Below are positions 1-63,034 of a DNA stretch of 63,034 bases, piece by piece. The stretch is from positions 1 through 63,034 of the forward strand of contig JAAYIG010000198.1 of assembly GCA_012523595.1 (NCBI GenBank). The letters run 5' to 3'. The notes below the pieces were generated by a model. The model did not search any database. It worked only from the letters and a program-made list of their open reading frames with translations, and was not told the DNA's origin. The position numbers were made by a program, and so were the translations under genes. The DNA is from Fibrobacter sp. Its GTDB lineage: Bacteria > Fibrobacterota > Chitinivibrionia > Chitinivibrionales > Chitinispirillaceae. Positions within the stretch are counted from its first letter, which is position 1. Each line of letters starts with the position of its first letter.

Positions 1-1
1 C

Positions 2-34
2 CGTTTAAATAATAAATCAAGAAAGGAGGAGTAA
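2..34 (+). pseudogene. possible 3' tail of an IstB-type ATPase (partial)
   Basis: From base 2 one frame reads ten residues (RLNNKSRKEE) and stops at a TAA at 32-34, about 20 bases before IS21-like terminal repeats. In IS21 elements istB is the last gene before the right end, so a basic IstB tail is the natural reading. Ten residues cannot be identified by themselves, so this rests on position only. Confidence 0.25.
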
Positions 35-55
35 ACCCAGATTATTTTCATAAAG

Positions 56-107
56 TGGCTGGTTTTGAAGTGCCCATATGTGGCCTGTTTTAAAGTGCCC
101 GCCGACA
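56..107 (+). mobile_element. right end of an IS21-like insertion sequence
   Basis: Two imperfect copies of a 20-base unit stand 25 bases apart: TGGCTGGTTTTGAAGTGCCC at 56-75 and TGGCCTGTTTTAAAGTGCCC at 81-100, followed by GCCGACA ending at 107. Repeated copies of a roughly 20-base unit near a CA-3' terminus are the hallmark of IS21-family ends. The rest of the element lies left of the window. A target duplication cannot be checked from one side. Confidence 0.6.
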
Positions 108-176
108 TTTTCGTACCTGTTTATTAAAACATTACAACAGTGTAAATTCCTGTTATGATCTTTATTAGAGGTAGAA

Positions 177-1025
177 ATGATAAACCCCATCAGCAAATTT
201 CTTTTTCTCCTTACTTTTTCCTCCTGCTTTTCAGAACCAGTAAATGTGGATGTTCCATATTCCAGCGGGGGAATAATTGTCAGAAGGTATCAATTTAATA
301 CAAAAAATTTCTCTAATGGGTTAAGAGTAGATTTCCCTTATAAAATGACTGGAACTGCCGAATCAAAAGAAAGAATGATCGGTATTGCTTTTGATGGCTT
401 TGAGAATGCCGGATACAAATATGTTCAATCTGCAGATTATGGATCTGTTTTTTCAATGAATCCAAACGACTATCAAGACAGTATGTATATAAGCACTGAT
501 ACATCATGGATTAATGCCACCATTTTCCCTGATTCACTGGTTCCGCTTGACAATATCATCGATACTGATGAAAGTACCGGGGAAGGCACTGTAAGAAAAG
601 GCAGATATTTTCTTGTAACGCATTCTACGATTAATTTTCCAGCACATACTGAGGAAACCCCAATCGATAATCATAATATCATAATCTATGTTTCTACAGT
701 AAAGAATAAAATGAAGCTGCGGATTTCCCGCATGTTTATGAACAGTTATCCCCAACCTCCGACTTATGATGACATATTGGATTCAATGGAGATTTCGTGG
801 TCAGTAGATTCACTTGGAAACGGCAGGTTTATGACACCTGTAAGCACTAATAAAATCATTGCATTTCATAATAGACATGCCGTGTTAAATCAGGACGGAA
901 TTAACAACAGCCATTCTTCACTATTTGATATCAGCGGTAAACGTTTGCCCGGATATAACAGCATGGTGAACAGTCTTATTATTTTTAAGCAAGACAGTAA
1001 ATATGGCACGATTCTTATTCGATAA
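177..1025 (+). CDS. secreted protein or lipoprotein with T9SS-like C-terminal tail
   Basis: This 282-residue exported protein has no recognised catalytic domain. The N-terminus is a hydrophobic signal followed by a possible lipobox (LTFSSC, about residues 13-18). The last 40 residues carry SSLFDISGKRLPG and end in GTILIR. This matches the pattern of the short C-terminal sorting tails that Bacteroidota and Fibrobacterota append to secreted proteins, a 'DxxGR/K' beta-turn and a final 'G-x-hydrophobic-hydrophobic-R'. The gene stands alone, 70 bases after an IS21-like end, and starts at an ATG with AGAGGT upstream. Lipidation and a sorting tail rarely coexist, so one of these two readings may be wrong. 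Function unknown. Confidence 0.7.
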   Translation: MINPISKFLFLLTFSSCFSEPVNVDVPYSSGGIIVRRYQFNTKNFSNGLRVDFPYKMTGTAESKERMIGIAFDGFENAGYKYVQSADYGSVFSMNPNDYQDSMYISTDTSWINATIFPDSLVPLDNIIDTDESTGEGTVRKGRYFLVTHSTINFPAHTEETPIDNHNIIIYVSTVKNKMKLRISRMFMNSYPQPPTYDDILDSMEISWSVDSLGNGRFMTPVSTNKIIAFHNRHAVLNQDGINNSHSSLFDISGKRLPGYNSMVNSLIIFKQDSKYGTILIR

Positions 1026-1182
1026 GGTCGGGTTTCTAAAAAAAGGTCATGTATTATTTTGCTGCAGATGTCTGATCTATTCTTTGACATATAGTATGGA
1101 ATGAACTAATTTACAATCAGATCTTTACCCGAAAAACACCCTTATACTTTACAAAACAGTTCCAGCAAAGAAGGAAAATACC

Positions 1183-1796
1183 ATGAAAAAACGGAGTATA
1201 TCCGGTATTATTGCTATAGCGATGACTTGCTTTACAATGAATATCTCTGCAGATGAGATTGGAATTGGCTTCGGCATTAATACTTCAGCTTACAAATCAT
1301 TTGACGATAATAGAGCAAAATATCAGAAGTATAACATTCCCAGCCCGATCGAAATAACCTTCAAAAAGGATTTGATCGGTATTCTGGGATTACACTCCGG
1401 ACTGCAGTTTTCCAAGAAAGCTACTTCTATACAAATTCAACAAACTATTGAGACTTTTGATCCTGTACCTGATGGTGTAGTCACATTTGAAGAAGAATTC
1501 AATTATGGTTCATTGGAAATATCTCCAATTCTCTCTTTCAAACTAAGCAATTTTCTTTTGGAAGGCAGATCTGGTCTCTGTGGTGAGTTTTATATAAATG
1601 AAAAATCTGATTTTTCCGATAATTGAGCTTTGTTGGAGGTATAGGACTAGGTTATGTAATAAAAGACAAATACAAAATCGGATTAAAAAGCAGTATTTCA
1701 AGAACTTTAACCGATATCTATAAAAAACAGGGTGACGATATAAAAATCCACTTTGTTAATTTTCACAATGTTATATCTTTGGGTATGCTTTTATAA
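1183..1796 (+). pseudogene. PorT-like outer-membrane barrel protein, frameshifted
   Basis: The frame from ATG 1183 encodes a signal peptide (MKKRSISGIIAIAMTCF) and amphipathic strands typical of a small PorT/OmpX-like barrel, then stops at 1624-1626. The next frame continues without a gap from 1626 (SFVGGIGLGYVIKDKYK) to a TAA at 1794-1796, and ends in ISLGMLL, a normal barrel C-terminus. Adding one T in AATTGAGC at about 1622-1626 restores a protein of about 204 residues. A real mutation or a one-base sequence error in a short T run would both explain it. The RBS (AAGAAGGAAA) is good. The family call rests on overall pattern, not on a specific motif. Confidence 0.7.
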
Positions 1797-1807
1797 TATT
1801 CCGGAGG

Positions 1808-1838
1808 AATCCATGTGATGATACTCCACATGGATTTC
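1808..1838 (+). terminator. terminator-like hairpin after the barrel pseudogene
   Basis: AATCCATGTG (1808-1817) and CACATGGATT (1827-1836) form a perfect 10-bp stem with a 9-base loop, followed by TCTCTC. It lies 11 bases after the stop. The T run is poor, so intrinsic termination is likely but not certain. Confidence 0.5.
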
Positions 1839-2048
1839 TCTCGCATTCGGAAAAAATGATTGTTTTTTCATCAGTATCGCGCCGGAGGCTGTATCAATAA
1901 TCCTTCCACTATAGCATGAGTAGATCATGAACCACCTCGAAAGCAGAAGCCCAGCATAAATAAAGCTTCACCACAAATGGCAAACGATTCAGATTCAGGA
2001 AACAGCTTTAGTCACAGTCTGATCCATTATTAATCAGTTTTTTTAGTT

Positions 2049-2273
2049 TTTAATGAATATATCAGGAAACTGAAAGTATCCTGGGATGAGAGCTGTAATG
2101 TCCTTAATTCATCTCCGGTGTGAATTTATGAACTAATCGAGGCCTCCTTTCTATCAGTTAATTCAATATTTCACCTCTGAGATGAAATAATGACCCAGAA
2201 ACAAAACGGATATCGTTTCCTGCAAAACAACCCAGAAAAGTTACACCGTTTCCTGCTTTATCCATCCTGCTGC
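2049..2273. repeat. dispersed intergenic repeat, copy 1
   Basis: This stretch of about 225 bp aligns by eye with the tandem copies near 14.2-14.7 kb. Shared blocks are: TTAATGA..ATATCA, CTGGG(A/T)GAGAG, TAATGTCC, a CACCTC-type palindrome followed by a TATGA half-site, a second palindrome (TTTCACCTCTGAGATGAAA at 2170), GTTTCCTGCAAAA, CCCAGAAAA and CC(A/C)TCCTGCTGC. No reading frame runs through it. The rest of the gap (1797-2622) shows no gene apart from the promoter described at 2540. Confidence 0.65.
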
Positions 2274-2539
2274 GAATCAATTCAATTTTGCATCATCCCT
2301 GCAGCAGGCACACCGCTACCCCTGCAGCCTCTTTAATGCATAATGATTCGCCACCTTCAAAGGAAGTTTTTAGTGCTCACTGAACGCTGCCGAGTGCTCC
2401 CCATAATCTGATAATTGTCTCTCACTGTCATTTGCCTGAACTGGATTCCTGCTTTCACAGAATAACGTGGGGTGAAATTGTACTCTATAGGAATAAATAG
2501 AAGAATCCCATATCAATTGAGCCGGCAGGCACAATGTTC

Positions 2540-2567
2540 TAAAGATTTTTTTTCCTCATGTCGATAT
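2540..2567 (+). promoter_or_regulatory. sigma-28 (FliA)-type promoter for the FlgM-like gene
   Basis: TAAAGATT, 12 bases, then GTCGATAT. The FliA consensus is TAAAGTTT-N11-GCCGATAA. The predicted start of transcription is about 45 bases before the ATG at 2623. A second site with the same 12-base spacing lies at 4825-4852. Confidence 0.5.
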
Positions 2568-2622
2568 TTAAAATGTGGTTTGATTTGCAGGGAAGTATAC
2601 ACAATCCAGGGATGGGTGCAAA

Positions 2623-2811
2623 ATGAACAAACAAAGCGATTCACTCAACATCCGTAAAGGCCAATTCCTATGGATGGAAGAGGCCGAACAGGAATCCTAT
2701 CTGAAAAATCTCAAGGCCAGAATATCCGATGGCTACTACTACTCTGACTTAATTCTCAGCAGAGTAGCAGATGAACTGGCAAGTGTGATGGCCGATGTTA
2801 TGGATGAATGA
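2623..2811 (+). CDS. FlgM-like small protein (anti-sigma-28 type C-terminus)
   Basis: This is a 62-residue soluble protein. Its second half, AGY-like RISDGYYYSDLILSRVADEL, resembles the FlgM C-terminal helix pair (basic residue, 'I..G.Y....I...A..L') that binds sigma-28. FlgM itself is about 90-100 residues, so this would be a short form. The RBS (GGGATGGG) is well placed, and a sigma-28-type promoter lies upstream, which fits the usual autoregulation of flgM. No other flagellar gene is in the window. It could instead be a FlgM paralogue with a different partner. The next gene is convergent and adjoins its stop. Confidence 0.55.
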   Translation: MNKQSDSLNIRKGQFLWMEEAEQESYLKNLKARISDGYYYSDLILSRVADELASVMADVMDE

Positions 2812-4665
2812 TCAGTTGCTTTTACAACACCTCAGACCAGTCTGGGGCTTTGCCGATCCGCCAACACCAGGAGAGACGGTCTGGCATTTGGAGTAAGGCC
2901 CGCCCATAAGCATCGGCTGCGCATTGTCACCGGTTACCCATTCGAAGATATTTCCTGTCATGTCATAACCGCCGAATTTACTAACGCAGTTATGACGTGA
3001 TCCGGACGGCTCGACAGTTCTGGTGTCGGAATTACACTTCTGCTCCTCGACATTCCATCCATAGGGATAGGTATAACCTTCGATACCACTGCAGGCCCAT
3101 TGCCATTCCTGAGCAGTACAAAGTCGTTTGCCTTTCTGCTCACAGTAATTTTTTGCCTGCTTATAGGAGATATTTCCCGTCGGTTTAGTACCCTTGACAT
3201 TCGGATATTCATACCTGTCAACACACACCTTGAAATAAGGCCTGCCCTGCTTTCCCGGAGGCATGTCCACCAGAAACATATCATCTGGACAAAATAGAGG
3301 TTTAGCATATCTCTTTATCGGTTCATCAAAACCTGTTGAAGAGTGTCTGGTGATTCTCAATATTTCTGATCGTGCAACCTTCTCCTGCTTGCCATCCACA
3401 AGTTCAATTGTGACCGACAATGCATCCTCTTTCCTGATTTTCCCATAGTGTACAATATTAGGACTGGGATTACCCCAATCATCGGTTTTTGCATTCTTAA
3501 CCAGAATAGTATCAAAGGGCGGCTCCATTTTTTTCTTCTGCTCCGTTGCCTTTGCCTGCTCCGGAAGCAGGGTAATACGGGTGATTGCATCTCTGGTAAC
3601 CGGGATCCTTGAACCATCAATGTCGATCTGAATCATATCGGCAGTAATCGATTGCAGTTTTCCCTTGAAAACAGATCCGTTCTTTATCTGTACCTCAATC
3701 AACGCACCTATCGATGCCCTCTTTTGCAAAGCCTCATAGGAAATCTCCTGTGGCTTTGTAATGGGCTCATTTGCCTGTTTCACTTTTTTACTTTTAGGTA
3801 GTTCAAGAAGCTCAAACCTCTGGATAAGTGAGTGGCGGAATGCATATGGTTTTCCATCTACGGTTTCGAAAATAAGCGATGTGTCATCCTTTGATTCCAC
3901 TATCCCAACCAGTTCATCACCGGTCGTAAGGCTCATCCTGTATTTCCCCTTCACGACAATTTCGGAAAAGGACTGCCCTGATGAGAGGGCTGGTGATGTT
4001 ACGACTGCTTTAACCTCCTCTGTAGAAGACGGCAGAGCGGCTTTTCCACCCTGCTCCCACCAGTTACTCCAGGCGCTCTGATCATTTCCAAGCGAAATTC
4101 CGGTGATTCTCTCCAGAGCACAGGATGCTACCTGGAATGTAAAAGTAACATGGATGTTCACTACCGTACCGGCAGGCACACGGCTCGGAGAAGGAGTTGA
4201 GTAAGGGAATTGTACTTCATGTACAGTCTCGATGTACTGTTCACAGATGGAGATCGAGTTGTAATCGAGAAATGGAGATGAAAGGAGAAACTTATTTTTT
4301 TCACTCATGACATAGGTCTGCACCCAGTCCTCAAAATTCCCCTCACCGGAATATTGTGCATTCATGATTTCTGAAACGTGTATGGCCCTGGGAAAATTCT
4401 GAATCAGAGCCGGAACGGCTATCATGGCGCCACTTCCCATGTTTCCAAGTTTGATGGCAGCCAGGTAGCATCGTGTCGCATTTTCTTTGGAAGTCTGAGG
4501 CGGAATAACCTGTCCCTTGCGGGTAAAATACGAGTAGGCTTCAGGGGAGTAATAGACAGTGGGACCACTCTGGATATCACCCAAAAGGAGTGAGAGTTGA
4601 TCCTGTGCAAAGAGTTGAGCCATCATTATTAAAAAGAGGGGAAAAAACCTGCTCATAACCTGCAT
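2812..4665 (-). CDS. exported formylglycine-generating-enzyme-like (SUMF1) protein
   Basis: The protein has 617 residues. A signal peptide (MQVMSRFFPLFLIMMAQLFA) is followed by a long unassigned region. That region contains two short segments, around residues 240-300 and 320-375, with an SH3/Sm-like rhythm (e.g. 'GALIEVQIKNGSVFKGKLQSI'-type strands). The last 150 residues form a sulfatase-modifying-factor fold: FKVCVDRYEYPN, ISYKQAKNYCEQKGKRLCTA, EWQWACSG, GGYDMTGNIFEWV and GLRCC. These match the SUMF1/EgtB family, in which RLPTxxEWExA and DMxGNVWEW are core motifs. True formylglycine synthesis needs specific cysteines that cannot be confirmed here, and no sulfatase is nearby. A non-enzymatic envelope role is equally possible. 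Confidence 0.75.
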   Translation of the reverse strand: MQVMSRFFPLFLIMMAQLFAQDQLSLLLGDIQSGPTVYYSPEAYSYFTRKGQVIPPQTSKENATRCYLAAIKLGNMGSGAMIAVPALIQNFPRAIHVSEIMNAQYSGEGNFEDWVQTYVMSEKNKFLLSSPFLDYNSISICEQYIETVHEVQFPYSTPSPSRVPAGTVVNIHVTFTFQVASCALERITGISLGNDQSAWSNWWEQGGKAALPSSTEEVKAVVTSPALSSGQSFSEIVVKGKYRMSLTTGDELVGIVESKDDTSLIFETVDGKPYAFRHSLIQRFELLELPKSKKVKQANEPITKPQEISYEALQKRASIGALIEVQIKNGSVFKGKLQSITADMIQIDIDGSRIPVTRDAITRITLLPEQAKATEQKKKMEPPFDTILVKNAKTDDWGNPSPNIVHYGKIRKEDALSVTIELVDGKQEKVARSEILRITRHSSTGFDEPIKRYAKPLFCPDDMFLVDMPPGKQGRPYFKVCVDRYEYPNVKGTKPTGNISYKQAKNYCEQKGKRLCTAQEWQWACSGIEGYTYPYGWNVEEQKCNSDTRTVEPSGSRHNCVSKFGGYDMTGNIFEWVTGDNAQPMLMGGPYSKCQTVSPGVGGSAKPQTGLRCCKSN

Positions 4666-4824
4666 CTCTCCTGAAAAGGATAAGGTAAACTAAATGTCTG
4701 TTTTGAGATAAAAAACCCAGTGTATAATTAAAATAGATACTATTGTTTTTATGTGCAAATACCGGGGGAGGCAATAATTGAGGAATCGTTTCGAAGTAAT
4801 TAATAGATGCTATAGTGTCAGATT

Positions 4825-4852
4825 TAAAGTTTCTCTTATTAAAGGCCGAAAT
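4825..4852 (+). promoter_or_regulatory. sigma-28 (FliA)-type promoter
   Basis: TAAAGTTT is a perfect consensus -35 box. It is followed by 12 bases and GCCGAAAT, six of eight matches to GCCGATAA. The predicted transcript starts about 50 bases before the small gene at 4909. The spacing equals that of the site at 2540-2567, which supports both. Confidence 0.6.
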
Positions 4853-4908
4853 ATTTAATAAAGGGTTGAGAGAAAGAGACTGGAAAATCCTGCACCAGGG
4901 GGTAAATT

Positions 4909-5073
4909 ATGATGCATCAAAGAGTGGAACCATTTGTTACGCTCGACGACCGCCCCGACAGGGATACCGTCATAGAAAAAGATGAAATAATCAGCCTTAT
5001 AATTGATCTGGAGACGATGACTATCGAGCGGCTCTACGATAAATATTTCATGTTAACAGATGACAGATCTTGA
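4909..5073 (+). CDS. small acidic protein, possible FliA-regulon member
   Basis: This frame of 54 codons starts at ATG ATG, 8 bases after a purine-rich AGGGGG site. The product is acidic in the middle (LDDRPDRDTVIEKDE) and ends in an amphipathic helix (IISLIIDLETMTIERLYDKYF). It resembles no family I can name. The upstream sigma-28-type promoter, and the FlgM-like gene 2 kb away with a similar promoter, suggest a motility-linked role. It is too short for certainty, but the RBS, promoter and amphipathic pattern together make it a likely gene. Confidence 0.5.
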   Translation: MMHQRVEPFVTLDDRPDRDTVIEKDEIISLIIDLETMTIERLYDKYFMLTDDRS

Positions 5074-5197
5074 AGCTGAAAGGCTCAAAGCGATGTAATT
5101 TCCGGATGGGGAATTTACATTTACTTAGGGCCTTTTTGCTTTGTTTCTGAAAAAAGGCAACTTGGTTGAGATTTGGCAATTAAATCGCTTCATTAAT

Positions 5198-5226
5198 TCA
5201 CTCCAGAGATAAATTTGTGAGTTTAA
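5198..5226. repeat. single CACCTC/GAGGTG-type palindrome unit
   Basis: TTCACTCCAGAGATAAATTTGTGAG matches the units near 22.8 kb (TTCACCCCAGAGGTAACTTTGTGA), including the trailing TTTGTGA. It lies in the gene-poor stretch 5074-5335, where nothing else is apparent. Confidence 0.5.
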
Positions 5227-5335
5227 CGATAATTACCATCCAAGACCGGCATCAAATTTGATTGACCTTTAGGGGCCGCAGTACACGACCCCTTTCATAC
5301 TCTGAACCAATTTAGACCCCAGTCCATCATCCGGA

Positions 5336-5545
5336 TCACCTGCTTTTTGATTTTTCATCAGGACTTTTTTCTCTTTCTTTTTCCGGTGGAACCACATGCA
5401 TCAGTTCTGCTTCCGGAACACTTTTCCTGCCCTTTTCTACCGGTCTGGCCTCAAACTGCGGGCTTTCCAGCAGTTCCAGAGAGATGAAAGCAGTTCTTTT
5501 TCTCTGACTGCCGCTAAGTTCCATATTATCCCCCATTCCAGACAA
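5336..5545 (-). CDS. small charged hypothetical protein
   Basis: This frame of up to 69 residues starts at TTG (5545) or ATG (5536). The product is strongly charged (EKGRKSVPEAELMHVVPPEKE and a basic C-terminus) and has no membrane segment. An AGGAA stands 9-13 bases before the TTG. A frame of similar size exists on the other strand, so coding is uncertain. No family is recognised. Confidence 0.35.
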   Translation of the reverse strand: MSGMGDNMELSGSQRKRTAFISLELLESPQFEARPVEKGRKSVPEAELMHVVPPEKEREKSPDEKSKSR

Positions 5546-5692
5546 ATTCTGATTTCCTGCCTTTATCTAATGGCCTGACACTCCTCATACATATTACGGC
5601 TGTACAAGCTTAAAAACCACGGTGAATTTTTGCCATTTGCAAATACATTTCATCGGGAGGTAATCGAAATAATAGATAGGGAGGGATTTATT

Positions 5693-5896
5693 ATGAAAGC
5701 ATTACGTTGCAGAGATCTTGGAGAGCGCACATGTAATTATGTCGCCTTTGGGGACAGGTATGAAGAGGTGGGACGGAAAATGTTTGATCATACCGCAAAT
5801 AAGCATCACATGTTTCTTGAAAGCCTGGATTACAATGAGCGGGAACATTTTCTGGAACAGATGGAAGCAATGACTGAGGATGAAGAGGTCACATGA
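5693..5896 (+). CDS. DUF1059 family protein
   Basis: This small soluble protein of 67 residues begins MKALRCRDLGERTCNYVAFG. The 'CRDLG..C.(F/Y)VA.G......K...H....H' pattern defines DUF1059, a family of unknown function in bacteria and archaea. The frame is open further upstream, but GGGAGG lies 8 bases before ATG 5693, and family members begin exactly there, so this start is preferred. The gene stands alone. The C-terminus is acidic (MTEDEEVT). Confidence 0.8.
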   Translation: MKALRCRDLGERTCNYVAFGDRYEEVGRKMFDHTANKHHMFLESLDYNEREHFLEQMEAMTEDEEVT

Positions 5897-5970
5897 GCCT
5901 TACGGACAAGTATCATCTCTGTCAACCAGAGTGATCCCGGTTAAAGAGTAAATTCAGGTTCTCTACTCTA

Positions 5971-6330
5971 TCATCCTACAGCCTCTCTTTCCAGAACCTC
6001 ACGAGCGAAGCTGTCATAGGAGTTGTAAAGGAAGCCCTCAAATACTATGTCAAATTTGAGGGTTTCGAATATGTAGTTGATATATTCACTGGAGGAGATG
6101 ATGTAGATGGCACCACCCATTTTGCGTACCTTGTTCAGGTTGTAAACCAGTGCACCTATTCCTCCGCTGCAGATAAACGTAACCTCATCGAGGTTAAATA
6201 CAATATGGCACACTCCCTCGGAAATTATCTGCTGCACCTCTTTATCGAGCAGCCTGGCACTCTCCCAGTCGATTCTGCCGGAGGGTTTTATTACTTTGAA
6301 CTTTCCGATTTGAGTAACAGAGAGTTCCAC
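5971..6330 (-). CDS. STAS-domain anti-anti-sigma factor
   Basis: This 119-residue protein is a single STAS domain of the SpoIIAA/RsbV type. The phosphorylatable serine is Ser55 in FICSGGIGAL, the position modified by RsbW/SpoIIAB kinases. In partner switching, the unphosphorylated form captures the anti-sigma kinase, and a PP2C phosphatase reactivates it. A SpoIIE-type phosphatase fused to an RsbW-like ATPase is encoded at 34377-35624 and is a candidate partner. The gene lies 20 bases downstream of the small membrane-protein gene at 6351. Confidence 0.88.
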   Translation of the reverse strand: MELSVTQIGKFKVIKPSGRIDWESARLLDKEVQQIISEGVCHIVFNLDEVTFICSGGIGALVYNLNKVRKMGGAIYIISSSEYINYIFETLKFDIVFEGFLYNSYDSFAREVLEREAVG

Positions 6331-6350
6331 AATGTTCCCCTTTCATGAAA

Positions 6351-6629
6351 TTACCGGATTTCCTCGTACTCCCCATCGCTAATATCATAGTCTGCAGGAT
6401 CAAATCGTTTCTGATCTTCCGGATATCCAGACTTAACCTTTTTGTTTCCGGGGTTAAAGATCAGCAGGGCGATACTTATGACGATCATAAAAATGAGTAT
6501 GAATTCAATAATTCTGATCAACAATGTTACAATCCAGTTTTGAAAAATCACAGGTAAAATGGTATATTTTTTATTCTCCCAAACAGGGAGTGTGCCTGAT
6601 CCGATTATAAAAATAATATCATATAACAT
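6351..6629 (-). CDS. small membrane protein with acidic tail
   Basis: This protein has up to 92 residues. One or two hydrophobic segments (about residues 3-12 and 32-58, LLIRIIEFILIFMIVISIAL) are followed by a charged C-terminal tail (GYPEDQKRFDPADYDISDG). It precedes the STAS gene by 20 bases, so the two are probably co-transcribed and the membrane protein might localise or sense for the STAS factor. The start is uncertain: ATG 6629 has no clear RBS, and TTG codons just before the main membrane segment are possible. No family recognised. Confidence 0.55.
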   Translation of the reverse strand: MLYDIIFIIGSGTLPVWENKKYTILPVIFQNWIVTLLIRIIEFILIFMIVISIALLIFNPGNKKVKSGYPEDQKRFDPADYDISDGEYEEIR

Positions 6630-6669
6630 TCAAAGATACACTACTTTTCTTTTGTAACGGGGAGGAGCA

Positions 6670-7659
6670 GTGGCAGCAGACATAGCTCAGATAAATGAAA
6701 GAATCAAAGAAGAGAGTACTTTTATCTCACTTCTTAAAAGTGAAATCGGGAAAGTAATTGTCGGTCAGTCAAAGATGGTTGACAGACTATTGATAGGCCT
6801 GCTTACAAGAGGACATATTCTTCTGGAAGGTGTGCCGGGGCTGGCAAAAACTCTTGCGATCTCCACTTTAGCCAAAATTATCGACACCAATTTCCAGAGA
6901 ATCCAGTTCACCCCCGATCTTCTTCCGGCGGACCTGGTGGGTACTATGATTTACAATCAGAAGACAGGAGAGTTTGTCCCCAAAAAAGGCCCTCTGTTTT
7001 CAAATATCATACTGGCTGATGAGATAAACCGTGCTCCGGCCAAAGTGCAGAGTGCGCTGCTCGAAGCGATGCAGGAGCGGCAGGTGACAATCGGAGACAA
7101 GACTTATCCGCTTGAGGAGCCTTTCCTTGTGCTGGCAACCCAGAACCCGATCGAGCAGGAAGGGACTTACCCTCTTCCTGAGGCCCAGGTTGACAGATTT
7201 ATGCTGAAGCTCAAGATCGTTTACCCGACCCGCGAGGAGGAGAAACAGATTCTTGGCCGGATGGCAAAGGGAGAGGTCCCGTCAGTTTCAAAGGTAATTA
7301 CAGTTGACAAGATTCTATCGGCACGGGAAGCGGTAAATGAGATCTACATGGATCCCAAAGTCGAAGATTACATCATCAACATAGTTTTTGCTACCCGCGA
7401 ACCACAGAACGCGGGACTCAATGATCTCAAAGGACTGATCTCTTACGGAGCATCGCCGCGTGCTACCCTTTTTCTCACACGGGCCGCCCGTGCTCATGCT
7501 TTTATTCGCGGACGCGGTTATGTGACACCCGAAGATGTAAAATCTGTCGGCATGGATATTATGCGTCACAGAGTAATCACAACCTATGAAGCTGAAGCAG
7601 AGAATATCACCTCAGAGGATATCCTTCAGAAGATTTTTGACAGCGTGGAAGTGCCGTAG
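6670..7659 (+). CDS. MoxR-family AAA ATPase
   Basis: This 329-residue MoxR ATPase shows Walker A GVPGLAKT (residues 54-61), Walker B IILADEINR (about 113-121), the arginine-rich sensor region and the family motif QNPIEQEGTYPLPEAQ. MoxR proteins act as chaperone-like ATPases that mature or insert cofactors into partners, normally together with a DUF58 protein. One lies two genes downstream. The start is GTG 6670 with a strong GGGGAGGAG site. It is the first gene of a four-gene operon and is divergent from the small membrane protein. Confidence 0.95.
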   Translation: MAADIAQINERIKEESTFISLLKSEIGKVIVGQSKMVDRLLIGLLTRGHILLEGVPGLAKTLAISTLAKIIDTNFQRIQFTPDLLPADLVGTMIYNQKTGEFVPKKGPLFSNIILADEINRAPAKVQSALLEAMQERQVTIGDKTYPLEEPFLVLATQNPIEQEGTYPLPEAQVDRFMLKLKIVYPTREEEKQILGRMAKGEVPSVSKVITVDKILSAREAVNEIYMDPKVEDYIINIVFATREPQNAGLNDLKGLISYGASPRATLFLTRAARAHAFIRGRGYVTPEDVKSVGMDIMRHRVITTYEAEAENITSEDILQKIFDSVEVP

Positions 7660-7668
7660 GCTGAGATC

Positions 7669-8616
7669 ATGTTTTTTGTAAGACGACTACTCTTCATCTC
7701 TCTTATTGCATCCTTGAGCGCGGATCTTTATGCGCAAAGGCAGCTTATTTATGATCCGGAAAGAGGTATTGTCTTTGAAGATGAACCGAAGAGGATCACT
7801 ACAGAGAAACAGAGCCCCTCTTCTGAACAAAAGGCTGTTCCAAAACAGAAGAGAGACTCGAATGATCTCCATTTGAACCGCAAAAAAGATCCGCCTGAGC
7901 TTTATTTCCGCTCCGGGCTGGAATACTTCAAGAATCGCGATTACAAAAACGCACTGAAGAATTTCTCTTACGCAGACTCTGTTGCCCGAAAACCTCATTA
8001 CCTGCTCTGGAAAGGGAAGACACTGCGGCAGCTTGGAGATTCCAGACAGATGCTTTCAATCATGGAGCAGATAGTCGAAAAATACTCAGAAAGCGATGTT
8101 GCTGATGATGCACTGCTTGAGACGGCGCTTTACTATCAAAGTAATGATGATTATGAGAAAGCTGCACAGATCTACACCCGTCTTATTGAGCAGTTCCCAT
8201 TCGGAACATCATTTTCCAATGGTGAAGAGCTCCGGGAAATCGCCCGCGAACAGCGCAGGGTAATGAGAGCGGAAATTACGACTCTGCTGGCTTCTTTAGG
8301 ATACACAGACAATGATTTTACTGTCTCCTGTAAAAAGTTCCAGAAAGCAAACAATCTTGAGATTACCGGAACTCCCAACAGAGAAACTGTTTCGACCATC
8401 AGGAAACTGCATAAAGACCTCCTTAACAAAGAAGAAAAAAGAGCAAAAAACAAGGCTATGGCTCTTCGATTTTCAAAGTGGAATACAGCAATAGCATTAT
8501 TTACACTCGTCAATATTACCCTGTTGTTTTCACTGCTGATCAAAATCAAAGCAGGCAAACGCCGTCTTGAGGATCTTAGTGCGATGCTTAAAGACCTCGA
8601 TACGAGAAAACTATGA
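7669..8616 (+). CDS. periplasmic TPR / peptidoglycan-binding-like protein with C-terminal anchor
   Basis: The protein has 315 residues. A signal peptide (ISLIASLSADLYAQ) is followed by TPR-like helices (about 80-180; LYFRSGLEYFKNRDYKNALK). Next comes a putative PG_binding_1 fold (about 203-250: LLASLGYTDNDFTVSCKKFQ ... TGTPNRETVSTIRKL) and one transmembrane helix (about 270-290), ending in a cytoplasmic basic tail. It sits between moxR and the DUF58 gene and overlaps the latter by 4 bases (ATGA). This position suggests it delivers the MoxR/DUF58 machine to a peptidoglycan-linked target. TPR proteins are common in MoxR operons. The combination with a peptidoglycan-binding fold is less usual. 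Confidence 0.75.
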   Translation: MFFVRRLLFISLIASLSADLYAQRQLIYDPERGIVFEDEPKRITTEKQSPSSEQKAVPKQKRDSNDLHLNRKKDPPELYFRSGLEYFKNRDYKNALKNFSYADSVARKPHYLLWKGKTLRQLGDSRQMLSIMEQIVEKYSESDVADDALLETALYYQSNDDYEKAAQIYTRLIEQFPFGTSFSNGEELREIAREQRRVMRAEITTLLASLGYTDNDFTVSCKKFQKANNLEITGTPNRETVSTIRKLHKDLLNKEEKRAKNKAMALRFSKWNTAIALFTLVNITLLFSLLIKIKAGKRRLEDLSAMLKDLDTRKL

Positions 8617-9494
8617 TACCCAAAGAAGTTTTACAGAAGATCCGTCGAATCGAGATCAAAACCAAGAGAGTCGTTGATTCCATTCTTTCGGGAGAATACC
8701 ACAGTGCCTTTAAGGGCAAAGGAATGGAATTCTCGGAGGTAAGGTGCTATACAGAGGGTGATGATATCAGGAATATTGACTGGAATGTCACAGCCCGGAT
8801 GGGTGAGCCCTACGTTAAAAAACATGTTGAGGAGCGGGAGCTTACAGTGATGCTGATGGTAGATGCATCAGCATCGGGAAGCTTTGGAACTGTAAACAAG
8901 TTCAAAGGAGAAACAGCGGTCGAACTCTGTGCTCTCCTTGCCTTCTCCGCTATCAAAAACAATGACAGGGTGGGGCTGATTATTTTCACTTCCGGTGTAG
9001 AGCTTTTCATCCCCCCCAAGAAAGGTAAAAACCACGTTCTCCATGTGATCAGACAGCTTTTGTATTTCAAGCCATCTCAAAGGGGAACCAATATCAGTGA
9101 GGCAGTAAAGTTTCTCAACAGGGTTCAGACAAAACGTGCTGTTGTATTCCTGGTATCCGATTTCTTCTCACCGCCTTTCGATGCTGCTGTAAGAATCGCG
9201 GCAAGGAAACACGATCTTATCGCGGTAAAGATTACCGATCCCAGAGAAAATATCTTTCCCGATGTCGGCCTGATCGAACTTGAGGATGCAGAGAGCGGAA
9301 ATACCATACTGGTAGATTCGGGAAGCAGAAAATTCCGTGAGTTTTACAACAGAGAGATGCAGAAAAAGACAGAGGAAATCAGTTCACTTTTCAGAACAAC
9401 CGGTATCGATGAAATCAAAGTATCTACGGAAACAGAATACGTAGAGCCGCTTGTCCGCTTCTTTAAAAAACGTGAAAGGCTGCTTCGCACATGA
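8613..9494 (+). CDS. DUF58 domain protein (MoxR partner)
   Basis: This 293-residue protein has the DUF58 signature FSEVRCYTEGDDIRNIDWNV (about 41-60), followed by a von Willebrand factor A-like region beginning MLMVDASASGSFG, a degenerate MIDAS (DxSxS) motif. DUF58 proteins pair with MoxR ATPases across bacteria. The substrate is unknown here. Start and stop overlap both neighbours by 4 bases, so translation is probably coupled. Confidence 0.92.
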   Translation: MIPKEVLQKIRRIEIKTKRVVDSILSGEYHSAFKGKGMEFSEVRCYTEGDDIRNIDWNVTARMGEPYVKKHVEERELTVMLMVDASASGSFGTVNKFKGETAVELCALLAFSAIKNNDRVGLIIFTSGVELFIPPKKGKNHVLHVIRQLLYFKPSQRGTNISEAVKFLNRVQTKRAVVFLVSDFFSPPFDAAVRIAARKHDLIAVKITDPRENIFPDVGLIELEDAESGNTILVDSGSRKFREFYNREMQKKTEEISSLFRTTGIDEIKVSTETEYVEPLVRFFKKRERLLRT

Positions 9495-10690
9495 AAATTT
9501 CTCCCGATCCTTTATCTGTCAAGATCAACGACCTTATAGAACAGATCTATCCAGAAGCAGTCCGTCTCCGCAGAATCATACATCAGAATCCTGAACTGTC
9601 CGGACAGGAGTATGAAACTGCCAAACTTGTTTATAAATACCTCCGTGAAATCGGGCTCAAACCCGACTATCACCTCAATAAAACAGCAGTGACATCTGTG
9701 ATCCGCAATGGCCGGGGGAAAACAGTAGCACTCAGAGCAGACATGGACGCTCTCCCAATAACCGAAGAAACCGGTCTTAAATTCTCATCATGCAAAGCTG
9801 GCGTGATGCATGCCTGCGGTCATGACATGCACACAGCAACACTGCTCGGTGCCGCCAGCGTTCTTAACAGGATAAAAGACAGTTTTAACGGTACGGTTTT
9901 ACTTATTTTCCAGCCCTCTGAGGAGGTTGAGCCAGGTGGAGCTATCGGTCTGATTAAGTCAGGTGCTTTTCCCGGCAACACAAACGCAGTATTCGGATTG
10001 CACGTGAGCACTGATCATTTCAGCGGTGAGATAGGATTGAAAGAGGGTGCAGATTACGCCGGGATAGTTAACTTTGATGTAAAAGTCAAAGGAAAGGGTG
10101 CACATGGGGCAACCCCGGAGAAATCTGTCGATCCGATTGTCTGTGCAGCATCGATGGTAACCGCACTCCAGACACTTGTCAGCCGTGAAACAAGCACTTT
10201 TACCCCAGCGATACTGAGCATCGGAACTATTCATGCCGGAACCCTCAGAAACATAATCCCTGATCAGGCACTGTTCCAGGGAACTCTCAGGAGCCATTCA
10301 AAAGAGTGTCTTCATTACTTTGTGAAGCGCATTAAAGAGATGTGCCGCCAGATAGCATCATCGTACAGAACTACAGCAGAAGTCAGTTTCCAGGAATCTT
10401 ATCCACCAAGCTTTAACGACCCGGAAATAACAACCCGTTTCAGGAATTCCTTCTCCTCTCTTTTCGGCAGCTCAGCCCTGGTTCAAAGGGAAAACCCCAC
10501 GATGTATGCAGAAGATTTCTCATACTATCAACAGAAAACTCCAGGTCTCTACATTCACCTTGGTGTTAAACCCGTCGGCAGAAAGTTCAATGGCTGCAGT
10601 ATTCACTCCTCAGGATTTGCTCCCGATGAGACCGCGATAAAAACCGGGATTGCATCACACGTAGCATTTGCTTGTGAACTACTGAAATAG
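9491..10690 (+). CDS. M20D amidohydrolase (N-acyl amino acid / hippurate hydrolase type)
   Basis: This 399-residue metallohydrolase is related to HipO, AbgB and IAA-amino acid hydrolases. Metal-binding motifs are visible: ALRADMDALPI, MHACGHDMHTATLLGAA, the general-base glutamates in QPSEEVEPGG, and the late histidine in IHSSGFAPDE. It cleaves amide bonds of N-acylated amino acids or dipeptides, and there is no signal peptide. It overlaps the DUF58 gene by 4 bases and closes the moxR operon, an uncommon partner for it. The physiological substrate cannot be read from sequence. Confidence 0.9.
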   Translation: MKISPDPLSVKINDLIEQIYPEAVRLRRIIHQNPELSGQEYETAKLVYKYLREIGLKPDYHLNKTAVTSVIRNGRGKTVALRADMDALPITEETGLKFSSCKAGVMHACGHDMHTATLLGAASVLNRIKDSFNGTVLLIFQPSEEVEPGGAIGLIKSGAFPGNTNAVFGLHVSTDHFSGEIGLKEGADYAGIVNFDVKVKGKGAHGATPEKSVDPIVCAASMVTALQTLVSRETSTFTPAILSIGTIHAGTLRNIIPDQALFQGTLRSHSKECLHYFVKRIKEMCRQIASSYRTTAEVSFQESYPPSFNDPEITTRFRNSFSSLFGSSALVQRENPTMYAEDFSYYQQKTPGLYIHLGVKPVGRKFNGCSIHSSGFAPDETAIKTGIASHVAFACELLK

Positions 10691-10852
10691 AATACTGTAG
10701 TTAGCTGACTTTACTTCCACCAGGGTACGTGCCCGTATGATGTGATTACCAGGAAAGTGAAAAGTGAAACACAACCTTTGTGTTTTTCCAATTTTTAAGC
10801 TATATTTTCCTTTACAAATACCACTCCGCCAATTCCTAACAATTCATTAAAA

Positions 10853-11381
10853 ATGAAATCCATCAAAATCCAATATCTCTTATCACTTGTCCTGACTTTT
10901 TTTTCATGTGTTACTGTCAAACCAATCTCTTACATGGAGAATACAGTTACGAGTGCAATATTCCCAATAACAGAACTCTTGAAATGATAGTATTAAAAGA
11001 AGAAAAAGAATTAATTCAAGAGGGCGCTCAAAGGACGCCGATGGTACGACTTAATACATGGGCCAGCTTCAATGCCAAAACACTGAAGGTATACAGAAAT
11101 ATCAGGAATGAGTTCGTGTTGATTTTCCGTTTTGTCGCTTTTATGATCATGAATCAAAAAAATATGCTATTCATTTCAAAGCCGGAGACGAGACAATTGA
11201 CCTGGGAAATATTGATATTATAGAAGGTGTAAATGCGGGCAATGCAATGGATGAGTACATGGTTAAGATGGTTACCATAAAAGAATTCAAAAAAATATCC
11301 ACTACCACTGATTTAAGTGGAAAATCGGGAACATTGAATTCTCAGTACCTTATGAATGCCGTGAGCCATGGAGAAATCTGA
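10853..11381 (+). pseudogene. lipoprotein-like gene broken by two frameshifts
   Basis: ATG 10853 opens a classic lipoprotein signal (MKSIKIQYLLSLVLTFFSC), but that frame stops at 10985-10987. A second frame reads on (GEYSYECNIPNNRTLEMIVL, then a charged stretch) to about 11120. A third carries VDFPFCRFYDHESKKYAIHF and GDETIDLGNIDIIEGV to a TGA at 11379-11381. Joined, they give about 170 residues of plausible periplasmic protein of unknown family. At least two single-base shifts are needed, which indicates decay or sequence errors. Confidence 0.55.
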
Positions 11382-11452
11382 TTCAGTCCATACCTTCACT
11401 ATTAGAACCAGATTATAATCCGGAATAACTGAGGCAAGTGCGGCTTAATTTA

Positions 11453-11920
11453 TCACTCTACGTATTTATTCTCACTCTTGATTATCACATCGATAAACTG
11501 TCCCGGTTCTTCCGCTTCCAGAAGTTTCTCCCGGACATCCTCGTATGACATTATTCTGGAGAGAGAGGAAAGTATCTGAGTATGTTCTGTTGAGGTGCTT
11601 GTAGGAGAGATCATCAGGAAGATCAGATGAACCGGCTGTTCATCGATAGCGTCGAATTCTATCCCTTCCTTTGAACGTGCCGCAACCATGTAGAGACGAT
11701 CTATATTTGTCAAGCGAGAATGAGGGATGGCGATTCCGTAGCCGATCCCGGTTGACATATCCGATTCTCTTTCGAGAATTTTCTGAGCAATGAGATCTCC
11801 ATCAGGAAGGTTATTGAGAGAGGCCAGAAAGTGAGCCATCGATGAGAGCACCATACTTTTATCAGTATCTTTCAAATCAATAAGTATGGCGTTTTTCTGA
11901 AGAAGATCCTGAACTTTCAC
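11453..11920 (-). CDS. ptsN: PTS IIA-type protein (PtsN / EIIA-Ntr-like)
   Basis: This 155-residue protein is a single fructose/mannitol-type EIIA domain, with the phosphorylatable histidine at His67 in GYGIAIPHSR. No EIIB or EIIC domain is present, as in PtsN, the regulatory EIIA of the nitrogen phosphotransferase system that modulates potassium uptake, kinases and cell-envelope responses. Members of this family occur widely in lineages lacking sugar PTS. It is the last gene of a four-gene minus-strand set, 9 bases after a small membrane protein. Confidence 0.85.
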   Translation of the reverse strand: MKVQDLLQKNAILIDLKDTDKSMVLSSMAHFLASLNNLPDGDLIAQKILERESDMSTGIGYGIAIPHSRLTNIDRLYMVAARSKEGIEFDAIDEQPVHLIFLMISPTSTSTEHTQILSSLSRIMSYEDVREKLLEAEEPGQFIDVIIKSENKYVE

Positions 11921-11929
11921 AATAATCCT

Positions 11930-12160
11930 TTATTCAGTTATAGAATTCTTCCTGGGGGGGGTTCTGCGGATTGCGACAAATATCCTGCCTGTCACATATA
12001 TCACAAACCCCGCAATCGTTACACCGAAGGCAACCTGGGGAATATAATTCCCATAAAACCTGGTCCTCCAGTATACAAATACCCCCACCACAGCCAGACC
12101 AAACCCAGCCATCATCAGCACAGTACCATGCTCAGAAAGATATTCGAAGATCTTTTTCAA
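11930..12160 (-). CDS. small two-helix membrane protein
   Basis: The protein has 76 residues. Two transmembrane segments (about 15-30, VLMMAGFGLAVVGVFVYW; 42-62, VAFGVTIAGFVIYVTGRIF) are separated by a short RTRFYGNYIP loop and followed by a basic tail. Its stop is 9 bases before ptsN, so the two are probably translated from one message. No family recognised. Confidence 0.65.
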   Translation of the reverse strand: MKKIFEYLSEHGTVLMMAGFGLAVVGVFVYWRTRFYGNYIPQVAFGVTIAGFVIYVTGRIFVAIRRTPPRKNSITE

Positions 12161-12250
12161 TTTAAAGCACTCCTGCTTTCAGGAAATCTTCCTGCATTGG
12201 CGCAGAACCAATAAAATGATTTCTGACCGTACCAGATTCAACTCTCAGCC

Positions 12251-13267
12251 TCATCCTGTACCCGATTCAGGTCCAACACTCCACAATAAAGCCGGATTGA
12301 TAAGCCGCTCCCATGATTCTTCAGGAACAGAACAGAGCTTTTTAAAAATCGAACAAGCCTCTCTTGCATCAGTTAGAGTAAGCTTAATCTCCAGACGATT
12401 CTTTTCAAAAGCCTCTGACGGCTGAAAACTAACCCTGGCAGGGTCAGGATTAATCCCTGCCGCAACACTATCCCAAACCTTTGTTGCTGCGGCAAACTTG
12501 GGAAAACGCAGATTAAAAATAACATTTCTGATTTTCTGAATTTTCTGAGGCTCGTTCAAATGACTATCCAGAATCTGACGTAACTCATCCATCAGCAATA
12601 TTTCACTTATCGTTTTCCTCAACCGGAAAGAAAGTTCCGGGAGCCACTGGAGAATCTCACGCTGAGCCTGCCGGGAAAAGGACAATAAAGAAAAGAGATC
12701 AAGTATTACTTCCTGGTCGGAATTCTCCAAAGAGGCTATCTCAGCGGCAGAAGAGAGATCAACTTGTCCTCTATCAACCAGATCGATCAAACGTGACGAT
12801 GCACAGGAGATCGTTTCCAGGCAGTAACGCACCCGGCTGTCCAACCCAAGTGAATCCATCACTGCTAAATACTCTTTATCATCCAGATTTTTCTTCAGCC
12901 ACATGGAGAAGAGCAGTTTTTCCCTGAACTGAAGTGCCTGTCCACAGTTCATCGCTATCCTGAGCAGACCTGCAGAAACAGGATCTTTTATAGGGGCAGC
13001 AATGCAGCAGGCAAACTTGTCCCTGCCCTGCTCTGCCATGGTCAGAAAACGCTTGCACCCATCGATGATAGTAAATCCCTCACCGTTCTCGAACACAATC
13101 AACGGAGTCAATTGTTCAACCCCGGTTTCAAGACGTGAGCATCGATGATCAAACAGATCCTCCGGAAAAGAGATCTGAGATCTTTCCAGAACACCGAAAG
13201 AAAAATTCACTTCTGAAGGCAGGAAATTACCTTTTGTATTTATCCACGACAGCCTGGAATCGCTCAT
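12251..13267 (-). CDS. ParB-like nuclease-domain protein (non-partition type)
   Basis: This protein of about 338 residues has an N-terminal ParB/sulfiredoxin-like fold (ISFPEDLFDHRCSRLETGVEQ..LTPLIVF..GEGFTIIDGCKRFLTM). Here the usual GERR box appears as DGCKR. A long helical region follows. No parA, no parS-like site and no plasmid features are nearby, so chromosome partition is unlikely. It could be a DNA-binding or regulatory protein. ATG 13267 is chosen because the frame's earlier ATG (13300) would increase the overlap with the upstream glycosyltransferase. Even so the genes overlap by 41 bases, which indicates coupling. Confidence 0.6.
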   Translation of the reverse strand: MSDSRLSWINTKGNFLPSEVNFSFGVLERSQISFPEDLFDHRCSRLETGVEQLTPLIVFENGEGFTIIDGCKRFLTMAEQGRDKFACCIAAPIKDPVSAGLLRIAMNCGQALQFREKLLFSMWLKKNLDDKEYLAVMDSLGLDSRVRYCLETISCASSRLIDLVDRGQVDLSSAAEIASLENSDQEVILDLFSLLSFSRQAQREILQWLPELSFRLRKTISEILLMDELRQILDSHLNEPQKIQKIRNVIFNLRFPKFAAATKVWDSVAAGINPDPARVSFQPSEAFEKNRLEIKLTLTDAREACSIFKKLCSVPEESWERLINPALLWSVGPESGTG

Positions 13268-14051
13268 ATAATTGCACATTTCCTCTCTTACGATAACCAT
13301 TTGCCACTATAGCAGCTTTTTTAACAAGTGTAGTTCGGACCAGTCCCCGCTGCTCGCTGTTGAGGCAATCCAGAGAAAGCAGCCGCAAAAGACTCCGCAC
13401 TCTGAACCTATCCAGAGCCATAATACTTGAGGAAAGCTGGTCCGGGTGCCCTCCATACCTGTATAGAAGATACTCATTTACCAGGCCTACAGGATACCTG
13501 CAGGTAATCCGCAGCCACAAATCATAATCCTCACAGGCCGGAAGAGACCCATCAAACCTGCCGACCTCCTCGAAAAGCGCCCTCTCCATCATAACCGAGG
13601 ATGGAGTAATCATGCACCTCTCAAGACTCTCCCTGAACAGGTCACCCCCGGATTTTTCATGAGTAGCAGGCGGGTTCACCCTTTTTCCATTTCTGATCCA
13701 GATTTCCTTCGACTGCAAAATCCTTATCCCCGGATTCATCTCTATCCATTTTACCTGTTTTTCGAGCTTCCTGGGCATCCAGACATCATCCGAGTCCAGG
13801 AAAGCGACCCATTCACCCTCAGAAATATCCACTCCGCAGTTCCGGGCAATGGCTACTCCGGAATTAATAGGCAAACGCAGGAACTTGATCTTTCCAGAAC
13901 TGAGCAGGTCCAGTTTTTCCACCCCATCGGTAGAACCATCATCAACAACTATCAGTTCAAAGTCTTTGAAAGTTTGATTGAGAACTGAGTTGATCGCTCT
14001 GGGGAGGAGATCTTTTCTGTTATGGACAGGAATAATGACGGAGATCAGCAT
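13227..14051 (-). CDS. family 2 glycosyltransferase
   Basis: This 274-residue cytoplasmic GT-A enzyme begins MLISVIIPVHNRKDLLPRAI. It has the nucleotide-binding motif ELIVVDDGSTD (about 33-43), the metal-binding DxD as AFLDSDDVW (about 88-96) and the acceptor-side motif ACEDYDLWLRI (about 176). Such enzymes transfer a sugar from a nucleotide donor during synthesis of surface polysaccharide or glycoprotein. It heads the operon with the ParB-like protein and ptsN. The gap upstream is filled with repeats. Confidence 0.92.
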   Translation of the reverse strand: MLISVIIPVHNRKDLLPRAINSVLNQTFKDFELIVVDDGSTDGVEKLDLLSSGKIKFLRLPINSGVAIARNCGVDISEGEWVAFLDSDDVWMPRKLEKQVKWIEMNPGIRILQSKEIWIRNGKRVNPPATHEKSGGDLFRESLERCMITPSSVMMERALFEEVGRFDGSLPACEDYDLWLRITCRYPVGLVNEYLLYRYGGHPDQLSSSIMALDRFRVRSLLRLLSLDCLNSEQRGLVRTTLVKKAAIVANGYRKRGNVQLYERFQAVVDKYKR

Positions 14052-14104
14052 GGTAGAAAAGATAAATCAAGAGGAGGGGTTATGGTTTAGTCTTGAGTCA
14101 CTGA

Positions 14105-14880
14105 GTTACCTCTGGGGTGATTTAAGGACTTAGGGTTTATGCGTCACCTTTGAGGTGAGATAAGGATTTTTCCGATGGTCACTTTTTCGGTGATCACCCT
14201 GGAGGGTAAATTTGTTAATCATGTTTTCTGCATAAATGATAATACAGGAAACGGGAAACGCTCTGGGGCAAGAGTAGCAACGTCCAAAATTCTCCTCCGG
14301 GGTGAAAGTACGAGCTCCCGAGGCCCTCATTTTTCAGGCTAAATCACAGTTTCACCTCTGAGGTGAAGCAACGACACTGTTTCCTGCAAAACATCCCAGA
14401 AAAATATTACCATTATTTATTTTACCCACTCATCAAAGTGTGATAAGGATTTTTTCGACAGTCATTTTTTCAGTACTCACCTGCGGATCATTTGTTAATC
14501 ATGTTTCTGTTATTAATGATGATATCAAGAAACGGAAAAAGCCCTGGGTGAGAGTAGTAATGTCCTAAATTCTCCTCTGGGGTGAAAGTATGAGCTCCCA
14601 AGATCCTCATTTTTCAGGCTAAATCGCTGTTTGACCTCTGAAGTTAAAGTAACGATAAAAACGAACCTTTGTTTCCTGCAAAAAGTCCCAGAAAAATATT
14701 ACTGTTATTTATCTAATCCACCCTGCTGCATGTAAATCCTATAATTTTCCGGCCTTCACCCGGGAATTAATCATCGACTTAATTCATTAAATCACCGAAT
14801 TACCTCGAAGGTGAATCTGTGACTTAAGCTATTAAATCACAAATTCATCTCTGAGGTAAAAGTTCACTCCCCAGGTGAAG
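14105..14880. repeat. cluster of about ten CACCTC/GAGGTG palindromes
   Basis: Units occur at 14105, 14144, 14194, 14291, 14351, 14476, 14571, 14631, 14799 and 14842-14880. The clearest is TTCACCTCTGAGGTGAA at 14351-14367, a perfect 17-base palindrome. Most units are followed within 10 bases by a TGA/GGA..TTA-type half-site. They fill the whole 840-bp gap between a glycosyltransferase gene and a nuclease-family gene. I see no credible coding frame in it. Confidence 0.7.
14158..14733. repeat. two tandem copies of the 225-283 bp intergenic repeat
   Basis: Copy 2 (about 14158-14437) and copy 3 (about 14441-14733) repeat with a period near 283 bp. Both contain GATAAGGATTTTT, TTTGTTAATCATGTTT, AGAGTAG(C/T)AA(C/T)GTCC, TTCTCCTC(C/T)GGGGTGAAAG, CTCATTTTTCAGGCTAAATC, GTTTCCTGCAAAA and CCCAGAAAAATATTAC in the same order. 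Copy 3 ends in CCACCCTGCTGC, as copy 1 at 2.2 kb does. They differ by scattered substitutions and small indels, so the duplication is not recent. Confidence 0.75.
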
Positions 14881-14893
14881 TATAAAAACAGCA

Positions 14894-15793
14894 TCAATTC
14901 CTGATCTTCACACTGGCTGTTACAGGAAAATGATCCGATGGGTATCGCCCTTTATACGAGGAACGGATTATCTGGGCAGAAGTTACTTGTGTGATTGTAT
15001 CGGCAAAAATGAAATCAATTTTGGGACCATACTGATATCCCAGAAAAAGGTTAAATGTGCCACCGGAAGCTTTCGGGTAAAGATGTCGGAAAGTGTCTCT
15101 CATTGGAAAAAGACACACCTGACCCTCATCACCCGGGATCTGACCTTTTAAATAACGGATCAGCGGATTTTTTTCATTCACATTAAAATCACCCGTCACC
15201 AGAACAGGAAATTTGTATTTACGATTCATTATTCGCTCCAGAAGCATTTCTATGCTTTTTTGACGGGATTTCTGAGATTTGTGATCCAGATGAACATTGT
15301 ATACATAAAACCGCAACCCGGTCTTCTTTTCCTTGAACAAAGCCCAGGTGCAGATTCGGGGATGATTGCTGCCCCAGGTTTTGCTTCCTGGTTTGTGTGG
15401 TTTTTCAGAAAACCAGAATGTTCCGGAATCACAAATCTTAAACTTCCTGGAATTGTATAGAATTGCAGCATACTCACCAGACTCTTTACCATCTTCCCGC
15501 CCTACTCCGACCTCTCCGAAGTGACCCAGATCAGCCCTGATCTCATCAAGCTGAAACCTGAGTGCTTCCTGTGTTCCTGCAATATCCGGTTTGTGAGAGC
15601 GAAAAATGTCACAGACCAGTTCGCGTCTGTTTTTCCAACTGTTCCTGCCATCTCTGGCAGTACCATAACGGATATTGAAGCTCATTATTTGGAGATCCAG
15701 AATGGGATCCTCTGAGTAGATATGGTTTGGAGTCATTACAGAGATGACGATTACCACTATTATAGATCTTAGCCCTGAGCCCCTCTGACTCAT
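14894..15793 (-). CDS. exported endonuclease/exonuclease/phosphatase-family protein
   Basis: The protein has 299 residues, with a signal peptide (IIVVIVISVMTPNHIYSE) and a complete EEP fold: MSFNIRYGT (metal-site Asn), GTQEAL (metal-binding Glu), YVYNVHLDHKS, VTGDFNVNEK and the terminal PSDHFPVTA (catalytic His). The family includes DNases, sphingomyelinase-like and inositol-phosphate phosphatases. This subgroup, starting 'ImSFNIRY', is usually annotated as secreted metal-dependent hydrolase. It is located in the periplasm or outside. Nuclease versus phosphodiesterase activity cannot be told apart here. Confidence 0.88.
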   Translation of the reverse strand: MSQRGSGLRSIIVVIVISVMTPNHIYSEDPILDLQIMSFNIRYGTARDGRNSWKNRRELVCDIFRSHKPDIAGTQEALRFQLDEIRADLGHFGEVGVGREDGKESGEYAAILYNSRKFKICDSGTFWFSEKPHKPGSKTWGSNHPRICTWALFKEKKTGLRFYVYNVHLDHKSQKSRQKSIEMLLERIMNRKYKFPVLVTGDFNVNEKNPLIRYLKGQIPGDEGQVCLFPMRDTFRHLYPKASGGTFNLFLGYQYGPKIDFIFADTITQVTSAQIIRSSYKGRYPSDHFPVTASVKIRN

Positions 15794-15943
15794 AGTTAAT
15801 TATTCCGTCCTGAAAAGGAAAAAATTGTCTCTGAAAAATCAGTTTTTTCTTGAGAATGAGAGGTTTTTATGGCAGAATAAGTCTATTATTCCGGCTCCAT
15901 TTCTTATTACTGAAATTCGGTCATCTGGTATTTACGATTTATG

Positions 15944-15972
15944 TTGGAAAACAGGGCTATGATACCTATTTT
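15944..15972 (+). promoter_or_regulatory. possible sigma-70-type promoter for the sigma-factor gene
   Basis: TTGGAA, 17 bases, then TATTTT, placed 27 bases before the GTG start at 15999. It is a moderate match to the -35/-10 consensus, with nothing to confirm it. Confidence 0.3.
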
Positions 15973-15998
15973 ATAAGGTCATTTTCGAAAGAAACAAA

Positions 15999-16850
15999 GT
16001 GAATAAGCCAATAATGCCGGTTGTGGAAGAGGGAAGCCTTGCCCTTTATCTTAAAGAAATAGGAAAGCTTCAACCACTGAGTTCCGAAAAGGAAGCCCTC
16101 CTTGCTGCCCGTATTCATAAAGGCGACCAGAATGCTCTTGAGACTCTGGTTAAAGCAAATCTCCGTTTTGTGGTCAGCGTAGCACGTAACTATCAGAACC
16201 AGGGATTATCCCTGTGCGACCTGATTAATGAGGGAAACGTAGGCCTGGTCAGAGCCGCTCACCGCTTCGATGAAAAGAAGAATTTCCGGTTCATTTCCTA
16301 TGCGGTCTGGTGGATACGTCAGGCTATTCTGCAGTCCCTTGCGGAGCAGTCCAGAATAATGAGACTTCCACTCAATCGCGCAGGAGCGATTCATAAAATC
16401 AGCAAGACACAGATCGAACTGGAACAGCGCTACAGTCGTGCTCCCGATATAAGTGAAATAGCTCAAGAGCTGAAACTTTCAGAGAATGCAGTGCAGGAAA
16501 CAATCAACATTTCAAACAGCCATGTTTCACTTGATGCGCCGCTTAAGGACACTGATGGTTCCACGCTGCTTGATATGATTCAGCAGAACGAAGGGCACGG
16601 AACTGACGAGGGAATGCACGCCATCTCGCTTCATGAAGAGATAGGCAAGCTGCTTGATACACTGACTGAACGTGAAAAGGAGATTTTGAAATTATATTTT
16701 GGCATAGATAATGAAGCTGCTTTTACTCTGGATGAAATAGGAAGAAGATTCAATATTACCCGTGAAAGGGTCCGTCAGATAAAATCCAAAGCACTTGAGA
16801 GACTGAAAAGTTCGACCAGTATTAAGACACTCCAGGCTTTTCGCGACTGA
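15999..16850 (+). CDS. RNA polymerase sigma factor, sigma-70 group 1/2
   Basis: This 283-residue sigma factor contains region 1.2 (SLALYLKEIGKLQPLSSEKE), region 2 with the core-binding and -10-reading helices (NLRFVVSVARNYQNQGLSL, INEGNVGLVRAAHRFD, FISYAVWWIRQAI), region 3 and region 4 with its helix-turn-helix (LDEIGRRFNITRERVRQIKSKALERL). There is no long region 1.1, as in Bacteroidota and relatives, where such short proteins are the primary sigma factor. It may therefore be the housekeeping RpoD. An RpoS-like alternative factor is the other option. GTG is the start. A small lipoprotein gene follows after 8 bases. Confidence 0.9.
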   Translation: MNKPIMPVVEEGSLALYLKEIGKLQPLSSEKEALLAARIHKGDQNALETLVKANLRFVVSVARNYQNQGLSLCDLINEGNVGLVRAAHRFDEKKNFRFISYAVWWIRQAILQSLAEQSRIMRLPLNRAGAIHKISKTQIELEQRYSRAPDISEIAQELKLSENAVQETINISNSHVSLDAPLKDTDGSTLLDMIQQNEGHGTDEGMHAISLHEEIGKLLDTLTEREKEILKLYFGIDNEAAFTLDEIGRRFNITRERVRQIKSKALERLKSSTSIKTLQAFRD

Positions 16851-16858
16851 GGTAAATT

Positions 16859-17107
16859 ATGAAATACTTACTTCTCTTTTCTTTGTTACTGATCTCCTGC
16901 GGCGGGTCCACCTTTGTAGACACTTCGAAACTACCCGATAATTATCAGTGTAATTACATGAAAGATGTTTGCAAGGAAGCCAGGGAATTTGAATCCCGGT
17001 ATTCAAGGATGAGCAAAGAGGAGCAGGAAGAGTTCAAAACTGTTCTCCAAACCTACCGTAACCAGTGCAATGATGCTCTTGAGGAGTGTCAGAAATCTAA
17101 TAAGTAG
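16859..17107 (+). CDS. small lipoprotein with conserved-looking cysteines
   Basis: The protein has 82 residues, with a lipoprotein signal (MKYLLLFSLLLISC, acylated Cys14). The mature part is an alpha-helical, strongly charged segment with four cysteines (YQCNYMKDVC ... NQCNDALEEC). Their C-x6-C and C-x7-C spacing suggests two disulfides in a helical hairpin. It starts 8 bases after the sigma gene, so it is probably co-transcribed. No family recognised. Confidence 0.7.
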   Translation: MKYLLLFSLLLISCGGSTFVDTSKLPDNYQCNYMKDVCKEAREFESRYSRMSKEEQEEFKTVLQTYRNQCNDALEECQKSNK

Positions 17108-17200
17108 CCAGCGAATATTTCAGGTGTTCACTGAGCGAAGTTAAAACGAGCATTGGTTTTTTACCAGAGTAGCAGGTTTCTTCTTAATTGCAATCAAGTT

Positions 17201-17232
17201 GATACCGATTCCGATGCCGATACCGACCCCGA
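17201..17232. repeat. GGTATC-type hexamer repeat, locus 1
   Basis: On the plus strand this reads five units of the form GATACC/GATTCC/GATGCC. On the minus strand it is an open frame reading VGIGIGIGI, but with no ATG, GTG or TTG start in that frame. It lies between convergent genes. Confidence 0.55.
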
Positions 17233-17272
17233 GCAGGAAACAGACAGTAGTGTTTGCACGTTAAGCTGAAAA

Positions 17273-18610
17273 TCAAACAACAGCTTCCACACGGGCTGTC
17301 CTGAATTCACCCTCTTCGACATCAGACACCATCATTTCAAATGTAATCTCTTCCGGATCAAACATGTTGTTTCCCCTCTGCTTTTTCATCAATGACGCCA
17401 CATAGTCTCTTGTGAAATCATCGGGGACAGTCGGGATTCGCCTCCCCTGATCCTCTATGGCATCAAGGACCTCTTTTACAGGTATCCGGGAAAAATCCTT
17501 TGCCGGAACAAAGGCAACACCCCTGTTCCCTACACTATGAAGAAAACCCTCATGAATCAGCCATTTGAGCATTCCAAGCGCCTGAGCATCGGTCAACTCA
17601 TAAGCAGATGTAAAATAGCTAAGTTCCGGAGGCTTTTTCTTCTTTATGAAAGCGGCTACGCAATCGAAAAATATCCTGAATGTAATGTAAGTCTTGTAAT
17701 CTCCAACCCTCCTGTCCCAGCGTCTTTTTGCTCTGAGCAAAGGACGATAGTTCTGATGAACAAAAGCGATCTGTGCCCCGAACAAGGTTATCAAAGCAAC
17801 AAAGAAAAGAGAGATCAGAAAAAGAGGCAGAATTCCAAAAGCTCCATAAATAGTTTGTGTCTGTATTGACAATCGCACATAGCCGCCAAAAAGCTTCCTT
17901 TCGAGTTCAAAAAGGATACCGGCAATCAATCCTCCAATTATTGCAGACTTAAAGCACACTCTTGTGTTTGGAACGAACCAGAATATTGACGTAAATGCCA
18001 GAACCATCAGCAGAAATGGAGCAATATCCAGTGGAAAAAAACCAGACTGAACCAGTTCTAAACGCAAAGTTCTGCGAAGCTGGAATGAGGCAAAAATAAG
18101 TACCGGGCAGTACACCATAGCCATGGTATAGGTACGCAGACGGATAAAAAAGGAACGGGAGCGGGCGACTTTCCAAATTGTGTTCAGAGACTCTTCCACA
18201 GTACCAAAAAGCCCTACTGTCACTACTATCAGGGTAGCAACACCTAACCCCCGCAACTTTCGAGCATTAGTGAAAAAAGTCCCCAGATAATCCAGCACAG
18301 TCTCAGGGGCAAAGGGAAGAAGGAAGGAAAAGAATCGCTGAACCTGATCAGAACTAACCTCTACAACGCTGGCAAGCATAAAGGCGGCCGAGGCAACCAA
18401 TGGAATAAGTGTAAAGAGGAGCGCGAATGCCATAGCTGATCCCCTGGTAAAACAGTGGTTCAACACATACTCAGAAAAAACCACCCTCCAGAATGTCAGG
18501 AAATTGAGTACAGCATAAGCATGGCGTTTTCTGCACCTTTTCAGGTACTCCAGTGCATCTCCGGGATTATACTTCAGCTCATTCAGAAACCTACGGCTTA
18601 GTATCTTCAT
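17273..18610 (-). CDS. YihY/BrkB-family inner-membrane protein
   Basis: The protein has 445 residues. After a short cytoplasmic start, about six transmembrane helices (residues 38-290) carry the family pattern GSAMAFALLFTLIPLVA, TVEESLNTIWKVARSRSFFIRL and YGAFGILPLFLISLFFVALITLFGAQ. The last 150 residues form a soluble domain with a winged-helix look (LTDAQALGMLKWLIHEGFL). The family was once called RNase BN, but that assignment was withdrawn, and its function in bacteria is unsettled. The gene is monocistronic. The 224-bp gap between its start and purL contains nothing I can identify. Confidence 0.9.
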   Translation of the reverse strand: MKILSRRFLNELKYNPGDALEYLKRCRKRHAYAVLNFLTFWRVVFSEYVLNHCFTRGSAMAFALLFTLIPLVASAAFMLASVVEVSSDQVQRFFSFLLPFAPETVLDYLGTFFTNARKLRGLGVATLIVVTVGLFGTVEESLNTIWKVARSRSFFIRLRTYTMAMVYCPVLIFASFQLRRTLRLELVQSGFFPLDIAPFLLMVLAFTSIFWFVPNTRVCFKSAIIGGLIAGILFELERKLFGGYVRLSIQTQTIYGAFGILPLFLISLFFVALITLFGAQIAFVHQNYRPLLRAKRRWDRRVGDYKTYITFRIFFDCVAAFIKKKKPPELSYFTSAYELTDAQALGMLKWLIHEGFLHSVGNRGVAFVPAKDFSRIPVKEVLDAIEDQGRRIPTVPDDFTRDYVASLMKKQRGNNMFDPEEITFEMMVSDVEEGEFRTARVEAVV

Positions 18611-18834
18611 ACCATTTATAATGTTATCATTAAAATTGCGGCAAGGGCTATAATTCTGGGCTACGTTGAAAAAAACTGGAAAATCTGCTTAGTGTGAAAA
18701 ACTGGAATAAAGATGTTATTTCAAATTAATGCCTTGCACGTAAGATTGTCATGATTATTGTATATGGAGCAAAAAGTGGCCTGGAGATTCAGGAAACCCA
18801 AACTTCCAGGAATCATATACCATTTTTATGATTA

Positions 18835-21800
18835 CTATCTGAAATAGCCTACTCCTGCTTCAAAAATCTTCTGATCTTTTTCACCCTGAATGTTTATACC
18901 AATATAGTCACCTTTACGCTCGGAATGTCCCATCTTTCCCAGAATCCTTCCATCAGGACTGGTTATTCCTTCTATCGAACAAATTGAGCCGTTTGGATTA
19001 CTGTCATAACTGTCGCTGTTCCCATCACAATCAACATACTGAGTTGCTACCTGGCCATTTCGGAAGAGAGACTCAATAGCATGATCGGGAGCAATAAACC
19101 TCCCCTCACCATGGGAGATTGGAATCGCATGGATATCACCCGCGTCTACATTCATGAACCAGGGAGACTTGACTGAAACCACTTTCGTATAGACAATCCG
19201 GGAGATATGTCTTCCTATTGTGTTGAAAGTCAAAGTCGGGCTGCTCTCCTTCATGTCGATTATCTGACCGCCGGGAACAAGTCCGAGTTTGACAAGCGCC
19301 TGAAATCCGTTGCATATACCCAGCATCAGCCCGTCACGCCTGTTAAGGAATTCATCGACAGCATCCTTTATGTGAGGGTTACGGAAAAACGCGGCAATAA
19401 ACTTTCCGGACCCATCGGGCTCATCTCCTGCACTGAAACCGCCTGGAAACATTATAATCTGAGCATTTTTAACCCTCTTAACCACAGCCTCAATTGATTC
19501 CTCAATATCAACCGGACTGAGATTCCTGGTTACAAAGATATCACAAACAGCGCCTGCACTCTCAAATGCCCGGGCTGAATCATATTCGCAGTTGATACCG
19601 GGGAAAACCGGTATAAACACCCTGGGACGGGCAACTTTCACTGAAGGTCGGATTCTGCACTTTTCTTTGTAAAGCAGAGCCGGTTCCGTTTTAATGAAAT
19701 CAGTGCGGCTGGGAAATACTTTTTCAAGAGGTTCTTCCCAGTGACACTGAATCTCTTCAATCCTCAGTTCAATTCCATTCAGCTTTATTACCGGTTCCGC
19801 CGATGTAGTGCCAAGCACTCTGCACTCTATACCTTCGAAGATTTTAGAGGCATCAGAGTTAGCTGCGATCTCAAGAACCATCGCTCCAGGATCAGCACTG
19901 AAAAGTTCTCCGGCAGGCATTTCCTCTGTAAAACACATCCCTATCCTGTTACCGAAGCTCATTTTGCTTACAGCCTCGGCTATTCCACCCGTCCTTACAG
20001 TATGAGCGGCGAGCACCATGCCCTCACTTATGGCTTTATGAACAGCAGTAAAACACCTGTCTATTGCTTTGATATCGCACATTCCATGACTGTCGCGGCC
20101 AGTTCGCACCAGCAGGACTTTCGAGTCTGTCTTCTTGAATTCAGGCGAAATCACCTTTCTGATATCGACTGGAGCCACTGCAAAAGCAACCAGTGTGGGT
20201 GGAACGTTAAGATCTTTGAAAGTTCCAGACATGCTGTCCTTCCCCCCGATTGCCGGAATGCCAAGCCCGACCTGCGCGTAATGAGCACCCAGCAGCGCGG
20301 CAAACGGTTTTCCCCATTTCCAGGGATCCGTCCCGATTTTCTCGAAATACTCCTGAAGAGTGAGCCTGACACGATGGTGATCACCTCCAATAGCAACTAT
20401 TTTGGCGATCGCCTCTATTACCGCATAGAAAGCGCCATGAAACGGACTCCACTTTGAGAGAGCGGGACTATACCCGTAGCTCATCGCTGTACCCGCAGTT
20501 GTTGAACCCTCAAGAACAGGCAGCTTGGCAACCATACTTTCTGCCGGGGTACTCTGGTATTTCCCTCCGAAAGGAAGCAGCACAGTTGAAGCTCCAATCG
20601 TGCTGTCAAAACGTTCCACCAGCCCCTTCTGACTGCAGACATTAAGATCAGAAAGCATCTCTTTCCAGGCTTGGTCCAATGGTAATTTCCCGTATCTTTT
20701 CGTTGAAAGATCGAAATAATCCGCTGAACAATCCGGAGAAATCACCTTTACAGTTGCGTTCTGTTTGACTCCGTTGGTATCGATAAAATCCCTGCTGAGG
20801 TCAACAATAGTTTTCCCCCGCCATTTCATCTTCAACCTGCGGTTATCGGTGACTCTGGCTACCACTGCTGCCTCGAGGTTCTCTTTTGACACCTCAGCAA
20901 GAAATGCATCCAGATTGTCGGGAGCGATAACACACGCCATTCTTTCCTGCGATTCCGAAATAGCCAGTTCCGTTCCGTCAAGACCATCGTATTTTTTGGG
21001 CACAGCGTCAAGATCAATATCAAGACCTGGGGCAAGCTCTCCAATTGCCACAGAAACTCCACCCGCACCAAAATCATTGCATCTCTTGATCATTAAGCTG
21101 ACTTCCCTCTTCCGGAACAGGCGCTGAAGTTTACGCTCTGTTGGAGGATTTCCCTTCTGTACCTCTGCACCGCAGGTAAGTATTGATTCTTCTGTGTGTT
21201 CCTTTGATGATCCTGTTGCCCCCCCGCAACCATCCCGACCGGTTCTTCCACCGACAAGGAGCACCAGATCACCGGCAGCAGGCCTTTCACGCACAACATT
21301 AGCCCTTGGTGCTGCACCGATCACCGCCCCGATCTCCATCCGCTTGGCCACAAACCCCTCATCGTAAACTTCCGCGACATGGCCGGTCGCAAGCCCTATC
21401 TGGTTTCCATAAGAGCTGTATCCCTGAGCTGCAAGAACTGTTATCTTTCTTTGAGGCAGCTTTCCCGGGAGTGTTTCCTCAACGCTGCGACGCGGATCAC
21501 CCGATCCGGTAACCCTCATCGCCTGATAAACATAGGAGCGCCCGGAAAGAGGATCCCTGATTGCACCACCCAGACATGTAGCTGCACCACCGAATGGTTC
21601 AATCTCTGTGGGATGATTGTGAGTCTCATTTTTAAACATCACAAGCCACTCTTCCTCTTTCCCATCAATTTCAACAGGCACAACTATACTGCATGCATTG
21701 ATCTCCTCTGAAGAATCAAGATCATCGAGCAGCCCGCGTTTTTTAAGCTCTTTTGCCCCTATGGTAGCCAGATCCATCAAAGAGATGTCCCTTTCATAAT

Positions 21801-22599
21801 TACCATAAACAAACTGACGGGCATCTTTGTATCGGGAGAAAGCAATTTTCAGAGGTTCACTGAATACTCCCTCTTCGATATGGACATCATCGATAGCTGT
21901 GAGGAAGGTAGTATGGCGGCAGTGATCTGACCAGTAGGTATCAAGCATGCGGATTTCGGTTATTGTAGGATCACGCTTTTCACTGTCACGGAAAAATTTC
22001 TGACAGAAAAGCAGGTCATCCAGACGCATGGCAAGGCCCATGGAGATGCGGAACTGTTCCAGTCGAGACTCATCAGAATGTATAAAACCCCCGAGAACTT
22101 TCACATCCTCAGGAATTTCTGTTTTCATTTCCAGTGACTCCGGTTTTTCGAAAGCAGCTTCCCGGGAATCAACAGGGTTTATACAGTAATTTTTTATCTT
22201 TAAAAATTCATCATCCGAAATATTTCCCTGAAGAACAAAGACCTGAGCAGTAGCTACTGATGGCCGATTACCATGTGTTAAAAGCTGAATACACTGGGAG
22301 GCGCTGTCGGCACGCTGATCATACTGTCCGGGAAGGTATTCGATTGCAAATGCTTTTTCATCACTGCCCAGGGGCATGTTTTCATCATAGAGGAGATCAA
22401 CAGGCGGTTCTGCAAAGATGGTATTGCGCGCAGCGATATATTCCTGCTCTGAGATTCCTTCTATGTCATAACGATTCAGTATTCTGACACCGGTTAGTAC
22501 TTTTATGCCGAGATTTTCTCTGAGATCATACAGTAAGCCGGAAGCCGCTACATCACATCCTTTTTTCTTTTCTACGAAGAGTCTTTTTACACTGCCCAT
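18835..22599 (-). CDS. purL: phosphoribosylformylglycinamidine synthase, fused PurL-PurQ type
   Basis: This 1254-residue enzyme converts FGAR, glutamine and ATP to FGAM in purine synthesis. The N-terminus (VKRLFVEKKKGCDVAASGL) and length fit the clostridial-type single-chain enzyme. The FGAM synthetase core shows TFLTAIDDVHIEEG, NETHNHPTEIEPFGGAATC and GGKDSMSGTF. The last 260 residues are a class I glutamine amidotransferase with GGFSAGDEPDGSGKF, the nucleophile cysteine in MLGICNGFQAL (about residue 1100) and the histidine-glutamate pair in ISHGEGRF. It stands alone with no purine riboswitch that I can see, and the 3.7-kb frame is intact. Confidence 0.96.
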   Translation of the reverse strand: MGSVKRLFVEKKKGCDVAASGLLYDLRENLGIKVLTGVRILNRYDIEGISEQEYIAARNTIFAEPPVDLLYDENMPLGSDEKAFAIEYLPGQYDQRADSASQCIQLLTHGNRPSVATAQVFVLQGNISDDEFLKIKNYCINPVDSREAAFEKPESLEMKTEIPEDVKVLGGFIHSDESRLEQFRISMGLAMRLDDLLFCQKFFRDSEKRDPTITEIRMLDTYWSDHCRHTTFLTAIDDVHIEEGVFSEPLKIAFSRYKDARQFVYGNYERDISLMDLATIGAKELKKRGLLDDLDSSEEINACSIVVPVEIDGKEEEWLVMFKNETHNHPTEIEPFGGAATCLGGAIRDPLSGRSYVYQAMRVTGSGDPRRSVEETLPGKLPQRKITVLAAQGYSSYGNQIGLATGHVAEVYDEGFVAKRMEIGAVIGAAPRANVVRERPAAGDLVLLVGGRTGRDGCGGATGSSKEHTEESILTCGAEVQKGNPPTERKLQRLFRKREVSLMIKRCNDFGAGGVSVAIGELAPGLDIDLDAVPKKYDGLDGTELAISESQERMACVIAPDNLDAFLAEVSKENLEAAVVARVTDNRRLKMKWRGKTIVDLSRDFIDTNGVKQNATVKVISPDCSADYFDLSTKRYGKLPLDQAWKEMLSDLNVCSQKGLVERFDSTIGASTVLLPFGGKYQSTPAESMVAKLPVLEGSTTAGTAMSYGYSPALSKWSPFHGAFYAVIEAIAKIVAIGGDHHRVRLTLQEYFEKIGTDPWKWGKPFAALLGAHYAQVGLGIPAIGGKDSMSGTFKDLNVPPTLVAFAVAPVDIRKVISPEFKKTDSKVLLVRTGRDSHGMCDIKAIDRCFTAVHKAISEGMVLAAHTVRTGGIAEAVSKMSFGNRIGMCFTEEMPAGELFSADPGAMVLEIAANSDASKIFEGIECRVLGTTSAEPVIKLNGIELRIEEIQCHWEEPLEKVFPSRTDFIKTEPALLYKEKCRIRPSVKVARPRVFIPVFPGINCEYDSARAFESAGAVCDIFVTRNLSPVDIEESIEAVVKRVKNAQIIMFPGGFSAGDEPDGSGKFIAAFFRNPHIKDAVDEFLNRRDGLMLGICNGFQALVKLGLVPGGQIIDMKESSPTLTFNTIGRHISRIVYTKVVSVKSPWFMNVDAGDIHAIPISHGEGRFIAPDHAIESLFRNGQVATQYVDCDGNSDSYDSNPNGSICSIEGITSPDGRILGKMGHSERKGDYIGINIQGEKDQKIFEAGVGYFR

Positions 22600-22760
22600 G
22601 AATCAGCCCTTATCCTTTTTTAGCATAGTACGCCCGGGAGAAGAGATATGTTTATCCGGGAAGAGTAAAAATAAGTATTTGTAGAGGTATTAGGATGTTA
22701 AACATGGGGTGAATCGGAATTGATCTTTGTTGTATTACATTGGGAAGGGTTGGTGTACCA

Positions 22761-22924
22761 GGTCACCTCAGGGGTGATTTTGTGATTTAAGCGCTTGAGT
22801 CAGTTTTTCACCCCAGAGGTAACTTTGTGACATCCTTTTCATGGTGATGAATTAGTGATTTATTTGCAGCTAAGTCTCCTTTTCTTTTCATAGGTTCCTT
22901 ACCCCAGAGGAAACTTTATCACAA
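22761..22924. repeat. three CACCTC/GAGGTG-type palindromes
   Basis: GTCACCTCAGGGGTGATTTTGTGA at 22761, TTCACCCCAGAGGTAACTTTGTGA at 22806 and TTACCCCAGAGGAAACTTTATCACA at 22899 lie 45 and 93 bases apart, all in the same orientation. Each ends in TTT(T)(G/A)TGA or TTTATCA. They occupy the gap between purL and the accessory island. The rest of the gap shows only the small frame at 23066. Confidence 0.65.
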
Positions 22925-23065
22925 CCTTTTCGGGACTATTTTGAAGAAGGGGGACTGAGTCAGAAAAAGGAGAAAGAGGAAGTATTAATTGACAGTTGAT
23001 CACTTCAACAGGAAGAAACAGCACAAGCTATAGTCTGAAAGTTGAAAGAGTCAGGATCTATTTTT

Positions 23066-23167
23066 ATGTATGGCTCTTCTGCCAAAACCAGGGCAGAGGA
23101 GTTTCGTAAGAAATTACTGGAAAATGGTATACTATATGATATCTTATATAGAGATATACAAAACTAA
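23066..23167 (+). CDS. 33-residue frame upstream of the nucleotidyltransferase
   Basis: ATG 23066 to TAA 23165-23167 encodes a charged helical peptide (SAKTRAEEFRKKLLENGILY). It ends 15 bases before the nucleotidyltransferase start. It could be a leader peptide, the tail of a decayed regulator, or chance. Confidence 0.3.
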   Translation: MYGSSAKTRAEEFRKKLLENGILYDILYRDIQN

Positions 23168-23181
23168 ATAAAGGATACAAG

Positions 23182-23947
23182 TTGGGCGAAATCTTAAATA
23201 GAATGAACCAGGAAAAGATGATCAAAATGCTTGAGGCCTTTGATCAGGAATTAAATCGTCCTTTAAGATTAATCATAAAGGGTGCTTCGGCACTGATCAT
23301 AAACGGGGCTATCACGAGACCGTCCAAGGATATCGATGTCCTTGGGGCATCTGAGGACATAAATAAAGACCCGTATCCAAAGATCATAGAGAAGATTGCC
23401 AGAGAGTATTCGCTGGATCACCAGTGGATAAATGAAAGGGCTAAAATCACTTTCGATTATGTTATAAGCCGGATCTTATCCTTATACAGGGAAATTTTAA
23501 ATATCTCGAACCTTATATCATATCTAAAGCAGATTCGGTTATTACCAAATTCGCCAAGTATGATAATATCCGTTCCTGGGATATTCAGGATATAAGGCAA
23601 ACGCCCTTTAATGATGATGATCTTAAGTTGCTCAGGCAGAAACAGGATGATCTGTACACGAGAGATCCGGAGTTGTCGCTCAGGATAGAAATTCAGTTCA
23701 AATCCATCAGGCCTGAATTCATCAAAACTGAAGAAGGGTTCAGGTACTCGATAGCATCGGAAATAGCACTATATGCATCGAAGAGGTATGGAATTTATCT
23801 GAGTATGAACAGCAGAATTATATCGATTCTGAAGCAGACAGTTCCAGTTCTACCTACGAAAAAGCTGTTATGGAAATTGATAACATTGCACTAAGCCGTG
23901 TTCTGAAAAAGAAGGAAAGAGAGATGTCCCATGGCCTTGATATATGA
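23182..23947 (+). pseudogene. AbiEii/DUF6036-like nucleotidyltransferase, frameshifted
   Basis: From TTG 23182 (AAAGGA upstream) the N-terminus carries the nucleotidyltransferase motif IIKGASALIINGAITRPSKD followed by IDVLG. The G-x-AL and R-x-(S/T)-x-DID(V/L) elements of AbiEii-type proteins are both there. The frame is lost near 23470. Sensible sequence continues in other frames: GSYPYTGKF (to about 23503), KYLEPYIISKADSVITKFAK (to about 23795) and NLSEYEQQNYIDSEADSSSS (to TGA 23945-23947). About three single-base indels restore roughly 255 residues. The 3' end overlaps the next gene by 17 bases. It may be a dead toxin-type gene or a sequence with errors. Confidence 0.65.
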
Positions 23948-24674
23948 CAGAGGAGTGATCGACGGATGTTATGATAAGTGGATCAGACTTGGCTGGGCCG
24001 GAACCGGTGAGCCTTTTGAGGGCTTTGTCGATCCGGAGCTTCTAATAATTGAAACAACGCATGCAGGGAGGTATGAAGAACGGATTCTTAAGGCAATGCT
24101 TACCTGGATCAGAAACTTTCATGATTTGATCAACGTTCAAAGGCTTCTTCATTTTATAGATGCGGCGGATACTGCCGTATTGGGAGCGGTTATCAATATC
24201 GCGATTCAAAATGGTGCAGATCCAAGGCTTAAAACAGTCCTGAAATATTGCAAACCGAATGGTCTCCCGGAAGTTCTCTTTAAAAACGGTGATGAATTCG
24301 GGGTTTATGATAAGAACCAGAAGGAATTTGCCCGGGATGAGTATCTGAAATGGGGATTATACTGCACGATGGTTGATTTTTATGATGATGCAATGCTGGA
24401 CAAAAAAAGAGTTCTGAAAATGAATCCGTTGCTTGCGATACGGGCGTTAATTGGTCCTAATATAAGATCGGAAATTCTTTTTGCTTTGTTAAACAGTGCC
24501 AGGATTCATATCAAAGAGCTTTCAAGGCAACTGGGTTATGCGTATTCTCCTGTTTACAAAGAAATAATGTCTATGGCATCGAGCGGTTTTATCAGCATAG
24601 AAAAATTTGGCAGGGTAAATGTGCTTTCTTTATCAAAAGGGTTCGCGAGGTATTTGAGTTGTTTACCAGTGTAA
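23931..24674 (+). CDS. winged-helix partner of the nucleotidyltransferase
   Basis: This 247-residue soluble protein has a C-terminal winged helix-turn-helix (about 180-235: RSEILFALLNSARIHIKELS ... YSPVYKEIMSMASSGFI, ISIEKFGRVNVLSLS). The N-terminal half is helical and unassigned. It overlaps the broken nucleotidyltransferase gene by 17 bases. A nucleotidyltransferase next to a winged-helix regulator is the arrangement of AbiE-like toxin-antitoxin pairs, although gene order and sequence differ from classic AbiEi/AbiEii. The start could be ATG 23931 or a later codon. Confidence 0.6.
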   Translation: MALIYDRGVIDGCYDKWIRLGWAGTGEPFEGFVDPELLIIETTHAGRYEERILKAMLTWIRNFHDLINVQRLLHFIDAADTAVLGAVINIAIQNGADPRLKTVLKYCKPNGLPEVLFKNGDEFGVYDKNQKEFARDEYLKWGLYCTMVDFYDDAMLDKKRVLKMNPLLAIRALIGPNIRSEILFALLNSARIHIKELSRQLGYAYSPVYKEIMSMASSGFISIEKFGRVNVLSLSKGFARYLSCLPV

Positions 24675-24909
24675 AACTGAGAAGGAACTGGTCGGCCATA
24701 GAGCATGTTTTCGTTTCTACCAAAATTAAAACAAAGGAGCTGTTATTAAACCAACTCTTATTCAATTTACAATATTGAAACAGATTTAGTCACTTATTCC
24801 TTCATATCTTGTAATTAATCTTTCACACAATATTCTCAATGGTGTGTATGATTCATTGCGTTTTCACAAAAGAGCACTTTCGAATTGTACATGATATAAG
24901 CCGGCAAGA

Positions 24910-25080
24910 ATGGTCTGTCGCATGTACTTTTCTCGTGAGCACTGGGTAAGAATACGAACGAATAATCCGTTAGAGAGGCTCATGAGGGAGATCCGAAGAA
25001 AAACACGGGTTGTAGGGTGCTTCCCGGATGGACAATCAGCATTGGTGTTAGCTGCTGCAAGGTTAAGGCTCCCAAATAGA
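24910..25080 (+). pseudogene. IS256-family transposase, C-terminal remnant
   Basis: The frame encodes FSREHWVRIRTNNPLERLMR and REIRRKTRVVGCFPDGQSAL with AAARLR following. This is the conserved C-terminal end of IS256-type (mutator-like) transposases, including the last acidic catalytic residue in NPLER. Nothing of the first 300 or so residues is present upstream, so only the 3' end of the gene survives. It marks the accessory island as a past insertion site. The bases 24675-24909 hold no other recognisable feature. Confidence 0.8.
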
Positions 25081-25137
25081 AAGGGGCATGGGTCTCAAAG
25101 TAATAATATTACTTAAAAAAGAACACCACGCCCCTTT
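25080..25137. terminator. nested inverted repeat between convergent genes
   Basis: AAAGGGGCATGG (25080-25091) pairs with CCACGCCCCTTT (25126-25137) with one mismatch. Between them lies the palindrome AAGTAATAATATTACTT (25098-25114). It follows the transposase remnant and faces the nadA 3' end. It may be the terminal repeat of the lost IS256-like element, a bidirectional terminator, or both. Confidence 0.5.
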
Positions 25138-25164
25138 AAAACCATTAGGACAGGGAAAAAAACC

Positions 25165-26076
25165 TCAAACACTCATCTCAAGCATCCTCTTCAGCGACAA
25201 TGAGGCTCTACCCGCTATCTCCTCCGGAACAGAAATCACCTCTCCACCACTTCCATCAAGTGCTTTTTTCACCGAAAGTAGAGATCCCTTCTTCATGTTC
25301 GGACAGATCAGTTTTTCACTGAGCACCATAAATTCTTTTTCCGGATTTGTCTTCCTTAGCGTATGCAGAAGCCCGCTCTCGGTAGCTATGATAAACTTCT
25401 TGTGACTGCTGCTTTTGACAAAACTGCACATCTCACCTGTCGACAGTACATGATCACAGAGATTTCTGCACTCCGCCGATGCTTCAGGGTGGATAAGCAG
25501 AACAGCATCCGGATATTCATCCCTTGCCCGGAGAATCATCTCCCGGGTTATCCACTGATGTGTCGGGCAGAATCCATCCCAGAAAACCATTTTCCTTCCT
25601 GTTTTCTCCTGAACAAAAGATCCAAGGTGCTTATCCGGTACAAAGATTATACCTCTGTCCTCAGGAAGCTTTCCGGCTATCCTGACCGCATTCGAGCTTG
25701 TGCAGCAGACTTCGCTCTCCGCCTTTACCTCTGCAGTAGAGTTGACATAACACATGACCAGATAATCAGGGTACTGTGTCTTGAGCTCCCTGAGATCGGA
25801 TGCATCGATCATATCTGCCATCGGGCAGCCGGCATCTTTTTCAGCAAGGATCACTTTTTTTCCGGGATTGAGAATAGAGGCAGTCTCTGCCATGAAACGC
25901 ACTCCGCAGAAAACTATTATGTCCGCACTTGTACGGCTTGCTTCCACACTGAGCCCGTAGGAATCTCCCACAAAATCGGCAATATCCTGAACTTCAGCAG
26001 GCTGATAAGTATGCGACAGAATTACCGCACGTTTTTCAATTTTCAATTCATTTATTTCTTTTTGCAAACTATTCAT
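25165..26076 (-). CDS. nadA: quinolinate synthase NadA
   Basis: This 303-residue protein is a [4Fe-4S] enzyme that condenses iminoaspartate with dihydroxyacetone phosphate to quinolinate in NAD synthesis. Motifs are AVILSHTYQPAEVQDIADFV, the cysteine in FCGVRFMAETA, the substrate loop YVNSTAEVKAE and the second cysteine CCTSSNAV. The third lies in the segment SAECRNLCDHV. Its start overlaps the cysteine desulfurase stop by 8 bases, which makes biological sense because the cluster must be assembled from cysteine sulfur. No nadB or nadC is in the window. Confidence 0.96.
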   Translation of the reverse strand: MNSLQKEINELKIEKRAVILSHTYQPAEVQDIADFVGDSYGLSVEASRTSADIIVFCGVRFMAETASILNPGKKVILAEKDAGCPMADMIDASDLRELKTQYPDYLVMCYVNSTAEVKAESEVCCTSSNAVRIAGKLPEDRGIIFVPDKHLGSFVQEKTGRKMVFWDGFCPTHQWITREMILRARDEYPDAVLLIHPEASAECRNLCDHVLSTGEMCSFVKSSSHKKFIIATESGLLHTLRKTNPEKEFMVLSEKLICPNMKKGSLLSVKKALDGSGGEVISVPEEIAGRASLSLKRMLEMSV

Positions 26077-27235
26077 TTTTTTTCCCTACAAAAGGTGACA
26101 GGCCTCGCAGCTTCTCAACAATTCCGGGCATGACTTCGATCACCTTGTCGATCTGCTCGTCTGTGTTGTATCTGCTTAAAGAAAACCTGGTGGAACTGTG
26201 TGCGAAGGTATAAGGAATTCCCATAGCCATCATCACATGAGAGGGTTCAAGAGAACCTGTGGTACAGGCAGAACCCGATGATGCGGCTATGTCGTTTTCA
26301 TCCAGATGCAGCAGTATTGCTTCACCTTCGATAAACTCAAAACTGATGTTGGTTGTATTGGGAAGGCGCATCTTTTTATCACCATTGAGTTTTGCGCCAG
26401 GGCATCTTTTCAACAGCTCCTCCTCCAGCCTGTCCCGCATCGCTCTGACTCTGGAATTTTCTTCATCCATATATTTCATTGCCAGTTCACATGCTTTACC
26501 AAGGCCTACTATATACGGAACATTTTCAGTTCCGGCACGCATTCCCTCTTCCTGATGTCCCCCGTGCAGAATCGGCTCCAGATCCACTCCTTTTCTGATG
26601 AAAATCGCACCGATTCCTTTAGGAGCATGGAGCTTATGGCCGGAAATCACGAGCATGTCAACTGGTACCGTTTTGACATCAATAGGAACCTTGCCAGCAG
26701 CCTGCACCGCATCGGTGTGGAAAAACCCGCCCTTTTCCTTTGCTTTTCCAGCAAACTCATGGATCGGGAAAAGCACACCTGTCTCATTGTTTGCCCACAT
26801 GAGGCTCACAAGAGTTCTGTTGTCGATATTTAAATTTTCAAACTGGTCCATCCTGAGGTTTCCAGAGGAATCAACATCCAGTTCGACAAGGGATGTTCCT
26901 TTACTCTGGAGATAACGCGCTGTATTACGTACTGCAGGATGCTCAACCGTTGAGGTAACAATCCGAGATCCCTCACGGGCGGCAGAAAATCCTTTCAGTG
27001 CCATATTGTCGCCCTCTGATCCGCAGCTTGTAAAGATGATCTCTTCAGGCGATGCTCCAAGCAGCGAGGCGACCTGCTCACGAGCTTTCTCTATATGACG
27101 CTTGACGTATCCTCCGAACCGGTGGATACTCGATGGATTACCGTAACGATCCCCGAAAAAGGGAAGCATTGCATCCAAAACCTCAGGAGCTACCTGGGTT
27201 GTGGCGTTATTATCGAGATATATTTGACTTTCCAT
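26069..27235 (-). CDS. cysteine desulfurase (NifS/IscS type)
   Basis: This 388-residue PLP enzyme removes sulfur from cysteine for Fe-S cluster assembly. It shows IYLDNNATTQVAPEV, the PLP lysine in ISGHKLHAPKGIGA (about residue 200) and the sulfur-accepting cysteine in SSGSACTTGSLEPSHV (about residue 320, extended-loop group I form). It is co-transcribed with nadA (8-base overlap), so its main client may be NadA. No iscU or sufU is nearby. Symbol left blank because nifS, iscS and the NadA-linked form cannot be separated here. Confidence 0.94.
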   Translation of the reverse strand: MESQIYLDNNATTQVAPEVLDAMLPFFGDRYGNPSSIHRFGGYVKRHIEKAREQVASLLGASPEEIIFTSCGSEGDNMALKGFSAAREGSRIVTSTVEHPAVRNTARYLQSKGTSLVELDVDSSGNLRMDQFENLNIDNRTLVSLMWANNETGVLFPIHEFAGKAKEKGGFFHTDAVQAAGKVPIDVKTVPVDMLVISGHKLHAPKGIGAIFIRKGVDLEPILHGGHQEEGMRAGTENVPYIVGLGKACELAMKYMDEENSRVRAMRDRLEEELLKRCPGAKLNGDKKMRLPNTTNISFEFIEGEAILLHLDENDIAASSGSACTTGSLEPSHVMMAMGIPYTFAHSSTRFSLSRYNTDEQIDKVIEVMPGIVEKLRGLSPFVGKKNE

Positions 27236-27250
27236 AATATTTCCTTCTGA

Positions 27251-27475
27251 CTACCTGACACGTCTTCCCGGTGATCCGGCTATCAGCCAGAGATTAAGAA
27301 TTGAGATGAAGAAAATGGCCGCAGCCCTTAAATATTTGACCACATGGTAAAATGATCTGAACGGATTTGACATCTTGCGGAGGTACCAGGCTCTTAAAAT
27401 TCCCGAAAAACTGTCCAGGGCAATAAAGAGAACCCATGCTGCACCGATAGTCACAATCAGCCTGTTGGATTTCAT
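27251..27475 (-). CDS. small membrane protein upstream of the cysteine desulfurase
   Basis: The protein has 74 residues, with two hydrophobic segments (about 8-25, VTIGAAWVLFIALDSFSG; 50-67, AAAIFFISILNLWLIAG) joined by a basic, aromatic loop (RAWYLRKMSNPFRSFYHV). GAGGAG lies 7 bases before ATG 27475. It ends 15 bases before the cysteine desulfurase gene, so all three genes probably share a message. No family recognised. Confidence 0.65.
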   Translation of the reverse strand: MKSNRLIVTIGAAWVLFIALDSFSGILRAWYLRKMSNPFRSFYHVVKYLRAAAIFFISILNLWLIAGSPGRRVR

Positions 27476-27576
27476 TTTTTCTCCTCTTTTTTAATCCTGA
27501 CAATGAGCGGCCCAAGGAGCCATCTGCCTTTGAAAATAAAATCCGCCCACTTTCATCGCGGCTTTTTCAGAACCAT
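27472..27576 (-). pseudogene. short coding-like frame interrupted by one TGA
   Basis: From ATG 27576 the frame reads MVLKKPR, a TGA at 27553-27555, then KWADFIFKGRWLLGPLIVRI and a lysine-rich end. Its stop overlaps the next start as ATGA, the arrangement of a coupled gene. Upstream GGGG may serve as RBS. If the TGA were TGG, a 34-residue basic peptide would result. A nonsense mutation, read-through, or chance are all possible. Confidence 0.35.
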
Positions 27577-27641
27577 TCCCCGGGTCCATTTGACTCCCCA
27601 TGAATCCTGATTAATTTTTAACCAGAGGTAAATAGTTTCTC

Positions 27642-29156
27642 ATGAGAAAGACTGATAAATCCGTCATTTTCATTCTCCTTCTTTGCATTACGGTTCTGAA
27701 AGTCAATTCTGAACAAAAAATGCCCGTACTGCAGACATTGACAAAAGCTTCACAGAAGGACAGCACAGTCAACCTCTCCGAGTTAATCACCCCTGACAGC
27801 GCCTATATAGCTGCGCCATCGATAAGAAGCGTTCTTTCAGGAGAAATCGTTGATATAGAGATAGTCCCCCGATGTACTGTCGATTCTGTGATGATTCTGG
27901 TCAGACATTCTGAAAACCGGATCGATTCTCTTGGGGTTGTCCGCAGGGCACCCTATAAGTTGAAATGGGACCCCTCAAACTGTCCTGATCAGGATCAGAT
28001 TCACCTTCAATTCGGATACATCCTGTACAAAGAACAAAACCGGAAGATAATCTGCCCCCCTATGCCGCACAGATGGGTTCTGGACAGAGATAAACATCTC
28101 AGCCGCAAAAAAGTCAGCTGTCGCCAGACAACCACCCCTGAAAAGATCAAAATTGACGGGGATCTCTCCGACTGGAAAAATGTAAAGGAAATCCGGATTA
28201 GTTCAGAAGGCACATTCCGGATTTTGTGGAGTAATTCACATATCCTGTTTGCTGCCCATGTAAAAGACAGCTCAGTAACATACTCCGATTTTCTTGAACT
28301 CCATTTTGATCTTCACAATGATAAAAGCAATTTTTCAGGCATAAACCATCGCAGCATCCGCTTTGGTCCCAAAACCCGCAGCAACAGTTTCACAGTTGAT
28401 CTCACCAAAGATGGTTTCATTCTCAGTGACAGCGTCAATGTCCTGCTCAGCCGTGAGATGAAGTGGGCCAGATCTTTTACAGATGGTTACACAATTGAGG
28501 CCTCGATACCGTTTTTCTGCTTATCTGATCTGCAGTTCCCGAATATGAAATTCGGCTTTGATGTCTCCATATTCAACTCTGATAATGATGGAACGCGCAG
28601 GTTTACAAGCTGGTCCGGAACGACTTTCTCAAACAGGTATAACCCAAGTCAGTGGGGAACCATCAGGCTCAAACAGGCCCTCCCACTTCTGAAACTCCTG
28701 CTTGCCCTTTCGGCAATAATCACCGGAGTTGTTATAACCTTTGTTATATCAATACTGATAAAGCAGTGCCGTGATGACTACAAATACGAAGAACTGGAAA
28801 ACAGAGGCACATCTGAGTTGATGAGTTCCATTCTTGTAAGTATGCGCCGGATGATCAGCAATTCTGAACTGGATCTGGAGGCATTTTCAAAGGAAACAGG
28901 GATTGACCGGGAGAAAATAGAATCGGAAATCCAGGCTGAAACCGGCGGCGATTTCACGAGTCTTCTGACATTTGAGCGAATCCGTTCTGTCAAAGAATTG
29001 TTGCGGGATGCAGACATTCCCTTCGACGAGATAGCTGCAAAGACTGGTTTTACAGATTTGGACAATATGAGAATTACTTTTAATCAGATTACCTGCACCA
29101 CCCCGGAAAAATACCGGGAAAGGATCAAAGAGGAAGAGAACAGCGAAGAAGAGTAG
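27642..29156 (+). CDS. membrane-bound AraC-type regulator with CBM9-like periplasmic domain
   Basis: This 504-residue protein spans the inner membrane. A signal or first membrane segment (about 8-24) is followed by a periplasmic part of about 320 residues. Its second half (about 165-345) looks like a family 9 carbohydrate-binding/DOMON-like fold: KIKIDGDLSDWKNVKEI, LWSNSHILFAAHVKDSSV, DFLELHFD, YTIEASIPF and MKFGFDVSIFN. One transmembrane helix follows (about 347-374, LLLALSAIITGVVITFVISI). A cytoplasmic AraC/XylS-type helix-turn-helix completes it (about 405-495, FEEIAAKTGF-like FDEIAAKTGFTDLDNMRITF, then TTPEKYRER). This predicts a one-protein sensor that binds DNA in response to a periplasmic sugar or glycan. 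No two-component modules are present. The target genes are unknown. Confidence 0.8.
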   Translation: MRKTDKSVIFILLLCITVLKVNSEQKMPVLQTLTKASQKDSTVNLSELITPDSAYIAAPSIRSVLSGEIVDIEIVPRCTVDSVMILVRHSENRIDSLGVVRRAPYKLKWDPSNCPDQDQIHLQFGYILYKEQNRKIICPPMPHRWVLDRDKHLSRKKVSCRQTTTPEKIKIDGDLSDWKNVKEIRISSEGTFRILWSNSHILFAAHVKDSSVTYSDFLELHFDLHNDKSNFSGINHRSIRFGPKTRSNSFTVDLTKDGFILSDSVNVLLSREMKWARSFTDGYTIEASIPFFCLSDLQFPNMKFGFDVSIFNSDNDGTRRFTSWSGTTFSNRYNPSQWGTIRLKQALPLLKLLLALSAIITGVVITFVISILIKQCRDDYKYEELENRGTSELMSSILVSMRRMISNSELDLEAFSKETGIDREKIESEIQAETGGDFTSLLTFERIRSVKELLRDADIPFDEIAAKTGFTDLDNMRITFNQITCTTPEKYRERIKEEENSEEE

Positions 29157-29167
29157 AAGCTGCTCTT

Positions 29168-29908
29168 TTACATTTTTTCCAGGTACCTGGGAATCAGTGA
29201 TCTGAGTCCCGTATCACCCTCGAATTTCATGTATTTAAAATGCAGTCTGTCCAGTATCTGATTGGCATCCTCCTCGAAGTCGAGCAGGTATGTATTCATT
29301 CCACTGTCATTTATGCATTCCGGGTCGCAACAGGAAGGGTTCGAAAGATTGATATAGATTCTGCATGTAAACGGCCTGACAGCATAAATACTGCATCTAT
29401 TGCTCCTGTCAAGCAGAGGGCAAGGCCTTTTCATCTGATAATAAACGGACAGCAACAGATCAATTTCATCTATCTGCTCCCTGTCATCACCGGACTCCAA
29501 AAGCCGTTTTTGTACAAGGTCATTCAATCTTTCCAGTTCCAGGCAGTCACTCCGGCAGGTTTCAATTATCCTCTTAACCTCACCGGGCATGGCAGTATGG
29601 ATATATCCGGCGATAATTTCAGCCTCGAACGAATTTACATCCTCAACCCAGTGAAAACAGCACGTTGCACATGTCTCCCTGCAGCAGCACTTAAATTCAG
29701 TATCATTGAGTACTTCTTTCTGAAATATGTCGAAAAGCCGATGAACCTCTTTGAGTGTGGAAACAAACTCTTCATCAAGGCATGAGGAGAAAGAACCCTC
29801 TTCGAGTGACTTCAGCAGCATCAATATTTCCTTATGAATGGAGACAGCCTGAGGTGTCAAAGACAATACACTTGAGGTTTGTTTTCTTTTTTCTGGATAG
29901 TCCATCAT
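29168..29908 (-). CDS. YkgJ-type cysteine-cluster protein
   Basis: This 246-residue soluble protein carries FKCCCRETCATCCFHWVED (about 81-99) and a second cluster (CPLLDRSNRCSIYAVRPFTC, then RIYINLSNPSCC). These are the 'CxxxCxxCC ... CPxL...C.IYxxRPxxCR' pattern of the YkgJ family, which is predicted to bind zinc or an iron-sulfur cluster. The biochemical role is unknown. The YkgJ domain starts near residue 80, so the first 80 residues are an extra helical segment. Its start shares one base with the stop of the upstream barrel gene (TGATG). Confidence 0.85.
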   Translation of the reverse strand: MMDYPEKRKQTSSVLSLTPQAVSIHKEILMLLKSLEEGSFSSCLDEEFVSTLKEVHRLFDIFQKEVLNDTEFKCCCRETCATCCFHWVEDVNSFEAEIIAGYIHTAMPGEVKRIIETCRSDCLELERLNDLVQKRLLESGDDREQIDEIDLLLSVYYQMKRPCPLLDRSNRCSIYAVRPFTCRIYINLSNPSCCDPECINDSGMNTYLLDFEEDANQILDRLHFKYMKFEGDTGLRSLIPRYLEKM

Positions 29909-31440
29909 CAGTTGGGAAGTCGCAGCCGGAAATTACTGAAATGAAAGGATAATTCAGCTCTTATTGATGGTACTAATTCGAAACTGGAAGTAGAAATATT
30001 GTCTTTGTTTTTCACCCATTTTGAGGACCCGGAAAGAGAAAGGTCCGCATAATTCCTGTAATAAAACCTGGTTTCCAACAGTATCTCGAATCCTTTTTCA
30101 CGGATAGAATCTCTGTCAACCGGAAGGCCCTTCGTATTTCCCTCTTCACTATCCTGCCATTTGGTAAGAACATTATTTCCACCATTTCTAAAGAAAGCCA
30201 TTTCAAAGCCCGAGGCCCAGTAGTTTTTACCGATAATATCAAAGCCCGCACTTATCCGGTCAAAATCATTCTCCGACATTCCGAGGCTTTTGTCCCAATA
30301 AATGTAACGTTCTCCATTATTGGCATTGTTGTCCGGAACAGTGTACATCCAGGGCGAAACATAAGTACAGGTGGTTTTCAGCAGATGATTCATGGGTAAT
30401 TTAAAAGGATTTCTCCAGAAAATGCCCATGTCAATTCCCCAGTGAGCAGGCTCCTTATCTGTAATTTTCTCATCATCTACCTGAAAATCATCAAAAGCAA
30501 CCTGTCCCCTGAAGCAGACATCCTCGATTAGAGGATGAATATTCCATTGAAAAGCAAGTACCAGATTCCCTTTTCCCTCCTGATTTGTATTTACTACAGT
30601 GTAAGCCGAAAACGGGTTTATATACTGCAGGTCGGGAAAATGTTTGGTGCGGGTAAACAGGACCGTTTCGGTCAGCCCCAGGGTTACCCATTTCCCCAGC
30701 ATCAGATTAAGAGAATGAGCAGTTAAAAACCTGTTGAGATCAGCATTATTATCGGAATCTCTATGATCCGAGCGGTTATAGTGAAAGGCTGCGAAAATAT
30801 GGCGAAATTCAAAAAGAGATGAGCGGAGCTGCCACTCCAGTGCATCGTAGCTGTATGGATTTGAAGATAACACCAGGCTTCTGTCTGCAAACGGTCCCCA
30901 GTTTCTGTTCAGTCTGCCCAGACGGAAAAAACCGTATTTCCAATCGACCTGAACAAAGGCCTCATCGAACCGGCCTCTAAGATCACGATCTTTGTGAGCA
31001 GGATAAAGTTTATCATATTCATACCTTTTATCCACATTTACCACCTGCCTGACCAGCAGATGTCTGTATCTTATCTGATTAAGAATGTTTATCTGAAAGT
31101 AGGATCTGCTGTTTTCATCAGAAAGCACCGGTCCATAACCGCCCATGACCTGCGGTTCCAGAAAAAGGTAATTTATGCTGTCCGTTGATTCTCCCGGAAA
31201 CCATATCGACCTGTCAAATACATCGGCTTCTCCGATATTGTCCCAGAACATCCCGCTTGGAGACTTATCGGCAAGTTCCATATCCGCTGCTGTATTGAAG
31301 AATGGTTTACGCCAGTTCTCAAGCGGTACCCCGTAAACGAAGGAAAAGGTCAATAACAGGAGCAGAACAAGTCTGATAAAAGCTGAAGAACTTAATTTTG
31401 TAAACATCTCAGTAAGCTGTATCTCTCTTAAAAAGGACAA
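29908..31440 (-). CDS. Wzi-like outer-membrane beta-barrel protein
   Basis: The protein has 510 residues, with an N-terminal signal (LVLLLLLTFSFVYG, about 25-38). The rest is rich in amphipathic strands with aromatic ends (YFQINILNQIRYRHLLVRQV, DWKYGFFRLGRLNRNWGPFA) and ends in FHFSNFRLRLPN, a barrel-type C-terminus. The 'GRxxxxWGP' motif near the middle is characteristic of the capsule-assembly Wzi family, a lectin that holds capsule on the cell surface. It overlaps the sugar-transferase gene by 32 bases, and that supports a role in polysaccharide export or attachment. Confidence 0.7.
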   Translation of the reverse strand: MSFLREIQLTEMFTKLSSSAFIRLVLLLLLTFSFVYGVPLENWRKPFFNTAADMELADKSPSGMFWDNIGEADVFDRSIWFPGESTDSINYLFLEPQVMGGYGPVLSDENSRSYFQINILNQIRYRHLLVRQVVNVDKRYEYDKLYPAHKDRDLRGRFDEAFVQVDWKYGFFRLGRLNRNWGPFADRSLVLSSNPYSYDALEWQLRSSLFEFRHIFAAFHYNRSDHRDSDNNADLNRFLTAHSLNLMLGKWVTLGLTETVLFTRTKHFPDLQYINPFSAYTVVNTNQEGKGNLVLAFQWNIHPLIEDVCFRGQVAFDDFQVDDEKITDKEPAHWGIDMGIFWRNPFKLPMNHLLKTTCTYVSPWMYTVPDNNANNGERYIYWDKSLGMSENDFDRISAGFDIIGKNYWASGFEMAFFRNGGNNVLTKWQDSEEGNTKGLPVDRDSIREKGFEILLETRFYYRNYADLSLSGSSKWVKNKDNISTSSFELVPSIRAELSFHFSNFRLRLPN

Positions 31441-32785
31441 TGACTGTTTTAAATATGATCTTAATATCGAGCCAGATGCTCCAGTTATCGATATATTTGA
31501 GGTCGAGCCTTACAATGTCATCGAAGTTGCTTATCTTGTTTCTTCCTGAAACCTGCCATAATCCTGTGATTCCCGGACGGATACTGATTCTGCGATGGTG
31601 CCATTTCTGGTATTTAGAGACTTCATCCGGGGTCGGGGGTCTGGTACCTACGAGTGACATTTCACCCTTGAGCACGTTAAAAACCTGCGGCAGTTCATCA
31701 AGACTTAACTTACGCATGATTTTGCCTATTCTGGTAACCCTTGGATCGTCTTTTATCTTGAACACCGCCCCATCACATTCATTAAGCTTTTCAAGCTCCT
31801 GTTTCCTCTTCTCCGCATCAGCAGCCATTGAGCGGAATTTGTAAATGACAAATCTCTTGCCGTTTTTCCCTACTCTTACCTGTTTGAAAAAAACCGGTCC
31901 CTTTGATGTAAGCTTGATAGCCACAGCAAGGAAGGGATATAAAATGATAAGAGCAAAGAGGCCTGCAATTCCCCCGGCAAGATCAAACAATCTTTTAAAA
32001 AGCATCTGATCAGGGTCGAGTTCCACAGTATGGGAAAGAAGTGTAGGACGGCCCATGAAGCGGTGATATTCCCACCTTGCAAAGTATGTGGCCCCGGAAA
32101 TATTAAGAAACACACGGGCGGGACGCCCCATCTCCTCACAGATCTGCAGGTAAGAATCAACCGAAAAACCCTCTTTTGTCATCTTCCTTGGAATACAGAA
32201 AAACACCTCTTCAACGTAGCTGTTCTTGAGAACCTCTTCGAATTCAGAGGGCTGAATTCCCAGATCCAGTTTACGGATCATGCGAAGGCCCCATTCGGGA
32301 TGATTGCTTATTTCCTGATGGATCTGCGAGGCCATCCTGCCTCTTCCAATCAGAATCACCGGAGTTGTATTGCGGTTATAACGGCGTATACGGGCTATTG
32401 TACGTTTGACAAATAGTTTTTCCGATGCTATAAATACAAATGAGATAGCGGCAAATGTCAGGTAAAGGTATCTGCTGTTGTGGCTGTCCGGGAGAAGATA
32501 AAGTATAGAGGCGCCCAGAATACCAGCGGATATGAAAATCGCCACCACCCTGCGCATCAAACCTCGCATCCAGTTGAAGTGCAGTATGGAGAAAAGCGAT
32601 CTTGTCCAGGCAAAATAAAGGTAAAAGCCCATGAATCCGATCACCATTATCCAGTAGTTAAGAATAGGATGGAGGTTACGGTGTATGGCTGTTATTGAAT
32701 AAGCAATGTAGAATGCTGCAACCAGCAGAACACAATCAATCAGGGCAATAGCCTGCTTTATAAAAGAGGAATGTTCTTTAAGCAT
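31409..32785 (-). CDS. polyprenyl-phosphate sugar transferase (WbaP/WcaJ type)
   Basis: The protein has 458 residues. Four N-terminal membrane helices are followed by a Rossmann-like middle segment (PVILIGRGRMASQIHQEI). The C-terminal bacterial sugar-transferase domain (about 260-458) shows KRLFDLAGGIAGLFALIILY, GPVFFKQVRVGKNGKRFVIY then KFRSM, SLDELPQVFNVLKGEMSLVG then TRPP, and RPGITGLWQVSGRN. It loads the first sugar-phosphate onto undecaprenyl phosphate, initiating exopolysaccharide or O-antigen repeat units. It sits in a long operon between an AgmX-type lipoprotein and a Wzi-like barrel. Confidence 0.93.
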   Translation of the reverse strand: MLKEHSSFIKQAIALIDCVLLVAAFYIAYSITAIHRNLHPILNYWIMVIGFMGFYLYFAWTRSLFSILHFNWMRGLMRRVVAIFISAGILGASILYLLPDSHNSRYLYLTFAAISFVFIASEKLFVKRTIARIRRYNRNTTPVILIGRGRMASQIHQEISNHPEWGLRMIRKLDLGIQPSEFEEVLKNSYVEEVFFCIPRKMTKEGFSVDSYLQICEEMGRPARVFLNISGATYFARWEYHRFMGRPTLLSHTVELDPDQMLFKRLFDLAGGIAGLFALIILYPFLAVAIKLTSKGPVFFKQVRVGKNGKRFVIYKFRSMAADAEKRKQELEKLNECDGAVFKIKDDPRVTRIGKIMRKLSLDELPQVFNVLKGEMSLVGTRPPTPDEVSKYQKWHHRRISIRPGITGLWQVSGRNKISNFDDIVRLDLKYIDNWSIWLDIKIIFKTVIVLFKRDTAY

Positions 32786-32787
32786 TT

Positions 32788-33786
32788 TTACTCGGGATTA
32801 AACTCAAACGGAAATTCGAAACTCATATTTCCTACCTCTTCAGGTACTGGTTTGAACCGGATATTCATGACGTATGCTGATAGAAGGTCAGAAAATTCCT
32901 TATCATTGACACTGGATTTGCTGATTTTAGCATCAATTACTTTTCCGGAGGCATCCACCAGAAAAGTGATCATCACCGTGCCGCTCATATATTCTTTTAT
33001 CTTTAGCCGCTTTTTGTAAATGGATTTCAGGTTGGGAATGTGTTTCTCGATGGAATCCCGGATTGACTGCTGCCCCCGGTATTTTAGCGCAGTGAGGGAA
33101 TTATCCACTACTTTTTTCTGAACAAGTGGTTTCCTGGTTTCTTTGACGGTGTCGGTTTTCTCTCCGGTGTAAACCAACCCTTTAATGATACGCTCAGCAT
33201 CCTCACTGCTCATCACATCCTGCTGATCTTTCACAAATTCAAAAAGAAGCTGTCCTGCAGTTTCAGAGATACCGAAAATACCGCTGAAAAACCGTTCAAT
33301 TTCTTCTTGTTTTTCCAGTTTTACACTGTCCGGGAAAACTGCTGTCAAGCCAGGTCCCGTACTGTCTCCCTTATTATACTGCATAAAAAGAGATTCAGCA
33401 TAGGCAGCAACCGAGTTGCTTGAAGATAATTCATTCAATTTGCGGTAAAGAACCCGTCCTGAAGAAAGCAGGAGCCCCGCTCCCCTGGGAGTCCATTCCT
33501 CACCCGCTCGAAGCTGAAGCTGCTCAGAAAACCTTATGGCAAGGGAATCCACACCGGAATCATCAGTTTCCGAGGCAATTGCCTTGCGCAGCTTGATATT
33601 TTTGATACGCACGGAGTCACTTGGTGCCACCGGGTCGAGTTTAACAAGCTGTTCAACTGTAAGGGACTCAGAACCAATAATTATGACCTGTGAATCCTTT
33701 TTCTTTGCACAAGAGAATAAAAGCAGGGGAATTACTGCTCCCAGAACAGCCAACCGGTAAAACAAATTTTCCTTGATCCGCATCAT
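32788..33786 (-). CDS. lipoprotein with AgmX/PglI-type C-terminal domain
   Basis: The protein has 332 residues. The lipoprotein signal ends in VIPLLLFSC (Cys26). The middle is unassigned and helical. The last 90 residues (NLKSIYKKRLKIKEYMSGTV, MITFLVDASGKVIDAKI, FSDLLSAYVMNIRFKPVPEE then FPFEF) form the TonB-C-like AgmX/PglI C-terminal domain, found in gliding-motility and envelope proteins of myxobacteria and in Fibrobacterota. It usually accompanies energised envelope complexes. No ExbB/ExbD genes are in the window. The gene ends 2 bases before the sugar-transferase start. Confidence 0.75.
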   Translation of the reverse strand: MMRIKENLFYRLAVLGAVIPLLLFSCAKKKDSQVIIIGSESLTVEQLVKLDPVAPSDSVRIKNIKLRKAIASETDDSGVDSLAIRFSEQLQLRAGEEWTPRGAGLLLSSGRVLYRKLNELSSSNSVAAYAESLFMQYNKGDSTGPGLTAVFPDSVKLEKQEEIERFFSGIFGISETAGQLLFEFVKDQQDVMSSEDAERIIKGLVYTGEKTDTVKETRKPLVQKKVVDNSLTALKYRGQQSIRDSIEKHIPNLKSIYKKRLKIKEYMSGTVMITFLVDASGKVIDAKISKSSVNDKEFSDLLSAYVMNIRFKPVPEEVGNMSFEFPFEFNPE

Positions 33787-34371
33787 TTACCCGCTTAATC
33801 CTGTCCAGGCAAGCACTTCAGACCTCAATGCTTTAATGCTGCTCTCATTGCGAATGTACCTCCAGATCCCTTCCGGAGGCGATTGAAAAAGCTTTTCCTG
33901 CAGTAACATTCTCTCCCTGATAGCCTCTTCCGTGAGCCCACCCGCTTTGGCAAGTAAACGTTTCAGCCTCACATCAAATGATGCAGAAACCCAGACCCTC
34001 TGATCAAACCAGTCTTCGATATGCCAGAGCGGAATCAGAGCCGCATCCAAAACTACCGGCTCTCTTCTGTGTCTCATCAGAAAACAAAGCCTCTCCAGAA
34101 GCGGCGGATGCACAACAGCGTTTAACTTTTTCAATTCCTCAATTGATCCAAAAACAATGCTTCCCAGCCTGTCAAAAGCAATCGATCCGTTTTTGAATAC
34201 CTGCTCACCGAAAATCTCATTAAGCTTCATTTTAATTTCCGGATCGGACTGCATGAGTAACTTGGCTTCCCTGTCGGCATCAACTATGTACGCCCCCGCC
34301 TCAGCCAGAATTCCAGCAACAGTCGATTTACCCGAACCCATATAGCCAGCCAAGGCGATTTTTGCAGACAT
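33787..34371 (-). CDS. coaE: dephospho-CoA kinase
   Basis: This 194-residue enzyme phosphorylates dephospho-CoA in the last step of CoA synthesis. The P-loop GYMGSGKST lies at residues 9-17. VDADREAKLLM matches the family's (I/V)DAD substrate motif, and a lid region is seen near AGGLTEEAIRERM. It lies between the SpoIIE-type gene (5 bases) and the AgmX-type lipoprotein gene (no gap). A housekeeping gene carried in a signalling/envelope operon is common for coaE. Confidence 0.92.
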   Translation of the reverse strand: MSAKIALAGYMGSGKSTVAGILAEAGAYIVDADREAKLLMQSDPEIKMKLNEIFGEQVFKNGSIAFDRLGSIVFGSIEELKKLNAVVHPPLLERLCFLMRHRREPVVLDAALIPLWHIEDWFDQRVWVSASFDVRLKRLLAKAGGLTEEAIRERMLLQEKLFQSPPEGIWRYIRNESSIKALRSEVLAWTGLSG

Positions 34372-34376
34372 TATTC

Positions 34377-35624
34377 TCAGGCAACCGAATGAAATTTTGT
34401 TATAGTGACCCGGTTCCCTTTTTCGTTGTACTCGACCTTATCAACATAATGCCGCACAATGAAGAGGCCCCTGCCGCAGTCTTTAACCAGATTTTCCGGA
34501 AGCGTAGGATCTGGAATACTGTTTGGGTCGAAGCCTTCGCCCTCGTCCAGTATCGATATTACCGTTTTCTTCTTGTCTATAACATGACCCATGATCACTT
34601 TTTTGGAAAAGTCCTTGCCATTTCCATGCAGAATCGCATTCACAAGCAGTTCCGTAAGGGTGATCTTCATTTTTCTGATACTGTCATCAGCATATCCGAA
34701 TTTATCCATACCTGAAAGAATAACCGAAACAGCACGATCCATCTCTTCGTAATAGCTGATAGACTGAAGGTACACCGGATCACCATCGGCAAACCCCAGT
34801 TTATTTTTAATCAGATTCTTTCTTGACTGCGTCAGAACTTCCGCTACGACCGCAGTCACATCATCATCTACATTGGTCTTTGACCTGAATTTTTCATTGA
34901 TAACAGTCAGCAGCTTCTCCGCCCTGCCATCCTTTAAAGACTCACAGGCAGTCTCCTCAAAAAGCATCTTCCCTTCCTGTAAATCATCGGAAAATACCCT
35001 GTAAAGCCCGTCAGTGAGGAGAACCAGGCAATCCCCCGCATTCAGATAAATACTCTGCTCATCAAAAAAACCGTTATCAAACACCCCGATAAATGTACCC
35101 TGTGATTTTAACTGAAGTACCTGATTTTCCTTTTTCCGGTACACAATCGGGCAGGCGTGCCCGGCATTGGAATAGGTCAGCTTGTTATCATGAAGGTCAA
35201 GATAGGCAACAAAGGCAGTAAGATAGAAATCGGCTGAAACATCTCTGATTATTTCACTGTTTACCCGCTCTATGACCGCCCGCGGAGAAAAACCATTACG
35301 GAGATGATTCGAAAAGCAGACTTTTGCAAGCGCGGAGATAAGTGCTGATGGTATCCCGAACCCTGTGACATCAAATATCACAAATGCCAGCACATCGTCT
35401 GAAAGCTTCACCACATCGAAAAGATCTCCCCCAATAGCTCCACAGGGGAGGTAAAGCGAATCAAGCTGCAGACCCTCCAGCACAGGAAGATTACGGGGAA
35501 TCATCGCTGATTGGATCTTACGCGCTATCACCAGTTCTGCATCTCTGGTGTCTGAATCATCTCCCCTGGATGAAGTATTCATTGGTTTCATTTCGATGCT
35601 CTGTGATGAATCGGGGAGTATCAT
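34377..35624 (-). CDS. SpoIIE-type PP2C phosphatase fused to RsbW-like ATPase
   Basis: The protein has 415 residues. The N-terminal PP2C/SpoIIE phosphatase (about 25-265) has metal-binding CGAIGGDLFDVV, DVTGFGIPSAL, YSNAGHACPIVY and LLTDGLYRVF. The C-terminal GHKL ATPase (about 290-413) has the N-box ELLVNAILHGN, the G1 box ISILDEGEGFDP and the G2 GRGLFIVRHYVD. Both phosphatase and anti-sigma kinase activities can exist in one chain, so it may set the phosphorylation of a STAS protein such as the one at 5971-6330. It heads a six-gene operon, and no sensor domain precedes the phosphatase. Confidence 0.9.
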   Translation of the reverse strand: MILPDSSQSIEMKPMNTSSRGDDSDTRDAELVIARKIQSAMIPRNLPVLEGLQLDSLYLPCGAIGGDLFDVVKLSDDVLAFVIFDVTGFGIPSALISALAKVCFSNHLRNGFSPRAVIERVNSEIIRDVSADFYLTAFVAYLDLHDNKLTYSNAGHACPIVYRKKENQVLQLKSQGTFIGVFDNGFFDEQSIYLNAGDCLVLLTDGLYRVFSDDLQEGKMLFEETACESLKDGRAEKLLTVINEKFRSKTNVDDDVTAVVAEVLTQSRKNLIKNKLGFADGDPVYLQSISYYEEMDRAVSVILSGMDKFGYADDSIRKMKITLTELLVNAILHGNGKDFSKKVIMGHVIDKKKTVISILDEGEGFDPNSIPDPTLPENLVKDCGRGLFIVRHYVDKVEYNEKGNRVTITKFHSVA

Positions 35625-35833
35625 ATTTTTTGTTCACTTCTCACTCAGATAAATCTATTTTGGTATTACAAATATACTACGTGTTATAAAAAAACCTGAT
35701 AGCAGTTTCCCGAATTGCAATGATCAGGCTTTTCTTTTCTCGTCTCATGCAGCCTGAAACTGAAGGCTGATCTCAGAGTTATAATACATTATAAATTACT
35801 TTCCGGTTTAAAGTCCACGAAATAGGAGTCAAG

Positions 35834-37372
35834 ATGCTGGCGAAACTACGTTCTCTGGCAGTGCTTGGAATTGATGCATTTGAGATTGGTATCGAGGCAG
35901 ATACCAGTGAGATGCTTCCTGGATTGACCATTGTCGGGCTCCCGGACAGTGCAGTGCGGGAATCACGTGAAAGAGTCATGTCCGCGATCAAAAACTGCGG
36001 TTTCCAGTTCCCAAACCGCAAAATCACCATCAATATGGCACCTGCGGATATGAAAAAAGAGGGATCCGGATTTGATCTGCCTATCGCTATAGGCCTCCTT
36101 ATAGCCTCATCTCAGATCGATATCATTAATCCCGAGAGATTCTGTATTGCAGGTGAACTGTCCCTTGATGGTACAGTTAAACCCATCAAAGGGGTGCTCT
36201 CTATGGCTATTAAAGCCAGGGAGCTTGGTGTGGAGGGGATGCTGGTACCACAGGAAAATGCCCTGGAGGCGGCAGTAGCAGAAGGGGTAAAGATTTTTCC
36301 CGTCAAAAACCTTTCTGAGGCGCTGGATTTTCTAACCGGAATCAAAAACATCGATCCCTTTACCACTGATCTCGATTCCATCTTTAACCAGGCAAAATCA
36401 TATACTATCGATTTCAGGGATGTAAAAGGACAGGAGCATATCAAAAGAGCTCTTCTGGTTGCCGCTGCAGGCGGGCATAATATCCTGATGATCGGGCCAC
36501 CTGGCTCAGGAAAAACCATGCTGGCACGACGGCTCCCGACCATTCTTCCGGATCTTTCTCTGGATGAAGCGCTGGAGACCACGAAAATCCACTCTGTAGC
36601 AGGACTTCTGGACACCAATACCCCGCTCCTTGCAACCCGCCCCTTCCGTTCTCCCCACCATACTATCTCCGATGCAGGCCTTATCGGTGGAGGTTCCTAC
36701 CCTCGTCCGGGCGAGGTAAGCCTGAGCCATCATGGAGTTTTATTTCTGGATGAACTACCGGAATTCAACAAAAATGTCCTGGAGAATCTTCGCCAGCCCC
36801 TTGAAGACGGTAAGGTGACCATTTCCCGGGCACTGATGTCCCTTTCGTATCCCGCGCGATTCATGCTTGCAGTCGCCCTCAATCCCTGCCCGTGCGGATA
36901 TTACACAGATACAAGGCATAAATGCACCTGCTCACCACAGCAGATTCAAAAATACATGTCCAGGATTTCCGGTCCGTTGCTTGATAGAATCGATATTCAT
37001 GTGGAAGTGCCGGCGCTCTCTTATGAGGAACTTTCACGTAAAGCACCGGGTCAGGATTCTTCTGTAATGAGGGCAGATGTAAAAAAGGCACGTTCTCTGC
37101 AACTGGAAAGATATAAAAAAGAGAAGCGGGTTTTCTGCAATGCTCACATGGAATCCCGGCATATAAGAAAGTACTGTGATCTGGACCAGGATAGTCAGAA
37201 CCTGCTGAAAAATGCCATAGAAAAACTGGGTTTGTCAGCAAGAGCGTACGACCGGATACTGAAAGTATCCAGAACAATAGCTGATCTGGACAATTCAGAA
37301 GGGATAAAGGGTCAGCATGTTGCTGAGGCGATCCAGTACCGCAGTCTTGACAGGAAGTTATGGATGGGATAG
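35834..37372 (+). CDS. YifB/ComM-type Mg-chelatase-like AAA ATPase
   Basis: This 512-residue protein begins with the Lon-protease-like ChlI domain (LAVLGIDAFEIGIEADTSEM, GLPDSAVRESRERV, SGFDLPIAIGLL). The AAA+ core has Walker A IGPPGSGKTMLARRLP (about 218), RSPHHTISDAGLIGG, Walker B GVLFLDELPEFN, and the C-terminal zinc-like CPCGYYTDTRHKCTCSPQQI. ComM helicases promote branch migration during uptake and integration of foreign DNA. Orthologues are near-universal, including in organisms not known to be competent. Monocistronic. Confidence 0.94.
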   Translation: MLAKLRSLAVLGIDAFEIGIEADTSEMLPGLTIVGLPDSAVRESRERVMSAIKNCGFQFPNRKITINMAPADMKKEGSGFDLPIAIGLLIASSQIDIINPERFCIAGELSLDGTVKPIKGVLSMAIKARELGVEGMLVPQENALEAAVAEGVKIFPVKNLSEALDFLTGIKNIDPFTTDLDSIFNQAKSYTIDFRDVKGQEHIKRALLVAAAGGHNILMIGPPGSGKTMLARRLPTILPDLSLDEALETTKIHSVAGLLDTNTPLLATRPFRSPHHTISDAGLIGGGSYPRPGEVSLSHHGVLFLDELPEFNKNVLENLRQPLEDGKVTISRALMSLSYPARFMLAVALNPCPCGYYTDTRHKCTCSPQQIQKYMSRISGPLLDRIDIHVEVPALSYEELSRKAPGQDSSVMRADVKKARSLQLERYKKEKRVFCNAHMESRHIRKYCDLDQDSQNLLKNAIEKLGLSARAYDRILKVSRTIADLDNSEGIKGQHVAEAIQYRSLDRKLWMG

Positions 37373-37402
37373 CTTCGGCAGTGTCCGGTAGATTTTCCTC
37401 CC

Positions 37403-37433
37403 CGGCATCGGGGTCGTATCGGAATCGGTATCG
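37403..37433. repeat. GGTATC-type hexamer repeat, locus 2
   Basis: The stretch reads GGCATCGGGGTCGTATCGG then AATCGGTATCGA. It has the same units as at 17201 and 46750 and lies between convergent yifB and the PfkB-kinase gene. Confidence 0.5.
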
Positions 37434-37494
37434 ACAACAAATTATCTATGTGCGAAAGCATTATACGAATGAATAGATCCCATCCCGACCAGGT

Positions 37495-37532
37495 GCTAAA
37501 AATCTGATTAACTACCTATTCTGGTTAATCAG
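37495..37532 (-). terminator. rho-independent terminator for the PfkB-kinase gene
   Basis: On the minus strand CTGATTAAC (37532-37524) and GTTAATCAG (37512-37504) form a perfect 9-bp stem with an 11-base loop, directly followed by ATTTTTAGC. The stem overlaps the stop codon. Confidence 0.55.
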
Positions 37533-38382
37533 TGGCAGTGGCACCATTGTAATGGCACACTAAAGAAGCCACCGTGTTTGCAAAATCATTAATCTCAGCG
37601 AGTGGTTTCCCTTCCAAAACTCCAATTGTCAATGCCGCTGTAAATGCATCACCCGCCCCAACCGTATCACAAACATCTACTTTAAACCCCGGATGATACA
37701 ATATCTCCTCAGGAGTATAAAGAACACTTCCTTCACTGCCCTTTGTAAGAGCAATCAGTCGTAAATTGTACTTTTCACAGAGAATTGAGAGCGTTTCTTC
37801 CGGTTCTCCTGATAAGGAAAACATCGACCCGATTTTGCTGAGTTCTTCACTGTTGACCTTCAGGACATTGCAAAGGAGAAGTGAATCATTTATAAGTTCA
37901 GGACTGTAATACTGCATGCGCAGATTAATATCAAATACTTTGAGCCTGCTTTCAGGTACACTCTTCAGAAATCTTCGTATCGACTCCCGGGATTCAGGTG
38001 ACCGCTGTGCGAGAGTGCCAAAACATACAGCATCAACCGACTTCGCCAGACCATCTGTCTGTTCATCGAAGGGGATATGATCCCAGGCGACATTCTCGTG
38101 GATTATGTAGTCCGGATTCCCCTTACTGTCAAGTGTAACCGATACTGAACCTGTAGGATGTACTCTGTCGAGAGAAATATAGCAGGAAGAGAGTCCCAGT
38201 TCAGCGAGTCTTTCCAGTAATTCCTCTCCCGGTTGATCTGTCCCGACTCTGGAAACCACAAAACTCTCCGCACCGAGCATCCGGGCATGATAACAGAAGT
38301 TGGCGGGCGCTCCACCCGGCCTCCTGCCGGTGGGAAACAGATCCCACAGTATTTCCCCTGCTCCTGCGACAGTGAACGGCAT
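37525..38382 (-). CDS. PfkB-family sugar kinase (fructokinase-like)
   Basis: This 285-residue ribokinase-fold enzyme starts VAGAGEILWDLFPTG, with RRPGGAPANFCYHA as the sugar-binding GG loop. The anion-hole and catalytic base motif is DTVGAGDAFTAALT (about 240). It phosphorylates a hexose, and the closest pattern by eye is bacterial fructokinase (GE.LWD..P.G...GGAPAN). Its start is 3 bases after the stop of the 581-residue gene, so the two are one operon. That is a clue that the large unknown protein works in sugar metabolism. Confidence 0.9.
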   Translation of the reverse strand: MPFTVAGAGEILWDLFPTGRRPGGAPANFCYHARMLGAESFVVSRVGTDQPGEELLERLAELGLSSCYISLDRVHPTGSVSVTLDSKGNPDYIIHENVAWDHIPFDEQTDGLAKSVDAVCFGTLAQRSPESRESIRRFLKSVPESRLKVFDINLRMQYYSPELINDSLLLCNVLKVNSEELSKIGSMFSLSGEPEETLSILCEKYNLRLIALTKGSEGSVLYTPEEILYHPGFKVDVCDTVGAGDAFTAALTIGVLEGKPLAEINDFANTVASLVCHYNGATATD

Positions 38383-38385
38383 TTG

Positions 38386-40131
38386 TCAGATTTTCCTTAT
38401 CAATTCGCAATTGCAGATTCTGACCTCGGGGAGCCCGTCCTTATCAAGGATAAACTCCTTATTTGGATCGACAGCAAGGAGAAGATCGTTCTTCCTCAGA
38501 AAGGTTCCATCATAACCGACATTTTTCAACTGTGATTTAACCTTGTCGAATAATTTATTGAAGAGGGATTCATCCACGATCCCCTTGCCCGTTGCCTGCA
38601 GCAGGTCAAGCGGCCGGCAGAGAGGTCCGTTCTGTTTCGCAACCCACTCATCAGGGCCATTGTAGTAGCCCCGCAGGGTTATATAATTACGATCCGGACG
38701 AAGTACAGGATAACCATCAGGGCCCAGAATTAAACTGTGGGAGATATACCTGCTCATATCATCGGTTATCTCCAGCTTCGCACTTCCCGTCATGTAAATA
38801 GCTCTCATGTAAACTGTGGGAACACCGTTAAGGTTCAGATGATGAGCAATCGAGAACTCCTCAAAAGGGCTGTTATACCCGAATTCATCCATTTCCCCTG
38901 CATGAGGACCCGGGAAATCAAGCGATGGGCGTTCTCCCACATTTGATGTTTTCCAGACGATATGGATATGATCTTTAGTAACCGTGTAATAAACGTCGTT
39001 GATAGCCGAGAGTTTCCAGGCATGAGTTTTTCGCCACCTCTCCGGAAGGAAATAATCAAAAAGACGTCCATTCTTCCCCACCACCCATAACTGACCATTT
39101 GTACTTTCCACATGACCATGTACATAAGGAACACCCAGGATCTCCACACTGGTCAAGTGTGAAGGCAGTTCTGTGGCTGTAAACCTGTCCCTTTGATCGT
39201 CAAGATAAGAATGTCGTCTCTGACTGCTCACTTGCTCTTCATGGGGATCGGTTCTCAGAAGCAGTTCATAATCTATTATTGAATAATTACCCTGTCTGAT
39301 CAACGCCTGAAGCATCTCTGAGCGGAGACGTCTGGTATCTGGTTCGGTAGAAGCAACAAGACTCTCTACCTTCCCGATCTCCTTCTCACCGATAATTATA
39401 TGTACAGGTTTCATGTCAGCAACGACATAACCTTTTTTCTCCATGTCATATATGGACTTTCTGGTAACCAACCCCAGGATCTCCCTGAGTTCCTCGTTAT
39501 TAAAACCAATATCCTGAAAGGCTTCCAGAACATTTTTCCCTTTTATCCAGCGGTAAATCAGCTTATATTGACGAAGTATATCGATGTCTATTCCGGGTTG
39601 TCTGGCCCTGATCCGATTGATTTTTACCTGAGAGCGGCCGCTCTGCCATATCTGCATCTTTTCAGGTGGTACATAAATAGCAAGTGGTTCCTGAGTATTG
39701 ACCTTTATATCAGGCGGTCCAAACTTTCCTTCGAGCATCTCAAAAACCAGCGAGAACTCCTCCCAGGGGCTGTTGAACTCCGCGTTTAGATACTCAAGAA
39801 GCGTTTTTGTCTCCAGCGGCACATCCTCACCTACCCTGCTGTTCTTCACTACCAGTTCAAGACTCTCCCCGTAAAGCTCTTTTGTAGGCACACGGTAAAC
39901 TGAACTGGTGCCCTCCAGCCGTTCCCTGTGTTTCTCGAACCACTCCTTTTCATACCAGTTTTCAAGTTCAAGAAACTCCGCTACAGGCAGCCCGAACCGG
40001 GTAAGATAGATATCTCCTCCGTCACTTGTTTTCCTGTGCACATAAATAACCCCCAGCACATTTACAAGAGATTCAGGGGTTACTGATTTCTGGACCTTAA
40101 TGGAATTATTCAGAAAGCTTTGAGATCTCAT
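38386..40131 (-). CDS. large unrecognised protein with internal duplication
   Basis: The protein has 581 residues, no signal peptide and no membrane segment. Two homologous modules are visible (about 20-165 and 325-460). Each has LGVxYVH, then ...VGE.P (NSRVGEDVP; TSNVGERPS), then NSP(W/F)EEFS (FNSPWEEFSL; YNSPFEEFSI) and an L.G region. Each module is followed by a segment that recalls a kinase C-lobe: KKGYVVADMKPVHIIIGEKE (about 245) and NDLLLAVDPNKEFILDKDG (about 550). A duplicated, degenerate protein-kinase/aminoglycoside-phosphotransferase-like fold is my inference. The ATP-binding lysine region is not recognisable. It precedes the PfkB-type kinase gene by 3 bases and may be co-regulated. 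Confidence 0.7.
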   Translation of the reverse strand: MRSQSFLNNSIKVQKSVTPESLVNVLGVIYVHRKTSDGGDIYLTRFGLPVAEFLELENWYEKEWFEKHRERLEGTSSVYRVPTKELYGESLELVVKNSRVGEDVPLETKTLLEYLNAEFNSPWEEFSLVFEMLEGKFGPPDIKVNTQEPLAIYVPPEKMQIWQSGRSQVKINRIRARQPGIDIDILRQYKLIYRWIKGKNVLEAFQDIGFNNEELREILGLVTRKSIYDMEKKGYVVADMKPVHIIIGEKEIGKVESLVASTEPDTRRLRSEMLQALIRQGNYSIIDYELLLRTDPHEEQVSSQRRHSYLDDQRDRFTATELPSHLTSVEILGVPYVHGHVESTNGQLWVVGKNGRLFDYFLPERWRKTHAWKLSAINDVYYTVTKDHIHIVWKTSNVGERPSLDFPGPHAGEMDEFGYNSPFEEFSIAHHLNLNGVPTVYMRAIYMTGSAKLEITDDMSRYISHSLILGPDGYPVLRPDRNYITLRGYYNGPDEWVAKQNGPLCRPLDLLQATGKGIVDESLFNKLFDKVKSQLKNVGYDGTFLRKNDLLLAVDPNKEFILDKDGLPEVRICNCELIRKI

Positions 40132-40279
40132 AAAGAATCTATTTTCCTGCTCTTTTTACCTGAGAATATGCGTAAAACATATAATACTACGGATCAATCC
40201 GGAAAAACAGAAAAAAATCAGAGTCTTATCCTGCCTTGTTCGTATATATTTTATGGAACAAATCATTTGACCTGAGCAC

Positions 40280-41818
40280 GTGATGTCTATTCAAAATCAA
40301 CGGAACAAGACCTCTTTAATGAATTCAGATAAAAAAATCAGTATCTATCTTCTGCCCCTGTTCCTTGGAATTATTACTTTCCTTGCCAGCTTTCTTACCG
40401 GCTTTTATCAGGCCCATAATGATTTCTGGGACACAGTTTTCATCGCCAGACATCTTGATATTAATGACATGAAAACCTTGTTCAACACGCAATATCCCTT
40501 AGGATATTACATATTGGTAAAATTGATTTCTGCAAGTATGTTTCCGGTTATACCGGCAATTTTTCTTAATGCCCTTTTCGGGATAATTATCACAGGTTCT
40601 TCTCTCTTTTTGTATCAGAAGTTTCTATCAACCAGGGTCTCTTTGATTTCAGTTACAATTCTGGCACTGTTTCCAACCCTTTTTCACTACATAACTGTAG
40701 GTGGTCCTGATCCTGGTTCAGTGGCATTCTTTTCAATCGGTGCCATTTTCATTTTAAATGCTCTTTCCGAAGGAAATGAATCAAAAGTCCCCTTTGCAGC
40801 GGGAGGCTTTTTTCTTGGCCTGGGGGCGATCACCAGGTACCATGTTCTCCCCGGGAGTGTGTTATTTCTTGCAGCTATGTTATTCATTTACAGAAAAAAA
40901 TGGAAGTCTGTTCTTCTCTCCGGAGTCTTTCTGATAATCGCTTATACTCCACAGTTCGCTGTAAGTCTGCTGACAGGCCACGGGCTTTGGGAAACCCAGT
41001 TTGGACCGACGAACGTTTATGATCTTATGTACGATCTGAGCTGGTACCATACAATTGGATTTGACATTCCAGATTCGATCCAGGAAATAATCATGAGCAA
41101 TCCTCTTCTGTTCCTGAAAAAATACCTTCTTTCGTTCCTTTCCTATGCTCCGGGATACATCTTCCCCCTGATAGCAGCAATTACCCTGAAAAATCCGGTA
41201 CAACTGCAGATATCAAGAGCTCTGGCAATCTGGACACTGCTTCATTTCGGCTTTTTTTCTGCATTTACAAGCGGGCGACAGATACTTATGGCTCTCCCGT
41301 TTTCCCTTCTGTGCGCAGGGTTCCTGATCCAGGCAGTGCTTGATGCAAAAGTAAATATGGCAAAAAGGTTTGTCATTCCTGTCCTTACCATCGCAATAAT
41401 GATTCTTGTTTACAAAGATTACCAGAAAATGAATAACCGGTATAAAGAAAACAGAACCAGATCTGAACTTGAATCATTGCTCATCTCAAAAGGGTGCAGT
41501 GGTGTAAATCAGGTTTTCACAACAGACTTCAATCTCTATTTCCGTTCCATGCCATTTTACATACCATATTTCAATGGTGGTTCTCCACGCTGGGGCACTT
41601 ACCTTTACAATGAAGAATACCCCGAATTTCCCGTAAATACTCTCGATAAATTTACTGATGAGTGCCGGAGGCGAGGGGTGCGTTTTGTGGTCCTCACCGA
41701 ACAGTGTCGTCTTCTTTCAGGTCCTCTGGGCAATTTATTCGACAACTATCACAGCTATGGCAATCTGAACCTGATAAACAATAACGGCAGGCACAAAGTA
41801 TTCGAAGTTGTTTTTTAG
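40280..41818 (+). CDS. polytopic PMT/ArnT-like glycosyltransferase
   Basis: The protein has 512 residues and about 11 membrane helices (first at about 23-45, LLPLFLGIITFLASFLTGFY). The first periplasmic loop has HNDFWDTVFIARHLD and later TQYPLGYYILVKL. This is the aspartate/histidine-rich loop of GT-39/GT-83-type enzymes, which use polyprenyl-linked sugars in the periplasm. The C-terminus (about 410-512) is a soluble domain (YNEEYPEFPVNTLDKFTDEC). The start is uncertain between ATG 40280 and the ATG at 40319. It neighbours a flippase and a radical SAM gene, which suggests surface-glycan work. Confidence 0.75.
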   Translation: MMSIQNQRNKTSLMNSDKKISIYLLPLFLGIITFLASFLTGFYQAHNDFWDTVFIARHLDINDMKTLFNTQYPLGYYILVKLISASMFPVIPAIFLNALFGIIITGSSLFLYQKFLSTRVSLISVTILALFPTLFHYITVGGPDPGSVAFFSIGAIFILNALSEGNESKVPFAAGGFFLGLGAITRYHVLPGSVLFLAAMLFIYRKKWKSVLLSGVFLIIAYTPQFAVSLLTGHGLWETQFGPTNVYDLMYDLSWYHTIGFDIPDSIQEIIMSNPLLFLKKYLLSFLSYAPGYIFPLIAAITLKNPVQLQISRALAIWTLLHFGFFSAFTSGRQILMALPFSLLCAGFLIQAVLDAKVNMAKRFVIPVLTIAIMILVYKDYQKMNNRYKENRTRSELESLLISKGCSGVNQVFTTDFNLYFRSMPFYIPYFNGGSPRWGTYLYNEEYPEFPVNTLDKFTDECRRRGVRFVVLTEQCRLLSGPLGNLFDNYHSYGNLNLINNNGRHKVFEVVF

Positions 41819-41864
41819 CTTACAGGGATCTCTAATATTTTGCAGCAAAGAAGGACATGCACTA

Positions 41865-43436
41865 TTAATTTGCTGATTTATTCATAAGCAGATTAAGAGG
41901 TCTGATTACCTGCGCAAACTGCTCTCTCCAGAACAGAAAAAATACCAGAATGTAAGCAGACAGCCCGGCTGAAGCCCCGGCACATAACAATAGCACGCTG
42001 CTGTTCAGAGTGCCTGCAGGTAAAAGTTTTTCTATTATCATTATCACTACCAGCATTGCGGTGCCGGAAACAAAGGATGGCATCAGAAGATTGAGATATT
42101 CCCCCAGCCTGACAGAGAATAATTTACAACTTACAGTGACTATAATTGGCGTAAGCACAGCTCCCCTGACTAAAAGTGCCCAACAAACACCTGAAAGACC
42201 GAACTTCACACCGATAAGCACAGCAACTGCCATGGTTACTGCCATCGCAATTGCCCAAAATATACGAAGTTTTACCTTCCCAAGCGAGATCCAGATCATC
42301 CCAGGATAGCTCGATAAAACATACAGAATGCCTGAGAGAGAAAGGATTTTAAGCGGCTCAACTGCTCCCAACCAGACTGTATCACTGCGAAAAGCCCCAA
42401 GGATAATCAAAATCTCTTTAGGTAAAGCAATTACAATCATGAAAAACGGTACCGAAACTGCACTGATAAAAACTGTGAGCTGAAGGAAACCACTCTTCAC
42501 CCTTTCTTTTTCCTCCTGAACACGGGAAAAAGCGGAAATCAATACCTGCGAGAGAATCGCTACCAGAGCTGCCCGCGGCAACATTACAATATCAAAAGCA
42601 ACTCCGTAGATACCGAGGGTAAATTCGCCAAAATACCTGCCTATAAGTATTGCATCAAAATTGTTAGTCAGATAGTCAACCACCCTCTGAAACACCATAC
42701 TGAAACCAACAGGACACAGCGACTTTGCAGCAGATAATCTGAAAAAGTTACCATCCGGGAATCTTGCATACAGGATATACAGCAGTGAAGAAACCGCATT
42801 AAAGCACAATACACTCGACACAAGCGACCACACCCCAAAGCCAAGAAATGCCAGAACAACTGATAATGACGATCCTATTACAGCAGCTACAACCTCAATT
42901 GAGGCTATTACCCTGAACTGCATCTTTCTCTGGATGATTGCCCGCTGCACAACAGACAGACCTCCCAGCGGTAATGACAAACATCCAACCCTTATCAGAT
43001 TTATAAGCTTAGGAGCATGAAACCAATCGGAAATAACAGGTGCCCCGAAGTATACACCAGCATACATCACCAATCCCGACAAAAAAGTAATTGTGAATGC
43101 AGAAGATGCCTCATCATTCTCAAGAACCGGTTTCTGGACAATTGCAATAGAGAAACCAAGCTCAACTAGCATATTGATAGTGCCAAGAACTATTGTGATA
43201 TACTTCATCAGACCAAAATCTGAAGGAACCAGCAGATTGAGAAGAAGGAAGTAAACAAGAAACGCAAAACCATGGCGAGTGCATTTCGCAATAAGCATCA
43301 TTGCACCCGATCTGGCAGTTCTGGATGTAATGTTCTTGAACTCAGGAGAAAAGGAATCGCCAGGTAAGTTTTCTATCATACCCTCTAAATATACACTCAA
43401 GCCAACATTTACCTGCTTACTGCCTGGAAAACACAT
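41865..43436 (-). CDS. MOP-superfamily polysaccharide flippase (Wzx/WzxC-like)
   Basis: The protein has 523 residues and about 14 hydrophobic helices beginning after a 40-residue cytoplasmic tail (GAMMLIAKCTRHGFAFLVYF). The pattern LVPSDFGLMKYITIVLGTIN with AKSLCPVGFSMVFQR-type loops matches polysaccharide transporters that flip lipid-linked repeats across the inner membrane. It is divergent from the radical SAM gene. The wider cluster (31-44 kb) holds a priming transferase, a Wzi-like protein and a PMT-like enzyme but no polymerase. The start may lie downstream, since the first 30 residues are atypical. Confidence 0.88.
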   Translation of the reverse strand: MCFPGSKQVNVGLSVYLEGMIENLPGDSFSPEFKNITSRTARSGAMMLIAKCTRHGFAFLVYFLLLNLLVPSDFGLMKYITIVLGTINMLVELGFSIAIVQKPVLENDEASSAFTITFLSGLVMYAGVYFGAPVISDWFHAPKLINLIRVGCLSLPLGGLSVVQRAIIQRKMQFRVIASIEVVAAVIGSSLSVVLAFLGFGVWSLVSSVLCFNAVSSLLYILYARFPDGNFFRLSAAKSLCPVGFSMVFQRVVDYLTNNFDAILIGRYFGEFTLGIYGVAFDIVMLPRAALVAILSQVLISAFSRVQEEKERVKSGFLQLTVFISAVSVPFFMIVIALPKEILIILGAFRSDTVWLGAVEPLKILSLSGILYVLSSYPGMIWISLGKVKLRIFWAIAMAVTMAVAVLIGVKFGLSGVCWALLVRGAVLTPIIVTVSCKLFSVRLGEYLNLLMPSFVSGTAMLVVIMIIEKLLPAGTLNSSVLLLCAGASAGLSAYILVFFLFWREQFAQVIRPLNLLMNKSAN

Positions 43437-43503
43437 GGAAATTGGTAATTCGCTGATAAACTGTTATTTTTAGTTCATTACATTTAGCTTTGATTAAAAT
43501 CTT

Positions 43504-44439
43504 ATGAATACTTTTCTCAAATCCAACCGAGTCTTTGCCTCCTGGCTGATAACCAATTTCTGCAACTATCATTGTTCCTACTGCTACGGTGGCTCATCAC
43601 GCAAAATGGATGAGAAATGGGATATAGAAGCAATGATAAAGACTCTCAACCAGACTGATCAGAAATGGTGTATCGGTATCACAGGAGGAGAGCCATTTGC
43701 CTATCCCCAATTCGTAAACATCTGTGAGAAGTTTGTACATAATGATATCACTCTTTACATCGATACCAACCTCAGTATAGAAAAACACGTTCTGGAGTTC
43801 GCGGAAAGAATTCCCTCCTCCATGGTTGAAGATATGTACATCTCCCTTCATATAGAAGAGCGGGAACGACGCAACGGGGTTGACAGCTTTATCAGAATGA
43901 TCGATGTCCTACGGGAAAAGTCTTTCCCTTTTCAGGTGAACTACGTTCTGGATCCCAGACTTCTCCATCGCTTCGAGAAGGATTTCGAGTTTTTCCGGTC
44001 AAAAGGAATCACTCTTCTGGCAAAACCTTACAAGGGTATTTACAGATTTAAACCCTATCCTGAGTCTTATACCAGAAAACAACGCGAACTCATATTAAAG
44101 TCAAGTCCTGACGCATTCAGACGCACCCTGTTCTACCCCGGGGGCATCAAATGTGAAGCAGGCAAATCTCTGGTCCGGATCACCTCTGACGGCACAGTTA
44201 CAAGGTGCGTCAGCGACCACACACCCCTTGGCAATATCTATTCGGGACTAACTCTCTTGAAGGAGAGTACACCCTGTAATGCACCGTTCTGCTCCTGTTT
44301 TGGCTGGGACCTTATCGATGATAAAGACAAAAAGGAGCTGGTGAAAAACGGGCTGGCCGATAAAATTGCAATCAAACCTTTGTTAAGAAGGTATGCAGGT
44401 TACTATGTAAGGGTAGTAAAAGAGTTCCTGAGGAAATAA
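43504..44439 (+). CDS. radical SAM protein with C-terminal cysteine cluster
   Basis: This 311-residue enzyme has the radical SAM motif CNYHCSYC (Cys20, Cys24, Cys27) and the GITGGEPFAYP loop, which binds S-adenosylmethionine. A SPASM-like C-terminus has cysteines in IKCEAGKSL, VTRCVSDHTPLGNI and CNAPFCSCFGWD, probably holding an auxiliary cluster. Substrates of this broad group include peptides, sugars and cofactors. Flanked by a flippase and a lytic transglycosylase, it could act on a glycan or on a membrane-linked substrate, but no maturation peptide is seen. A gap of 67 bp separates it from the divergent flippase gene. Confidence 0.88.
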   Translation: MNTFLKSNRVFASWLITNFCNYHCSYCYGGSSRKMDEKWDIEAMIKTLNQTDQKWCIGITGGEPFAYPQFVNICEKFVHNDITLYIDTNLSIEKHVLEFAERIPSSMVEDMYISLHIEERERRNGVDSFIRMIDVLREKSFPFQVNYVLDPRLLHRFEKDFEFFRSKGITLLAKPYKGIYRFKPYPESYTRKQRELILKSSPDAFRRTLFYPGGIKCEAGKSLVRITSDGTVTRCVSDHTPLGNIYSGLTLLKESTPCNAPFCSCFGWDLIDDKDKKELVKNGLADKIAIKPLLRRYAGYYVRVVKEFLRK

Positions 44440-44451
44440 AGGCCTGTAAAC

Positions 44452-46107
44452 TCACAAAGGGGTTATTACAGGAAATATGACCACAGTTCCGGGACGCAGC
44501 TTTTCCAGATCAAGATCTCTGTTAAATTTACGCAGCAGCCAGATCGGAATTTCTGTTTTTCCTCTGCAAAGAGTCCAGATATTCTCTCCATGTTTCATGA
44601 TTTTGGGTTTGACTGTAGTAATCCTGTACCTGGCAAAAAATCTCTCCTCATGACCCTGGTGGAAAGCCCGGCGTGCATTGACAAAGCCCTCCTTTTTATC
44701 AAAAGGAACCGGGATTTTCAGTGCCTGACCCACCTTGATAGATTCATTCATTTTGTTAAGGCGCAGCACAGCTATCTCCGGAATACCCAGCCATGCCGCA
44801 TAAGCTCCGACAGTTTCATTGGGAAGGACTGTAATCTCATGAATCCCTTCACTGCCGGTCTGACGCAAAGCAAAATCGTAGATATCCGCATCGAACACAG
44901 GTGTGGAAACCGGGATTGTTTCCACTGTGACAGGATTAACGGCTGCAACAGGTTCAAGTTCAGCCTGACTTGCTGAAACTGAATCGTAATAGTATGCTAC
45001 CCTCTGTTCAAGGGTTTCAGTTGTAAAAGTATCGGATACTCTTATTGTGGTACCTCTTGATACTTGCCTTAAATCCTTACTCATTCCAGGGTTGAGCAGA
45101 AAGAATTCATCTGTGGTGATACCAAGGATTCGGGCAATCTGAACCGGGCTCAGATCCTGAGAAAGAAATATATCCCTGACACTCATTCTCCCTTCAAATT
45201 CAATCTCTCCGAAATATTTCCGGTAATTCTGCACCACTTCCAGAGCAGCAAGAAAACAACTGTAAAAATTCCGGGATGCGAATCTGAAAGAGGGGCTTTT
45301 ATGTTTATCAATCACCACTCCGGGATCATTCGAACCTGTAGCCTCAACAGCCCTGAGCATCCCCGGTAAACCGTAATTGTAAGCAGTAATGGCAAGCGGC
45401 CAGTTTTTCAGATGCCGGTAATTTCTGGAAAGTACTCTTGCAGCAGCATCGGTTGACAATATCGGATCTCTCCGCTCATCAATTGATCTGTCGACCCTCA
45501 ACAGGAATTGCTTTGCAGTCGCAGGCATGAACTGCCAGATTCCCACTGCGCCGACTTTGGAAGTGATAAAAGGATCAAACGAGGACTCCACATGAGGAAG
45601 ATAAGCCAGCTCTGATGGCACACCATATCTGGCCAGTATTGTTTTTATGGTGTCGATATAAGCGCCGGACCGGTACAAGCCTCTTAAAAACTGATCTTTC
45701 TGGCCCCGCTGAAAGCGAACCCTGTACTCTGCACTGTCAAGCATGCTTCCGGGATTACTGTAGAAAAGAGAATCGATTCTCTTTTCAATTGCACCCCAGG
45801 TGCTTCTTTTTCCAGTACGTACTTTTATGATGGCGGAGATAATCTCCTTCCTGAGGCTCTCCAGATTTCGTCCCGGTTCTCTTCCATGGAGTCCTCCGGT
45901 ATTTATCTCTTCGTAAACGATCTGAGGGAATTCACTATCATGGAGCAATCCCTGATCCTGAGAAATCTCAGTGTAGACCTTTATCCAGAACTTGACATTA
46001 CTTTTCAGGTTTTCCGGTACAGGAAAAAGGGTGCTGTCGCCATACGCAAATGCATAAAAAAGAAAAAAAGGGGGCAGGAGACACCAGAAAGAAACCATCT
46101 TCAGCAT
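44452..46107 (-). CDS. membrane-bound lytic transglycosylase with LysM repeats (MltD-like)
   Basis: The protein has 551 residues. A signal peptide (FWCLLPPFFLFYAFAYG) is followed by an unassigned helical region. The SLT lysozyme-like domain (about 155-280) carries the catalytic glutamate in YLPHVESSFDPFITS and the GAVGIWQFMPATAKQFLL motif. Two or three LysM-type repeats follow (about 310-360, 420-470, 495-551). The enzyme cleaves peptidoglycan glycan strands to 1,6-anhydromuropeptides. It lies 6 bases downstream of the ybaK-like gene on the same strand. Confidence 0.9.
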   Translation of the reverse strand: MLKMVSFWCLLPPFFLFYAFAYGDSTLFPVPENLKSNVKFWIKVYTEISQDQGLLHDSEFPQIVYEEINTGGLHGREPGRNLESLRKEIISAIIKVRTGKRSTWGAIEKRIDSLFYSNPGSMLDSAEYRVRFQRGQKDQFLRGLYRSGAYIDTIKTILARYGVPSELAYLPHVESSFDPFITSKVGAVGIWQFMPATAKQFLLRVDRSIDERRDPILSTDAAARVLSRNYRHLKNWPLAITAYNYGLPGMLRAVEATGSNDPGVVIDKHKSPSFRFASRNFYSCFLAALEVVQNYRKYFGEIEFEGRMSVRDIFLSQDLSPVQIARILGITTDEFFLLNPGMSKDLRQVSRGTTIRVSDTFTTETLEQRVAYYYDSVSASQAELEPVAAVNPVTVETIPVSTPVFDADIYDFALRQTGSEGIHEITVLPNETVGAYAAWLGIPEIAVLRLNKMNESIKVGQALKIPVPFDKKEGFVNARRAFHQGHEERFFARYRITTVKPKIMKHGENIWTLCRGKTEIPIWLLRKFNRDLDLEKLRPGTVVIFPVITPL

Positions 46108-46113
46108 AGAGCT

Positions 46114-46611
46114 TCAGATTTCCGAGTGACGATCCTTTTTACCGATCTGCTCTTTTATACTGAAAGAGGAAATTTCCGGCTTAACAAGCCTCAGATAATC
46201 CTCAGTTGCCATACTGACAAGCTCACGGTGGTTACCGGCATTGAAAACAATCCGGGAACTCTCGGAAAGAACCGTAGACATATAAACCTTCATTCCAAAA
46301 AACTCCCCGAATGGCGGCTCACCACCCGGCTCACATTCATCCATGATACCCGCATACTCTTCCTCTTCGGCAAGCGCCACTGTTGAGGCCCCGGTTATCT
46401 CCTTTACCCTGCACAGGTCAACGATATGGGAGGCCGGCAACACGGTCATAATCATTCCATTGTCAGTCTTCACAATCACCACCTTGGCCATCTCTGAACC
46501 CGGTACATGAGCCTGAGCAGCTATCTCCTGTGCCGTATAGGCAGTTGAATGCATTATCACCTGGTACTTTATTCTATTCTGATCTAAAAGTTCCTTCAGC
46601 TTCTTATACAT
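46114..46611 (-). CDS. YbaK/EbsC-type aminoacyl-tRNA deacylase
   Basis: This 165-residue protein has the YbaK/ProRS-associated fold, with MHSTAYTAQEIAAQAHVPGS (substrate pocket) and EMAKVVIVKTDNGMIM carrying the conserved lysine. Family members hydrolyse mis-charged tRNA, such as Cys-tRNA(Pro), outside the synthetase. The start is set at ATG 46611 (GGGGATAG upstream) because residues before it in the longer frame do not fit the family. It precedes the lytic transglycosylase gene. Confidence 0.85.
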   Translation of the reverse strand: MYKKLKELLDQNRIKYQVIMHSTAYTAQEIAAQAHVPGSEMAKVVIVKTDNGMIMTVLPASHIVDLCRVKEITGASTVALAEEEEYAGIMDECEPGGEPPFGEFFGMKVYMSTVLSESSRIVFNAGNHRELVSMATEDYLRLVKPEISSFSIKEQIGKKDRHSEI

Positions 46612-46694
46612 AGATCTATCCCCATTAAAGCATAGTTTTATCCCTGCTCTAATTATTGATCGCAAATAATATGCCTTGGAGAATTCCGGATAGA

Positions 46695-46779
46695 GGTCGG
46701 TATCGAAATGATTCAGATGATCAGAATGATTTCAGACAACAATAATTTTCCGATGCCGATACCGATACCGATTCAGACA
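46695..46779. repeat. GGTATC-type hexamer repeat, locus 3
   Basis: GGTCGGTATCGAAATGATTC at 46695 and CGATGCCGATACCGATACCG with ATTCAGACA at 46751-46779 are in opposite orientations and frame a short spacer with ATTCAGATGATCAGAATGATT repeats. The 333-bp gap upstream of the FecR gene holds this, and a TATAAT-like box at 46922 without a clear -35. Confidence 0.5.
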
Positions 46780-46998
46780 GTGAGAACATACAGCGTTATT
46801 GAAATGAAAAACCATCTCAAAAATACAGCACTAAATGGTTGTCTATTCGATTACTTATGGATATAATCAAATTTCTTTCAGAACCGGTCCAGACGATTCG
46901 AAAGTCTTTTTGGCTTTGTATTATAATAGGTACCGCATCGATGCGGAGCCTATTATTTTCCTTTCAGAATTGAAAAACACAAAAAGGGGGTTAACGTT

Positions 46999-49296
46999 AT
47001 GCACCGCAGATTTTTTGTTTTCCTTGCCGCTTTGCTTGTCAGTCTGAATTTCATCTATGCAGACGATTACAAGATTAAGGTGGAAAGCGGTGAAGCCGTG
47101 CTGGCAAAAGCTTCCGGAAAAACCACTATCAAGGATTCCGGAAACATCGCCCTGGGAGATACAATCTTAATTGGCCAGGAAATCGAAGCGACAGTGCTTA
47201 TCGAAGCCGGCACAAGACTGCTTCTAAGAGGCCCTCTCAATGCTGTTCTCGGTGGCGATGGTTTCTCTCTGAAGGTAGCACTGGAAGAGGGTCAGATCTT
47301 TCTTGATCGCAATGATCCTCAGATGGTCAGCTCCATTCAGATAACAAATAAGGGATTTACCTTTGAACCAGTTGGAACTGCTGCAGCAGTCAGGGGCAGC
47401 AGGACTTCAAATCCCTCTACTGCAGTGCTTAAGGGAAAGATGAAGATGCAGTCACCCAGTGGTGAATCCCTGGTAGTAGAAGAGGGAAGCTTCGGCAGTG
47501 TTGATGGAGACGGAAAATTGACATCCGCCAAGCTGTCCCCTAAAGCTGTAGAAAACCTTCAAAAATGGGCCGGAATTGCCGATCCGAAGCCTGAACCTGC
47601 CCCCCAGGCTTCAACGAGTGAACCAGCCGCTCAGCAGAAATCTGAACCACCAGCCCCTGAAAAGGAGCCCCAGACTGAAACTGTAAAAAGCACTCCTGTC
47701 ACCCCGATACAACCTCCTCCCCAGCCGGCAACCAGCGACAAAAAGCAGGAGACATCTCCTCAGCAGCAGGCAAAAACTGAACAACCTCAGAAAGAATCCA
47801 CAGATGATAAAGAGCCTGTTGAATCAGCAGAAAAAAGCAATGAAGAACCGGTAGATAAAAAATCGGTTTCTCCCGCTGCCACAGCCCCCTCGAAACCACA
47901 ATGGGAAATAGGAGCCGGAACTGTAACTGTCGATGGTGATCAGTGGACCAGAATTGCGCTGGGTGTAGATGTTCCGATCTGGAAATTTGGAATCTTCTTT
48001 GACCTGGAGCTCTTTATCGACAATGAGGGGCAGTTCTCGGATAAGGGGTGGAATTTTAAGGATGACTGGGTAGAAGCACTCACCAGAAAAATTCGCTATA
48101 TCCGTTTCGGATACGAACAGGATCCGCTTTTTATCAAGTTCGGCGGATTGTCAAATGTTACTCTGGGATACGGATTCCTGTTTGACCGCTTTACAAACAT
48201 GCTCCACTACCCTGACCAGAAACTACTTGGATTACAGTTCTACCTTAACGACATTGGTCCGATTGGTGTCACCCTGCAGACAGTTCTGGCAGATTTCAAG
48301 GATTTCCGCAACGATGGTGGTATTTTTGGTGCCCGTCTGGCCTTTACCCCCCTGAAGATGTCCAATATTCCTATTATAAAGGGAATCTCAATTGGTGGAA
48401 CTTACGCAATGGATATCAATCAGTACGCTCCTGCCCGGGACTGGGATTTCACACTCACCGGCCCCAGTAACGACAGAGATCTTGACGGTATCCAGGACAG
48501 TTCCTTTACAAGACATGTTATCGAAACAGCCGGTTACACTTTCACAGACGATGCCCGCCAAAAGCTCATTGAGGCAGACAGTTTGTATGATACCCTGATC
48601 GAGCATCGGGACCAATGGGCTTCCAGGAAAAATGTCCCTTTCAGTCTGGTCGGTGCAGATATCGGTATCCCGCTTATCAGGAGTTCACTTGTAAACCTGG
48701 ATCTATATGGACAGACCGGAATCAGAACCGATGATGTGCAGGGGTGGGGAATAGGAGCCCCGGGACTTGCCCTTAAAGTCTGGCAATTATGGGCAAATAT
48801 CGAGTACCGGCGGGTACAGGGCAGGTTCACCCCTGGCTATTTCGGAACCTATTACCTCGATGAAAGGATACTGAGAACACCTGAAATCAGCACCAAAGCA
48901 GAAAGAATCCCATCTGATACCCTGAACGGAATCTACGGGAGACTGGGTTTCAATATCGCCAACGTGCTTATCATCGATGGTGCTTACCAGTACCTGATCG
49001 GAAACAGGGATAAAGACCAGCGGTTTGAGGCAACAGCATCTCTGGGTGACATCATCCTGCAGAAAATTCCCAAGATTAACAAAGCAGAAGCTTACTACTA
49101 CAAAACCGATATCGGAAATTTCAACGATGCTTTCTTTGAAAAAACAGAGCTCATGTACTGGGGCTACCGTGCTGGCTTCGAAATCAGCCAGGGAGCCACT
49201 CTGATCTGGGATTCCCGTTACGGGTATAAAAGAGATGCAGAAGGTAAACTGGTTTCCAACAACTTCATAAGTGTACAGACTGCTATTACTTTTTAA
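46999..49296 (+). CDS. FecR-domain protein with outer-membrane-barrel-like C-terminus
   Basis: The protein has 765 residues. A signal peptide (MHRRFFVFLAALLVSLNFIYA) and a FecR-type domain (about 22-190, KVESGEAVLAKASGKTTIKD, FTFEPVGTAAAVRGSRTSNP) begin it. A proline/glutamine/lysine-rich linker follows (about 195-300). The C-terminal half of about 460 residues is strand-rich with a barrel look (WEIGAGTVTVDGDQWTRIAL ... FKDDWVEAL, IRYIRFGYEQDPLFIKFGGL) and ends in SVQTAITF. In spirochaetes and Fibrobacterota such fusions are envelope proteins of unknown role, not iron-signalling FecR. GGGGG lies 6 bases before ATG 46999. A strong terminator follows. Confidence 0.75.
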   Translation: MHRRFFVFLAALLVSLNFIYADDYKIKVESGEAVLAKASGKTTIKDSGNIALGDTILIGQEIEATVLIEAGTRLLLRGPLNAVLGGDGFSLKVALEEGQIFLDRNDPQMVSSIQITNKGFTFEPVGTAAAVRGSRTSNPSTAVLKGKMKMQSPSGESLVVEEGSFGSVDGDGKLTSAKLSPKAVENLQKWAGIADPKPEPAPQASTSEPAAQQKSEPPAPEKEPQTETVKSTPVTPIQPPPQPATSDKKQETSPQQQAKTEQPQKESTDDKEPVESAEKSNEEPVDKKSVSPAATAPSKPQWEIGAGTVTVDGDQWTRIALGVDVPIWKFGIFFDLELFIDNEGQFSDKGWNFKDDWVEALTRKIRYIRFGYEQDPLFIKFGGLSNVTLGYGFLFDRFTNMLHYPDQKLLGLQFYLNDIGPIGVTLQTVLADFKDFRNDGGIFGARLAFTPLKMSNIPIIKGISIGGTYAMDINQYAPARDWDFTLTGPSNDRDLDGIQDSSFTRHVIETAGYTFTDDARQKLIEADSLYDTLIEHRDQWASRKNVPFSLVGADIGIPLIRSSLVNLDLYGQTGIRTDDVQGWGIGAPGLALKVWQLWANIEYRRVQGRFTPGYFGTYYLDERILRTPEISTKAERIPSDTLNGIYGRLGFNIANVLIIDGAYQYLIGNRDKDQRFEATASLGDIILQKIPKINKAEAYYYKTDIGNFNDAFFEKTELMYWGYRAGFEISQGATLIWDSRYGYKRDAEGKLVSNNFISVQTAITF

Positions 49297-49306
49297 CTTG
49301 CGTTCC

Positions 49307-49334
49307 GGATACGGTTCCTTCAGGAACCGTATCC
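49307..49334 (+). terminator. strong hairpin after the FecR-barrel gene
   Basis: GGATACGGTTCC, loop TTCA, GGAACCGTATCC: a perfect 12-bp stem 10 bases after the stop. Only a CTCTCTTATT tail follows, so termination may rely on the stem rather than a T run. Confidence 0.65.
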
Positions 49335-49394
49335 ATTCCTCTCTTATTCTGTTTCGTGGAGTAATTCCGAAAAAATACCGGTAGTGGAGCTTAG

Positions 49395-50819
49395 ATGAAT
49401 TCCGATTCACCCATGATGCGCAGGGTGCGTGCAGATTTTCTCAAAACAAAAATACCAAGAAAAGGCAGAATTCGGTTCCTGCTGGCAATTATCATACTGG
49501 CCGCAGCAATTCACACAGGCATAAACCTGAAAAAAAATGAGAATAAAGGCCAGGGAAAGGAAACACCCGGTTCAGAATTGACCGAAAGAAAAGCAGAAAA
49601 GGAAACAAACAAATCCGCCGCCGGCAAAGCAAAACGTAGAGCAGCAAAAAAAAATATCAAGCGTCAGAAACCAGTTGAACAAAATAAAAGGAATCAGTCC
49701 GGTCTGGTACTTCCATTTACATTTGGAGATCTTTCCGATCTGATAAAGAAAAACCCGCCCGGTCTTTTTAAAGACAAAGACAGCATAAAGTACCGTGGAA
49801 AAGACCTCACAGTCCATTACAGTGTAAACACTCAGCTCCAGGAACTCGGGCAATCACTACTGAAGAGGTATCATCCGCTTTACGGCGCCATAGCTGCTGT
49901 TCATCCTGCAACAGGAAGAGTTCTTGTTCTACTCTCATATAAAAACGACAGTGTCCCGGACCTGGGCGTGCTTTACTGCAAAAGCCTCTTCCCTGCCGCT
50001 TCTCTCTATAAAACGATCACAGCAGCGGCAGCTATCGAAACAGCAAACCTTTCTCCGGAGAGCCTTCTTCCCCATGCCGGAAGAAATCACACACTTTACA
50101 GATTCCAACTGGAAAAGGAGTTAAAAAACTACATCGAGATCCCGCTTGAGGATGCCTTTGCTCTGTCAATCAACCCGGTTTTCGCACGTATAGGACTTTA
50201 CTCTCTCTCCAAAGGAACTCTGCTTGAGTACGGAAACAGGTTCGGCTTCAACTGTCCCATTCCGTTTGAAATCGAGACTGAAATATCCAGAGTAATTTCT
50301 CCTGACTCGGCTTTTGCACTCGCGGAACTTGCATCCGGCTTTAACCAGCAGACAACCATCTCCCCGGTACACGGAGCCATGATCGCTGCTGCGATTTCAG
50401 AAAACGGCCGGATGCAGAAACCGGTACTGATTGACAGCATTTACATGGGTGATACCTGTATTTATAAAGCAGCTAAAGAAACATGGAAAATTCCGATAAA
50501 GGAGAGCACCTCAAAAGAACTGAAGAAAATGATGAGCAGGGTCTCAAGACATGGAACCGCCCGCAAATCATTCCGCTACATCCACCAATCCCGAAGATTC
50601 AGTGAAATCGAATACGGAGGGAAAACCGGCTCAGTTGACAAAGATGGAATCGGGCGGGTCGACTGGTTTATCGGCTTTGCACGGAACCCCCTGGAAAAGG
50701 AGCAGCAAATCGCAATCAGCGTTGTAACTGTGCATGGGCCAAACTGGACTGTTCACTCAGCCTATATCGCAGCTGAAATCATGAGGATCTATATCCGCTC
50801 ACTGGATACCAAACAATGA
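49395..50819 (+). CDS. stand-alone penicillin-binding transpeptidase
   Basis: The protein has 474 residues. A short cytoplasmic start and one transmembrane helix (about 27-43, IRFLLAIIILAAAIHTGI) precede a lysine-rich segment (45-110). The penicillin-binding domain has all three motifs: SxxK in FPAASLYKTITA (about residue 203), SxN as SIN in FALSINPVFA (about 257) and KTG in EYGGKTGSVDKDG (about 409). Neither a glycosyltransferase domain nor the dimerisation region of class B PBPs is visible. It could be a class B-like cross-linking enzyme or a beta-lactam-sensing protein. It starts 60 bp after the preceding terminator. Confidence 0.85.
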   Translation: MNSDSPMMRRVRADFLKTKIPRKGRIRFLLAIIILAAAIHTGINLKKNENKGQGKETPGSELTERKAEKETNKSAAGKAKRRAAKKNIKRQKPVEQNKRNQSGLVLPFTFGDLSDLIKKNPPGLFKDKDSIKYRGKDLTVHYSVNTQLQELGQSLLKRYHPLYGAIAAVHPATGRVLVLLSYKNDSVPDLGVLYCKSLFPAASLYKTITAAAAIETANLSPESLLPHAGRNHTLYRFQLEKELKNYIEIPLEDAFALSINPVFARIGLYSLSKGTLLEYGNRFGFNCPIPFEIETEISRVISPDSAFALAELASGFNQQTTISPVHGAMIAAAISENGRMQKPVLIDSIYMGDTCIYKAAKETWKIPIKESTSKELKKMMSRVSRHGTARKSFRYIHQSRRFSEIEYGGKTGSVDKDGIGRVDWFIGFARNPLEKEQQIAISVVTVHGPNWTVHSAYIAAEIMRIYIRSLDTKQ

Positions 50820-50912
50820 TTTCTTGATTCTAAACATTGAAAAAGATTTTCCATATTATACCTGAATTATCAGGGTAAAGACTATCTGGTAGACATAAAC
50901 GAATTCAAATCT

Positions 50913-52097
50913 ATGAAATTTTCCAGTGTAGATATTTTCTGCAATGTAATTGACAATTTCGGTGATGCTGGAGTTGTATACCGGTTTGCCAGAGAGTTTA
51001 AGATTGCCTTCAGCGAATGCAGGGTAAGAGTATTTCTGGATAATCTCACAGTTCTTAATTCAATTGAACCCCGGATTGACCCCTGTAAAACACTCCAGGA
51101 GTGTGACTCCGTTCTTTTCTTCAGCCTTTCTGAAATAGATTCAGAATCCATAGGCACTCTGGGAGTTGCTGAAGTCGTAATCGAAGCATTTGCATGCCGG
51201 ATCCCTGAGCCATTTATGAAGGCTGCATTGTATCAAAGCAAGCTCATTATCAATCTTGAGTATCTTTCGGCTGAGGACTGGGTTGCCGGTTATCATCTTA
51301 AAGAATCTCTGCTTCCGGAGGGAAATGCAAGAAAGTTCTTTTTCATGCCTGGTTTCACCCCCGAAACCGGAGGGATCATCCTTAACTCAAGACTTGGAAT
51401 TCAGAAAGAGGAGCTGATTAAAAACCGGATTCCATTTCTGGAAAAACTTCTTTGCTCTTACAATCTGACTCCATGCAACATTGAAGGGAGGCTTCTGGGA
51501 TCCGTTTTTACCTATGAGCGGGGATTCGATACATTTATAAAGGAACTTCAGGAGACCGGAAAAGAGACCACCCTTTTTATCTTCGGAGATAAAAGCCGGT
51601 CAGGAATGGATGCAACCCTGAAAAGGATGGGGATAAAGGGTTTTAATAAAAACACCTGCACCTGCGAAAATATCCATCTGATCTTAATACCCATGATAGA
51701 ACAGCATCTCTATGACAGTCTGCTCTGCTGTACCGACTTCAATCTGGTACGTGGTGAGGACTCCCTTGCACGAGCGGTCTGTGCCGGAAAACCTTTCATC
51801 TGGAACGCCTATCTGCAGGATAACCGGTATCAGAATGTCAAAGTTGAGGCACTTCTAAAGGTACTTTCCGGCTTTTTCGAGGATCATGAAGTGCTGAATT
51901 CTTACAGTGATCTTATGCTCCAGTTTAATGATGCAGAAAGGGAGTGTCCCCTGCAGGTAACATCAGAACGCTATCATGCTTTTTTCCGGGACCTGAACAA
52001 AATTGAGCACGCAATGAGAAAAATGAGTTATTTTGTAGATCGTTATTGTGACCTGATAAAGAATTTCGGTGAATTTCTTCATAAATTCAGGGCTTGA
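50913..52097 (+). CDS. earP: EF-P arginine rhamnosyltransferase EarP
   Basis: This 394-residue glycosyltransferase transfers rhamnose from dTDP-rhamnose to Arg32 of EF-P. The N-terminus (VDIFCNVIDNFGDAGVVYRF) contains the two aspartates (Asp14, Asp18) of the active site, and the donor-binding motif appears as NLVRGEDSLARAVCAGKPFI (glutamate in RGED). The substrate gene efp lies 126 bp downstream and has arginine at position 32, so the pair is functionally consistent. No rhamnose-synthesis gene is in the window. Confidence 0.9.
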   Translation: MKFSSVDIFCNVIDNFGDAGVVYRFAREFKIAFSECRVRVFLDNLTVLNSIEPRIDPCKTLQECDSVLFFSLSEIDSESIGTLGVAEVVIEAFACRIPEPFMKAALYQSKLIINLEYLSAEDWVAGYHLKESLLPEGNARKFFFMPGFTPETGGIILNSRLGIQKEELIKNRIPFLEKLLCSYNLTPCNIEGRLLGSVFTYERGFDTFIKELQETGKETTLFIFGDKSRSGMDATLKRMGIKGFNKNTCTCENIHLILIPMIEQHLYDSLLCCTDFNLVRGEDSLARAVCAGKPFIWNAYLQDNRYQNVKVEALLKVLSGFFEDHEVLNSYSDLMLQFNDAERECPLQVTSERYHAFFRDLNKIEHAMRKMSYFVDRYCDLIKNFGEFLHKFRA

Positions 52098-52223
52098 AAG
52101 GGTTTTCTCTGCAGGCAATTCATCCTTCAGCGAAGTTGTTTATCCGCAGATTATCTTACGAACTCACAGCGTTTTCCCGCAACGAAAGAAATAAACCATT
52201 AACAAATAATATAGGGGTTCCCG

Positions 52224-52784
52224 ATGAAAGAAGCACAAGACCTGAGATCAGGAAATACCGTCAAGATCGGCAATGATCTTTTTATTATCCTGAAAGCGAT
52301 CTACAACAAAGGCGCCCGAAATGCATCATCTGTAAAAATGAAGATGAAAAACCTCTCTACAGGCAGCGTTTCCGAAACCGTTTACAGAGCTACAGACAAG
52401 TTTGAACAGATTATTCTGGAGCGCAGACAGATGCAGTTTCTGTATGAGACAAACGGCTTTTATACCTTCATGGATCAGGAAACATTCGAACAGATGGATC
52501 TCAACAAGGATGATCTCGGTGATGCCTTGAATTATCTGAAAGAAGAGATAGTAATTGATGTGATAGTGCATGGGACAAAAGCTGTCGGAGTGGAACTTCC
52601 ACCCCAGGTCGATGCAACTATAACCTACACAGAACCGGCTGTGAAGGGTGACACAAGCGGGAAAGTGCTTAAAGCGGCAACAATCGACACAGGATATGAG
52701 GTAATGGTTCCGCTTTACTGCGTTATCGGAGACAAGATTCGTATCAACACTCAGACAAACGAATTTGTTTCCAGAGCAAACTGA
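52224..52784 (+). CDS. efp: elongation factor P (Arg32 type)
   Basis: This 186-residue protein has three beta-barrel domains. It rescues ribosomes stalled on polyproline. The loop that reaches the peptidyl-transferase centre reads YNKGARNASSVKMK, and its tip residue is Arg32, the residue rhamnosylated by EarP (EF-P of the lysine type has Lys34 and uses EpmA/B). The C-terminus (GDKIRINTQTNEFVSRA) is canonical. The start ATG 52224 follows a weak GGGG site. Confidence 0.95.
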   Translation: MKEAQDLRSGNTVKIGNDLFIILKAIYNKGARNASSVKMKMKNLSTGSVSETVYRATDKFEQIILERRQMQFLYETNGFYTFMDQETFEQMDLNKDDLGDALNYLKEEIVIDVIVHGTKAVGVELPPQVDATITYTEPAVKGDTSGKVLKAATIDTGYEVMVPLYCVIGDKIRINTQTNEFVSRAN

Positions 52785-52811
52785 TTATTCAAATATTGCC
52801 AAATAAAGTTT

Positions 52812-52837
52812 AAAGGAGAGTATACTCTCCTTTTTTA
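52812..52837 (+). terminator. rho-independent terminator after efp
   Basis: AAAGGAGAGTATACTCTCCTTT then TTT: a perfect stem (GGAGAGTATACTCTCC, palindromic) flanked by A and T runs, 28 bases after the efp stop. Confidence 0.85.
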
Positions 52838-52882
52838 TTCTTTCGATTCCACGATGTGAACACTTGCAATTATTTTAGTTCC

Positions 52883-53788
52883 ATGGAACAGAAAAGTAAC
52901 TTCAAATCAGCGTTTATCGCTCTTGTGGGAAGACCAAACAGCGGTAAGTCCACTTTGATGAACACAATACTCGGAGAGCAACTCTCTGTAGTCACACCAC
53001 TCCCCCAGACAACACGCAAAAACCTGCGGGGAATACTTACAACGGATGATATGCAGCTTATCTTCGTCGATACCCCAGGGGTACATAAAGGTGATTATAC
53101 TTTCAATGATTCAATGGTAAAGGAGACCGTGGAAGCAATAAGCAAAGAAAGTGTCGATCTGATCTGCTATATCGTCGACCTTTCACGAAGTTTCGGTGAA
53201 GAAGAAGCAACCGTTGGAGATCTTGTTAAAAGTGCAGATACACCGGTCATTATAATCTTCAATAAAGCCGATACCATTAATACACCTGAGAAAATCATCA
53301 GAAATTTTTTCGACCGTTTTCCACGCTTCAAAGAAACCTCTTTTGTAAAACTATCCGCAATCAGACCGGAATCGAAAGAGATTTTTCTTCAATCAATAGC
53401 ACCTTTTATCCCTGAAGGGCCGATGTATTTTCCGTCGGATGAGTTGACGGATTCAAATCTGAGATTTTTCGCATCCGAGTACATTCGAAAACAGATTATC
53501 CTTAACACCCGTGAAGAAGTCCCCCATGCATCTTTTGTAGAGATTGAGTCCTACAGAGAGAGCAGTTCCCGCCATGATATTTCAGCCACTATCCATGTGG
53601 AAACAACCGGGCAAAGGGGAATAATCGTGGGAAAGGGTGGGGCAGTTATCAAAAAAATCAGGAGAGGCGCTGAATCAGAGATGGAAAAACTTACAGGTGT
53701 TCCAGTGAAAATCAGTTGTCATGTAAAAGTGAGTCCTGGATGGCGTGACAATGACTTGTTTTTAAAATCAGTCGGAATGCCTCGATGA
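52883..53788 (+). CDS. era: GTPase Era
   Basis: This 301-residue GTPase assists 16S rRNA processing and 30S maturation. G1 is GRPNSGKST, G3 DTPGVHKGDY, G4 NKAD, and the C-terminal KH domain is IIVGKGGAVIKKIRRGA. ATG 52883 (MEQKSNF) is chosen rather than the upstream GTG because family members begin there. It overlaps the convergent URO-D-family gene by 21 bases at the 3' end. Core gene, intact. Confidence 0.95.
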   Translation: MEQKSNFKSAFIALVGRPNSGKSTLMNTILGEQLSVVTPLPQTTRKNLRGILTTDDMQLIFVDTPGVHKGDYTFNDSMVKETVEAISKESVDLICYIVDLSRSFGEEEATVGDLVKSADTPVIIIFNKADTINTPEKIIRNFFDRFPRFKETSFVKLSAIRPESKEIFLQSIAPFIPEGPMYFPSDELTDSNLRFFASEYIRKQIILNTREEVPHASFVEIESYRESSSRHDISATIHVETTGQRGIIVGKGGAVIKKIRRGAESEMEKLTGVPVKISCHVKVSPGWRDNDLFLKSVGMPR

Positions 53789-54766
53789 GGAGTGCAACTG
53801 ATCTCGTCTTCCCCACTTTTTAAACTCATCCACAGCATACTCCTGATACTCAGGATCGAGTCCCAGAGAGATGTTATCCCAGTAGTAACCGGCGATAAAA
53901 CCACCTTCACCTTTCCATAGTTTTTCTACCAGTTCCCGCGCCTCAGCCCTGATAATATCCTCATTTCTCATTTTGAGAGTAGTGGAAATATCAACGGGGC
54001 ACCAGAAGGTGACATGATATCTGTCGCGCAGAAGTTCCATCGAGTCTATTCCTAACGCCCTGGGACAGTCAAGCTGTATGCAATCAACCCCGGAATCGAT
54101 CAGTTCGGATACCATTGAGGCTTCCTGAACGGAGTGCATAATCATCTTAAGGCCGAGTTTGTGTGCAAATGAACAAAGGGATTGGAGTCTTGGTTTGAAT
54201 TCCTCTTTCCATATCGATGGTCCCATCGGAACCTGAAGAGTCTCAGCGAGATCCTCAATTATCATTATTCCCTGGGCACCTGCATCCTTAAACCCTTCTA
54301 CCTCTTTTTTCAGGAGTGAATCGATGTGGTCATGAAGAGTTTTAAGCGATAAAGGATCGTCAAAGAGGGCTAATGTGTAATGGTCAAGAAGAGAACTGGC
54401 GATTTCAAAAGTACTTCCGGTAAGCATCCCTATATGCCATTTGTCGGGTGTAAGGGCAAATGCCTTACGGATGGGGAGAAAGCGGGATGGGTGTCCATAA
54501 TCAGGGAAGGGAAAGTCTTTTACATGAGAGAGGTCCTGAAGCCCTCCTTTGATAATCTTTCCTCTGGAGTAATTGCTGCTTTTTGACCATAGATTTCCCC
54601 ACTGATCAACCCTCTGCCACTCTCTCTCACTTACCCTGTGCCAGTCATCGAGAGGTGCGTCTGCATGCACACCTCCCCAGACCAGATCGGACGGAAAAAA
54701 AGTGTGGGCGATTCTCTCCGGACACTCAAATTCCAGAGTCCGATTTACTATTTCGAAACTGTCCAT
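53768..54766 (-). CDS. uroporphyrinogen decarboxylase-family protein
   Basis: This 332-residue TIM-barrel protein of the URO-D/corrinoid methyltransferase superfamily is distinct from HemE. The N-terminus (MDSFEIVNRTLEFECPERI) and segments LGLKMIMHSVQEASMVSELI and DSGVDCIQLDCPRAL are typical of MtaA/CmuA-like and anaerobic methyltransferase relatives. The HemE catalytic arginine/aspartate signature is not seen, so heme synthesis is unlikely. Substrate unknown. No corrinoid protein gene is adjacent. It follows the DUF378 gene after 5 bases. Confidence 0.8.
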   Translation of the reverse strand: MDSFEIVNRTLEFECPERIAHTFFPSDLVWGGVHADAPLDDWHRVSEREWQRVDQWGNLWSKSSNYSRGKIIKGGLQDLSHVKDFPFPDYGHPSRFLPIRKAFALTPDKWHIGMLTGSTFEIASSLLDHYTLALFDDPLSLKTLHDHIDSLLKKEVEGFKDAGAQGIMIIEDLAETLQVPMGPSIWKEEFKPRLQSLCSFAHKLGLKMIMHSVQEASMVSELIDSGVDCIQLDCPRALGIDSMELLRDRYHVTFWCPVDISTTLKMRNEDIIRAEARELVEKLWKGEGGFIAGYYWDNISLGLDPEYQEYAVDEFKKWGRRDQLHSSSRHSD

Positions 54767-54771
54767 TCTCT

Positions 54772-55008
54772 TCAGACTGGCTGTTGAGCTGTCCTGTGCG
54801 GCCTCGGCTGAGTTCTCCTCATAAAGGCCGGACTGATTACAGCTACATATAGTGCCGCCAATCCCACTATCGCGTATATTACCCGCGATGCTCCACCAAA
54901 TATAAAGGCAACCAGGTCAAAGCCAAAAAATCCGACCAATCCCCAGTTTATTCCTCCAATTATCAGAAGGACTACACAAGTCCAATCAAACAAAGAGAGA
55001 TTTTTCAT
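54772..55008 (-). CDS. DUF378-family membrane protein
   Basis: This 78-residue protein has two membrane helices: LFDWTCVVLLIIGGINWGLV and VIYAIVGLAALYVAVI. The 'GGINWGLVG' motif defines DUF378. A basic tail follows. The start is ATG 55008 because GGGGG precedes it by 6 bases. Function unknown. It lies 5 bases before the URO-D-family start. Confidence 0.8.
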   Translation of the reverse strand: MKNLSLFDWTCVVLLIIGGINWGLVGFFGFDLVAFIFGGASRVIYAIVGLAALYVAVISPAFMRRTQPRPHRTAQQPV

Positions 55009-55240
55009 GAGTCCCCCCATTTAAGGTTCAATTGCTACACAGTGCATAAAGCATGCCAATTGGACTTTTCATTCTATTTTCATTATATTATTACATTAAC
55101 TTACAGCATTTTATACCTCAGGAATATTCCTGCATGATGCCGGAAGACAGCGGCAACAATAATCACCTGCGGTATTCATTATGTTTTATGATCGCTTTCT
55201 CTTGTCCCATGAGAAAGGATGATCGGAAAGGAAACAAATT

Positions 55241-55690
55241 ATGCCTAATCTCTCTTCGCTTTTAAAGGCTGAAATAATCAGAATCAGCCGTAAGGAGATA
55301 AAAGCTTCTGTCAAGCCGGTTAAAGACTCCAATGCCGACCTGAAGAAAAATATCGCCGAACTAAAAAAAAGAATCGCGGCACTTGAATCCCAGATTAAAA
55401 AGTTCCAGTCTCTCCTTCCTGCTCAGGAAAAAGCAAACGTGTCTCCAGAAGTCGTGGAGAAAACCAGCTTTTCATCCAGAAACATCAAAGCCCTGCGCAC
55501 CAGACTGGGAATCTCACAGGGTGATTTTGCAAAACTTCTGGGAGTGAGCAGTCAGGCTGTGTATATGATGGAAAACAAAGGGGGAAAACTGAGGCTGCGT
55601 CAGAACACAATTAAAAAGCTTCTCTCCATAAAGGACATCGGAAGAAGAGAAGCAAAGCGCATGCTTGAAGAATCAGTCGAAAAAGAATAA
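55241..55690 (+). CDS. coiled-coil + XRE-type helix-turn-helix protein
   Basis: The protein has 149 residues. A long basic/acidic coiled coil (about 20-66, LKKNIAELKKRIAALESQIK) precedes an XRE/Cro helix-turn-helix (about 83-135: IKALRTRLGISQGDFAKLLG, VSSQAVYMMENKGG). It binds DNA in all likelihood. The coiled coil would dimerise it. The partner and target are unknown. The start follows GGAAAGGAAA. Confidence 0.8.
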   Translation: MPNLSSLLKAEIIRISRKEIKASVKPVKDSNADLKKNIAELKKRIAALESQIKKFQSLLPAQEKANVSPEVVEKTSFSSRNIKALRTRLGISQGDFAKLLGVSSQAVYMMENKGGKLRLRQNTIKKLLSIKDIGRREAKRMLEESVEKE

Positions 55691-55708
55691 TAAAAATGCC
55701 GCAGGGAT

Positions 55709-55753
55709 GCCGGCCAAGCTTCTTATGATAAGAGGCTCTGAGGGCTGGCCGAC
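55709..55753. terminator. inverted repeat between convergent genes
   Basis: GCCGGCCA (55709) and TGGCCGAC (55746) can pair (one G-T), with CTTATGATAAG between them. It lies between the XRE gene and the barrel gene, both ending here. There is no T run, so function as a terminator is uncertain. Confidence 0.35.
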
Positions 55754-55774
55754 ATACCTCTTGTAAAGACATTT

Positions 55775-56455
55775 TCAGTACCCGAAGTTCAGGGCGTAAC
55801 CAGCCATAAACATAAAAGCATAATTTCTTGTCTTATCTGCCGATTCAAAGTTAAATGCGTTCAGTGCTCCCATAGTATACCTGAAATCAAAAACCAGATT
55901 GCCGGGTCCCATTTCAATCTTAAAATCCACTCCTGCAGCAATACCCGCATCAACGACATTGACAAAGCGCTCAAAGAGCTCCCCTGAGGCATTCTTACCC
56001 GAAAAGAAATCCGCTGTCTCCAGTTCACCTGGAATATCTTTCACTCTGGCTTGAAGCATCAGCGACAATTGAGGTCCAAAATATATACCAGGCTTGAGAA
56101 GCACAGGAAGAGTGAGCTTCATAAACCATGGCATTTGTAAATAATCGACATAAACCAGAAAAGTCTCACCATCGCTCTCCCACTTCTTTCCCTGACGAAT
56201 AAATAGTATCTCTGTCTGAACAGCAATCAGATCTGTAAGCAGTTCCCGGGTACTGAAGAGGCCAACCGTAAACCGGGGAAGATTCTGTTCATCCAGACTA
56301 CCAAGTTCACTTCGGAACTCATCGTTTATATTCTCTGAACCCACGCCCCAGAAATTTGAAAGCGACAGACCTCCTTTGATCCCGTAAAATCTGTCCTGGG
56401 GAGAAGCCGGCAAATAAAGCCCCAAAAGAAGAAAAGCTAACAGATACTTCTTCAT
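55775..56455 (-). CDS. PorT-like outer-membrane beta-barrel protein
   Basis: The protein has 226 residues, with a signal peptide (MKKYLLAFLLLGLYLPASPQ). Typical of the PorT family (outer-membrane protein beta-barrel, DUF-type) are FYGIKGGLSLSNFWGV at the start, strands such as LIAVQTEILFIRQGKKWES, and a terminal YAFMFMAGYALNFGY. A small outer-membrane barrel of about eight strands is expected. Function unknown. The pseudogene at 1183 is a distant relative by appearance. Confidence 0.8.
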   Translation of the reverse strand: MKKYLLAFLLLGLYLPASPQDRFYGIKGGLSLSNFWGVGSENINDEFRSELGSLDEQNLPRFTVGLFSTRELLTDLIAVQTEILFIRQGKKWESDGETFLVYVDYLQMPWFMKLTLPVLLKPGIYFGPQLSLMLQARVKDIPGELETADFFSGKNASGELFERFVNVVDAGIAAGVDFKIEMGPGNLVFDFRYTMGALNAFNFESADKTRNYAFMFMAGYALNFGY

Positions 56456-56663
56456 GAATACCTCCTGGAGTGTAATTTTTCCGTTAAAAAGGTAAAATAA
56501 ATTTAATTAGAAGATTTGCAATATTTATGCCGAATTACTCTATCAAAGAGAACCGGCCATAATAATTCCCCTTTCCCCTCCCTGTCAACTCTTCACCTAT
56601 AGCATTGACACCACCTCTGCACATAAGGTATTTGTGTATACTTGCTTTTTTCTGGAGGACTCG

Positions 56664-57659
56664 ATGAGAAAACTTGCTGTTCTTATGCTGCTGACCGGAA
56701 GCATGTACTGCACGGCCCCTGTCAGAAACTATCTGGAACCTCAGAACAGAGCAGTTTCCGATACTCTGACACTCATTAAAGACACTTTGGTATCCGTTGA
56801 GAAGCCTCTCCCCCAGTCACCCAATGCCCTTCCTGTTCAGAACTGGCCTGGAAACCGTTTTGTCCTGCTCGACAAGCAGAAGCTTTTCTCCCAGCACGGG
56901 TATGAACTATACACATGCAGGCAACTGGACAGTTGTACAAGTCAGGCTGATACAGTGTGGACCGGCCCAAATCACAGATTACGCTATGATAAATTCAAGG
57001 GACATGTGCTGAGAGTCACCGAGGTGGAACAGGTTTCAGATGAATGGCTGGTTACTTTCATTGATGAAAAGACAGATATGGTGATCTATGCCAGGACCCG
57101 TAAGGGTGCTATAAAGGAGATCGCACTGGAGGACGATCTGGAGCTGGCCAGAAAACGATGGATGGGGAAATACGTTTTTTCCAGAAAAGGAGTCATCTCA
57201 ACTATTCTTGAAAACGGAAATGGTTTTAGCAGCATGAAAGTAAGGATACAGGATTCTCTTAAAGTAATTGATGTCCGATGGGGCACAACACCGCTTCCTG
57301 TCAACCCTATATGGTTGATAGTAGAAGCCTCTGGAAACAGAAAAGGTTTTATTCCGGTCCGTTACAGTTGGACAAACACATTGAACGATCAGATCAGAAA
57401 CATAGACGCCTGGGGTGATGATATTCTGGAGAATGATCCATCGATCGAACACTCATGGTCCCCCGAGATGTGGGAACTGATCAATAACCACAGAATAGTG
57501 GTAGAGATGACCAGAAAGCAGGTGTTTCTGAGCTGGGGAGAACCTCTTTCAAGAGGCCGGAAAGAAAACAATGGAATCCAGAGAGAATGCTGGATCTACA
57601 GTTCACAGGAGCTGTATTTTGATGAAAAGGGACTGGTCGATATCGTGGATATACAATAG
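56664..57659 (+). CDS. lipoprotein with SmpA/BamE-like C-terminal segment
   Basis: The protein has 331 residues, with a lipoprotein signal (MRKLAVLMLLTGSMYC, Cys16). ATG 56664 is chosen because GGAGG stands 7 bases before it and the frame's earlier start would spoil the signal. The last 60 residues (NNHRIVVEMTRKQVFLSWGE then PLSRG and ECWIYSS) match the 'G-M-T-x-x-x-V-x-x-x-W-G-x-P' motif of SmpA/OmlA (BamE-like) outer-membrane lipoproteins. The preceding 250 residues are unassigned. A role in envelope assembly is possible, not shown. Confidence 0.7.
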   Translation: MRKLAVLMLLTGSMYCTAPVRNYLEPQNRAVSDTLTLIKDTLVSVEKPLPQSPNALPVQNWPGNRFVLLDKQKLFSQHGYELYTCRQLDSCTSQADTVWTGPNHRLRYDKFKGHVLRVTEVEQVSDEWLVTFIDEKTDMVIYARTRKGAIKEIALEDDLELARKRWMGKYVFSRKGVISTILENGNGFSSMKVRIQDSLKVIDVRWGTTPLPVNPIWLIVEASGNRKGFIPVRYSWTNTLNDQIRNIDAWGDDILENDPSIEHSWSPEMWELINNHRIVVEMTRKQVFLSWGEPLSRGRKENNGIQRECWIYSSQELYFDEKGLVDIVDIQ

Positions 57660-57765
57660 CGCCGGTTCTGTCAGTCTCTACTTCAATAAACTTGCCGTTT
57701 CTAACATAGTTGTACGTGTAGTATTTTCTTCAATCTGGCACAAATTTTTCTATCAAGGGTTAAAG

Positions 57766-58521
57766 ATGAAGTATCTAGTTACTGTTTTAGTTACACTTGT
57801 CATCTGCGCTGCAGCAGCATTTTTTCTTTTTCAGGATTTCAAAGGAAAAATGGAGATCAAAAGAGATCTTGAGAATCTTTCTCTTGCTGAACAGGCGGTG
57901 AAGAAAAACCTGTCAGAAATAACCCATTCTATTACATCACGGCTGAATTCCTTTACCAAAGCAGTATCTGAGGATCGGAACTTCTCTCTGCGTCTGTTAG
58001 TGGAAAACGACCGCTCATCTCCGGATGTAACCCAAACCTCAGTGAAATTTATCGGACCGATGGGGTTTTCGGTCCTTGAACTCACCGATTCAGCTTTTAC
58101 AATTCTCTCTTCCGGCCATTTTCCTGCCAATGCAGGAAACAGTATCTCCGCAAAAGCCAATCGTCTTGCAGAAGAACCTGGTATCTATCTTGAAAATATG
58201 ATGGGAGAAGAGGTCCTTACATTACAGGCAATAAAGAGGTTTGAAATCGCAGATATTCCATTTTTCGCCGTTGGTGGTCTGAAAATCGATCAGAATTTTC
58301 TCGATATGCTCTCTCCAGGCATAGGCATAGGCGTTCTGCTCCGGGATGAAAGCCGCTACATGGGTGAAATAACAATTCGTTCAATCTCTGAAATCAAGAA
58401 TAACCGTATTTTAATAAACGATCAGGAGTATCTTGCAACCCAGTTCCCTTTAACACCATCGGGCGAAAACACACCGGCACTGATAGTGGTATTGATGAAT
58501 CAGGACCGGAAACCAGAATAA
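57766..58521 (+). CDS. membrane-anchored sensor-like protein lacking an output domain
   Basis: This 251-residue protein has one N-terminal transmembrane helix (YLVTVLVTLVICAAAAFFLF) and a helical/strand periplasmic domain that resembles single Cache-type ligand sensors in layout (long helix SLAEQAVKKNLSEITHSI, then strands such as PMGFSVLELTDSAFTILSSG). It has no kinase, HAMP or methyl-accepting domain after it, so it is an orphan sensor or a structural subunit. ATG 57766 has GGGTTAAAG upstream. It ends 18 bases before the frameshifted acyltransferase gene. Confidence 0.55.
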   Translation: MKYLVTVLVTLVICAAAAFFLFQDFKGKMEIKRDLENLSLAEQAVKKNLSEITHSITSRLNSFTKAVSEDRNFSLRLLVENDRSSPDVTQTSVKFIGPMGFSVLELTDSAFTILSSGHFPANAGNSISAKANRLAEEPGIYLENMMGEEVLTLQAIKRFEIADIPFFAVGGLKIDQNFLDMLSPGIGIGVLLRDESRYMGEITIRSISEIKNNRILINDQEYLATQFPLTPSGENTPALIVVLMNQDRKPE

Positions 58522-58539
58522 AAAGACTGAGAGGAATTT

Positions 58540-59379
58540 ATGCTTAGTAAGCACGGGTTCCAGATTAGTAAACTGATGCCGGTACCACAAATAATCTTCA
58601 AACCTGGAACACTGCAGTTCAGGACGTTCAAACAAAAAGTCAGAATAAATATTGAACGGGAAAACTTTACTATAAAGACAGTAGAGAACAATGAGGATCT
58701 TGCAAAAGCCCTCAGACTTCGATACGAGGTATTCTACAAGGAACTGCTGGAAAAAATGTATATCTCCGGGATGGATATCGACAGATTCGATTTTAAACGT
58801 GACCACCTGGTGATTATTGACAAAAGAACCACAATTACATAGGAACATACAGACTCATCTCCAGTCTCTTCCATAAGAAATTCTATTCGTCTACAGAATT
58901 TAATCTCGACGATATCATAAATCTCCCCGGAACAAAACTTGAGTTGGGAAGAGCCTGCGTACACCGCGATTTCCGTACAGGCACTCCAATAGCTCTCCTC
59001 TGGCGCGGTATAACCGATTACATAAGAGAGACAGGAACGAAGTATCTGTTCGGGTGTTCGAGTGTCAAGACAACCAACATTCGCATTATCGCATCAATTT
59101 ACAGGTATTTTCAGGAAAACGGGAAAGTCTCGGATGAAATAGTTCTCCAGGGGAAAATTCCGAATGAGGAATTTCAGAAAGGCTCTGGAAAGCATCACAC
59201 CTCAGGAAATAACCGATGCCAGAGATAAGATACCCGCTCTTTTAAACTCCTACATCAATATGGGCTCCATGATCTGCGGAGAACCAGCACTTGATAAGAA
59301 GTTTAGGTGCGCAGATTTTCTCACCCTGTTTGATGTCGAAAAATCCGAAAAGAAAGTGCACAGAAAGTACAATATATGA
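58540..59379 (+). pseudogene. OlsB-like N-acyltransferase gene with two frameshifts
   Basis: Three frames together encode a GNAT-fold acyltransferase of the OlsB/hemolysin type: LAKALRLRYEVFYKELLEKM then FDFKRDHLVIIDKRTT in frame one (to about 58842), IGTYRLISSLFHKKFYSSTE and LELGRACVHRDFRTGTPIAL in frame two (to about 59170), and ESITPQEITDARDKIPALLN with NMGSMICGEPALDKKF in frame three (to 59379). A missing A in ACAATT near 58836 and an extra T in GAATTT near 59173 account for both shifts. OlsB makes lyso-ornithine lipid. The final stop overlaps the next start (ATGA). Confidence 0.75.
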
Positions 59380-60141
59380 TCGGAGCGATCATTAAGTTTT
59401 TTCTCTTTACGCTCCTTCTTTTTTTTTATATGTCGTCACATCACTCATCACACTCGTTTTGATCAGAAGTGAAGAAAAAAGACTCAGATTGCTTTCCAGA
59501 ATAACTTCACTTGGGTCTCGCCTCGGGACCTCAGTTCTTGGAATCAGGATCAAAAGAAATAATTATCCCCCCGAGAACACCTCACCATGCCTTATAATCG
59601 CAAATCATCTGTCATATCTGGACATCCTCATCCTGGCATCATCGGTTCCCTCTCTGCTTATCACCTCCGTTGAGGTACAGAAGACATTTTTCTGGGATTC
59701 ATGTCATTGATTGCTGGCAGCCTTTTTGTGGAACGACGGAGTAAAACCGGACTAAAGGAGAAGATAGAGAGGATTTCGGAATTATTAGAGAAAGGTTTCA
59801 TTATCACACTCTTCCCAGAGGGCACATCATCAAATGGTGACTCTGTTCTTCCGTTCAAAGGCGCACTTTTCTCTGCTGCCGGTAAAAAAGGTATAGATAT
59901 CCAGCCTGTGTGTATAAAATACCTCTCTATAGATGGCAGGCCTGTCTCTCCGGATAACCGCGATCTTGTCTTTTACTATGGTGATATCCGTTTTTTTCCA
60001 CACCTGTTAAGGCTTTTTCTGGTAAAGAGAATCGAGGTTTCTGTCACCTGGCTCGATCGGGCAAAAACAGACCAGAAGACCCGTAAAGACATTGTGGATT
60101 ATTGTCACAAATCAATTTTTTCGGTTTATGCCGGCAATTGA
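59376..60141 (+). pseudogene. PlsC/OlsA-like O-acyltransferase gene with two frameshifts
   Basis: From ATG 59376 the N-terminal membrane segment (MIGAIIKFFLFTLLLFF) shifts frame in a run of nine T (59419-59427). The next frame gives VVTSLITLVLIRSEEKRLRL and the acyltransferase motif I, IANHLSYLDILIL. A second shift in a T run near 59690 leads to LFVERRSKTGLKEKI, ITLFPEGTSSNGD (motif III) and a normal C-terminus to 60141. In OlsA this enzyme adds the second acyl chain to ornithine lipid. Coupled to the OlsB-like gene by ATGA overlap. Confidence 0.75.
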
Positions 60142-60240
60142 CTTTTTGTTACTTTTATTTCCGTTTCGGTTATTAATTTACGTTATATTATAAAGTAGGA
60201 ACCTGAAAGTATCTGAAAAAGAGCAGAGGAAACATGATTC

Positions 60241-60248
60241 GAGGAGGA
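60241..60248 (+). promoter_or_regulatory. ribosome-binding site that decides the ATT start
   Basis: GAGGAGGA is the best Shine-Dalgarno match of this segment. It lies 4 bases before ATT 60253. No other in-frame start exists upstream of the stop at 60235-60237. Confidence 0.5.
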
Positions 60249-60252
60249 ACAG

Positions 60253-60540
60253 ATTCAAATCAAGCCAGTCCATGTAAATAGCTATAATGGTCGTGGCTCC
60301 TCCGGAGAACCAGAAAACCATTATTTCAGAAAGAAAAAGCTGAAACGCCCTCTGGATGCTTTTATCATCGTTAGCGACTCAGAGAGGAGAAATGATCCTG
60401 GGCCCGGGGCAGCTTTTCTGAGGGATTTTATCGAACTTCTTCCCGATGAGCAGGTCAGAGAGAGAATCAAAAATCTACGGGATTCCTATGAAAATATAGA
60501 CGACTTTCTCATTGACAAACTGATTATCGAAGAGCTTTAA
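60253..60540 (+). CDS. small soluble protein, probable ATT start
   Basis: This is a coding-like frame of 95 residues (IKPVHVNSYNGRG ... RPLDAFIIVSDSERR ... FLRDFIELLPDEQVRERI ... IDDFLIDKL). It is closed upstream by a TGA at 60235-60237 and contains no ATG, GTG or TTG before its conserved-looking body. A strong GAGGAGGA (60241-60248) lies 4-6 bases before ATT 60253, so an ATT start as in infC is the simplest reading. The alternative is a frameshift from ATG 60234. No family recognised. It ends 16 bases before the next gene. Confidence 0.55.
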   Translation: MQIKPVHVNSYNGRGSSGEPENHYFRKKKLKRPLDAFIIVSDSERRNDPGPGAAFLRDFIELLPDEQVRERIKNLRDSYENIDDFLIDKLIIEEL

Positions 60541-60556
60541 AGAGAGAGAAACTGAT

Positions 60557-61165
60557 GTGGGGATAACAGATCAGATCAAAGCTTCTCTTGAATCGAAGCT
60601 GGTAATACGATACAAGTCCGACCGGGAAAATGCATCACAAAGCCTCTCATGTGTAATATGTGGAAGCAGTTTTCAGCCCAGAGGAACACTTTGCCTCTAT
60701 GTAAAAAATGAGGGGTACGTTTGTGAAACCTGCGGCAAAAGGTTTGCCCCGGAGATGATGGAAAAAATTGATGAGTACCAGGACCGGGACATAAGAAAGA
60801 TTATCCGGAAAGATTCCTCCCATCCTTTTCTCAGCAGTGCCGAATGGAAAGATGTAAATGATAATCTCGAAGCTCTCTCCTGGATAATGACAGACTTTGC
60901 AAAAGCAGTATCAAGAGGAATTGTCGAATCTCCCGCAGGCTGCATCGGTGTACTTCATTATGCCAGAGATATTCCTGTTCCCTCCAGAAACCCCGGTGAG
61001 TCCGATCTGGATTATGAATCCAGATCGAAATCCATCCGTCAGAAAAAGCTCTTCGAAAAGATCAGAAAAGAGACCTGCGGCCGTATCGAATTGCTCCATT
61101 GCTATTTTGCCAAACTGGGAATGCCTGTAACTGGCAGAAAAGTATCTGACAATGGAATTCCTTGA
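60557..61165 (+). CDS. zinc-ribbon-containing hypothetical protein
   Basis: The protein has 202 residues. A four-cysteine ribbon, CVICGSSFQPRG ... CETCGKRFAPEM (about 31-56), would bind one zinc. The remainder is helical, with a basic stretch (RSKSIRQKKLFEKIRKETCG) and no membrane segment. It starts at GTG with AGAGAGAG upstream. The gene lies 16 bases downstream of the ATT-start gene and overlaps the NUDIX gene by 14 bases, so it is part of one operon. Function unknown. Confidence 0.6.
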   Translation: MGITDQIKASLESKLVIRYKSDRENASQSLSCVICGSSFQPRGTLCLYVKNEGYVCETCGKRFAPEMMEKIDEYQDRDIRKIIRKDSSHPFLSSAEWKDVNDNLEALSWIMTDFAKAVSRGIVESPAGCIGVLHYARDIPVPSRNPGESDLDYESRSKSIRQKKLFEKIRKETCGRIELLHCYFAKLGMPVTGRKVSDNGIP

Positions 61166-61712
61166 CGTGCTCAATCCTGATGGTTCACCAGCCGGAGAAA
61201 GGCTGAGCAGGGAAGAAGTGCACAGAAAAGGGCTTCACCATCGCACAGTTCATGTCTGGGTCCGAAACGCAAAAGGTGAATTGCTTCTTCAGAAGAGGTC
61301 ATCCACCAAGGAGATCTTCCCGGGATTATGGGATATTTCATGCGCCGGACATCTCAGCGCCAGCGACAGCAGCCTTGACGGTGCGGTACGTGAGCTCGAG
61401 GAAGAATTGGGGATATCTGTAAATAAAGATGAACTCCAGTTTCTCTTCACGATTCCTCGCCATTATACCAGTACTGTCTCAAACATTATCGAAAACGAGA
61501 TAACCGATGTATATCTTCTGAAAAGGAGAATAGAGCCGGGTAATCTTGAGATAAACAGAAGCGAGATCGATGAGGTACAGTTTATTCCCACAAATGAACT
61601 GAAGAAGAGAGTTGAGAAAAGGGATCCGGACCTTGCAGATCACGAAGTAGAATACATGATGCTTCTTCAGGGAGACTGGCTGCAGACCAGTGACGTTGAT
61701 CCGGCTAATTAA
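61152..61712 (+). CDS. NUDIX hydrolase
   Basis: This 186-residue protein shows the NUDIX box GHLSASDSSLDGAVRELEEE followed by LG (GX5EX7REUXEEXGU in shape) with a preceding FPGLWDISCAG. The early motif LNPDGSPAGERLSREEVHRK with HHRTVHVWVRN is shared with the YfcD/IDI-related subfamily, in which some members isomerise isopentenyl diphosphate and others hydrolyse nucleotide or coenzyme pyrophosphates. Hydrolase is the safer call. Start overlaps the zinc-ribbon gene. Confidence 0.85.
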   Translation: MEFLDVLNPDGSPAGERLSREEVHRKGLHHRTVHVWVRNAKGELLLQKRSSTKEIFPGLWDISCAGHLSASDSSLDGAVRELEEELGISVNKDELQFLFTIPRHYTSTVSNIIENEITDVYLLKRRIEPGNLEINRSEIDEVQFIPTNELKKRVEKRDPDLADHEVEYMMLLQGDWLQTSDVDPAN

Positions 61713-61809
61713 CGGGATTATTGTCTGGTTGCATATCTGAACATCGGTAAATGGATAAGTAATACCTGTAAGGCTTTTACATTTAAGAAGTTCAATCAAT
61801 CCTTCGGGC

Positions 61810-61832
61810 TGTATCGGTATCTGAATCGAAAT
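61810..61832. repeat. GGTATC-type hexamer repeat, locus 4
   Basis: The stretch GTATCGGTATCTGAATCG at 61811-61828 has three units. The 241-bp gap between NUDIX and arginase contains this and several TTAATCA direct repeats (61895-61950), and nothing else I can name. Confidence 0.4.
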
Positions 61833-61953
61833 ATTTATATGAAATAGTAACTTTCAGTCTTTTTCTGTAATAAAAAGCCAAGACTTCTTCTCTTAATCAT
61901 CTTCAATAAGGTTAATCAGATTAATCAGTGGTCCTGATCGTCTTAATCAACAT

Positions 61954-62844
61954 TCAGAGGATCTCCTGGCCCAGTGCCGAACAGACCAGTTCAACCGCTA
62001 TCTCGGCGGTATCGTTACGGTGATCGAGAATGGGGTTGATCTCCACGATATCCATCGAACCAACCTTTCCTGTATCAGAGACAATCTCCATCAACAGATG
62101 CGCTTCACGGTAGGATAATCCTCCCGGTGAGGTGGTCCCTACACCAGGTGCTAAAAACGGGTCTATGGCATCCATATCAAAAGAGATGTGAATTGAGGGG
62201 AGATGGCCCAGGTAAGAAATAGCATCCCTGGCGACCATAGCTATTCCCCGCTCGTCAATTTCTCTCATAGTGTAAATTCGTATTCCGCTTTCCCGCAGCA
62301 TCCCCCTCTCATCATAATCGAGATCCCTTGTTCCTATAAGGACAATCTGGTCGGGATGCAGTTTACGTCCGGGTCTTCCCACATCTACCAGTTCTTCGAT
62401 ACCGTATCCCAGGAGAATAGAGACCGGCATTCCGTGGATGTTACCGTTGGGAGAGGTCTGTGGGGTGTTGAAATCTCCATGCGCATCAATCCACATGACT
62501 CCGGAGGGAGAGTTTTCGGTAACGGCAGCTACAGTACCAATGGCCAGGGAGTGATCGCCACCCAGAAAAAGGGGGAAGCCATTTTTGCTTATGATCTGTT
62601 TTCCAATGTTATAGATACTGTTACAGACATCTCTAATCTCGGAGACATACCCCGGGGCCTCCTTGCGGGGTAGGTGTTCCCTGACGGGAACGGTCACATT
62701 TCCCCAATCTTCAACATTGTATCCCAGTTTAGAGATTTTGAATGCCAGGTCGGCATAACGGATTGCGCTTGGTCCCATATCCACGCCCCTGCGGGATTGT
62801 CCGAGATCCAGAGGGATACCGAGGATGTGTACGGTGTTTGGCAT
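61954..62844 (-). CDS. rocF: arginase-family ureohydrolase
   Basis: This 296-residue enzyme hydrolyses arginine to ornithine and urea with a binuclear manganese centre. Metal ligands are visible in FLGGDHSLAIG, WIDAHGDFNTPQTSPNGNIH and HISFDMDAIDPFLAPGVGTT. The N-terminal LDLGQSRRGVDMGPSAIRYA and the DVGRPGRKLHP region are typical of bacterial arginase, not agmatinase. It is monocistronic. The ornithine produced could feed ornithine-lipid synthesis, whose genes 2 kb away are frameshifted. Confidence 0.93.
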   Translation of the reverse strand: MPNTVHILGIPLDLGQSRRGVDMGPSAIRYADLAFKISKLGYNVEDWGNVTVPVREHLPRKEAPGYVSEIRDVCNSIYNIGKQIISKNGFPLFLGGDHSLAIGTVAAVTENSPSGVMWIDAHGDFNTPQTSPNGNIHGMPVSILLGYGIEELVDVGRPGRKLHPDQIVLIGTRDLDYDERGMLRESGIRIYTMREIDERGIAMVARDAISYLGHLPSIHISFDMDAIDPFLAPGVGTTSPGGLSYREAHLLMEIVSDTGKVGSMDIVEINPILDHRNDTAEIAVELVCSALGQEIL

Positions 62845-62879
62845 ATTGGGGAGGAGGGCGCAAGAATTGCGCCAGGGCT

Positions 62880-62929
62880 GGGGACGGACTACTTTTTTAC
62901 TCTTTTTGGGGACAGACTACTTTTTTACT
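62880..62929. repeat. direct repeat of a GGGGAC(G/A)GACTAC unit
   Basis: GGGGACGGACTACTTTTTTA at 62880 and GGGGACAGACTACTTTTTTA at 62908 are near-identical copies 28 bases apart. Confidence 0.7.
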
Positions 62930-62965
62930 AATGTTACCCTAACAGAATAAAAACAGTCTGTCCCC
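62908..62965 (+). mobile_element. REP-like inverted repeat ahead of a probable RAYT gene
   Basis: GGGGACAGAC (62908-62917) pairs perfectly with GTCTGTCCCC (62956-62965) across a 38-base spacer. Such GGGGACAGAC...GTCTGTCCCC arms flank REP-associated tyrosine (Y1/IS200-like) transposase genes in many bacteria, and a gene starts at 63027 just after. Confidence 0.55.
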
Positions 62966-63026
62966 TAGCCCACATGGTACAAATTTTGCAGCATTATTCC
63001 CCCTAAACCCTAACGGAGGAACTAAT

Positions 63027-63034
63027 ATGCCCAG
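63027..63034 (+). CDS. start of a probable REP-associated Y1 transposase (partial)
   Basis: ATG 63027 follows GGAGGA by 6 bases, and the first codons read Met-Pro-Arg/Ser. RAYT-type transposases commonly begin MPRK/MPR. With the repeat described at 62908 the identification is plausible, but only two full codons are visible. Confidence 0.4.

Follow-up and report, generated by a model that had tools for sequence, protein, structure and literature searches.

Membrane-bound proteins make up less than 3% of one-component transcription factors, according to a survey quoted in a paper on Saccharophagus degradans (PMC2386152). The same paper describes 16 membrane-bound AraC regulators in this organism, several of them adjoining cellulase or xylanase genes and some with two predicted transmembrane regions, which were proposed to be detectors of extracellular polysaccharide. 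The Vibrio membrane regulator TfoS, annotated as a member of the AraC family, takes part in chitin-induced competence; it controls tfoR on chitin and activates transcription directly from the membrane (PMC7564644, PMC11856585). With Saccharophagus and Vibrio TfoS, one-component membrane AraC regulators tied to polysaccharides are already known. CBM9 domains have been described in secreted enzymes such as xylanases, where the carbohydrate is held by an aromatic clamp consisting of W71/W175 in TmCBM9-2 and Y89/W191 in CBM9.3 (PMC8280721).

The window analyzed here, i.e. the whole stretch of 63,034 nucleotides, includes a 504-residue ORF with an ATG start and an open reading frame (Table 1), which begins in the same way (MRK...) in the sister species. 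Pfam searches identified two domains scoring above their curated cut-offs, CBM9_1 at residues 187-345 (E 5.4e-15) and HTH_18 at residues 416-494 (E 8.6e-11; 42.4 bits versus a cut-off of 33.6), and both were matched in all 18 aligned orthologs; no NCBIfam equivalog was found above cut-off for the window protein. The AlphaFold2 model (15 sequences, mean pLDDT 76.6) consists of a beta domain (residues 46-142), a beta sandwich (157-344), a single long helix (348-387), and a set of AraC-type helices (392-494). Structure comparison related residues 156-347 to two solved CBM9 modules, 7nwn from C. kristjanssonii (Z 20.7) and 1i82 from T. maritima (Z 20.6), residues 388-504 to the AraC-type domain of AraT (6swi, Z 16.3), and residues 53-143 to an FnIII/Ig-like module (3pdd, Z 9.7). 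The hydropathy profile includes one strong membrane segment, at residues 355-373 in the window protein and at the equivalent position in every ortholog, as well as an N-terminal hydrophobic signal in most orthologs.

Table 1. Location of the features of the regulator gene and its surroundings in the window.
Feature	Positions	Strand	Basis
-35-like box TTGACT upstream of the gene, kept in three genera; weak promoter evidence	27590..27595	+	
CDS, membrane-anchored AraC-type protein with Ig-like and CBM9-like ectodomain, 504 aa	27642..29156	+	ORF, Pfam, model, structure comparison
N-terminal hydrophobic signal and poorly ordered stretch, residues 1-45	27642..27776	+	model, hydropathy
Ig-like (FnIII-type) domain, residues 46-145, with clade motif PDQDQxHLQFGY	27777..28076	+	alignment, model, 3pdd Z 9.7
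CBM9-like beta-sandwich, residues 157-345; W71 -> T213, W175 -> R332	28110..28676	+	Pfam, structure comparison, alignments
Predicted transmembrane helix, residues about 347-373	28680..28760	+	model, hydropathy
AraC-type double helix-turn-helix, residues 392-494, net charge -7	28815..29123	+	Pfam, structure comparison, charge count
Acidic C-terminal tail, acidic in 18/18 orthologs	29124..29153	+	alignment, charge count
Convergent neighbor, CxxCxxCC putative metal-binding protein, 246 aa	29168..29908	-	
Wzi-like capsule assembly protein	29908..31440	-	
WbaP/WcaJ-type polyprenyl-phosphate sugar transferase	31409..32785	-	
Protein with TonB C-terminal-like domain	32788..33786	-	
CoaE-like dephospho-CoA kinase	33787..34371	-	
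SpoIIE-type phosphatase/HATPase fusion (anti-sigma-type kinase fold), at the head of the convergent operon	34377..35624	-	

The initial annotation had described a periplasmic CBM9-type domain, one transmembrane helix and an AraC domain joined in a single protein, and this description was borne out: structure prediction recovered both the CBM9/DOMON-type fold and the AraC-type helix-turn-helix on which it had been staked. Two elements have to be added to it, an Ig-like domain at the N-terminus and a conserved acidic tail at the C-terminus. The assignment to the CBM9-like fold (PF06452) comes from the profile as well as from the fold match, and the DNA-binding part has the characteristics of the AraC/XylS family, namely two helix-turn-helix motifs and an HTH_18 score above the curated value. 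CBM9_1 and HTH_18 were the only Pfam domains above cut-off in the window protein, which has neither the histidine kinase nor the receiver of a hybrid two-component system, and the claim of a kinase-free one-component layout therefore holds. The protein is built like a transmembrane transcriptional regulator, with a sensor predicted to be extracytoplasmic, a membrane helix and a helix-turn-helix in one chain, and its role in the regulation of transcription is putative. A heme-binding, DOMON-like function was weighed and set aside: no Met of the domain is invariant in the alignment and H236, the one His checked, is replaced by Gln in one ortholog. Behind this idea were weaker fold matches, with Z 14.0 for ethylbenzene dehydrogenase gamma and Z 13.4 for nitrite oxidoreductase.

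The window protein shares with the S. degradans regulators, as described in PMC2386152, an AraC-type DNA-binding domain on a membrane protein without a kinase; those regulators are lineage-expanded paralogs located by cellulase or xylanase genes, whereas the window gene is present in single copy by surface-polysaccharide genes. With TfoS it shares the proposed organization of a membrane-anchored AraC family protein with a periplasmic sensor, but the periplasmic part of TfoS is related to hybrid two-component systems and not to Ig and CBM9 domains (PMC11856585, PMC7564644). No description of a CBM9-AraC membrane regulator was found in the literature searched, which does not prove that none exists. 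The initial annotation called a one-component version with this type of sensor unusual; one-component membrane AraC regulators as such do have these precedents.

Orthologs were found only in Chitinispirillales among the 168 genomes of the phylum that were searched, usually one per genome, and roughly half of the genomes searched within the order have a full-length version. The window comes from the order Chitinispirillales of the Fibrobacterota, and the named relatives are MAGs labeled Chitinispirillaceae, Chitinispirillales and related Fibrobacterota. They were recovered by an alignment-based query, while a single-sequence scan of the genome contigs returned no relatives. A maximum-likelihood tree of 40 proteins separated three well supported groups: the window orthologs (100/100), a sister group, and a third one named group 2. 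The sister group consists of copies in two genomes from other Fibrobacterota families, with eight near-full-length matches in G041 and four in G043 (loci L099-L109). The 12 sister proteins scanned included CBM9 in 10 cases, an HTH in all 12 and Big_7 in two. They have the same Ig-CBM9-TM-AraC order and are homologous to the window protein along its length, including the PDQD motif of the Ig domain; unlike the window clade, they are present in several copies per genome, have secreted carbohydrate-active proteins among their neighbors and a basic, canonical HTH_AraC, and lack the acidic tail. We conclude that the Ig-CBM9-TM-AraC design in Chitinispirillales is genuine and ancient within its group. 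When a sister protein was compared with plasmids by tblastn the matches were partial and, among the matches listed, covered the membrane/AraC end.

Group 2 is a second membrane AraC family, of which almost all genomes of the order have a single copy. Its members include an ORF of the window's own genome (contig C197, L002:580-2019) and relatives in L110-L116, and in several genomes the conserved neighbors are a response-regulator-like protein of 658-672 aa and a protein of roughly 345 aa. Many AraC-domain ORFs of about 370-440 aa were also seen in G002, G003, G005, G006, G008, G017, G026 and others; they match the sister profile from the membrane-helix region (positions about 350-504) and possibly define a further membrane-bound AraC family. 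In addition, several secreted proteins adjoining the sister regulators (L099-L107) carry the Por secretion tail (PF18962), which suggests that this lineage has a sorting signal of the type IX secretion kind.

The initial annotation proposed that the protein senses a polysaccharide or sugar and switches on glycan-use genes without a kinase. The CBM9 fold, which is the same over the whole domain as that of the xylanase modules 1I82 and 7NWN (Z about 20.6), and the domain order agree with this proposal, and both S. degradans (PMC2386152) and Vibrio TfoS offer a precedent. The sugar site itself speaks against it. When the clamp positions were mapped by profile and pairwise alignments, W71 corresponded to residue 213 and W175 to residue 332; the former is T, S, C, G, N or M across the 18 orthologs, being aromatic in none, and the latter is Arg in all of them. 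Both clamp aromatics are therefore missing throughout the window clade, and a CBM9 module from which the expected residues are missing failed to bind any of the natural carbohydrates it was tested with (PMC8280721). As judged from these alignments the canonical CBM9 sugar site is absent from the window clade, and a different sugar site is possible. Moreover, no carbohydrate-use genes were found beside the window gene, and its clade is single copy and vertically inherited rather than expanded. On balance we regard a sensor for glycan use as quite unlikely at this locus; the fold and the domain order of the original claim stand, and sugar sensing for glycan use finds no support here. The claim suits the sister clade better, because copies there flank genes for GH30 enzymes, PcRGLX-type (rhamnogalacturonan-lyase-like), chondroitinase-B-like, Sde0182-like cellulose-binding and DUF5060 proteins, a raw adjacency that is counted without the background CAZyme density of the two genomes.

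The conservation of the domains is inverted in the window clade. Mean identities among its orthologs are 46% for the Ig domain, 42% for CBM9 and 28% for the AraC domain, as compared to 29, 35 and 35% in the sister group and 35, 32 and 47% in group 2; the DNA-binding domain is thus the least conserved folded part, below the ectodomain. The mean net charge of the AraC domain is -2.1 in the window clade, versus +3.2 in the sister group and +6.6 in group 2, and the region of helix 3 has a mean charge of -1.8 (0 or below in 18 of 18), versus +2.6 and +4.2. The surface of recognition helix 6 varies freely among genera, in contrast to group 2, where HTH2 is 58% conserved, and PF00165 was recognized in three of the 18 orthologs versus 12 of the 12 sister proteins. 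Together with the acidic tail, these characteristics are what would be expected if the AraC domain had lost sequence-specific DNA binding and the protein were a receptor acting by protein contacts, for instance by antagonizing another regulator or partnering with it, with the ectodomain as its conserved business end. Loss of DNA binding is possible on this evidence, and an AraC fold that no longer reads DNA is the main rival to the reading that we favor, but we consider it rather unlikely. HTH_18 still scores above cut-off and the fold is kept, and a helix-3 charge as low as -2 is also seen among the other AraC-type proteins of these genomes (mean 1.25, sd 2.15, n=32, a control set in which one ortholog and a few proteins of group 2 are counted and whose related rows allow no strict p-value). 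The charges of the window clade are shifted but overlap these controls, so they are suggestive and not diagnostic. The dN/dS values of the AraC domain, in the pairs where they could be estimated, were 0.34 and 0.18 for the two closely related pairs, with a value of 0.32 for a pair that is more diverged, and by this measure the domain is still under purifying selection. The translation of ligand binding into transcription stays putative, the domain being acidic and the least conserved of the folded parts.

The gene lies tail to tail with the Wzi/WbaP operon (Table 1). In 11 of the 19 loci, which belong to three families, members of this operon either adjoin the ortholog or are separated from it by no more than a few genes. 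The comparison of neighborhoods therefore did not yield the glycan-use genes that had been anticipated but, in the majority of ortholog loci, genes for surface-polysaccharide assembly. This order could be a chance conservation in a slowly rearranging region, with no functional tie between the regulator and the operon and with unrelated targets elsewhere. Across the order neither needs the other: Wzi occurs without the regulator in G005, G014, G025, G027, G031 and G032, and the regulator occurs where no Wzi was found (G004, G013, termite-gut genomes). Among the genes of the operon are also unrelated ones such as coaE, and nadA/nifS, on the other side of the window gene, are likewise conserved in several loci. 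Against this, the linkage survives in three families although most of the further surroundings have changed. We give slow rearrangement as the sole cause a substantial chance, if clearly less than an even one; it is compatible with an envelope ligand and overlaps the explanation that we prefer.

The initial annotation had also suggested looking for a shared operator. Upstream regions were aligned for the gene itself, once across three genera and once across three related genomes, and for the convergent operon in the sister species. These alignments had promoter-like conservation and no convincing shared direct repeat. The promoter-like region upstream of the SpoIIE/HATPase gene is conserved in the sister species.

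The explanation that we prefer, to which we give close to an even chance, is that the window protein is a membrane-anchored one-component regulator that senses a conserved endogenous envelope ligand or partner and controls a small set of envelope genes. The periplasmic Ig-like and CBM9-like domains would recognize either a glycan of the surface or cell wall or a partner protein in the periplasm, and the ligand would not be a diet sugar gripped by the customary clamp of CBM9. On the model of known transmembrane regulators we infer that binding rearranges the one membrane helix of a protein that is probably dimeric, and that this change may alter the activity of the AraC-type domain on its few envelope genes; the ligand, the dimerization, the DNA targets and the operon as one of them are all features that we likewise infer. 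An envelope ligand or partner is favored because the ectodomain is conserved, the sugar clamp is missing, and the neighbors are surface-polysaccharide genes. That between genera the ectodomain is better conserved than the DNA-binding domain is expected if the ligand is constant, and not if it is a changing food glycan. The retention of the regulator in the reduced genomes from termite guts, where searches found no Wzi, and its descent in one 100/100 clade, also count for this explanation. Against it, the link with Wzi is not obligatory, the AraC domain is acidic including the first recognition-helix region, no shared operator was found, and the missing clamp aromatics leave room for a different sugar site. 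These readings are not mutually exclusive. A further one, which we hold to be unlikely, is an order-wide single-copy receptor in which the AraC logic is reversed: the Ig-CBM9 part would be the conserved core, with a non-clamp ligand site marked by the invariant Arg, and the AraC fold would signal via protein contacts without reading an operator.

Little is understood of the small class of membrane-bound one-component regulators, and this family provides a natural comparison within one phylum, between a multi-copy sister clade located by carbohydrate genes and an order-wide, single-copy clade in which the clamp is gone, the ectodomain is conserved and the DNA-binding part is drifting. The comparison would make it possible to ask directly what is sensed by a receptor of this kind after it has ceased to be a food sensor, and whether its AraC fold still needs DNA.
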